From contig NZ_JAAHHW010000075.1 of NCBI RefSeq assembly GCF_010692325.1, forward strand, positions 1 through 33,609: a stretch of DNA of 33,609 bases. The letters run 5' to 3'. The position numbers and the translations under genes were made by a program. Shown in pieces: positions 1 through 33,609 of the stretch. The DNA is from Moorena sp. SIO3I8. GTDB taxonomy: Bacteria > Cyanobacteriota > Cyanobacteriia > Cyanobacteriales > Coleofasciculaceae. The first letter of the stretch is position 1. Each line of letters starts with the position of its first letter. Under the pieces are notes generated by a model. The model saw only the letters and a program-made list of their open reading frames with translations. It searched no databases and was not told where the DNA came from.

Positions 1-649
1 CGGCCTTCGAGGAGGGTTAGATAAATTTGGCCAAAATTCCGACTATTCGCGCTCCTTTTCTCCCCATCTCCCCATCTCCCCATCTCCCCATCTCCCCATC
101 TATTTTTGGCGAGAATGAAACAGCCCTACCTTACTAAGGGGGGTTAGGGGGGATCCCTAAAAACCCAGAACTTTGTACCTAATTGAATTGCAAACCGCTG
201 TATTGCTTATTCCCTACTACTTATTGCTTATTCCCGATTACCATTACCATATTTTTTTATCTAGTTTCTCTTTTCTTTACACAGTCTTTAATCAATTAAT
301 CCTGACTTCTCTAGTCTGTTCTGAATAATCGATATAGGTGTTATTTAATTCTTACTTATTAACTCGTTGATGGTTCTATTTCTACAGTTAATGATTCCTT
401 TTTGGTCAACTCTGACATCTTACATGGCTTTTAAAGCTATACTAATGGCCAGAAATTTTATCCTACTTATGGAAAAATTTTGCTTGTTCAGCAGCCAGTT
501 ATTCAGAAATTTATTTTGGCAACTATTTTCGCAAATTATAGCATTATTAAATTAGTTATGACTATAGTCATGACTACTCTCCCTACTTTTTCACTTTTTC
601 TGTCTGGTGTTTGCTTTTTTTAAAGTTTTTTTACCATTGTTTGGTGCTT
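1..649. other. AT-rich noncoding left end
   Basis: No convincing gene is visible. The stretch holds a tandem repeat at 61-100, a G-run repeat near 135-152 (ccttactaagggg type, with a related copy near 5780), and then AT-rich DNA. A 62-codon frame at 367-555 is dominated by Phe, Leu and Met and looks like translated AT-rich DNA rather than a protein. Confidence 0.5.
61..100. repeat. Tandem repeat, 5 x 8 bp (tccccatc)
   Basis: Five perfect head-to-tail copies of tccccatc. The unit resembles the pyrimidine-rich short tandem repeats seen elsewhere in the window at 2630, 15133 and 24785, all in intergenic DNA. Confidence 0.95.
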
Positions 650-937
650 ATGGGACTCCCTTCACTAGTTCAATTATGGAACATTTTCAAGTTCCAACTG
701 AATGAATCTCAACCCAACAACAATACTATTCTTGAATCAACTGAGCCTAAGTTCAAAGAAATCTTGACGAAACGAATCCAGGTTGTTGATAACTGTCTTT
801 ATACGATTAATGACTGTCTGAATAGCCTAAATAACATCGTAGATCATCAAGGAACTGCACAACTGAGTAGTGAGCAAATAAATGACCTGAGAAACCAACT
901 TATCCATCTCACAGAAGAACTCCGTCAACTTCGGTGA
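650..937 (+). CDS. Small hypothetical protein with a coiled-coil-like C-terminus
   Basis: A 95-residue frame from an ATG at 650; the frame can be extended back to a TTG at 611. I do not recognise the family. The N-terminus is mildly hydrophobic (MGLPSLVQLWNIF) and the rest is polar and probably helical. The last ~60 residues have regularly spaced Leu and Ile (around NNIVDHQG and QINDLRNQLIHL), which fits a short coiled coil. It converges tail to tail with ureA, leaving 55 bp. There is no clear ribosome binding site. It could be a real small cyanobacterial protein or a chance frame; the balanced amino-acid composition favours a real gene slightly. Confidence 0.4.
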   Translation: MGLPSLVQLWNIFKFQLNESQPNNNTILESTEPKFKEILTKRIQVVDNCLYTINDCLNSLNNIVDHQGTAQLSSEQINDLRNQLIHLTEELRQLR

Positions 938-992
938 ATCTTCTGATGATTTAAGATGAGTTAAAGAGTTATTTATCAAGCTTTTTGTGGGA

Positions 993-1295
993 CTAACGAA
1001 TTGGGTCATGTACAGTAACCAGTTTAGTCCCATCGGGGAAGGTTGCTTCTACCTGGACTTCATTCACCATTTCGGGAACTCCTTCCATGACATCATCCCG
1101 GGTCAGCAGCGTGGTGCCGTAACTCATTAAATCAGCTACTGGACGTCCTTCCCTAGCACCTTCCAAAATTTCCGCAGAAATGTAGGCAACGGCTTCTGGG
1201 TAATTTAGCTTCAACCCCTTTTCCTTGCGCCGTTCTGCCAATAAGGCAGCAGTAAAAATTAGTAGTTTATCCTTTTCTTGGGGTGTCAGTTGCAT
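993..1295 (-). CDS. ureA: Urease subunit gamma
   Basis: This 100-residue protein is the full length of a bacterial urease gamma subunit, the small structural subunit of the nickel enzyme that hydrolyses urea to ammonia and carbamate in the cytoplasm. It begins [20 protein letters not shown] and ends VTVHDPIR, both family signatures. Internal landmarks are the [10 protein letters not shown] helix, the LMSYG segment and the [14 protein letters not shown] strand. It follows ureD on the same strand after 65 bp, so the two are probably co-transcribed. The usual next genes, ureB and ureC, are not present: the sequence after the stop runs into a gene of opposite orientation. The reading frame is intact, so the gene is probably functional with alpha and beta subunits encoded elsewhere. 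Confidence 0.95.
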
Positions 1296-1310
1296 TGTTT
1301 TATCGTGTGG

Positions 1311-1358
1311 TTAGCAGCAATTTTGGTTAGTAGCAATTTTGGTTAGTAACAATTTTGA
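1311..1358. repeat. Tandem repeat, 3 x 16 bp, between ureD and ureA
   Basis: Three head-to-tail 16-bp units of the form ttagYaRcaattttgR fill most of the 65-bp gap between ureD and ureA, ending just before the ureD stop. The first two differ by one base. This is in the position of the ureA leader and could change spacing between the two genes. Confidence 0.9.
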
Positions 1359-1360
1359 CA

Positions 1361-2374
1361 TTACAATAGCCAAACTCGTGGCTTAATCATAGGACGCCCG
1401 AATAGATTAACACGCAACAGTTGCCAAACCTCTATAAACCAGTGTCTCACCTCCTCAGTCGAAGCACCACGATAGCGGCATAATAATCCTGACATCAGCT
1501 GAGTTACGCCAGCTTCCCCCACATACTCCCTAGCACTCCAAAGTTCCCTGGCTTGTTCGAGAATCTCAGATGATACCGGTTCCCCTACCAAAGCTAATGT
1601 TCCTACCACTGGTTGTCCCGCTAAACCATAAGGACTAGAGAAGGTGGCTTCGCTAGCTGGTAACCATTGTCGGTCAATCCAGGTTGGATGTCCTTGCTGC
1701 CAAACTTCCGTATGCGATCGCCAATTTCCCTCCACAAACCTTTCTCCTCTGGCACTCCGTCCAAATCGAGTAATTTCCCAGCCTAACCAACTGGCTCCCG
1801 GCGCTAATTCTACCCGCAAATCCTGCCGGTAAACTGCACCATTGAATACAATCGTTTCCTGGGGCAACCATTCTAAACAAGCACCAGTCTCTACTTGGAG
1901 CCGGATGATTTGTCTAGTTTCTGGGGTTTTTAGCTTAGCGCTATAGTTTTTTTGATTAGCGCTAGATCTGATTTGTCTAGCTTCTGGCTTTTTTAAACTA
2001 GCGCTAGATAAATTTTCTTTAACTTCTGGTTGGTTTAAACTAGCGCTATAGTTTATTATACTAGCGCTAGAACTGCCCCTACCATAAGCTTTACTAGCAG
2101 CAGCAGTGGTGATTAAAGCATGAGTACCCGATTCAAGGTGGATATCTTGAGACAACCTGTCCCCTGCTACCATTCCTCCAGCGGTATGAAGTACCACACT
2201 GTGACAAACCCCTAGCCCTTCTGGATAAAACGGTCGCTGTACCTTCAAGGGAGCTCTGGCGTAGGTGTGAATAGGTTGAGTTTTTCCATGGGCTAAGGCA
2301 AAGCGTAATTCAAGGCTGCCATGCCATCGAGATTGATCACTATCTGTTGGTTGTGGTTGAGAGAGTCGATTCAC
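1361..2374 (-). CDS. ureD: Urease accessory protein UreD with an in-frame heptapeptide-repeat insert
   Basis: UreD is the scaffold of the UreD-UreF-UreG complex that delivers nickel to apo-urease. This 337-residue protein shows the family hallmarks: PFYPEGLGVCHSVVLHTAGG (about 48-67), MVAGDRL, THALITTAAASKAYG (about 84-98), and ACLEWLPQETIVFNGA (165-180). Between the last two lies an extra block, residues 103-158. It is made of eight 7-residue units (SASIINY, SASLNQP, EVKENLS, SASLKKP and so on) and is rich in Ser, Lys and Asn. UreD proteins I know run through this point directly, and family length is usually about 270-290, so the block accounts for most of the excess. It lies in a surface turn between beta strands and stays in frame, so function may be kept. 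ureA follows. Confidence 0.92.
   Translation of the reverse strand: MNRLSQPQPTDSDQSRWHGSLELRFALAHGKTQPIHTYARAPLKVQRPFYPEGLGVCHSVVLHTAGGMVAGDRLSQDIHLESGTHALITTAAASKAYGRGSSSASIINYSASLNQPEVKENLSSASLKKPEARQIRSSANQKNYSAKLKTPETRQIIRLQVETGACLEWLPQETIVFNGAVYRQDLRVELAPGASWLGWEITRFGRSARGERFVEGNWRSHTEVWQQGHPTWIDRQWLPASEATFSSPYGLAGQPVVGTLALVGEPVSSEILEQARELWSAREYVGEAGVTQLMSGLLCRYRGASTEEVRHWFIEVWQLLRVNLFGRPMIKPRVWLL
1901..2068 (-). repeat. Eight 21-bp units inside ureD
   Basis: The palindrome agcgct occurs at 1937, 1958, 2000, 2042 and 2063. The spacings are exactly 21, 42, 42 and 21 bp, so the block is built on a 21-bp (7-codon) period. Read in the ureD frame the units fall into three types in the order ABC-BC-ABC. 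Five of the eight start with Ser-Ala (the A and B types). The pattern suggests growth by unequal exchange of multiples of 21 bp, which never breaks the frame. Confidence 0.9.
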
Positions 2375-2769
2375 GAATAATTAAAGGGCAATGTAAGGTA
2401 ATTGACCGGGTCGCTTCGCCGTTGCTGAATATCGGAATCATATTCAAGTAAGCTAAACGGTTAAAATGCTTTTTAGGAAGGCAAAAAGCATGCATGGCTA
2501 TTGGCAAAAGGGGACTGGGATCTATCTTTTTGATGTGATTTGACTAATATAAAGTTTAAATGCACAACAGCTTATACTTGAGCCAGTTATAGGGTACCTA
2601 AATTAATTGTGATAATTTTTGTTCATCGTTCCCTACTCCCTACTCCCTGTTCCCTGTTCCCTTTTCTATACCAATTACCCTTGAGTCTTCCAGAATTGGG
2701 CAACGCCTTGATCTCTAACTAATTGCCCGATTCAATCGGTGTCAAACTAATCACAGTACGTTGGATGAA
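2375..2769. other. Intergenic, short repeats only
   Basis: This stretch lies upstream of ureD and downstream of the TnpB element. It contains pyrimidine heptamer repeats (tactccc then tgttccc) at about 2632-2661 and the likely ureD promoter region, but no recognisable promoter motif or gene. Confidence 0.5.
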
Positions 2770-2930
2770 CTACCCCGCCCTGTAGAGGGACGGGGTTTCA
2801 GCAGACCCGTCCTGAGAGCGTGATTTTTGACGCTTCATCTTCCCTAGTTGCTTCATCGATCCAGTATGCTTACTGGTCTTTGAAGTAGAGCTAGAAAATC
2901 CACGTTTATCGAGGTCATTCCCGTACCCCG
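2769..2930 (-). ncRNA. Probable omega RNA (reRNA) at the tnpB 3' end
   Basis: In IS605-type elements the guide RNA scaffold is processed from the 3' end of the tnpB transcript and ends at the right end of the element, with the guide taken from flanking DNA. Here the last part of tnpB and the 10-bp hairpin at 2772-2796 (loop gtag, one bulged A) have the right position and form. The guide would then read into DNA just below 2769 on the minus strand. The 5' limit given is an estimate. Confidence 0.5.
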
Positions 2931-4125
2931 GCTGTTTTCCTAATGCTGCGTTGTACATTACCATTGTGCTGGTTTTGTCTCGTGGAAATTCAAACCCGCA
3001 CTCATCACAAACGTGGTAACGATTGGAAATATCAGCCCATTCTTTATGAACTTTACCACATTTTGGACAACGTTGTGATGGCTTCAATTGCTTGGTAGGT
3101 AATTGAAGCACGATCCCACCTTTTAGTTCGATTTTGTAGGTCAGCATCTTATTAAGAGAACCAAAACCAACATCAAGGATAGATTTATTCAACCCAGCTT
3201 TTTGTCTTTGGCGTTTTGAGCTGTTCTTAGCTTTACGAGTCATTCCTTTCGTATTGAGTTTTTCAGTTACGCCGATGTCATAACGACTAGCTAAATCTGA
3301 CGTAACCTGGTGTTGCCAGTCTTTACGCTGATTACCAATTTTACGCTTGAGTTGAGATTCTCGTTTATTGGCCTTTTTCCAGCGACTTGATGGCTTCACT
3401 CGCTGTCTACGATTAGGAGCGCGTTTTCTACGTTTAGCCTTGCCAGCATTTTTTAATAATGGTTCTAAAGTACGAGTAAAACGCTGATTTTCAATCTCGT
3501 TGAACTCAGACCCATCAAAGGTAGTAATAGCTGTTTCTGTTCCTAAATCATAAGCTACAACCGACTCATAGCTTAAGTCTGACTCAGCTCCATATAATGG
3601 TTCAGGTGTATCAACTTTTAGAGTGATCGATGCAAACCATTGATTTAATCGTGGTTTGTAAACAACAGTCAAAGTGGTTGGCTTACCCCAATATTTAGCC
3701 TTACCTCGCATCCTGATTTTAATTTTAAGGTCATTCAGGATAAGAGTTCCATGTTTTCCATTACTGTTAACTTTCCAGCCAGAAGCACTGGGGTAAGTCC
3801 ATCCAGAATAGTCCCTAATAGATTTAAATCTTGGGAACTTTCTTAGTCCACTGAAAAAACTGTTATAAGCTAGGTCTACCCGTTTAACTGTTGCCTGTAA
3901 TGATGTGCTGTAAAGACCTTTATATTCCGTCCAGCATTCCTTGAAGGCCGGTAGAATATTTTGTTGTTCAAAATAACTAACGCTTTTCTGGTTTACTTTC
4001 CACTCATAGCGACGATGAGCCAGACAGGCATTGTATAACAATTGATGCAAAGAACGAGCGTAGAATAACTTGGATTGTTGTGATGCCGTTGGGTACAATC
4101 GAAATGTCTGTCTTAACGTCGCCAC
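2770..4125 (-). CDS. tnpB: RNA-guided endonuclease TnpB
   Basis: This 451-residue TnpB is a full-length member of the family ancestral to Cas12, an RNA-guided DNA nuclease that cuts donor joints and helps the element persist. It starts at GTG 4125, with GGAGGTGA placed correctly just upstream. The N-terminal OrfB domain begins TLRQTFRLYPT. The RuvC triad is complete: D193 in AYDLGTE, E288 in VTEKLNTKGM and D383 in EFPRD. A zinc ribbon is formed by C353, C356, C373 and C376 (CPKCG and CDECG). A basic KRRKRAPNRRQR stretch lies at about 231-242. The tail has the GSMKQLG...KSRSQ segment common in cyanobacterial copies. The gene's 3' end overlaps the likely guide RNA. No frameshift or stop is seen, so the nuclease may be active. 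Confidence 0.93.
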   Translation of the reverse strand: MATLRQTFRLYPTASQQSKLFYARSLHQLLYNACLAHRRYEWKVNQKSVSYFEQQNILPAFKECWTEYKGLYSTSLQATVKRVDLAYNSFFSGLRKFPRFKSIRDYSGWTYPSASGWKVNSNGKHGTLILNDLKIKIRMRGKAKYWGKPTTLTVVYKPRLNQWFASITLKVDTPEPLYGAESDLSYESVVAYDLGTETAITTFDGSEFNEIENQRFTRTLEPLLKNAGKAKRRKRAPNRRQRVKPSSRWKKANKRESQLKRKIGNQRKDWQHQVTSDLASRYDIGVTEKLNTKGMTRKAKNSSKRQRQKAGLNKSILDVGFGSLNKMLTYKIELKGGIVLQLPTKQLKPSQRCPKCGKVHKEWADISNRYHVCDECGFEFPRDKTSTMVMYNAALGKQPGYGNDLDKRGFSSSTSKTSKHTGSMKQLGKMKRQKSRSQDGSAETPSLYRAG

Positions 4126-4301
4126 AGTGTAATCACCTCCTTAGTTTTCTTCAGTCGCGCTGATTAGACGACAATCAATGTAACACAGATTCCGGAAGTT
4201 ATGGCACGACTCCAAATGTATTGTATTCTGTGGTGGAGCGCCATTATAAAAAGTAAAAGAATATATCAAAAATCCATCGGGAGGATGTGGGGAAACAGTT
4301 G

Positions 4302-4360
4302 TTGAGGGGGTCTATCCATCCCCACTAATCACGAGGGATGGGGAATTTCGACCCCCTCAA
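4302..4360. repeat. Two-tier inverted repeat
   Basis: The outer arms ttgagggggtc (4302-4312) and gaccccctcaa (4350-4360) are perfect 11-bp complements. Inside them ccatccc (4316-4322) pairs with gggatgg (4335-4341). The result is a strong two-step hairpin of 59 bp lying between the TnpB element and the next gene. There is no T-tract on either strand, so it is not a typical terminator. The remainder of the 4200-4570 gap shows nothing else recognisable. Confidence 0.85.
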
Positions 4361-4570
4361 ACACCCCCCAATTGTTAAATGCCAGTTAATAAGTTTACGG
4401 TCACACCTGGCTCTCAAAAGCAACCAAACTAATGACTAACCACTAATAACCTATACATCTGGTGCATTATGCCAGATAATTAAGTCAGACTCATCTAGGG
4501 GTAGCGTAGAGTCTTATAATTTGGAAACCGTGCAATAATCGTGTTTACCGTGACTGGATAATCTTTCCCT

Positions 4571-5605
4571 ATGGTGCAAGTGCCTGACTCTACCGCCGAA
4601 CTCGCTGCCCTCCTCAACGAACCGATGGATCTAGATTTCCAACTCCCGGATCCAGAGGATGAGGAAATTCAGGAAACTGACTTTGACCAGCTAGTCGATC
4701 ACGCTTGGCGAGTATGCGATCGCGTTGACCTACAGACCGATATCTGGCGGGGACGGATTCTACGAGTAGTAAGAGACAGGGAGAAAAAAGGGGGTGAAGG
4801 AAGGGGAGCTGGATTTTTAAATTGGCTCAAAAGTCGGGAAATCGGTAAGAGTCAGGCTTACTCCCTGATTGAACTGGCTAACAGTGCCGATACTCTGTTA
4901 ACCGAGGGTCAGCTTAGTCATGATGCCATTAATAACTTCAGTAAACGGGCATTTGTGGAAACAGCTAAGTCTGCTCCCGAAGTCCAGCAGATGGTGACAG
5001 AACGAGCTCAAAAAGGCGATCGCATTACCCGCCGGGAGGTCAAACAGGCGTCTGATCAATGGACTGCCATGTCCTCAGAATTACTACCAGAGGAAGTTAA
5101 AGAAAAATCTGCTGAAGGGGGTCTCCCATCCAGTTACCTGGCTCCATTGGTCAAAGAGATGGAAAAGCTGCCAGAAAGCCACCTGATTCCATTACAAGAA
5201 GCAATTGCTACAAACCCAGATGTGGACACCGTTAAACACGTGACCTCAGATGCCCGTTGCTTAGCCAAGTATCTAGATGCATCTGCCCAAGTCCAAGCTA
5301 TTAATCACACATCCTTGGATATGGAACTAGCTTTAGATGAAGCGCTACGGCTTGAGTGTTTAAACACTGCTGCTGATTTAGTGAAACAAGCCTTGGCACT
5401 AGAAAAGACTGTTGGCAAACTCTATACTACCTGGAAGCGTTTAGGTAGCCTGTCAGACCGATTGTATGTAGATACCGGGGCAAGTACTCCCCACTTGCGA
5501 TTGCTGCTGACCTGTATGGATCGTCTAGCGGGTGACGTGATTGAAGTTCCTTTGGACGAGAGTGGAGAGCAGCTGATTCGGCTGAAAGTTATGAGCGAAA
5601 CCTAA
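4571..5605 (+). CDS. Conserved cyanobacterial-type protein, possible DNA-binding (DUF3102-like) N-terminal part
   Basis: A 344-residue soluble protein starting at ATG 4571. I do not recognise it firmly. After an acidic N-terminus (residues 16-40), residues 58-110 read like the DUF3102 type of helix-turn-helix region: an Arg-rich helix (WRGRILRVVRDREKKGGEGR), then GFLNWLKSREIGKSQAYSLIELA, where an enzyme-like 'Phe-x-x-Trp-Leu' is followed by a turn and a recognition-like helix. The next stretch (SHDAINNFSKRAFVETAKSA, ITRREVKQASDQW) resembles the helical region after the HTH in ParB/KorB-like proteins. The C-terminal half is helical with no clear motif. It stands alone between a mobile element and the olefin synthase locus. 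A chromosome- or plasmid-linked regulator is a guess. Confidence 0.75.
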   Translation: MVQVPDSTAELAALLNEPMDLDFQLPDPEDEEIQETDFDQLVDHAWRVCDRVDLQTDIWRGRILRVVRDREKKGGEGRGAGFLNWLKSREIGKSQAYSLIELANSADTLLTEGQLSHDAINNFSKRAFVETAKSAPEVQQMVTERAQKGDRITRREVKQASDQWTAMSSELLPEEVKEKSAEGGLPSSYLAPLVKEMEKLPESHLIPLQEAIATNPDVDTVKHVTSDARCLAKYLDASAQVQAINHTSLDMELALDEALRLECLNTAADLVKQALALEKTVGKLYTTWKRLGSLSDRLYVDTGASTPHLRLLLTCMDRLAGDVIEVPLDESGEQLIRLKVMSET

Positions 5606-5895
5606 GGTATCAGCATAAGCGCTACGCGCACGCTACGCGAACAGCTGTCAGCCGTCAGCCGTAACTCAGACCTTACGTTCCCGTAGTGCTGCCTTTGGCC
5701 TTAGCTTACCTCTTTTATTCAAAATCACATCAAGTAGCGTGGACACAAGTCCTTGGCTGAATCTGATAGCTGAATGCTTACCTTACTAAGGGGAATTGGT
5801 AGTTCATTAAGCTATTGGCCAATAATGCCCATCTTAATAGATAATAAACGATTGTTGTAGCCTAGAAAAAGGCTAATAAATCTATCGATCAGGGG
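5606..5895. repeat. Intergenic with interspersed short repeats upstream of the olefin synthase genes
   Basis: It contains a cgctacgcg...cacgctacgcg near-palindrome (about 5620-5640) followed by cagctgtcagccgtcagcc, and a tgaatgcttaccttactaaggg segment near 5771. Related pieces recur at about 23150-23280 and 26325-26385, so these belong to an interspersed repeat family. The olefin synthase promoter must lie here or just after; no clear -35/-10 pair stands out. Confidence 0.6.
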
Positions 5896-8295
5896 ATGGA
5901 CGACGATTTGGCTGTGAAAATAAGGCGTGCAGGCATGAAAGACAGTTTAGATCAGATGAGCGAGAATATACCAAAATTTTCTACCTTAGTAGACCTGCTA
6001 CGTTACCGAGCAATACACCAGCCGGATCAGATCATCTATTCATTTCTACTGAACGGGGAAACCCCAGACCGCTACCTTACCCATCAACAGTTAGACAACC
6101 ACGCCCAAGCGATCGCATCCGAGCTTCTACACCAAAACGCAAAAGGGGAGCGAGCTTTGCTACTCTATCCACCCGGTTTAGAGTTTATCACAGCTTTCTT
6201 CGGCTGTTTGTATGCGGGAGTGTTAGCCGTTCCCGCTTATCCCCCCCGCTCCAATCAAAATTTGTCCAGGCTAGAGGCAATTGTGGCAGATGCTCAGGCC
6301 AAATTTGCCCTCACTACTACCCCTCTATTAGAGAAAATAGAGACTCAGCTAGCTGAAAATCCCGCCAACAATCAACTGAAGTGGCTGGCAACTGACAATC
6401 TGCCTACGCACCACGAATCAGATTGGCAGCACCCGGACTCTACACAGAATACTTTGGCTTTTCTACAGTACACCTCTGGCTCAACGGGTAAACCCAAAGG
6501 AGTAATGGTTAGCCACGGGAATTTGTTATATAACTCAGCTTTGATCAATCAGTGTTTCCAAGATACACCCCAAAGCAGAGGATTGTCTTGGTTACCCGCT
6601 TACCATGATATGGGACTGATTGGTGGCATCCTACAACCCCTTTATGTTGGTCTTCCCATCATCCTGATGGCTCCAGTAGATTTCCTCCGCAAGCCTTACC
6701 GCTGGCTAAAGGCAATTTCCAAATACCAGGTGACTACCAGTGGTGCTCCGAATTTTGCCTATGAGCTGTGTGTGCAGAAAATTACGGCTAAGCAATTAGA
6801 AGCCCTAGACCTGAGCAGCTGGCAAATGGCCTTTACCGGTGCTGAGCCAGTTAGAGCCTCAACATTAGAGCGATTTGCTCAAAAATTTGCCCCTTTTGGT
6901 TTCCGTCGGGAAGCATTTTACCCCTGTTATGGCATGGCAGAAACCACATTATTAGTAACTGGAGGCTTGAAAGACCAACCTCCAGTGGTAAGGGAATTTG
7001 AAGGGCAAGCTCTTGAACAAAATCGAGTGGTTCCCCTGCCAGAAAATCGTCTCAATCAGTCTAATGGTCAGTCTAATGGTCAGTCTAATGGTAATGTGGC
7101 GACTCGAATCCTGGTCGGGTGTGGGCGGACTTGGTTAAATGAAAAAATTGCGATCGCATGCCCCCAATCCCTTACCCAGGTTGAAGCAGGTGCTGTCGGA
7201 GAGATTTGGGTAAAAGGTCCAAGTGTTGCTCAAGGCTATTGGAATCAACCAGAGGTGACGGAAAAAACCTTTAATGCTTATCTAGCTGATACTGGTTTAG
7301 GACCATGGCTGCGTACTGGTGATTTAGGATTTATCCAGGATGGCGAGTTGTTTGTAACAGGTCGTCTGAAGGATTTAATTATTATCCGGGGTCGCAACCA
7401 TTATCCCCAAGATATAGAATTGACGGCGGAAAAGAGTCATCCGGCTCTTCGCCCTGCCTATGGCGCAGCTTTTTCTGTGGAAGTCGGACAGGCTGAGCAA
7501 TTGGTGATTGTCCAAGAAGTCTCCAGGAATTACCTTCGGAAACTAGATGTAGATGAAGTGGTTGAAGCAATCCGCAGTGCCATCTCCCAAGAGTACCAGC
7601 TTCAAGTTTATGCTGTGTTATTGCTCAAGACCAATAGTATTCCCAAGACATCCAGTGGCAAAGTACAGCGCCATGCTTGTCGAGCTGGATTTCTAAACAA
7701 TACCTTGACAGTTGTAGGGCAATCGAGGTTGGGGCAACACCCAACCATTGCCCCAACCAAACCAGAAAAAGAACCCACTACTAATACTATCGGCAAAGCG
7801 CAAACCCGGCATACACTTCAAAAGTGGATAGTAAATTGGCTAGCGCGAGAAACAAAACTGCCTGCCGGGTCTATTAACATCAGCAAGTCTTTTGCTGATT
7901 ATGGTCTAGATTCAGTAACAGCAGTCGAATTAGCTGATGATCTCGAAGAATGGTTAGGGGTGCCTCTGTCTCCGACACTGGCGTATGATTATCCCAATAT
8001 CGAGTCCCTTGCCCAATATCTGGCTCAAGAAAGTCAAAAAAGCAACTCAAACCAGGAGGACAGCCCAAGAAAAATCGAACCGAGAGTTTTGAGTGCAGGT
8101 ACTGAGATGCAACAATTATGGGAGGCACAGTTCCAGAATCTGGATCGGTTCACCTCGACACCCTTTTATCGTTCACCGGTGACGGTTCAATCGATTTCCT
8201 CCAGTGGTGATCAAGAGGTAGACCAACTCTTAGCTGAGTTGGAAATGCTCTCAGAAGCACAAATCCAAGAAATTCTGGGAAAACCCATCAAATAA
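5896..8295 (+). CDS. ols: Olefin synthase loading protein: fatty acyl-AMP ligase (FAAL) - acyl carrier protein
   Basis: This 799-residue protein activates a free fatty acid as acyl-AMP and loads it on its own carrier domain, the first step of the terminal-alkene (Ols) pathway. The FAAL domain (about 25-610) has the P-loop-like LQYTSGSTGKPKG (190-202), CYGMAE (344-349), RTGD (473-476) and the catalytic Lys589 in SSGKVQRH. Its sequence follows long-chain FAALs rather than CoA ligases. The ACP (about 640-710) has GLDSV with phosphopantetheine Ser673. The C-terminal tail (about 765-799: VDQLLAELEMLSEAQIQEIL) looks like a helical docking segment. The start at 5896 is the first ATG; 5935 and 5956 are alternatives. 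Residues ~388-399 are a threefold QSNG repeat. The megasynthase follows after 11 bp, so the two form an operon. In Synechococcus PCC 7002 both parts are one protein. Confidence 0.95.
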   Translation: MDDDLAVKIRRAGMKDSLDQMSENIPKFSTLVDLLRYRAIHQPDQIIYSFLLNGETPDRYLTHQQLDNHAQAIASELLHQNAKGERALLLYPPGLEFITAFFGCLYAGVLAVPAYPPRSNQNLSRLEAIVADAQAKFALTTTPLLEKIETQLAENPANNQLKWLATDNLPTHHESDWQHPDSTQNTLAFLQYTSGSTGKPKGVMVSHGNLLYNSALINQCFQDTPQSRGLSWLPAYHDMGLIGGILQPLYVGLPIILMAPVDFLRKPYRWLKAISKYQVTTSGAPNFAYELCVQKITAKQLEALDLSSWQMAFTGAEPVRASTLERFAQKFAPFGFRREAFYPCYGMAETTLLVTGGLKDQPPVVREFEGQALEQNRVVPLPENRLNQSNGQSNGQSNGNVATRILVGCGRTWLNEKIAIACPQSLTQVEAGAVGEIWVKGPSVAQGYWNQPEVTEKTFNAYLADTGLGPWLRTGDLGFIQDGELFVTGRLKDLIIIRGRNHYPQDIELTAEKSHPALRPAYGAAFSVEVGQAEQLVIVQEVSRNYLRKLDVDEVVEAIRSAISQEYQLQVYAVLLLKTNSIPKTSSGKVQRHACRAGFLNNTLTVVGQSRLGQHPTIAPTKPEKEPTTNTIGKAQTRHTLQKWIVNWLARETKLPAGSINISKSFADYGLDSVTAVELADDLEEWLGVPLSPTLAYDYPNIESLAQYLAQESQKSNSNQEDSPRKIEPRVLSAGTEMQQLWEAQFQNLDRFTSTPFYRSPVTVQSISSSGDQEVDQLLAELEMLSEAQIQEILGKPIK
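7057..7092 (+). repeat. Tandem repeat 3 x 12 bp in the FAAL gene
   Basis: Three perfect copies of cagtctaatggt encode QSNG three times in a surface loop between adenylation motifs. The repeat is in frame and copy-number change would stay in frame. Confidence 0.95.
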
Positions 8296-8306
8296 TTCCT
8301 AGATCT

Positions 8307-11300
8307 ATGTTTCGATCTATGTTGCCAGTGGATGATATTGCTAAGCGGATTGCCAATCTCTCCCCCGAAAAACGCGCCCTTCTTGAGTTGCAGCTGCAAA
8401 AAAGGAAAGGGTTAAAAGAACCTATTGCTATTATCGGGATTGGCTGCCGCTTTCCAGGTGCCTCTTCCCCAAACTCCTTCTGGCAACTGCTCAAAAATGG
8501 TGTTGATGCTATTACTGCAGTGCCACCAGACCGTTGGGATATCCAGAAATTTTACGATGCTGATCCCACAGCACCAGGCAAAATGTATTGCCGTTATGGT
8601 GGTTTTCTGGCCCATGTTGATCAATTTGATCCAGAATTCTTTGGCATTGCTCCCCGGGAAGCTACCTATATCGACCCCCAGCAGCGACTACTGTTGGAAG
8701 TAATTTGGGAAGCACTAGAGGATGCAGGCCAAGTGCCTAGCCGAATCAGTGGTAGCCAAACGGGGGTCTTTGTTGGCATTTCTACTCATGATTATGGTCA
8801 GCTGCTCCTCCAAACTCCAGAGGTGGTAGATACCTATACCAATACTGGTGTAGCTTCCACTATGGCAGCTAATCGCATTTCCTACCTACTGAATTTAAAA
8901 GGGCCAAGTCTAACGGTTGATACCGCTTGCTCCTCATCCCTAGTTGCTGTTCATTTGGCTTGTCAGAGTATCTGGAATGGTGAGTCAACCGTAGCCATAG
9001 CAGGGGGAGTGAATTTGATGCTAACCCCAGTGGTGACGGTTGGGTTAAGTAAGTTAACGGCTTTATCTCCTGATGGTCGCTGTAAGGCATTTGATGCCCG
9101 TGCCAATGGCTTTGTCAGGGGCGAGGGGGCTGGGGTGATAGTAGTAAAGCCCCTATCCAAAGCCCTGATCGATAAAGATCCAATTTATGCTGTGATTCGA
9201 GGCAGTGCGGTGAACCAAGATGGGCGCACTAATGGGCTAACTGCTCCCAATCGAGACGCTCAGGAAGCTGTTCTAGTCTCGGCCTACCAGCACGCGGGCA
9301 TTTCACCGTCAGATGTGCAGTATGTAGAAACCCATGGCACCGGAACCCTACTGGGAGACCCGATTGAAGCGATGGCCTTGGGAAATGTCCTAAAACGCGC
9401 TCGCAAAGCGGTTCCAAAGGAACATCGCTCTGACAATAACTCTGATAATAACTCTGATAACTACGGTGCGTTATCAACCCATCCTACCAACAAGCCTGTT
9501 GCGATTGGCTCGGTCAAATCTAATATCGGTCATCTAGAAGCAGCTGCTGGTATTGCTAGTTTGATCAAAGTCGCCCTATCCCTCAAGCAGCAAGAACGTT
9601 TACCCAGCCTCCATTTCCAGGAGCCAAATCCCCACATTCCCTTTGAGCAACTATCCCTGCAAGTACAGCAGCAAGGGGAGCCTTGGCCATGGGATGTGAT
9701 TCCACCATTTGCTGGTGTAAGTTCTTTCGGTTTTGGAGGAACCAATGCTCATGTGGTGCTACAAGGAGCGCCAGAGTTGACAAAAGCGACAAGTAATGAT
9801 AGAGACCAAAACGATCAAGAGCAAAACGATCATCTATTTACCTTGTCTGCCAAAACAGCAACCGCTCTGCAAACCCTAGGAAAGCGATACATAGACTTCA
9901 TAGCATCTGAGCCATCAAGCACACTGGCAGATATTTGTTTGACCAGCAATAAAGGGCGATCGCATTTTAACTATCGTCTAGCCCTCCTAGTCCAATCCAC
10001 TGACCAGTTGCAGCAACAACTGACCAAGTTGACAGAAAGGGAAACCATTTCGGAGAAAATAGCACAAAATAGCCCTACTCCCCCCGAAATAGTTTTCCTC
10101 TTCACTGGTCAAGGCTCTCAGTATAGTGGTATGGGACGGCAACTTTACGAAACCCAACCAATATTTGCAGGCTATCTCGACCAATGCGCCGAAATTCTGC
10201 AATCCTATTTACAAAAACCCTTACTGGATGTCCTGTATGGGGAAATCTTTAGCGACAACAGTGACAACTCCACATTATTAAATCAAACGGCCTACACCCA
10301 ACCGGCATTATTTGCTCTAGAATACTCCCTGGCTCAGTTATGGCGGTCTTGGGGAATCGAACCAACTGTGGTGATGGGTCATAGTGTTGGGGAATATGTG
10401 GCAGCAACTGTAGCAGGAGTCTTTAGCTTAGAAGATGGGCTAAAGCTAATTGCTGAAAGAGCGCGTTTGATGCAACAGTTGCCAGAAGGTGGTGAAATGG
10501 CGGTGGTTTTGACCAATGAGCAGCAGGTCACTGAGGCAATTCAATCCCTATCCGAAAAAGTCTCAATCGCTGCCATTAACGGTCCGGAAAATATTGTGAT
10601 TTCTGGGGAAAGTCAGGCCGTTCAAACCGTGATAGCCCGACTACGCTCTCAAAAGGTCAAATCACTAAAGTTGCCAGTCTCTCATGCCTTCCATTCTGCC
10701 CTCATGGAACCAATGGTGGGAGATTTTGCTCAGGTATTATCGGAAATATCCCTACATCCCCCGCAAATAGAGATAATCTCGAATGTAACTGGACAATTAG
10801 CCACTGCTGAGATAGCTACGACCGAGTATTGGTGTGACCATGTGCGTGGGTCCGTGAAATTTTACCAGAGCATGGAAACCCTTTATCAAGAGGGTTATCA
10901 TCTGTGTGTGGAAGTAGGACCGAAGCCTAGCCTATTGGGCATGGGCAAAGCGTGTTTACCGAAAGGAAAGCTCACAGCTATACCAAGTTTGCGCCCAGGA
11001 AAACCAGATAGTCGGCAAATGCTGGAAAGTTTGGCAAGCCTATATAAACATGGCGCATCAGTAGACTGGGGAAGATTCCATCAGCATAACCCCCGTCGCC
11101 TAATTTCCCTACCCACTTATCCTTTTGAACGGCAACGGTATTGGCTAGATACCACTTCAGTAAAACCATTATCCCCGATTTCCTATGGTCAACTCTCCAC
11201 TCCCTCCTATCGGGATTGGTTGTATGAAATAGCATGGCAACCTAAGGATGTAGATTCATCTGATATATCAGTAGATATATCTAAATCTAGTACAACTTGG

Positions 11301-14300
11301 TTGATTTTTGCCGATAAAGAGGGCTTTGGAGAAACATTTGGAGAAACATTAGTTCAACAGCTGGAAGAAAAATGTGTTGACAAAGCGGTTCCAAAGGAAC
11401 ATCGCGTTTTGCTAATTTCCCCTGGCTCAAGCTATGAACAATTACAAGTAAACCATTACCAAATTAACCCAGCACAACCGCAACACTTTCAGCGTCTTTT
11501 AGATCAAGAAGTCGAATCTCTAAACGCAACATCTGTGATTGTGGTTCATATGTGGAGTTTAGATACTCCCGCACTGGACGAGTTTCAAACATTTCCCCTA
11601 GACGCCACCTTAGAAAACGGTTGTGGTAGTGTCTTGCATCTGCTGCAAGGGTTAGTCAAAGCAGAATTAGCTCAATCCCCTCGTCTGTGGTTAGTTACCG
11701 AAGGCACACAACCGGTAGGTAAGAGGAAAAAATCTTTACAGATTGCTCAGTCTCCCCTATGGGGTTTAGGTGCAGTTATTGCCCAAGAACATCCAGAAAT
11801 CTGGGGAGGGATAATAGACCTAGAACCAAGTCAAGACTCAGCACTGAGCAATGAGGAGCACTACCAAGAGCAATCATTAATGCTGCTCAACCAGATATTA
11901 CAGCCACAGGGAGAAAACCAAATTGCTTTGAGGGATGGACAAGCCTATGTGCCTCGCCTGATTCATCAACAGCAACAGTCCCAACCCCCCGCTTTACCAT
12001 TGCAGCTAAAACCAGATAGCACCTACTTAATTACCGGTGGTTTGGGGTCACTGGGGTTAAAGGTAGCTGAATGGATGGTCGATAAGGGCGCAAGGTATTT
12101 AGTACTGGTAGGACGAAGCGAACCAAATCCTAGGGCGTCAGAAATAATTGGGCAATTAGAAGCACAAGGTGTGATGGTGGTCCTCGAGCAGGTGGATGTA
12201 TCCCAGGAAGCACAAGTTAGGGACTGTCTCAACAGAATTCAGGTTTCCCTACCCCCCCTCAAAGGAATTATCCATGGTGCAGGGGTCCTAGAGGATGGGG
12301 TGCTGTTGCATCAAGATTGGGCAAAATTTGCCAAGGTGATGAAGCCGAAAGTTGAGGGAGCCTGGAATTTACACAGGTTGACTCAGGAGATGGCCATAGA
12401 CTTATTTGTACTATTTTCTTCCGCTACTTCTATCCTAGGTACCCCTGGTCAAGGAAACTATTCCGCAGCTAACCGATTTTTAGATAGCCTCAGCCATTAT
12501 CGACAACAGCAAGGTGCAAGCGCTTTAAGTATTAATTGGGGACCTTGGGCTGAGATGGGTTTAGCCGCTGGCGTCGGGAAACGGATGGCAATGCTGGGAA
12601 TCGAGCCGATTCAAGCACCACAGGGATTACAGATACTCGAACAACTTCTGGCACAAGATCGGGCTCAGGTGGGGGTATTACCGGTGGAGTGGTCAAAGTT
12701 AAAAGAACGACTACCGGTAGAGTTACCGTTATTCCTATCAGAGGTAATCACAACAGAAACACTACCGCCTCAGGGGGATCGGGAAAACGACAATTCTGGG
12801 ATTTTTGATCAACTGCTCGGTAGTACAACAACCCAACGGGAAGCGTTATTAAAAGATTACCTTAAGCAACAGATTGCTAAGGCTTTAGGGATAAGTCGGG
12901 AAATCTCAGGGTCGAGCAACCTGATGGATTTGGGTGCTGATTCCTTGATGATTGTAGAAGTACTCAATGCCTGTAAGAAAGACCTGAAGATAACGCTTTA
13001 TCCTAGGGAGTTTTATGAGCGACCAACGATTACAGCTCTAGCTGAGTACTTGGCTTTGGAGATGGAACGGCTTCATCAGCCCCAGCCAACCCAAACCTCA
13101 TTGACCACTACTAGTCTCTCAGATATTAAGAATTGGGCTAATCCTTGGGCATGGAACAATAGCGAACGCAAATTTACCAAACCCACCCAGCGCAATCGGA
13201 GCATGGTGTTTGTGCTATCTAGCCCTCGGTCAGGCTCCACCTTACTGCGGGTGATGCTAGCTGGTCATCGGGATTTATTCTGTCCACCAGAATTACACCT
13301 ATTGCCCTTTGAAACGATGGCTGAGCGCAATCAATCCTTGGGTTCAACTCACTTAGGAGAAGGGTTAGCGCGAGCTTTCATGGAAATTATGAACCTAGAT
13401 GCCCAAGCCAGTACAACACTGGTGGAGGAGATAACCCAGCAAGACTGGTCAATTCAGAAGGTTTATGGCAGGTTACAGGAACTAACGGGTAAACGTACTC
13501 TTGTGGATAAGTCTCCTACCTATGCTGGCAGTATTGAAACCCTAAGGCACGCGGAAGATTTATTTGAAGAAGCGAAGTATATTCATCTGGTACGTCATCC
13601 CTATGCGGTAATTGATTCCTTCGTGAAAAATCGGATGGATAAAATCTTTGGTATTGATGAGGTAGACCCTTATTGGCTAGCAGAGGAAGTTTGGACAACC
13701 TGTAACCGTAATATCCTAGATTTCTTCGAGGAAATTGCACCATCCAATCATCATTTAGTGTATTACGAGGAACTAGTCAAGCAACCTGCTAAGGTGATGG
13801 CAAGGTTGTGTGAGTTTCTCGGTATTCCTTTTGATGAGGCGGTTTTACAGCCTTATCAAGGCCAGCGGATGACCGATGGAATTCATCCCCAATCCCTACC
13901 GGTAGATGACCCCAATTTCCGCAACCATAAGCAAATTGATTCGGCTTTGGGAGAAGTTTGGCAGCAAATCCAGCTCCCCCAGCCTTTAGGGAAATTTGCC
14001 CAAGAAGTAGCGACACGGTTGGATTATCAATTGCCGTTACTGGTTGAACCTTCAGCCCAACCAGCTAATGTTGAACTTGAAGCGATGCAAGAGTCTTATC
14101 TAGACGTGCGGGGTTTACAGCTTTGTCTGTGTAGTTGGGGTCCGGTGGATGGAGATTTAATCCTATGTATCCATGGTGTTTTAGAACATGGAGCGGCTTG
14201 GGAAGAAATTGCTGGTCCCTTGGCAAGGATGGGATATCGAGTCGTTGCACCCGACCAGCGAGGCCATGGACGTTCCCAGCATGTGGGGATGGGAGGGTCT

Positions 14301-14975
14301 TATCAATTAATCGATTACTTGGGGGATTTGGATGCGATCGCTTTTGGCACGGCAGAGCCAAACGCGATCGCACTTACAGACCAGCCATTTATTCTAGTGG
14401 GTCATTCCATGGGGGCTGTGGTTGCTGCCACCTTTGCCAGTGTCAGACCGGAAAAGGTCAAATCTTTACTATTGCTGGAGCCGGTGCTACCAGGGGAAGG
14501 GAAGGAAGATGAAACAGCTCAACAGTTGGCAACCCACCTAGATTATCTAGCATCCCCACCCCAACACCAGGTCTTTGGGAATATCGAAGCTGCTGCTAAT
14601 CGTCTGCGCCGCTTAACCCCCAACCTCTCTGAAGAATTAGCATTAAAACATGCTGAGCGACTTACGGAACCTGGTGATGGTGGTGTACGCTGGCGCTGGG
14701 ATCCAAGACTGCAAATTCGTACGGGAATTGGTTTAAGTGGAACAGCGTTTAATCGAGATAAATACACACAGCTACTTCGTCAAATTAAAGCTCCCACTAC
14801 CTTAGTTTATGGAAATAATAGTAACTTTAACCGAGCCGAAGACCTAGCCTTACAACAAGCTGCCATACCTCACGCTCAAACAGTAAAACTATCAGGAGGA
14901 CATAACCTCCATGTTGATGCACCAGATGCTATAGTTGCAATTATCGCCAACAACCGATTAAAGCTGAAAAATTAA
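8307..14975 (+). CDS. ols: Olefin synthase megasynthase: KS-AT-KR-ACP-sulfotransferase-thioesterase
   Basis: This 2222-residue modular type I PKS extends the loaded acyl chain once and releases a 1-alkene. Domains in order: N-terminal docking-like helices (1-30); KS (37-460; Cys208 in DTACSSS, His343 in ETHGTGT, His409 in NIGHLEA); AT (592-880; Ser693 in GHSVGE, His796 in HAFHS, the malonyl-CoA type); KR (about 1110-1420; GGLGSLG at 1244, Ser1372, Tyr1385, LED motif suggesting B-type); ACP (Ser1546 in GADSL); PAPS-dependent sulfotransferase (about 1630-1860; SSPRSGSTLL at 1638); thioesterase (about 1925-2222; Ser2034 in GHSMG, Glu2058, His2199). The Ser-Glu spacing of 24 equals that of CurM thioesterase, and Arg2138 fits its sulfate-binding Arg. 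The enzyme sulfates the beta-hydroxyl, then hydrolysis triggers decarboxylation and sulfate loss. Two copies of a 25-bp palindromic repeat sit in frame. ATG 8322 is an alternative start. Confidence 0.96.
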   Translation: MFRSMLPVDDIAKRIANLSPEKRALLELQLQKRKGLKEPIAIIGIGCRFPGASSPNSFWQLLKNGVDAITAVPPDRWDIQKFYDADPTAPGKMYCRYGGFLAHVDQFDPEFFGIAPREATYIDPQQRLLLEVIWEALEDAGQVPSRISGSQTGVFVGISTHDYGQLLLQTPEVVDTYTNTGVASTMAANRISYLLNLKGPSLTVDTACSSSLVAVHLACQSIWNGESTVAIAGGVNLMLTPVVTVGLSKLTALSPDGRCKAFDARANGFVRGEGAGVIVVKPLSKALIDKDPIYAVIRGSAVNQDGRTNGLTAPNRDAQEAVLVSAYQHAGISPSDVQYVETHGTGTLLGDPIEAMALGNVLKRARKAVPKEHRSDNNSDNNSDNYGALSTHPTNKPVAIGSVKSNIGHLEAAAGIASLIKVALSLKQQERLPSLHFQEPNPHIPFEQLSLQVQQQGEPWPWDVIPPFAGVSSFGFGGTNAHVVLQGAPELTKATSNDRDQNDQEQNDHLFTLSAKTATALQTLGKRYIDFIASEPSSTLADICLTSNKGRSHFNYRLALLVQSTDQLQQQLTKLTERETISEKIAQNSPTPPEIVFLFTGQGSQYSGMGRQLYETQPIFAGYLDQCAEILQSYLQKPLLDVLYGEIFSDNSDNSTLLNQTAYTQPALFALEYSLAQLWRSWGIEPTVVMGHSVGEYVAATVAGVFSLEDGLKLIAERARLMQQLPEGGEMAVVLTNEQQVTEAIQSLSEKVSIAAINGPENIVISGESQAVQTVIARLRSQKVKSLKLPVSHAFHSALMEPMVGDFAQVLSEISLHPPQIEIISNVTGQLATAEIATTEYWCDHVRGSVKFYQSMETLYQEGYHLCVEVGPKPSLLGMGKACLPKGKLTAIPSLRPGKPDSRQMLESLASLYKHGASVDWGRFHQHNPRRLISLPTYPFERQRYWLDTTSVKPLSPISYGQLSTPSYRDWLYEIAWQPKDVDSSDISVDISKSSTTWLIFADKEGFGETFGETLVQQLEEKCVDKAVPKEHRVLLISPGSSYEQLQVNHYQINPAQPQHFQRLLDQEVESLNATSVIVVHMWSLDTPALDEFQTFPLDATLENGCGSVLHLLQGLVKAELAQSPRLWLVTEGTQPVGKRKKSLQIAQSPLWGLGAVIAQEHPEIWGGIIDLEPSQDSALSNEEHYQEQSLMLLNQILQPQGENQIALRDGQAYVPRLIHQQQQSQPPALPLQLKPDSTYLITGGLGSLGLKVAEWMVDKGARYLVLVGRSEPNPRASEIIGQLEAQGVMVVLEQVDVSQEAQVRDCLNRIQVSLPPLKGIIHGAGVLEDGVLLHQDWAKFAKVMKPKVEGAWNLHRLTQEMAIDLFVLFSSATSILGTPGQGNYSAANRFLDSLSHYRQQQGASALSINWGPWAEMGLAAGVGKRMAMLGIEPIQAPQGLQILEQLLAQDRAQVGVLPVEWSKLKERLPVELPLFLSEVITTETLPPQGDRENDNSGIFDQLLGSTTTQREALLKDYLKQQIAKALGISREISGSSNLMDLGADSLMIVEVLNACKKDLKITLYPREFYERPTITALAEYLALEMERLHQPQPTQTSLTTTSLSDIKNWANPWAWNNSERKFTKPTQRNRSMVFVLSSPRSGSTLLRVMLAGHRDLFCPPELHLLPFETMAERNQSLGSTHLGEGLARAFMEIMNLDAQASTTLVEEITQQDWSIQKVYGRLQELTGKRTLVDKSPTYAGSIETLRHAEDLFEEAKYIHLVRHPYAVIDSFVKNRMDKIFGIDEVDPYWLAEEVWTTCNRNILDFFEEIAPSNHHLVYYEELVKQPAKVMARLCEFLGIPFDEAVLQPYQGQRMTDGIHPQSLPVDDPNFRNHKQIDSALGEVWQQIQLPQPLGKFAQEVATRLDYQLPLLVEPSAQPANVELEAMQESYLDVRGLQLCLCSWGPVDGDLILCIHGVLEHGAAWEEIAGPLARMGYRVVAPDQRGHGRSQHVGMGGSYQLIDYLGDLDAIAFGTAEPNAIALTDQPFILVGHSMGAVVAATFASVRPEKVKSLLLLEPVLPGEGKEDETAQQLATHLDYLASPPQHQVFGNIEAAANRLRRLTPNLSEELALKHAERLTEPGDGGVRWRWDPRLQIRTGIGLSGTAFNRDKYTQLLRQIKAPTTLVYGNNSNFNRAEDLALQQAAIPHAQTVKLSGGHNLHVDAPDAIVAIIANNRLKLKN
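9404..9428 (+). repeat. Palindromic 25-bp repeat, copy 1, in the KS domain
   Basis: The sequence gcggttcc-aaa-ggaac-at-cgc forms a small imperfect hairpin and encodes KAVPKEHR, between the KS motifs GDPIEAMA and NIGHLEA. It is followed by a threefold repeat of about 12 bp encoding SDNN (9429-9464). An identical 25-bp copy lies at 11381. Confidence 0.95.
11381..11405 (+). repeat. Palindromic 25-bp repeat, copy 2, before the KR domain
   Basis: It is identical over 25 bp to the copy at 9404-9428 and is in the same reading frame (KAVPKEHR). It sits in the structural part of the KR region, just after a 12-bp direct repeat (tttggagaaaca, about 11326-11349). Confidence 0.95.
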
Positions 14976-15132
14976 AAAGTGACAAGTTAACAAGTAACAG
15001 GGAAAAGGTAACAGGTAAACTTAACAATACCAATTACCAAATATAGCCAAACCAACTAGCCAAACCAACTAGTTCATGAAACCAAATACTGATTCATAAT
15101 AACACCAAAAAATCTTCTGAGCTCTTTCCCAA

Positions 15133-15167
15133 TGTTCCCTGTTCCCTGTTCCCTGTTCCCTGTTCCC
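15133..15167. repeat. Tandem repeat, 5 x 7 bp (tgttccc)
   Basis: Five perfect tgttccc units are followed by degenerate taatccc and tactccc units up to about 15181. The array fills the gap between the megasynthase and the next gene and ends 24 bp before that gene's start. Confidence 0.95.
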
Positions 15168-15204
15168 TAATCCCTACTCCCTGCTCTCTCCACTATACAA
15201 ACAA

Positions 15205-16128
15205 ATGACTAATATAGACCTTTTATGGGAAATCCCCTTATCCATACTCTCCTTCATCTTTTCCCGCATCCTAAGATTTGTGATGCAAACCATAGGGGGA
15301 TACTTTACCTCCAAAAAAAATACTAAAAATCTCCAGTGGCAACTCGTATCAGCCGAGTTTTTAAAAAAGCCCATCAAATTAATTTGGGCAATGAGTCGAG
15401 CTCGTTGGAATCTTCACGCTATTATTTCTCTAGTTGGACCGATTCAGGTCAAAGAGGTAATTAGCTTTGATGCCAGTGCAGCTAAACAATCAGCCCAATC
15501 CTGGACATTAGTAGTTTACAGTCTACCAGATTTTGAAACTATCACTAATATCAGCTCCCTCACCGTATCCGGAGAAAACCAATGGGAATCCGTGAGCTTG
15601 AAACCAGGTAAATACTTATTAGGTTTGCGGTATTATCACTGGTCAGAAACAGTAGAGCAACCTACTGTTAAAGCAGATGGTGTTAAAGTAGTAGATGCCA
15701 AGCAAATTAACGCCCCTACTGATATTAACAGCTTTTACCGTGACCTAATTAAACGAAAAAATTGGCTTCATGTCTGGTTGAATTATTATGTCTTCAACCT
15801 GTTGCGCTTTAAGCAATGGTTACCCCAAGCATTTGTAAAAAAAGTATTCTTACCTGTACCGAATCCAGAAACAAAATTTTACTATGGTGCCTTGAAAAAA
15901 GGAGAATCGATTAAATTCAAACTAGCACCATCCCTGTTAACAAGCCATGATATTTACTACAGCTTGTACAGCCGTGAATGCTTTGCTCTAGATTGGTACA
16001 AAATTACTGAAGCGGAACATAAAACATCTGCTAGTGATCAGAAATCTATTTATATTGTTCGGATTCATCCGAAATTTGAGCGAAACGCTTTATTTGAAAA
16101 TAGTTGGGTTAAGATAGCCGTTGTTTGA
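15205..16128 (+). CDS. Conserved protein of unknown function downstream of the olefin synthase
   Basis: A 307-residue protein from ATG 15205. Residues 6-33 (LLWEIPLSILSFIFSRILRFVMQTIG) are hydrophobic and could form a membrane helix or amphipathic anchor. The central part (about 80-160) looks beta-rich, with SWTLVVYSLPDF and SLKPGKYLLGLRYYHWS. The C-terminal part has further strands around KFYYGALKKGESIKFKLAPS and DIYYSLYSRECFALDWY. I know no catalytic motif in it. I tentatively associate it with the cyanobacterial family DUF6208, from memory only. It is 229 bp after the megasynthase on the same strand, so co-transcription is possible though the repeat array lies between. A membrane-linked role in handling the alkene product is a guess from position. 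Confidence 0.8.
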   Translation: MTNIDLLWEIPLSILSFIFSRILRFVMQTIGGYFTSKKNTKNLQWQLVSAEFLKKPIKLIWAMSRARWNLHAIISLVGPIQVKEVISFDASAAKQSAQSWTLVVYSLPDFETITNISSLTVSGENQWESVSLKPGKYLLGLRYYHWSETVEQPTVKADGVKVVDAKQINAPTDINSFYRDLIKRKNWLHVWLNYYVFNLLRFKQWLPQAFVKKVFLPVPNPETKFYYGALKKGESIKFKLAPSLLTSHDIYYSLYSRECFALDWYKITEAEHKTSASDQKSIYIVRIHPKFERNALFENSWVKIAVV

Positions 16129-16199
16129 AGTAATAGCTTGAAGTAGTACTTAGTCTTGTAATCCCAATAATTCCAATAATTCCAAATGCTGGTTAAAAA

Positions 16200-16303
16200 C
16201 CCCCTTTAGAATCTAGTATAATTTAGTCCTTGAGGTAGCTACTTTGTTGATTTAGACACGGTTTGTATCACCGCTACCTAAGGGTAGTTTTGGCTAAAGG
16301 GGG
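16200..16303. repeat. Two-tier inverted repeat (MITE-like), 104 bp
   Basis: The outer arms ccccctttag (16200-16209) and ctaaaggggg (16294-16303) are perfect complements. Inner arms aggtagc (16233-16239) and gctacct (16273-16279) also match. The element lies in the gap between two convergent genes (15205-16128 plus, 16416-16895 minus). It could be a small non-autonomous element. A bidirectional terminator is less likely because the loop is long. Confidence 0.75.
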
Positions 16304-16415
16304 ATTAGTGAATCAAAGAGGATTAAATAGGATTTATGATCACCACTCCTCTTGTTTCGTTCTGCTGTGAAAAGTCAAGACTGAAAAGTTAATACCAACT
16401 ACCAGTCAAGACCAA

Positions 16416-16895
16416 TTACCACCCGTTCTGGCGAAGAGTTAAGCTGTTGCCATCAAAATCCTTAAAGAATGCTAATAGAACTCCTCCACCAACATCTTGA
16501 ATCGGTGAAACCTCAATCCTTCGAGACATCAGGAAATCGCTAGCTTCCTCTATATTGTTTACAACTAGTGTTAGTGCTGCTTCTCCCGTTCCTGTAGGTT
16601 TGCTTTCGTAGACGCCAATTTTGGTGCCAGGCACCTTGGGGTAAAAGAACTGCGTCCAACGGTATGTATCCTGGGAATGATCCCATTCCATGCCCAAAAG
16701 CTCATGGTAAAAGAAGATGGCTCGGCCGAGATCGGCGACATTTACTTTAGATACGTAGCCCGTTACGAGCTCATCCATAGGGGGTTGAGCAACTGCGGTG
16801 CTTGTCCATCCAGAACTTAACAGAACAAAAACACTGATCAGTACTATGACTGTTGCTGTTTTTAGCTTTTGCAATAATTTTTGCATCATCTTCAT
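16416..16895 (-). CDS. Exported VOC (glyoxalase/bleomycin-resistance) superfamily protein
   Basis: Starting from the ATG at 16895 this is a 159-residue protein; the frame is open back to 16964. The internal start is preferred because AAGGAT lies at the right distance and the longer version would run into an inverted repeat at 16942. Residues 1-37 form a Sec signal peptide: a basic start, a hydrophobic TVIVLISVFVLLSS core, and AVA-QP as the likely cleavage site. The mature part is one VOC module with two beta-alpha-beta-beta-beta halves: VSKVNVADLGRAIFFYHELLGMEW, then LTLVVNNIEEASDFL and AFFKDFDGNSLTLRQN. The end matches the typical metal-ligand region (FKDFDGN). Substrate is unknown. It stands alone. 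Confidence 0.85.
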   Translation of the reverse strand: MKMMQKLLQKLKTATVIVLISVFVLLSSGWTSTAVAQPPMDELVTGYVSKVNVADLGRAIFFYHELLGMEWDHSQDTYRWTQFFYPKVPGTKIGVYESKPTGTGEAALTLVVNNIEEASDFLMSRRIEVSPIQDVGGGVLLAFFKDFDGNSLTLRQNGW

Positions 16896-16941
16896 TTTTA
16901 GGTTATCCTTATCTAACCTTTTTTGGTGTGGTCTACTCCTA

Positions 16942-17042
16942 GGACATTTAAATTTAGATTTCATAGAGAAATATTCAGAGGCTAAGCCTTGTTATCACTA
17001 GACCTCTAAAGCTCATCTAAAAAGCAGTAAATTTAAATGTCC
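16942..17042. repeat. Two-tier inverted repeat upstream of the VOC gene, 101 bp
   Basis: The arms ggacatttaaattta (16942-16956) and taaatttaaatgtcc (17028-17042) are a perfect 15-bp inverted repeat. Inside, agagg and cctct (about 16977-17007) can pair. It begins 47 bp upstream of the chosen VOC start, so it is either a small mobile element or a 5' regulatory structure. The rest of the gap to 17563 is AT-rich, with only a short repeat (agatccgctgttccc twice, about 17462-17492). Confidence 0.85.
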
Positions 17043-17563
17043 GTTAGCTTCAGGTTTGTTAACTTCAGCCAACCAACAATTATTAGTATACACAGACTTA
17101 TAGAAAGAAGACATAACCTTAACCAAATAAGTAACAAATCTTCAATATTTTTTATGGTCATAGTTCTAAATCCTATACGGAGTAAAGGATTCAGTATTTT
17201 TAAATAAGCGACGCATCAAGACAAGGACTTGACAATTTTTGCGAAACTTAGTAAACAAAGGGTACTTTACATTAATAATTATTTAAGTTTTAGTTAAACT
17301 TCCAGTTACTATCTTGGGCTCCAACCAATTAGTCTCTCTAGGAATTAAAAGATTCAGTAATGTTCGTTAAAATCATTGACAAATCAGGAGGATATGTTAT
17401 TTTAGCAGTTGTTTAATAGTTATAGCAGTCGAAGTAAAGGTTAAGACATATTTCTGTTCCCAGATCCGCTGTTCCCAGATCCGCTGTTCCCTTTAAACGA
17501 AAATACTATGTCATAAACTATACTTCCCTTGCTATAAAGCGCAGGGCTATAGGATTTAGGATA

Positions 17564-19052
17564 TTACTCTGAAACTATCTCGATTGGTAACACTACTGTA
17601 AATGTCGTCTTTCCAGGCACCGACTCCACCTCAATCTGACCCTGATGTTTATCCACAATCTTTTTGACAATATCTAGGCCCAAACCACTACCTTCTCCAG
17701 GGGGTTTAGTCGTAAAAAAAGGCTGAAATATTTTTGGTATAATTTCCGGGGGAATTCCTTTAGCACTATCATTGAAACTGACTTTTATCTGATCATCCTG
17801 CTGTCTGACATCAATGGTTAAGGTTCCCTTACTATCCATAGCTTGAATGCTATTGTGAATCAAGTTCGTCCAAACTTGATTAAGTTGGTCGGGATAGCAA
17901 AGAATAGCAGGCAAGGAATCCTCATAATTTATGATTACTTCTACACCGTATTTGAGTTGGTTATAATAGAGAGTTAAAATAGTATCAATCCCTTCAATAA
18001 TATTTGCCTCTATCTTGTTACCACTAGAATCATCATGGGCATAATTTTTCAGGGCAAACACCACTTTAGCAGCTCGTTCAGCAGCGGTAACAATGTTACG
18101 GGTACTGGTTTGGAGATTAGCAAATTGATAGGCAGTTTGTAAAATTTTTTCTCCCTCTGGGTCTTTCAGTAGAGGCAACAAAGGGTGTAGGTAGTCCCAA
18201 ACCCCAATTCCTACTAAAATATTGGCGAGTTTTGCTGCTTTCTGAATCGAGTGGGATGTCATCTGGCCGGTCAAGGCTTTTCTGATTTGACGTTCCGAGT
18301 AGATAAAGGAGTCGTTTGTTGGCTGGAGCGTTCTAGTAAGGTAAAGAAATCCGATTGGCGTTCCTTGGAAAGTGCTTGAAAAAAGGAAGGTAACTGCTTG
18401 AGGTGGTGAGCTAAAAAGTTAGCAAGATTCCTAACTGAGGAGTTAATAGCACCTAAAGGAGTGTTAATTTCATGAGCAACTCCAGCTACTAATTGTCCGA
18501 GAGCAGCCATTTTTTCAGATTGGATCAACTCGTCTTGAGTAGCTTGCAGCTGTTGCAGGGTTTCGTTCAGTTCTGCTTCCACTTCCATGCGCTGTTTGAT
18601 TTCGTTTTTCAGACGTCGATTCTGCTCTTCCAATGTCTTGGTTTGGTCTTCAAGGGTTTTGGTCAAAGAACGCAGTTGTAAATGTACCTTGACTCTTGCT
18701 AACACCTCCTGTGACTGAATCGGTTTAGTCAGATAATCGACTCCCCCAAGCTCAAATCCTTTCACCTTATCCTCTATACCGGATAAAGCCGTCATAAAAA
18801 TTACAGGAATATCTTTGGTTTCGTCATCTGCTTTCAAACGGCGGCAGGTTTCAAAGCCATCCATCCCTGGCATCAACACATCCAGCAAAATTATTTCAAG
18901 CCACTCTCACCATTGCGGGCTACCAAAATCGTCAAACCAGCATCTTCCAAATAATCAACAGCTACTCCTAAATTGGTGGGATTATCATCAATCACCAAAA
19001 TAGTGAAGTTGGTTAAGTCAAGATTAGGGATATTCCTCGTGGTGACACTCAT
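17564..19052 (-). pseudogene. Receiver-histidine kinase hybrid, broken by a deletion and a frameshift
   Basis: The gene starts at ATG 19052 (MSVTTRNIPN). An N-terminal receiver begins FTILVIDDNPTNL and runs to RNGESGL (near 18892), where the frame stops. It resumes in another frame at [14 protein letters not shown], with about nine residues missing, consistent with a ~29-bp deletion. After the receiver come a coiled coil ([19 protein letters not shown]), the H-box [20 protein letters not shown], then a second break near 18295. Restoring one G (CGG-GAA-CGT) gives [12 protein letters not shown], the expected text. The rest holds the N-box (NLIHNSIQAM), F-box (FQPFFTTKP) and G2 box (GEGSGLGL). 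This would have been a cytoplasmic two-component kinase of a common cyanobacterial type. The single-base break could be a sequencing error; the deletion is harder to explain that way. Confidence 0.85.
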
Positions 19053-19205
19053 TGCTCTTGTTCCCAGTGCAGATAGTTTTCCACTAAAGCCACAATCTCC
19101 TCTTCCTAAAACCCTCGCGCTAAATCTTTGAGTTGATTGGTAATAAGGAATATAGTCATCCAGTTCATCAACATAGATAGCTGTGTCACGAATTTTCCTC
19201 ATCAA
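19049..19205 (-). pseudogene. C-terminal remnant of an upstream hybrid kinase or receiver gene
   Basis: Reading towards the kinase gene gives VDELDDYIPYY in one frame and then, after one extra T (near 19142), NQLKDLARGF-stop-EEEIVALVENYLHWEQEQ-stop in the next frame. The stop in the middle is TAG, where CAG (Gln) would restore the text. Such IPYANQLKDLARGFQ..LVE tails end cyanobacterial sensor proteins. Its TGA overlaps the ATG of the following gene (ATGA), as in an operon. Everything upstream is lost. So two neighbouring two-component genes have decayed together. Confidence 0.65.
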
Positions 19206-19771
19206 AAATCAAGCGCGAGTTTGCAAACCCCGCCTATGGGCGACTAGGGAAGAGAAACGAGAGACCAGGGCGGAAAAACGAGCCGGGGTATTTATTCCCC
19301 CTAAGTTACTTATGATCTGGATATTCAATGGTATTACTTCCCAATCTTCCCCATCCTCTGGTTCAGATCTCTATTTTCCCCAGTAATTCACCAATCTGGC
19401 AAAGTTTCAGGTCAATAGCAATTACACTATGTCTAGATTTGGGGATTGAGCCAAGCCTGCGCGAGATCAGCTCTACGCCTAGTAATAATGCCTAGTAATA
19501 ATATCGTTGCGGTTTATCCTAATGATGGGAAGATGGGCAGAGGGTCAATTGAGGCAAATGATTGAGGCAAATGTAAGTTGTCAAAAATTTTAATGCTACC
19601 AGATGATATAAGAGAAGCGTGGGATTCCAATCTCTTTAGGTGCGCGCCTCCTAGGCCGCGAGCAATCCCTCGCGGCCTAGGGTCGCACCTTTTGATGGGT
19701 TTGCTAATCTGGAGTTATGCCCTGTAATCTGACCCAGAAACCCACTGACCATTGACTAATGACCAGTAACT
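19206..19771. other. Intergenic upstream of accA
   Basis: No gene seen. It contains A/G-rich DNA at about 19245-19285, two copies of attgaggcaaatg (about 19548-19572), and the strong hairpin listed separately. The accA promoter is expected here but no clear motif is visible. Confidence 0.5.
19638..19690. repeat. Very stable two-tier hairpin upstream of accA
   Basis: The inner stem cctaggccgcgag (19650-19662) pairs perfectly over 13 bp with ctcgcggcctagg (19669-19681) across a 6-base loop. An outer stem aggtgcg (19638-19644) pairs with cgcacct (19684-19690), with a small internal loop. Four T follow on the plus strand (19690-19693). It is 81 bp before the accA start. It could be an attenuator or terminator in the accA leader, or a G+C-rich palindromic repeat element. 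Confidence 0.85.
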
Positions 19772-20746
19772 ATGTCACCAGCCAAAAACAGAACCTTTAG
19801 TCTCGACTTTGAAAAGCCACTGGTTGAACTGGAAAAACGAATTAAGCAAATTCGGGAACTTGCAGAAGAAAACAATGTCGATGTTTCTGACCAAATCCGC
19901 CAACTGGAGACAAGAGCAATCCAACTGCGTCAGGAAATTTTCAATAGTTTATCACCAGGGCAACGGCTACAGCTAGCCCGTCACCCTAGGCGTCCAAGTA
20001 CCCTCGATTATATTCAGGCAATCACTGATGAGTGGTTTGAGTTGCATGGCGATCGCGGTGGTTATGATGACCCAGCCTTAGTGGGGGGGATTGGCTCTTT
20101 GGTGGGTCGTGCTGTGGTAATATTAGGACATCAAAAAGGTCGGGATACTAAAGATAATGTAGCTCGCAACTTCGGCATGGCTGCGCCTGGGGGCTACCGT
20201 AAAGCGATGCGGCTGATGGAACACGCTAATCGCTTTGATATGCCAATTTTGACCTTTATTGATACCCCTGGTGCTTGGGCTGGTGTGAAGGCGGAAGAAC
20301 TAGGACAAGGAGAAGCGATCGCTTATAACCTCCGAGAAATGTTTCGCCTGGATGTGCCCATTATGTGTACAGTCATTGGTGAAGGAGGTTCTGGTGGTGC
20401 TTTGGGAATTGGTGTTGGTGATCGGGTTTTGATGTTTGAAAACGCTGTCTACACCGTAGCTAGCCCAGAAGCTTGTGCCGCCATCCTTTGGAAAGATGCT
20501 AGCCAAGGACAGCAAGCCGCAGCAGCGTTAAAGATTACCGCTTGGGACCTCAAAGAATTAGGGATTATTGACAAAGTTTTATCGGAACCCATAGGGGGAG
20601 CTCATGGGGATCCCTTGGCAGCCGCCTCTATCCTCAAAGAGGCTCTATTGGAAAACCTGGCAGAACTAACTCAATTAACCGCTCAACAGCGCCGGGATTT
20701 GCGCTATCAGAAGTTCCGAAATATGGGGATTTTTGTAGAAAGTTAG
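19772..20746 (+). CDS. accA: Acetyl-CoA carboxylase, carboxyltransferase subunit alpha
   Basis: A 324-residue full-length AccA. With AccD it forms the carboxyltransferase that moves the carboxyl group from biotin-BCCP to acetyl-CoA, giving malonyl-CoA for fatty acid synthesis. It starts [17 protein letters not shown], followed by the usual N-terminal helical segment ([18 protein letters not shown]). The crotonase-like core shows [55 protein letters not shown] and the oxyanion-hole region [17 protein letters not shown]. All motifs are intact. No ribosome binding site stands out. Its product is also the extender unit of the olefin synthase 5 kb upstream; that link is metabolic, and accA is not in the same operon. 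Confidence 0.97.
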
Positions 20747-21110
20747 TCTTGAAGGGGTGAATAGGTAAACCGGTTAGAGGTATATCTCCCACCTTCGCGG
20801 CGGCGTTGCTCAACTAAAAACTGATTTCAAGGGTCGTGATTTGAAGTATAGTTAGATTCGTTACCAATTAGGGCTACCAACCTCAGGGATAAAACTTTAT
20901 ATATAGCAAGGGGGTCATCCTCTGGGGGATTGAGCTAATCATGCTCGCCATTTTCTCCGATGTTTACCTTGGTAGCCCAATTACCAATTACCCTATCCCG
21001 ATTTTTCTATCCTCAAAGTTTATTATTGACAGCCGACTTGGTAGCTGAATAGTCTGCGAATGATGATACAATTAACAAATGTTCACAATATTCTAAGGTA
21101 GTTAGTCAGT
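20747..21110. promoter_or_regulatory. Intergenic after accA with a candidate promoter
   Basis: No gene is seen. A TTGACA box at 21026-21031 with a weak AATAGT at 21048-21053 (16-bp spacer) is a possible sigma-70 promoter for the SDR gene. The words ggtagccc and gggctacc (about 20871-20979) form an interrupted inverted repeat around an AT-rich centre. Confidence 0.3.
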
Positions 21111-21386
21111 TTGCTAAACAATTTCGGATACACCGAAAACCTAGCTGTGCCTTTGGAGATTAACTGCCCTAAGGGAGTGTCTAAAATCTCGGTGCCTAAC
21201 CAACTCACTGAACCTAAGGTTAATTCGACTGCCTCCACCTCTGGTGACCTTGTAGCTGGCTTAGCAGATTTAAAGCTAGCAGATTTAAACCAAATAACTG
21301 CGTTATGTGGGCATTTGCTTCCGAGCAATCCTGAGTTTTATCCAGACCGTAGAGAAGCATTTGTAACAAAATCTTGTAAAATTTGA
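21111..21386 (+). CDS. Possible small ORF ending in the start codon of the SDR gene
   Basis: A 91-codon frame beginning with TTG at 21111, or GTG at 21147. It has no ATG and I do not recognise it. Its stop overlaps the SDR start as TGATG (21384-21388), the arrangement typical of translational coupling, and the SDR gene has no ribosome binding site of its own. Against it, the sequence is low in complexity (LADLKLADL) and the start codons are poor. It may be a leader peptide or chance. Confidence 0.25.
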   Translation: MLNNFGYTENLAVPLEINCPKGVSKISVPNQLTEPKVNSTASTSGDLVAGLADLKLADLNQITALCGHLLPSNPEFYPDRREAFVTKSCKI

Positions 21387-22111
21387 TGACATCGACTGTT
21401 GAGCGACGCGCCATAATTACTGGAGCGAGCAGTGGTATTGGCAAGGAAACAGCTTTAGCCTTTGCTAAGGCAGGAATCAGTGTAGCCTTAGTCAGCCGTT
21501 CCCGGAACAACTTAGAGATGGTTGCTGCTGCTGCTAGGGCAGCTGGGGTGCAAGCTAAGGCTTATCCATATGATTTAGCTGATCTGGAGCAGGTTAGATC
21601 TTGGATAGAAGAAATCACAGCAGATTTTGCTCCTATCACTATTCTCGTCAATAATGCGGGAATAGCTGACGCTAGATATCTCAGTGAGACACCGCTATCA
21701 GATTGGCAGCGCTTAATTGACCTGAATCTGACCAGTGTGTTTCAGTGCATCCAGGGGGTTCTGCCTGCTATGCGTGCCCAACACCGAGGCACGATCGTTA
21801 ACGTGGCATCAATTGCTGCTAAGCAAGCCTTGCCTAAATGGGGGGCTTACAGCGTTAGTAAGGCAGGTATGATTGCCCTCTCCAAGACTCTAGCAGCGGA
21901 GGAAAGCCGCCATGGTATCCGGGTAGTAAGCATTTGTCCAGGTGCAGTCAATACCCCTTTATGGGATGCAGATACAGTTCAGGTGCAATTAAATCGGTCA
22001 GGGATGTTGACCCCAGAAATTGTTGCCCAGTCAATTTTGCACACCGTCGAGCTCCCACAACAGGCTGTCATCGAGTCCTTGACTCTGATGCCCAGTGCCG
22101 GAATTCTTTAG
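21386..22111 (+). CDS. SDR family oxidoreductase (FabG-like)
   Basis: A 241-residue classical short-chain dehydrogenase/reductase starting at ATG 21386. The NAD(P) binding motif TGASSGIG lies at about 14-21, followed by VALVSRSRNNL, which favours NADPH. NNAG lies at about 89-92. The catalytic Ser is in NVASIAAKQ and the Tyr/Lys pair in YSVSKAG. The GIRVVSICPGAVNTPLW segment follows. Fold and length match FabG-type reductases. The substrate cannot be read from the sequence: 3-oxoacyl reduction is possible, but the adjacent folE makes a pterin-related (sepiapterin or dihydropteridine) reductase worth considering. It is 113 bp from folE on the same strand. Confidence 0.93.
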   Translation: MTSTVERRAIITGASSGIGKETALAFAKAGISVALVSRSRNNLEMVAAAARAAGVQAKAYPYDLADLEQVRSWIEEITADFAPITILVNNAGIADARYLSETPLSDWQRLIDLNLTSVFQCIQGVLPAMRAQHRGTIVNVASIAAKQALPKWGAYSVSKAGMIALSKTLAAEESRHGIRVVSICPGAVNTPLWDADTVQVQLNRSGMLTPEIVAQSILHTVELPQQAVIESLTLMPSAGIL

Positions 22112-22224
22112 GGTATAGGTAAAAATAATAGCACACTTTAAGGTTATTGCTGTGTCAATTCAACCTGTCCCTATGGTCTGGCAATATCAAGTTCATTTTT
22201 GTTTACAATCTAATCAGATTAATC

Positions 22225-22947
22225 ATGACTATTGCTTCTTCCAATGGTTTCAACCGTGTTGAATCTGTTTCAACTGCTAAAAGTATCAATGGTAATGAGA
22301 AACATCAGCTAGAGACCCGTCCTGAGCGCAATACCCAGAATGGTCACCAGCCCAATTTACAACCTCCTTTGGAAGAACTGAACCAGGAGATGATCAACGC
22401 TGTCACCACTATCCTATTGGGTGTTGGTGAAGACCCGCAACGAGAGGGACTGCTCAAAACCCCTAAGCGGGTAGCCGAGGCAATGCGATTCTTGACTAGT
22501 GGTTACAATCAGTCTTTAGAGACAATAGTCAACGGGGCAATTTTTGACGAAGGTCACAATGAAATGGTACTCGTGCGGGATATCAATTTCTTTAGCCTCT
22601 GTGAACACCACATGTTGCCATTTATGGGTAAGGCTCACGTCGCCTATATCCCTAACCAAAAAGTGGTAGGACTCAGTAAAATAGCTCGTGTGGTCGAGAT
22701 GTATGCACGGCGACTGCAAGTTCAGGAACGGCTGACTCGCCAGATTGCCGAAGCCATTCAAGCTGTCCTAGATCCCAAGGGTGTGGCTGTGGTGATGGAA
22801 GCTACCCATATGTCCATGGTGATGCGGGGTGTGCAAAAACCAGGGTCTTGGACTGGCACCAGTGCGATGGTCGGGATTTTTCAAGAGGATCAAAAAACTC
22901 GTGAGGAATTTCTCAACCTAATTCGCCATCAACCGAATTTCTTTTAG
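22225..22947 (+). CDS. folE: GTP cyclohydrolase I
   Basis: FolE converts GTP to dihydroneopterin triphosphate, the first step to folate and other pterins. From ATG 22225 the protein has 240 residues; the frame is open back to 22147 but the first ~50 residues are variable in the family. Core motifs are [23 protein letters not shown], the zinc-binding CEHHMLPF (Cys126, His129), [34 protein letters not shown] and EFLNLIRHQ. The third zinc ligand is normally Cys in HMCMVMRGV. Here it reads HMSMVMRGV: the codon at 22813-22815 is TCC, so Ser197. The next positions (GSWTGTSAM) are also slightly unusual. The gene is otherwise intact. A second folE in the genome or altered metal use are both possible. 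Confidence 0.95.
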
Positions 22948-23317
22948 GGGTTTGACTTGAACGGTTAACTAATCCTACTAAAAAAGTCATTAGTCATTAG
23001 TGATTAGATCTCTGGGAAAATTAACGTTTAGCTTAGACCTGACAAGGAGTAGAGCCATGATTTTCACCAGAGTTCTATTAGTCCTTAGTGAAAAACACAC
23101 ACACATTAGTAACGGTAGTTGCTGATGACAGATGGTAAGCTATCAGCTATCAGCGTGTCGCGTATCAGCGAAAGGCCTGTCGCCACGCTACCGGAACAGT
23201 TTATGCCCATAGGGCAGGCTACACCGAACAGCTTTTGAATAAAATAAGCTGACGGCATTAGGCTGACGGCTGAATGCTTACGACAGATGAGTAATGACTA
23301 ATGACTCACTTTAGCCA
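22948..23317. repeat. Intergenic with interspersed repeats
   Basis: No gene. It holds a repeat segment at about 23140-23285: agctatcagcgtgtcgcg, gccacgctaccggaacag and agctgacggc, then tgaatgctta. This shares words with 5606-5780 and 26325-26385. Short runs of acacac and tagtcatta repeats precede it. Confidence 0.5.
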
Positions 23318-23515
23318 CTAGTTAACACAATCCTCCCTAATAGTCTCCACATCAAACATAATGGAAAATTTTGCCTCAGGCATCATCTGCTTTAAAACCC
23401 GTAGATGTTCTTCAGCATTGCCGCGCCGTCGAAATCGGCCAACGGTGATATTGCTGAGCTTGGGTTGCAAAAGGACAATGATCCAGGGATTTAGCTTTTC
23501 TGTATAATTCAACAT
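23318..23515 (-). CDS. Small conserved cyanobacterial-type protein
   Basis: A 65-residue protein starting at ATG 23515, with AAGGAAA 5-7 bases upstream. The pattern PWIIVLLQPKLSNITVGRFRRRGNAEEHLRVLKQMMPEAKFSIMFD resembles small cyanobacterial proteins I have seen (PW-x-V-x-L-x-P-N, then VARFRSRSDAEGHL and a closing beta strand). They have no assigned function. The predicted fold is a compact beta-alpha-beta unit. It stands alone, between repeats. The good ribosome binding site and conserved look support a real gene. Confidence 0.65.
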   Translation of the reverse strand: MLNYTEKLNPWIIVLLQPKLSNITVGRFRRRGNAEEHLRVLKQMMPEAKFSIMFDVETIREDCVN

Positions 23516-23630
23516 AGGTTTTCCTTATAGCTTTTCCTTGAGACACTTGAATTTGGTGCCAAATTAGCTTCCACTTTCATCAGCGACCCATCTTTACACG
23601 TTGGGAAGCTCGTGAGATGGGGTAACCCAT

Positions 23631-23674
23631 GTGCGGACGCTTACGTAGGGCTTACAGCCCCTCATAATGAGCGG
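23631..23674. repeat. Interspersed G+C-rich repeat, diverged copy
   Basis: The order gtgcggacgc - spacer - agcccctc - atgagcg found here recurs at 30457-30497 with the spacer changed. The copy also has gcccctcat/atgagcgggc, a near-perfect stem with one bulge. Just before it, atggg-gtaa-cccat (23617-23630) forms a GNRA-capped hairpin. Confidence 0.65.
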
Positions 23675-23717
23675 GCAGGATTAATGACCGGCTGCATTAG
23701 TACATATGTACTAAGTT

Positions 23718-24120
23718 GTGCGTGGAATTGAACACAGCGTGACAGTTCTGCTTATTTTTTGTCTAATTCTTCTCACTTTTTGTCTAATCAGTTATAATAG
23801 ACGAGCAAGTAATGGTGAATTAAAGTCTATTAAAGTTGATGACCAAAGGCGAAAATGCACCGGTTAACGACAGTAGACATCAAACCTCCTGTGGATAGAG
23901 CAATCAAAATCAGAAATTTGGCTGGGGCATCCCGTCATAAGTAAAGCTTGCCTTATACCCGAACGCAGAAGCGTTTCCGTAAGGAAATAGCGATGGCTGG
24001 GGTTGGCGAAAAGCCTACACCTAATCGATAGAGAGGTTTGGGAAATGTCACCGTGACTAGTTGCGGGTTAGATTCCCCTGATCAGGTAAGTCTGCTGGTG
24101 TTGAAGCGGCTTACTTTCGA
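23718..24120 (+). mobile_element. Probable group II intron 5' fragment (domain I), no maturase
   Basis: GTGCG at 23718 matches the 5' consensus of group II introns. Downstream the DNA is noncoding but rich in RNA-like structure. Examples are tttcc-gtaa-ggaaa (about 23973-23986) and ggc-gaaaa-gcc (about 24004-24015). Others are gtcac-c-gtgac (about 24048-24058) and gtaag-ctgct paired with agcgg-cttac (24086-24114). The order agtctattaaagttgatg, then cgaacg, tttccgtaaggaaa and gttggcgaaaagcc recalls domain I of cyanobacterial group II introns, from memory. No reverse transcriptase and no domain V (34-nt GAAA-capped hairpin) follow before 24466, so it would be a truncated copy. An alternative is a free-standing structured RNA; a TATAAT at 23793 could then be its promoter. 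Confidence 0.45.
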
Positions 24121-24295
24121 TTGCGCGATGATTTGCCTCTAGCTTGGCATAGCTTCGGGAATATTAGCTGTTTGGTGCAAACATTTTACAGAAAATTTAT
24201 CTACGGTATGGTTAGTGGTAAGCTATTTTACTGAACTAGCTAATAACCCTATGTGATAGAGCCAAACTGCTTGCTGCTGTCTGGCAAACAAGAAA

Positions 24296-24327
24296 AGGGC
24301 AGAAAACAAAGTTAACTGCCCTATTTT
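24296..24327 (+). terminator. Terminator-like hairpin with T-rich tail
   Basis: The stem agggcag (24296-24302) pairs with ctgccct (24316-24322) over a 13-base loop and is followed by atttt. This fits a Rho-independent terminator for transcription coming from the left. The tail also pairs with the MITE that follows (gccct...agggc), so the hairpin may belong to a nested palindrome. Confidence 0.5.
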
Positions 24328-24330
24328 AAT

Positions 24331-24422
24331 TAGGGCTTACGCAATTTAGCCATCGACACACGACATGTAGGTTTTAGAGGGTAACTATAAAACTACATGT
24401 AGAGTTCATCCGCAAGCCCTAT
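24331..24422. repeat. MITE-like element, about 92 bp
   Basis: The ends tagggcttacgca (24331-24343) and tgcggatgaact...agccct form an imperfect inverted repeat (agggcttgcgga when read from the right). Inside, acatgtaggttttag (24364-24378) pairs with ctataaaactacatgt (24385-24400). The AGGGCTTACGCA end resembles termini of DDE insertion sequences common in cyanobacteria, so this is probably a non-autonomous derivative. It lies 44 bp upstream of the XRE gene and may carry or displace its promoter. Confidence 0.7.
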
Positions 24423-24465
24423 TTAAGCAAAGCGTTCAAGTTTTCTTGAACAAAAACAATTTATT

Positions 24466-24696
24466 ATGAAAAGCCAAGAAGATCAACCTCTTACCCTGGT
24501 ACAACTCAGGGAAAATGCCAATCTGACTCAAATGAAATTAGCTATTGCTGTTGGTGTCAGCATTACGACGATTAGTGACTGGGAAAATGGCAAAGCCGAA
24601 CCACGCTTAAAGCACGTCAGGCTCCTGGTTGAAATACTGGGTTGTTCTTTCGAGGACCTTTCTCAAGCCTTTGAGCAAGCAAAACGTCGTTCGTAA
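24466..24696 (+). CDS. XRE-family helix-turn-helix transcriptional regulator
   Basis: A 76-residue single-domain DNA-binding protein starting at ATG 24466. The HTH covers residues 9-65: LVQLRENANLTQMKLAIAVGVSITTISDWENGKAEPRLKHVRLLVEILGCSFEDL. The TQMKLAIAVGV and TTISDWENGKAEPR helices correspond to helices 2 and 3 of Cro/C1 proteins. It has no extra domain and no toxin-like partner next to it. A MITE-like element lies immediately upstream and a palindromic repeat immediately downstream, so it is an orphan regulator. Small XRE genes of this type are common in cyanobacterial repeat regions. Confidence 0.9.
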   Translation: MKSQEDQPLTLVQLRENANLTQMKLAIAVGVSITTISDWENGKAEPRLKHVRLLVEILGCSFEDLSQAFEQAKRRS

Positions 24697-24713
24697 AGCG
24701 ATGCAGGGTGGTA

Positions 24714-24812
24714 AAAGGGAGCCAGTGCGGTCAAAGGGAGCCAGTGCGGTCTTGGAGGTCCCCCAAGACCCCGCTGTATCTCTACTCCCTACTCCCTACT
24801 CCCTACTCCCAT
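24714..24812. repeat. Repeat cluster after the XRE gene
   Basis: Two perfect 19-bp units (aaagggagccagtgcggtc) occupy 24714-24751. A hairpin ggtcttgg-aggtccc-ccaagacc covers 24748-24770 and might end XRE transcription. A tactccc heptamer array follows at about 24783-24811. A related palindromic repeat with gcgatgcagcgcggtcttggg lies at 30371. Confidence 0.85.
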
Positions 24813-24934
24813 TAACCCAGGACTTTCTACCTCACCCAATTGAGAACTGCTATATATAAACATAAGCGTGAAAATGAACCATTAACCCAATTGATATCTC
24901 AGCTGAAAGTTAATTTCCCCAAAGGTCTAATGAT

Positions 24935-26131
24935 TCAACGCTTAGGAGCATTATCAAAAGCACGAGCGATCGCATTCCAGGCTAACTTGGGCTTGAAATC
25001 TGCATCCAGAGGTAGAGGTCGCACTGGGGCACCATCTGAGCGGGGATGGAAGCTACTTAAGTATGTGTAGCGATCGCTAAATCCCCAGGTCACTACTGCA
25101 ATCACTGCTGGCTCATCAAGTACCACAGACAGATAATCTTCATAAGCTTGAGCCACCATGCGATCGCGTACAGTCACATCCTTTGGTAAATTGTCATCTC
25201 TGACATCTAGTTCAGTAATCAAGATTTTAAAACCCATACTCGCCACATCCCGGAGAAATTTCCGCAGGCTTTGGGGGTTAATCCGTTTATTCCCTCGCAA
25301 GTGAGCCTGGATTCCCAAGGCATGACAGGGGGTTCCCTGAGACTTCAACCCCTCTAGTAGCTTCAAGACAGCCCTACGCTTGGCTTGCTCATCACTCGAA
25401 TCATAACTCAGTCCATACTCGTTGTAGAGTAACATTGCCTTGGGGTCAGCAACAGCCGCAATGCGAAAGGCTAGGTCAATGTATTTCGGACCTAAAAATT
25501 TTAACCATGGCGTTTTGCGTAAACCATCTGCCCGTCCTTGGAAGGTAGCGATCGCTTCATTAACAACATCCCAGGAGTGCATTTGTCCAGCATAACGCCC
25601 AGCCACTGTCTTAATATGTCTAACCAAGAACTGTTGAGCGTTTTGGCGATTTACTGTCTCCTCAAACCAAGGGGGTAACGAGATGTGCCAAACTAGGGTA
25701 TGTCCCCGAAACAGCAATCTATGAGTCTGGGCAAAGTCTGCCATCCAATCCCCAACGGTAAAGTCAAACTGATGGGGGTGAGGGCACAGGGGAGGGGAAG
25801 AAGGAGTAGAAATAAACCACTTGAGTCCCCATCCGGGAACCAGCATGGCACACTCTTGAGCAAAACGGGTGGCTAAGGCTGGGTTTGAGGATAAGTCTGG
25901 GAATCGACTCTCGGCTCCATAAATTAATCCTTTTGCCGCCGCACGCTCTTTTAAAGAAGCTCCTTGAGCTACTGCAAAGTCTCGCTTCGGGTCATCAATA
26001 GCTTGAATTTGGTGACTATGTATCATAGATTGACACCTTGTCAGAGGGCCTACACTGGCTAAGCTACCTAAACCCAGTAATAATTCACGTCGTCCAATCA
26101 TTAACTTGTTTTTACTCCTAGAAACCATCAC
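24935..26131 (-). CDS. GH10 family glycoside hydrolase (endo-beta-1,4-xylanase-like)
   Basis: A 398-residue protein. Residues 14-28 (RRELLLGLGSLASVG) form a twin-arginine-like signal, so it is probably exported; ATG 26101 (MIGRRE) is an alternative start. The GH10 barrel shows GHTLVWH (His149), the acid/base Glu192 in WDVVNEA, LLYNEYG (about 234-240), GIQAHL (273-278) and the nucleophile Glu307 in ITELDV. It ends with the WGFSDRYTYL region and the C-terminal KPKLAWNAIARAF helix. The family mostly cleaves xylan or related beta-1,4 glycans. It is the last gene of a run of polysaccharide genes on the minus strand, so here it may trim the cell's own exopolysaccharide. A decayed piece of a second copy lies at 30671. 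Confidence 0.92.
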   Translation of the reverse strand: MMVSRSKNKLMIGRRELLLGLGSLASVGPLTRCQSMIHSHQIQAIDDPKRDFAVAQGASLKERAAAKGLIYGAESRFPDLSSNPALATRFAQECAMLVPGWGLKWFISTPSSPPLCPHPHQFDFTVGDWMADFAQTHRLLFRGHTLVWHISLPPWFEETVNRQNAQQFLVRHIKTVAGRYAGQMHSWDVVNEAIATFQGRADGLRKTPWLKFLGPKYIDLAFRIAAVADPKAMLLYNEYGLSYDSSDEQAKRRAVLKLLEGLKSQGTPCHALGIQAHLRGNKRINPQSLRKFLRDVASMGFKILITELDVRDDNLPKDVTVRDRMVAQAYEDYLSVVLDEPAVIAVVTWGFSDRYTYLSSFHPRSDGAPVRPLPLDADFKPKLAWNAIARAFDNAPKR

Positions 26132-26479
26132 GTAATATGCTTAGCTTTAATTATTTCAGCCATTTATCCCTGAGGGGGTGACAAAATAGCAGAAAAAGCT
26201 TATTTGGGAAAAAATGCCGGTATTTCTGGTAAAAAAATATCGGTTTAGTTATCTCAATAAGACCAATAAAAATGATCAGCTTACCGTAAGCATATGCGCT
26301 ACTTGAGGTGCTACTTGAGGTGTCAAAGGCCACGCTACGGGAATAGCCACGCTACTTGAGGTGCTTTCAGCTTATGCTTACGGTTTTAAACCCATTTTTT
26401 TTCCCCCAAAAAACTAATTGATGTAGTGAGGTAGCGCACGAATTGTGCAGGCATCAATAAATTGATGATTCTGGTTCAG
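26132..26479. repeat. Intergenic with cgctacttgaggtgct repeats
   Basis: It contains three copies of (c)gctacttgaggtg (about 26298-26310, 26310-26321 and 26350-26361) plus two ccacgctac words. Part of this matches the repeat family at 5620 and 23190. No gene is supported; the GH10 promoter region lies at the left side. Confidence 0.7.
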
Positions 26480-27547
26480 CTATTGCAATTTCTTCCTTCT
26501 TTTTCTGGAGTAGCTGGCAATTTCATTGTAGGCATTAATCGTTTGATTGGCTAGTTCTTGCCAATCAAACGCCTCTAGAGGAGCTTGTTCTGGACGGGGA
26601 GTGTTTAATGCCCAATCTAAAGCTTTTTCAATGTCATAATCAGTAATTTCTCCTGTATAGGTATAGACCCATTCTTCACCAACTTGCTCTTGAACTTCAG
26701 GGAGAGCGCCAATTTTAGGAACTAATATGGGTCGGTTAAAAGAGAGGGCTAAGAAAGCACTACCAGAGTTTAAAATCTCGCGGTAGGGCAAAATAACTAA
26801 GTCAGCAGCACTGAAGTACCATTGCATATGGTCTTGGGGTATGAAATCTAGGTTGATTCGCACTCGTTGATCTAGGGCGGATTCCCTTTCAATTTCTGCT
26901 GCTAATTCAGTAAATTCTGGACTACCCACAATGTAGAGTATGGCTTCTGAGTCAAACAACTTTCGGAAAACTCGAATCAATTGAGGAGCATTTTTGTAAG
27001 GTCTAATTCTGCCAAACAAAAGCAATACTTTCGCCGAATTGGTAATTCCTAGGTAATTGCGAGCTTCTTGAGAACTGACTTGATTCGGATACTGCCCTCG
27101 GTAGTGACCATGGGGTACTACAAAACCTGGAATATTCTTTAACTGAGGGAAGCGCTCTTGGGCAGCTTTCATCCCAGTTTTGCTAAGGTTAATGTAACCA
27201 TCCAACTGTCTTGTAAAGACTTTCCAGAACCAAGCCTCTAGTTGCGGGTAAAGCTGTTCATGAGAGGCTAAGTTGTGTACTGTCCAGACAATTTTTGTTC
27301 CCCGCCAGCGAGCCAAAATCATCAAGAATAATAGAGCTAATGTTTTTGCGATCGCTCTGAAGAAGTTAGGTTCATTTAAGTTTCGTTCTGGCCAGTGCCG
27401 ATGCCAGATAGAATAATGATTTATCAGCAATTTTTTAGGAGAAAACTCATGGACATCAACCCCCAAAGTAGCCAGGTGGGTGTAAACTAGCCAGGTATAA
27501 GGGTTTTTGTCACGATCTTTAAAGGCTGGTTGAGCAATAATTTTCAT
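26480..27547 (-). CDS. Glycosyltransferase, GT4-like
   Basis: A 355-residue GT-B glycosyltransferase. The N-terminal half has the acceptor-side fold, with IVWTVHNLASHEQLYP (about 85-100) and a hydrophobic LALLFLMILARW stretch (about 70-81) that can touch the membrane. The C-terminal nucleotide-sugar half starts KVLLLFGRIRPYKNAPQLIRVF and continues with LYIVGSP, INLDFIPQDHMQWYFSAADLVILPYREILNSGSAFLALSFNRPILVP, in which the Glu and SGS region match the GT4 donor site. Donor and acceptor are unknown. It is in the minus-strand polysaccharide locus, between GH10 and a sulfotransferase, and was preceded by a flippase gene of which only a trace remains. Confidence 0.9.
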   Translation of the reverse strand: MKIIAQPAFKDRDKNPYTWLVYTHLATLGVDVHEFSPKKLLINHYSIWHRHWPERNLNEPNFFRAIAKTLALLFLMILARWRGTKIVWTVHNLASHEQLYPQLEAWFWKVFTRQLDGYINLSKTGMKAAQERFPQLKNIPGFVVPHGHYRGQYPNQVSSQEARNYLGITNSAKVLLLFGRIRPYKNAPQLIRVFRKLFDSEAILYIVGSPEFTELAAEIERESALDQRVRINLDFIPQDHMQWYFSAADLVILPYREILNSGSAFLALSFNRPILVPKIGALPEVQEQVGEEWVYTYTGEITDYDIEKALDWALNTPRPEQAPLEAFDWQELANQTINAYNEIASYSRKRRKKLQ

Positions 27548-27581
27548 ATTTCACCTACTCCATTGAGCTTTGGTTAACTTT

Positions 27582-27673
27582 AGAGCTGCCGTTACTTTCA
27601 CGCTACTACCTAAACCTTGAAATCCAGGACCAGTCAAGGTGTCTACCGCAAACTACTTCATAGCTTTAAAAAA
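27582..27673 (-). pseudogene. Remnant of a second flippase (wzx-like) gene
   Basis: This intergenic segment aligns with 31195-31286 inside the intact flippase gene, with about 14 differences in 92 bases by eye (about 85%). Reading on the minus strand gives FAVDTLTGPGFQGLGSSVKVTAAL, close to FAADTLTGAGFQGLRSSIQVTAAL of the intact protein. It carries stops and no flanking flippase sequence. It sits exactly where a flippase gene would be expected between a glycosyltransferase and a sulfotransferase gene. Confidence 0.8.
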
Positions 27674-27685
27674 ACGTAAACATTC

Positions 27686-28615
27686 TCAGGTTTCTAGTGA
27701 CCAGAATTGATCAGACTGATAAAACGGTAGATCGAAGAGTTTAACATAATTACGCACAACCTCGACTTCAGATTGGGTCATCGTTTGTTTCCATTTATTT
27801 ATTTGTTGGTTGCTTATACGTACCTTGGAATAACGACCAGGTATATTGTTAGTTGAACTCTGGAGTACATGCTTTTCTACCCGCCTATTCCATGGCAATT
27901 CAAACTGCTCAAATAGCTGTTTGAACTTACCAATAGGGTCTAAGCATAAGTCCTCATAAAAGACCAATAACCATTCAGGATTTCGAGACAATGCATCGGC
28001 TACAACACGATGTCTTGCTGCCCAGATAGCTGCAAATATTTCTATTGGCGTTTTTGCTGCCTCTATCACTGAGCGGTAGGGTTCGAGATGATCTTCAAAT
28101 AAGCTAGATTGATGTAATAAAGTATCTCGCGAAAGCTCAGCAGGAGTTTCTTTGTTAATTTCTGATAATACGGTAGGGCAAGGATGTCGAACAATTACCA
28201 ATAGTTTGGGATTGTAGCGCTTGAAAACCCACTCGATGGACATCAGAGATGCTACATCTTTCACGATGATTTGATAATTAGGCAGTGCTCTAGCCCAAAA
28301 ACCTCGGTACCAACCGCCTCCAAAAGGTAGACCTTTGAAGACATTATCAAAAGCATTTTCAAGCAAGTCATCTCGCTCACCAGGTCGTGTATATTGGAAC
28401 CATGTGTCCATGTTACCTTTTCCAGTAATAGCTGGATTACATGGCTCGTAGTAGTATATAGCACGATTTGCGGTGGACAATGTTTTCCCGACCCAACTGG
28501 TACCGCTGCGACCATGACCTAAAATCAAAATTGGGCGTTTGCCAACTTGCCAGTGATTCAAAAACCACGAGGTAAGATAGTAGCTGGTCTTAGTAATTAA
28601 ACGTTGTTTTCTCAT
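27686..28615 (-). CDS. Sulfotransferase family protein
   Basis: A 309-residue PAPS-dependent sulfotransferase starting at ATG 28615. The 5'-phosphosulfate loop is ILGHGRSGTSWV (about 31-42). The 3'-phosphate site is VIVRHPCPTVLSEI (about 140-153). YYEPCNPA and WLLVFYEDLCLDP are further family landmarks, the last ahead of the usual C-terminal helices. It has no signal peptide or clear membrane segment, so it acts in the cytoplasm, probably on a lipid-linked sugar or a carbohydrate acceptor. The flanking glycosyltransferases and the flippase suggest it sulfates a repeat unit before export. It is distinct from the second sulfotransferase at 32575. Confidence 0.9.
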   Translation of the reverse strand: MRKQRLITKTSYYLTSWFLNHWQVGKRPILILGHGRSGTSWVGKTLSTANRAIYYYEPCNPAITGKGNMDTWFQYTRPGERDDLLENAFDNVFKGLPFGGGWYRGFWARALPNYQIIVKDVASLMSIEWVFKRYNPKLLVIVRHPCPTVLSEINKETPAELSRDTLLHQSSLFEDHLEPYRSVIEAAKTPIEIFAAIWAARHRVVADALSRNPEWLLVFYEDLCLDPIGKFKQLFEQFELPWNRRVEKHVLQSSTNNIPGRYSKVRISNQQINKWKQTMTQSEVEVVRNYVKLFDLPFYQSDQFWSLET

Positions 28616-28791
28616 TTATATTTTACTGAATTTACATTTAATATTTTTATTGATGGTAAATCAAACAAAACAATTAATTAGGGGTGTATTTTTTTAAATA
28701 TAACCATCAAAATTATCTAAAACTATGCTAACTAAAATTTAATCAACACTAAACACTAAAATAGTATGAAAAATATCAAAATTTAGCTATA

Positions 28792-30027
28792 TCAAGATTT
28801 AGATCGAGCTAACTGGTTATACTTTGAAAGTGAAACCAGAGAATCTATTTCCGAAATCACGCCTTCTATTGCTTTAGAACCAAACAATTCCTCAAGCACA
28901 CCTGGATTAACATTATCCCTGACAGGATGGGACAAAAATCGGATAATTGCTTCTGCAAAGGATGACTTATCCACAGCAATTTCAAAGTAGTGATGAACCT
29001 CTTCTGGTAGACCTGCTATTCCCTGTGGTGTGGAAACAATCGCTCTACCAGAAACCAGCATTTCTAGGGACTTTATACTAACGCCACTCCCAGCGGAAAC
29101 TGGATTAATGAGAACCCGCCCCGACTTGTATACTTCTGCAGAAGACACTGGATTTATTTTCAGATCAACTTCTGGAGTTTCCTCACATAGCTGCCTAACG
29201 TGCTGGACAGGATTTGAACCCGCTATTAAAACAGTAAATGTTGGTAACGCCAAACGTATTATAGGCATAACTTGGGTAATAAACCAGATTATTCCCGCTA
29301 CATTGTTGTCCGAAAAGAGGTTACCCAAAAAAACGATATCATAGACAGGATGGGTGCTTAGTTTATCTCTGGATATTGCTTCCCTATTCTCTTCAGTAAA
29401 CTCAATCAGAGGTGCTAAGTAGCGACCATTTTTCAATCCTTGACTTCTCCAAAAATTTAGGTCATCTAGGGATATATCGTAAAATAAAGTACTCTTTTTT
29501 AGTAAATTTGTTTCATAATTTGCCAAGTTAGACAATGATAAATATCGTTTGAACTTGTTGAACCCTTTGGCAGACGCAAGTTTTCGCTTATAGTACAAAT
29601 GCTCGATATTGTGAGAGCGAATAACCAGCAGCCGATTCAAGTGTTGACTTAACTGACTTGCTACTTCTCCACCGTGAATACCATCTAGGAAGATGACATC
29701 AGGATTAAACGCAGCCACATCAGACAGTAATAGCTTGAATTCTTTACCTCTGACAATTCTAGATGTCACTTCCAAAGGATACTTGAGTAAGTCAATTATC
29801 CGCCGAATAAAAGAGCCGAGTGTCCTTGGAAACTTTATCAAAAAAACTTGCTTGGCATACTTCCTAATTTCCAGGACTTCCTCTGGTTTTGGAGTATGGC
29901 TACACCAGCAGATAACTTGTAGCTCAGTCCCTAAATTAGAGAAAGCTTTTATCCTTCGCCACATGTCTAATCGCGCCCCATGGATGGGCGGATAGGGAAT
30001 ATCATGGCATACTAATGTAATCTTCAT
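28792..30027 (-). CDS. Glycosyltransferase, GT4-like
   Basis: A 411-residue GT-B glycosyltransferase from ATG 30027. It starts MKITLVCHDIPYPPIHGARLDMWRRIKAF, the typical nucleotide-free N-domain with a Gly-Ala/Arg loop. VIFLDGIHGGEVASQL and LLVIRSHNIEHLYY follow. The C-domain begins DIVFLGNLFSDNNVAGIIWFI, with FTVLIAGSNP, and the donor site SSAEVYKSGRVLINPVSAGSGVSIKSLEMLVSGRAIVSTPQGIAGL. This matches the GT4 type with the acidic residue E in the SLEML helix. The donor sugar is not evident. A 176-bp AT-rich gap separates it from the sulfotransferase, so each may have its own promoter. Confidence 0.92.
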   Translation of the reverse strand: MKITLVCHDIPYPPIHGARLDMWRRIKAFSNLGTELQVICWCSHTPKPEEVLEIRKYAKQVFLIKFPRTLGSFIRRIIDLLKYPLEVTSRIVRGKEFKLLLSDVAAFNPDVIFLDGIHGGEVASQLSQHLNRLLVIRSHNIEHLYYKRKLASAKGFNKFKRYLSLSNLANYETNLLKKSTLFYDISLDDLNFWRSQGLKNGRYLAPLIEFTEENREAISRDKLSTHPVYDIVFLGNLFSDNNVAGIIWFITQVMPIIRLALPTFTVLIAGSNPVQHVRQLCEETPEVDLKINPVSSAEVYKSGRVLINPVSAGSGVSIKSLEMLVSGRAIVSTPQGIAGLPEEVHHYFEIAVDKSSFAEAIIRFLSHPVRDNVNPGVLEELFGSKAIEGVISEIDSLVSLSKYNQLARSKS

Positions 30028-30370
30028 AATACGGCTACTCTTACTCTCAGTTGTTTGCTGCTATAGAATTAATCATGATAATTATCAGCACTGACTTGTA
30101 ATTATTCAATAACCTAGATGTTCCATAAATTAGGCAGATTTAAAATGTATAATATCACTATATTATCAATAATAGTTATCCAAAGTTACTACAATTTCCT
30201 ACTTTATATTGACTAGATATATCTAGAACACTATTTAAATACAGCTTAATTTTTTAAGCAATATCAAACGCTTTGAGTAGTTCAGATTTTTGAAAAGATA
30301 TGAATCGTAAATCTGTCGGCAATATCCCCCTTTGTATTCATCGGATCAATATAATAGTCAGGGGTTGGAA

Positions 30371-30503
30371 GCGATGCAGCGCGGTCTTGGGGAGGCAGCG
30401 CGGTCTTGGGGGTCTCCCCCATGAGCGACTGCCGTGGTTTCCACGGGGCTTACAAGGTGCGGACGCAGGTTCCGCACACAGCCCCTCCCCATGAGCGACT
30501 GCA
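30371..30503. repeat. Composite G+C-rich palindromic repeat
   Basis: It contains gcagcgcggtcttggg twice, then gggggtctccccc (self-complementary), catgagcgactgc twice (about 30420 and 30489), ccgtgg-ttt-ccacgg (30433-30447) and gtgcgga-cgcaggt-tccgcac (30457-30477). Several small hairpins stand in series. Related pieces occur at 24699-24770 and 23631-23674. Confidence 0.85.
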
Positions 30504-30670
30504 TCAAGAATTGAGGAATTTTGGTGATGCTAGTCATACACTATAAATACTGTAGGGTCACTGGACGAACTACTTGATCAAGAGGAGTAGGCAAAGTCTT
30601 GTAGACTAAGTATTTACCTAACTCCTACCTGCCATAGTAGGGCGGTCTAGTTGATCACTGGCTATCTTTG

Positions 30671-30745
30671 ATTCCTTACGAGATTTGTCAAAAGTACGAG
30701 CAATAGCATTTCACCCAGACTTTAGTTAAAAGTCCGAGGTAGGAA
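30671..30745 (-). pseudogene. Relic of a GH10 C-terminus
   Basis: Read on the minus strand it gives DF-stop-LKSG-stop-NAIARTFDKS. This matches DFKPKLAWNAIARAFDN at the end of the intact GH10 enzyme at 24935, with the Trp codon changed to TGA. The DNA match to 24947-24985 is visible by eye over about 38 bp. Nothing of the rest of a GH10 gene is seen next to it. Confidence 0.65.
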
Positions 30746-30930
30746 TTAAAAGCAAGCCAACGTGCTGATTGGCTTTGCCAGAGACTTATTGCTAGCTCTA
30801 GTTGATTCTAAGAGAATATCCGTAAAAATTATGTAAAGCTTTATTAAAGAAAGTGAAATTTCATCCTAAGTAACAGCAAATTTTTTGTAAAAATCAGCCA
30901 AGGTCATGGGTAATGGTGATCCGATTACCG

Positions 30931-30978
30931 ATTACCCATGACCAATTACCCATGAGCAATTACCCATGAGCAATTACC
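30931..30978. repeat. Tandem repeat, 3 x 14 bp plus partial
   Basis: Units attacccatgaScca/attacccatgagca run head to tail. An inverted piece, catgggtaatgg, lies just upstream at 30905, so the array can also fold back. It ends 45 bp from the flippase stop. Confidence 0.9.
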
Positions 30979-31022
30979 TAACAATCTTAGGTTACATCCC
31001 TCTTAGAGAAAGGGGATAAAGA

Positions 31023-32327
31023 TTAATGTTCCGATTCTTGAAGGCGCTTGCTTCTAGTCACCTCTTGCCGATATAAGACAAACACTAATAGCCATAAGCT
31101 GAGCATCCTCAAGGAATCTGAGGTTAAACTTGACCAGGCAGCTCCCTTCCATGAATACAGAGGAATTAACCAAAGGTTTAACGAAAAGTTCAACAGAGCT
31201 GCCGTTACTTGTATGCTACTACGCAACCCTTGAAATCCAGCACCAGTCAGGGTGTCCGCCGCAAAAAACTGCATGGCTTTAAAAAACGGTATCGGTGCTA
31301 ACCAACGTAAGGCATTGACTACCTCCCTATAGTCATCACCTATAATGTAGGGTACCATTGGAGCGGAGATAAACAACCCGATACCAGCAGCTATTCCGTA
31401 CATACCAGCAATTGGTGATAGACGCTTGGCCAGATTGAGACTTCCCTGGATGCCAGCGGCTCCCTTCTGAAAAAACTTGGCATAGGAAGCCGCTAACAGA
31501 GATTGTACAGGGACAAATGCCACATCAATTAAACGGTATGCAGCAGCATATATACCTGTAGCTTGTAATGTAGAAAGACGCGCTAGCATGGTTTTATCTA
31601 CATTGTTGTTAACCGTTTCAGCACAAAGGTTGAGAGAAAAGTAGAATCCCTGAAGCATCTCCGGCTTGATCTTTGATATTGCCAATTTAGGAGTTCCTAA
31701 CATCCGATGTACCATCAGAAATCCAACCCCAGCTGCTATTGCTGTACTAGCCAGATATAAAGCTCCCCAAACTACAATATCTGATGTCTGAAAGAAGCTG
31801 ACAAAACAAAGTGTTGCCACTAAGTTTTTTAGACTGAGTAAAAAATGAATCTGGGCGGTGTGCTTAAGCTGACTGACCGCGATAAATGCCTGACCAGCGG
31901 TGGCTAAAATTTTCAAAAAGAGTAAGTCAGACAAAAATACCAAAAATATTAGCAGGGGCGACGTTTCTTTAGGTAAAATAGCTGGAGCTATAAGCATAAC
32001 TAAGGCAATTAGCACCAAACTAGAGGTAAAAATCATCAACAGCGCATTGCCCCAGTATTCCTTGAATAAGGCTCGGTTTCTAGAAACATTTTTAATTAAA
32101 ACATCTCCACTCCCCCAGGTGGCGAAAGGGGATATAATCGCCGCTAAAGCCGTCAAACTAGCAAACAGACCATACTGTTGAGCACCGAGGGTACGAGCAA
32201 TCATCACGAAGTAGGCGGCTTGGACAATCATCTTCAGAAATTTAGCCAATAGCATCCACAAGGTGTTACGTACTAGGGATTTCTGAAATATGCCAATGAG
32301 CCTGGATTTGAGGGATTGAAAATTCAT
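31023..32327 (-). CDS. Oligosaccharide flippase (Wzx / MATE-like)
   Basis: A 434-residue polytopic membrane protein from ATG 32327; the frame is open back to a TTG at 32375, but the ATG gives the usual N-terminus. It starts with an amphipathic segment and then helices such as FLKMIVQAAYFVMIARTLGAQQYGLFASL, the classic N-terminal signature of polysaccharide transporters. About twelve hydrophobic stretches follow, for example MIFTSSLVLIALVMLIAPAI and LLIFLVFLSDLLFLKIL. It would flip lipid-linked oligosaccharide units to the periplasmic side for polymerisation. It fits the nearby glycosyltransferase and sulfotransferase genes. A short relic of a second copy lies at 27582. Confidence 0.92.
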   Translation of the reverse strand: MNFQSLKSRLIGIFQKSLVRNTLWMLLAKFLKMIVQAAYFVMIARTLGAQQYGLFASLTALAAIISPFATWGSGDVLIKNVSRNRALFKEYWGNALLMIFTSSLVLIALVMLIAPAILPKETSPLLIFLVFLSDLLFLKILATAGQAFIAVSQLKHTAQIHFLLSLKNLVATLCFVSFFQTSDIVVWGALYLASTAIAAGVGFLMVHRMLGTPKLAISKIKPEMLQGFYFSLNLCAETVNNNVDKTMLARLSTLQATGIYAAAYRLIDVAFVPVQSLLAASYAKFFQKGAAGIQGSLNLAKRLSPIAGMYGIAAGIGLFISAPMVPYIIGDDYREVVNALRWLAPIPFFKAMQFFAADTLTGAGFQGLRSSIQVTAALLNFSLNLWLIPLYSWKGAAWSSLTSDSLRMLSLWLLVFVLYRQEVTRSKRLQESEH

Positions 32328-32574
32328 ATCAAGTAATTTGGAGCATACCTTTTCGCTGCCAGGATTATCTGCCAAGTTGGTAACTGATCGAAAATTATCT
32401 CTGATTACCCAGACTAAGAAGACAATCAGGGAATTGGTATGACTTATACCAAGTTGCCATCAAAGATATTACTATAAAAGTTAGCATCATAATACCTCTG
32501 AAGGCAACTTATATATTATCTGATTTATTCCTGCTTAGATGGCTAATTTTTCATTATCCTCACCCTTAGGCTGA

Positions 32575-33483
32575 CTAGCTGCTTAATCCCACTAATTCTT
32601 TGCTATACCATGCCGATATCTCCCGCCCCAATAATTTGAATAGCTTTTGATTGTCATTGGCATAGATGGTGTAGAGTTTTTGAATCGCTGATGGACTGGG
32701 GCGAAGCTTTTGGTGTTGTAAGGGTAAGCGCTGATCAACACGATTGATCAACCCACGCATAAATGGGAAACGGGTTCCCAGATAACGAGCAATTGGTGAA
32801 CTAGTGCTTTGATGGACTTTCTTAGACTTTTTACTAAAATCAAAGGAAGAATCTATGTCAAGGAATTCACAAACTTTTTTCATAGAATCCTCTGAGTTTT
32901 GAGCAATGTCTTCTTCAAAGACTAGAATTAGCATTTGCTTAGGATCGAAGTATTCATAGTAGGCTTGCAGTTGGCGATAATATCGTCCCATATCGATGAT
33001 GCCATAGCGCTCAACTAGGGGTTGTTTATCACCAATTAATAGGTCATCAAGGTCATAATTTAGAGATATAGCTCCATTTTTGATAAAGTGATTTATAGCA
33101 GCAATGGCTCGTTCAACTGGATTTCTTAGGACTACAATAAGTTTGGCTTCAGGCAATGTCTCGTAGATTAGTCGATGGGAATAGGAAATTTCTTCGAGAG
33201 GGTCATAGTAGACTTTACCCTGGGCATCAGGCAATGGTTCGATCCATAAGTAATTAGGAGTTTTTTCTCCAATTGCTTTTTTCCCATTAACATCAGCAAA
33301 ATGTTTTTTATACCATTCAATACCTTGATTGAGATTATACCTCTTATTAAAGTAATGAATCTCATTTGCAGGTATAAATACCTCAGGATGTTCCCTGAGA
33401 TTATGGGCTAACCAGGTAGTTCCAGCCTTTTGGGCTCCAATGATTAAAAAGTTCGGTAAAGTCACTAACAACTCTCTCGTCAT
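32575..33483 (-). CDS. Sulfotransferase domain protein
   Basis: A 302-residue PAPS-dependent sulfotransferase from ATG 33483, of the heparan-sulfate-sulfotransferase-like type. The 5'-phosphosulfate loop is NFLIIGAQKAGTTWLAHNL (about 11-29). KTPNYLW (about 74-80) follows, and the 3'-phosphate site is LIVVLRNPVERAIAAINHF (about 114-132). The sequence around YYRQLQAYYEYFDPKQMLILVFEE (about 168-191) is also typical. There is no signal peptide. It begins the minus-strand polysaccharide locus, 248 bp before the flippase. It belongs to a different subgroup from the sulfotransferase at 27686, which suggests two different sulfation positions or acceptors. Confidence 0.92.
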   Translation of the reverse strand: MTRELLVTLPNFLIIGAQKAGTTWLAHNLREHPEVFIPANEIHYFNKRYNLNQGIEWYKKHFADVNGKKAIGEKTPNYLWIEPLPDAQGKVYYDPLEEISYSHRLIYETLPEAKLIVVLRNPVERAIAAINHFIKNGAISLNYDLDDLLIGDKQPLVERYGIIDMGRYYRQLQAYYEYFDPKQMLILVFEEDIAQNSEDSMKKVCEFLDIDSSFDFSKKSKKVHQSTSSPIARYLGTRFPFMRGLINRVDQRLPLQHQKLRPSPSAIQKLYTIYANDNQKLFKLLGREISAWYSKELVGLSS

Positions 33484-33609
33484 ATGGCACTGCTATTTCG
33501 CCATTAATTCTACCTATATAAAAATCGACAAAACAATTGACTATATTGCTGATTATCCTAAGTAATTTTGCTGATCAGCACTACGCAAATCTAGGGATTA
33601 ATACGGATT

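Follow-up and report, generated by a model that had tools for sequence, protein, structure and literature searches.

The window analysed here, 33,609 nucleotides of the Moorena sp. SIO3I8 genome (contig NZ_JAAHHW010000075.1), contains a polysaccharide locus with its genes on the minus strand. ST1 (32575..33483), which encodes a sulfotransferase (Pfam PF00685, E 1.5e-21), lies upstream of FLP (31023..32375), which encodes an intact flippase of the Polysacc_synt family (PF01943, E 3.9e-22). The mechanical open reading frame of FLP runs from 32375, and its likely start is the ATG at 32327, as relatives begin at the corresponding ATG. Between FLP and ST2 (27686..28615), a gene for a sulfotransferase family protein (PF13469, E 1.3e-9) with close homologues in the genus only, is the group 1 glycosyltransferase gene GT1 (28792..30027; PF13692, E 3.7e-13). 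A 138-bp spacer (27548..27685) separates ST2 from GT2 (26480..27547), also a group 1 glycosyltransferase gene (PF13692, E 7.6e-9). Downstream of GT2 lies GH10 (24935..26131), which encodes a glycosyl hydrolase family 10 protein (PF00331, E 7.2e-75), and several outgroup loci likewise have a GH10 homologue close to FLP or GT2. Because the locus contains sulfotransferase genes, its product is probably a sulfated polymer. Elsewhere in the window, at 5896-14975, a gene for an AMP-binding/PP-binding protein (5896-8295) precedes one for a polyketide synthase of 2222 aa, in which ketosynthase, acyltransferase, ketoreductase, carrier, sulfotransferase and alpha/beta-hydrolase domains were recognised; this domain order presumably resembles that of terminal-olefin synthases.

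A flippase gene segment in the spacer upstream of GT2

The 138-bp spacer contains a putative remnant of a PF01943-type flippase gene (27582..27673, minus strand; hereafter the remnant), which in a four-species alignment is homologous to roughly codons 348-378 of FLP, numbered from the ATG at 32327, and carries an in-frame TAG. The first-pass annotation had reported a match of about 92 bp, about 85% identical, to the flippase 3.6 kb away on the same strand. Comparison of 27582-27673 with 31195-31286, the matching segment of FLP, bore this out: 78/92 bases are identical without gaps (84.8%; E 6e-23 genome-wide in the 8.0-Mb assembly), at an offset of 3613 bp on the same strand. The coordinates, strand and peptide that it gave were likewise correct, the peptide DTLTGPGFQGLGSSVKVTAAL being readable on the minus strand with the in-frame TAG a few codons before it. 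Alignment of the spacer with the intact flippase, which it had proposed as a check, thus gave a significant ungapped match far above that of dinucleotide-shuffled versions of the segment (n=200), the best of which reached 47/92 in the window. The runner-up ungapped placement of the segment itself in the window was 41/92 on the same strand, and the best on the opposite strand was 45/92. The remainder of the flippase gene is missing on either side of the 92 bp.

The contrary case raised in the first-pass annotation, a dispersed repeat unrelated to flippases, was ruled out, as the segment matches just two places in its own genome at E 0.001 or better, both in the window, with no dispersed copies. 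A plasmid origin of the segment was also tried, and a search of a plasmid collection gave no match.

The remnant and the intact segment are both present in all four genus genomes, the source genome included, and the remnant always lies at the same spot in the same orientation with the in-frame TAG. A record of Moorena bouillonii PNG, likely one of these four genomes (G001), has the same gene order and the remnant. Because spot and in-frame TAG are shared in 4/4, the remnant is older than the split of the four genus genomes. A 151-bp query matched 5 of the 291 genomes of the order, namely the four genus genomes and G184, in which the match (55 bp at 76%) lies inside the intact flippase. Apart from full genes, a loose tblastn search (E 0.01; 13 flippases against 12 loci) recovered the remnant (L009, L010 and L011), a truncated gene in L091 and two weak matches at 23% identity (L045, E 0.002; L011, E 0.009). 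The same search read the flippase of L092 in several pieces, which may reflect a frame break or an assembly error. A candidate second fossil in cyanobacterium PCC 7702 (L091, flippase piece 9446-9766) was rejected, since the adjoining stretch reads N and masking or a gap truncates the gene.

Rate of change in the remnant

Compared with the copy in the source genome, the remnant differs at 6/92 positions in G001, 6/92 in G002 and 10/92 in G003. At fourfold-degenerate sites the neighbouring genes show divergences of 5.7-11.5% for G001 (five genes), 4.4-7.6% for G002 (four genes) and 12.3-15.0% for G003 (four genes), while the homologous intact segment of FLP differs at 2/92, 1/92 and 1/92 positions, respectively. 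Ten sites vary among the four remnants and are split 3/4/3 over codon positions 1, 2 and 3, giving no periodicity in this small sample; two sites vary in the intact segment across the four genus genomes, both at the third position. The remnant looks dead and non-functional because it changes at about the fourfold-site rate and lacks codon periodicity, while the intact segment is nearly frozen. Two other spacers change at a rate similar to that of the remnant, ST1-FLP by 8.5-11.5% and FLP-GT1 by 6.6 and 12.7% (G001 and G003; many gaps). The features of a pseudogene are found together in the remnant, namely significant homology to an intact family member, a disabled reading frame and near-neutral evolution, the last judged from a small sample in which it is slower than one neighbouring spacer. 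What is left of the segment is probably without function beyond being part of the spacer before GT2.

Flippase genes next to GT2 in other genomes

G004, a genome of the same family and another genus, has a flippase gene (L040 9259-10554; PF01943) directly upstream of a GT2 homologue (8142-9185), with a gap of 73 bp. This pair (L040 8142-10554) is like the Moorena spot in its orientation and in its GT2 homologue, which is 64% identical, but differs in that the flippase is intact, with TGA as its terminal stop, and is the sole match at E 1e-60 in the G004 genome. L100 (Alkalinema) and L115 (a deltaproteobacterial MAG), with GT2 homologues of 51% and 43% identity, respectively, likewise have an open flippase frame immediately upstream of that gene. 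The remnant thus occupies a spot where a flippase occurs in other genomes. Its suggestion that a strain with a full flippase at this spot be sought succeeded in part: none of the four genus genomes has a full second flippase or a longer remnant between ST2 and GT2, and the related genus does have the full gene (G004).

Direct adjacency of flippase and GT2 is not universal, because one gene lies between them in G018 and two in each of G184, G195 and G250. A named survey of 40 GT2 loci found nine in which the available DNA matches a flippase at E 1e-6 or better; among these nine, the match is partial and on the opposite strand in L091 and in pieces in L092, and four (L090, L093, L094 and L095) apparently duplicate genomes already counted under G handles.

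Origin of the remnant

We consider the segment to be a non-functional remnant of a second copy of the flippase gene located immediately upstream of GT2 in the Moorena ancestor, a reading to which we give a probability of roughly 0.77, with the caveat that the surviving sequence is only 92 bp. The decayed second flippase, as the first-pass annotation had it, is supported because of the homology, the spot shared in 4/4 genomes, the near-neutral change and the intact flippase before the GT2 homologue in G004. A flippase would have stood before GT2, with a flippase duplicate present in the stem lineage of the genus, and GT1 and ST2 would have come between the two copies. With one flippase enough, the copy proximal to GT2 would have become redundant, and it would then have lost both ends by deletion and acquired a stop codon.

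That a partial flippase fragment was copied here by illegitimate recombination, so that a full second gene never existed at the spot, is unlikely. It would fit the internal 92 bp, from which both gene ends are absent and in which the match stops sharply on each side; however, an internal piece results equally from deletion at both ends. Random landing, moreover, would not explain why the segment is in the right orientation at the very spot before GT2 at which a related genus carries the complete flippase gene.

The second copy itself appears to have arisen on the genus stem or to have come from a close relative, because the remnants share 80-86% identity with the four flippases of the genus, against 68.5% or less with nine flippases taken from outside it. 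Codon 7 of the segment, which is the TAG of the remnant, has A as its second base in 9/9 outside genes and 4/4 remnants and T in 4/4 intact genus genes. Since the remnant retains the A of the outside genes, this pattern suggests that the remnant and intact copies parted before the A-to-T change. The remnant differs from the intact consensus at 15 of 93 sites (nine third, four first and two second positions), and this third-position bias (9/15) may come partly from the intact branch. Five remnant states are absent from all nine outside genes. In a tree of the 92 bp the remnant joined the long branch of L115 at a support of 34, and its placement is not settled by this tree. A protein tree of 19 full flippases joined the genus genes to G018 (order flippase-x-GT2; support 86/81) and then to G129 (order flippase-GT-GT1; 99/94); it does not tell which of these two arrangements is older.

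Comparison of the two gene sets

The minus-strand order ST1-FLP-GT1 followed by ST2-remnant-GT2 looks like two modules, and the first-pass annotation had proposed duplication of a whole sulfotransferase-flippase-glycosyltransferase module, the second flippase of which then decayed. This proposal did not hold up, and we regard it as highly improbable, because the divergence of the sulfotransferase and glycosyltransferase pairs does not match that of the flippases. No significant similarity was found by blastp between ST1 and ST2 (best E 0.097) or between GT1 and GT2 (best E 0.64), though the members of each pair share Pfam families, whereas the two flippase sequences retain 85% DNA identity. 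The sulfotransferase and glycosyltransferase pairs therefore do not behave as paralogues of similar age, as all members of two such modules should, and module duplication would work only if gene conversion had homogenised the flippase pair long after an ancient duplication.

The distribution of the glycosyltransferases also argues against it. GT1 homologues at E 1e-80 or better are found in 12/291 genomes and GT2 homologues in 17/291, and at this threshold the two occur in different genomes outside the genus, with no such genome having both. Among 20 family genomes, ST2 is confined to the genus at E 1e-40; the 291 order genomes yield five further matches at E 1e-25, which are 27-33% identical. 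Flippase and GT1 are neighbours in L073, L074 and L075 (flippases 46-48% and GT1 about 50% identical), and the flippase frame is open in L073. Moorena appears to join two arrangements that are found apart elsewhere, flippase-GT1 and flippase-GT2, because the GT1 and GT2 lists share no genome outside the genus and the two kinds of neighbours occur separately.

A recombination involving the flippase copies is possible. Because flippase-GT1 (L073, L074 and L075) and flippase-GT2 (G004, L100 and L115) neighbours are found apart in other genomes and follow one another in Moorena, we tentatively suggest that the flippase might have served as a homology anchor, a flippase-GT1-ST2 cassette being spliced in before a resident flippase-GT2 pair with the remnant as the scar; this detailed course of events is doubtful.

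Retention of the segment as a functional element for GT2, such as a leader, promoter or RNA, is the least probable account, for although the four remnants align without any indel, the 34 bp beside GT2 differ at just 1/34, 1/34 and 2/34 positions and the 92 bp change clearly more slowly than the ST2-GT1 spacer (37/164, 39/176 and 27/163; 17-23%), the rate of change of the 92 bp is close to that of fourfold sites, no sigma-70-like promoter was found in 27400-27900 (shuffles average 1.5), and G003 retains the segment despite a GT2 cut to about 33 codons.

Gene remnants and ongoing change in polysaccharide clusters

Gene remnants in polysaccharide clusters are already known. Excerpts of a study of Salmonella O-antigen clusters describe remnants of the polymerase gene wzy that persist in the original position once a different wzy has assumed its role; these remnants are common to related groups, and their degradation by serial deletions is described (PMC3715488). 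Like them, the Moorena remnant appears to be a leftover of a Wzx/Wzy-pathway gene that no longer functions and has stayed where the gene once lay in its polysaccharide cluster. As far as those excerpts go, the Salmonella case concerns a polymerase gene whose replacement lies at another locus (PMC3715488), whereas the Moorena case concerns a flippase gene, is found in a cyanobacterium and has the paralogue within the same cluster, at a distance of about 3.6 kb. We regard the two cases as alike in kind. A literature search for flippase gene remnants in cyanobacterial exopolysaccharide clusters found none, and none of the papers listed by further searches mentioned Moorea or Moorena. The remnant may be taken as a positionally conserved mark of how the Moorena polysaccharide locus was assembled, pointing to a flippase once before GT2 and to GT1 and ST2 already lying between the flippase copies before the four species split. 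Its consequence outside the Moorena locus is small, as an ordinary trace of the rebuilding of polysaccharide clusters.

The gene sequences suggest that alteration of the cluster continues in individual species, which fits the statement in the first-pass annotation that the locus is being trimmed. In G003, about the first 33 codons of GT2 are left (L011 2733-2894), with an in-frame TAA at codon 6 and the GH10 gene close behind. In G002, ST2 is interrupted by a MITE-like element, about 310 bp long, whose inverted ends, read by eye, are GGGGTGACAA...TTGTCACCCC (L010 about 12156-12469). An exact inverted-repeat pattern for this element was found in 0/4 genomes, the allowed gap (150-179) being shorter than the element needs. 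Among the candidates scored, the element has 56 to 80 matches per genome in 4/4 genus genomes, most of those listed being partial, and in G002 two additional matches cover its full length at 92%. The window itself has part of this dispersed repeat at 30368-30442, within the spacer of about 1 kb between FLP and GT1, where it is 97% identical over 75 bp.
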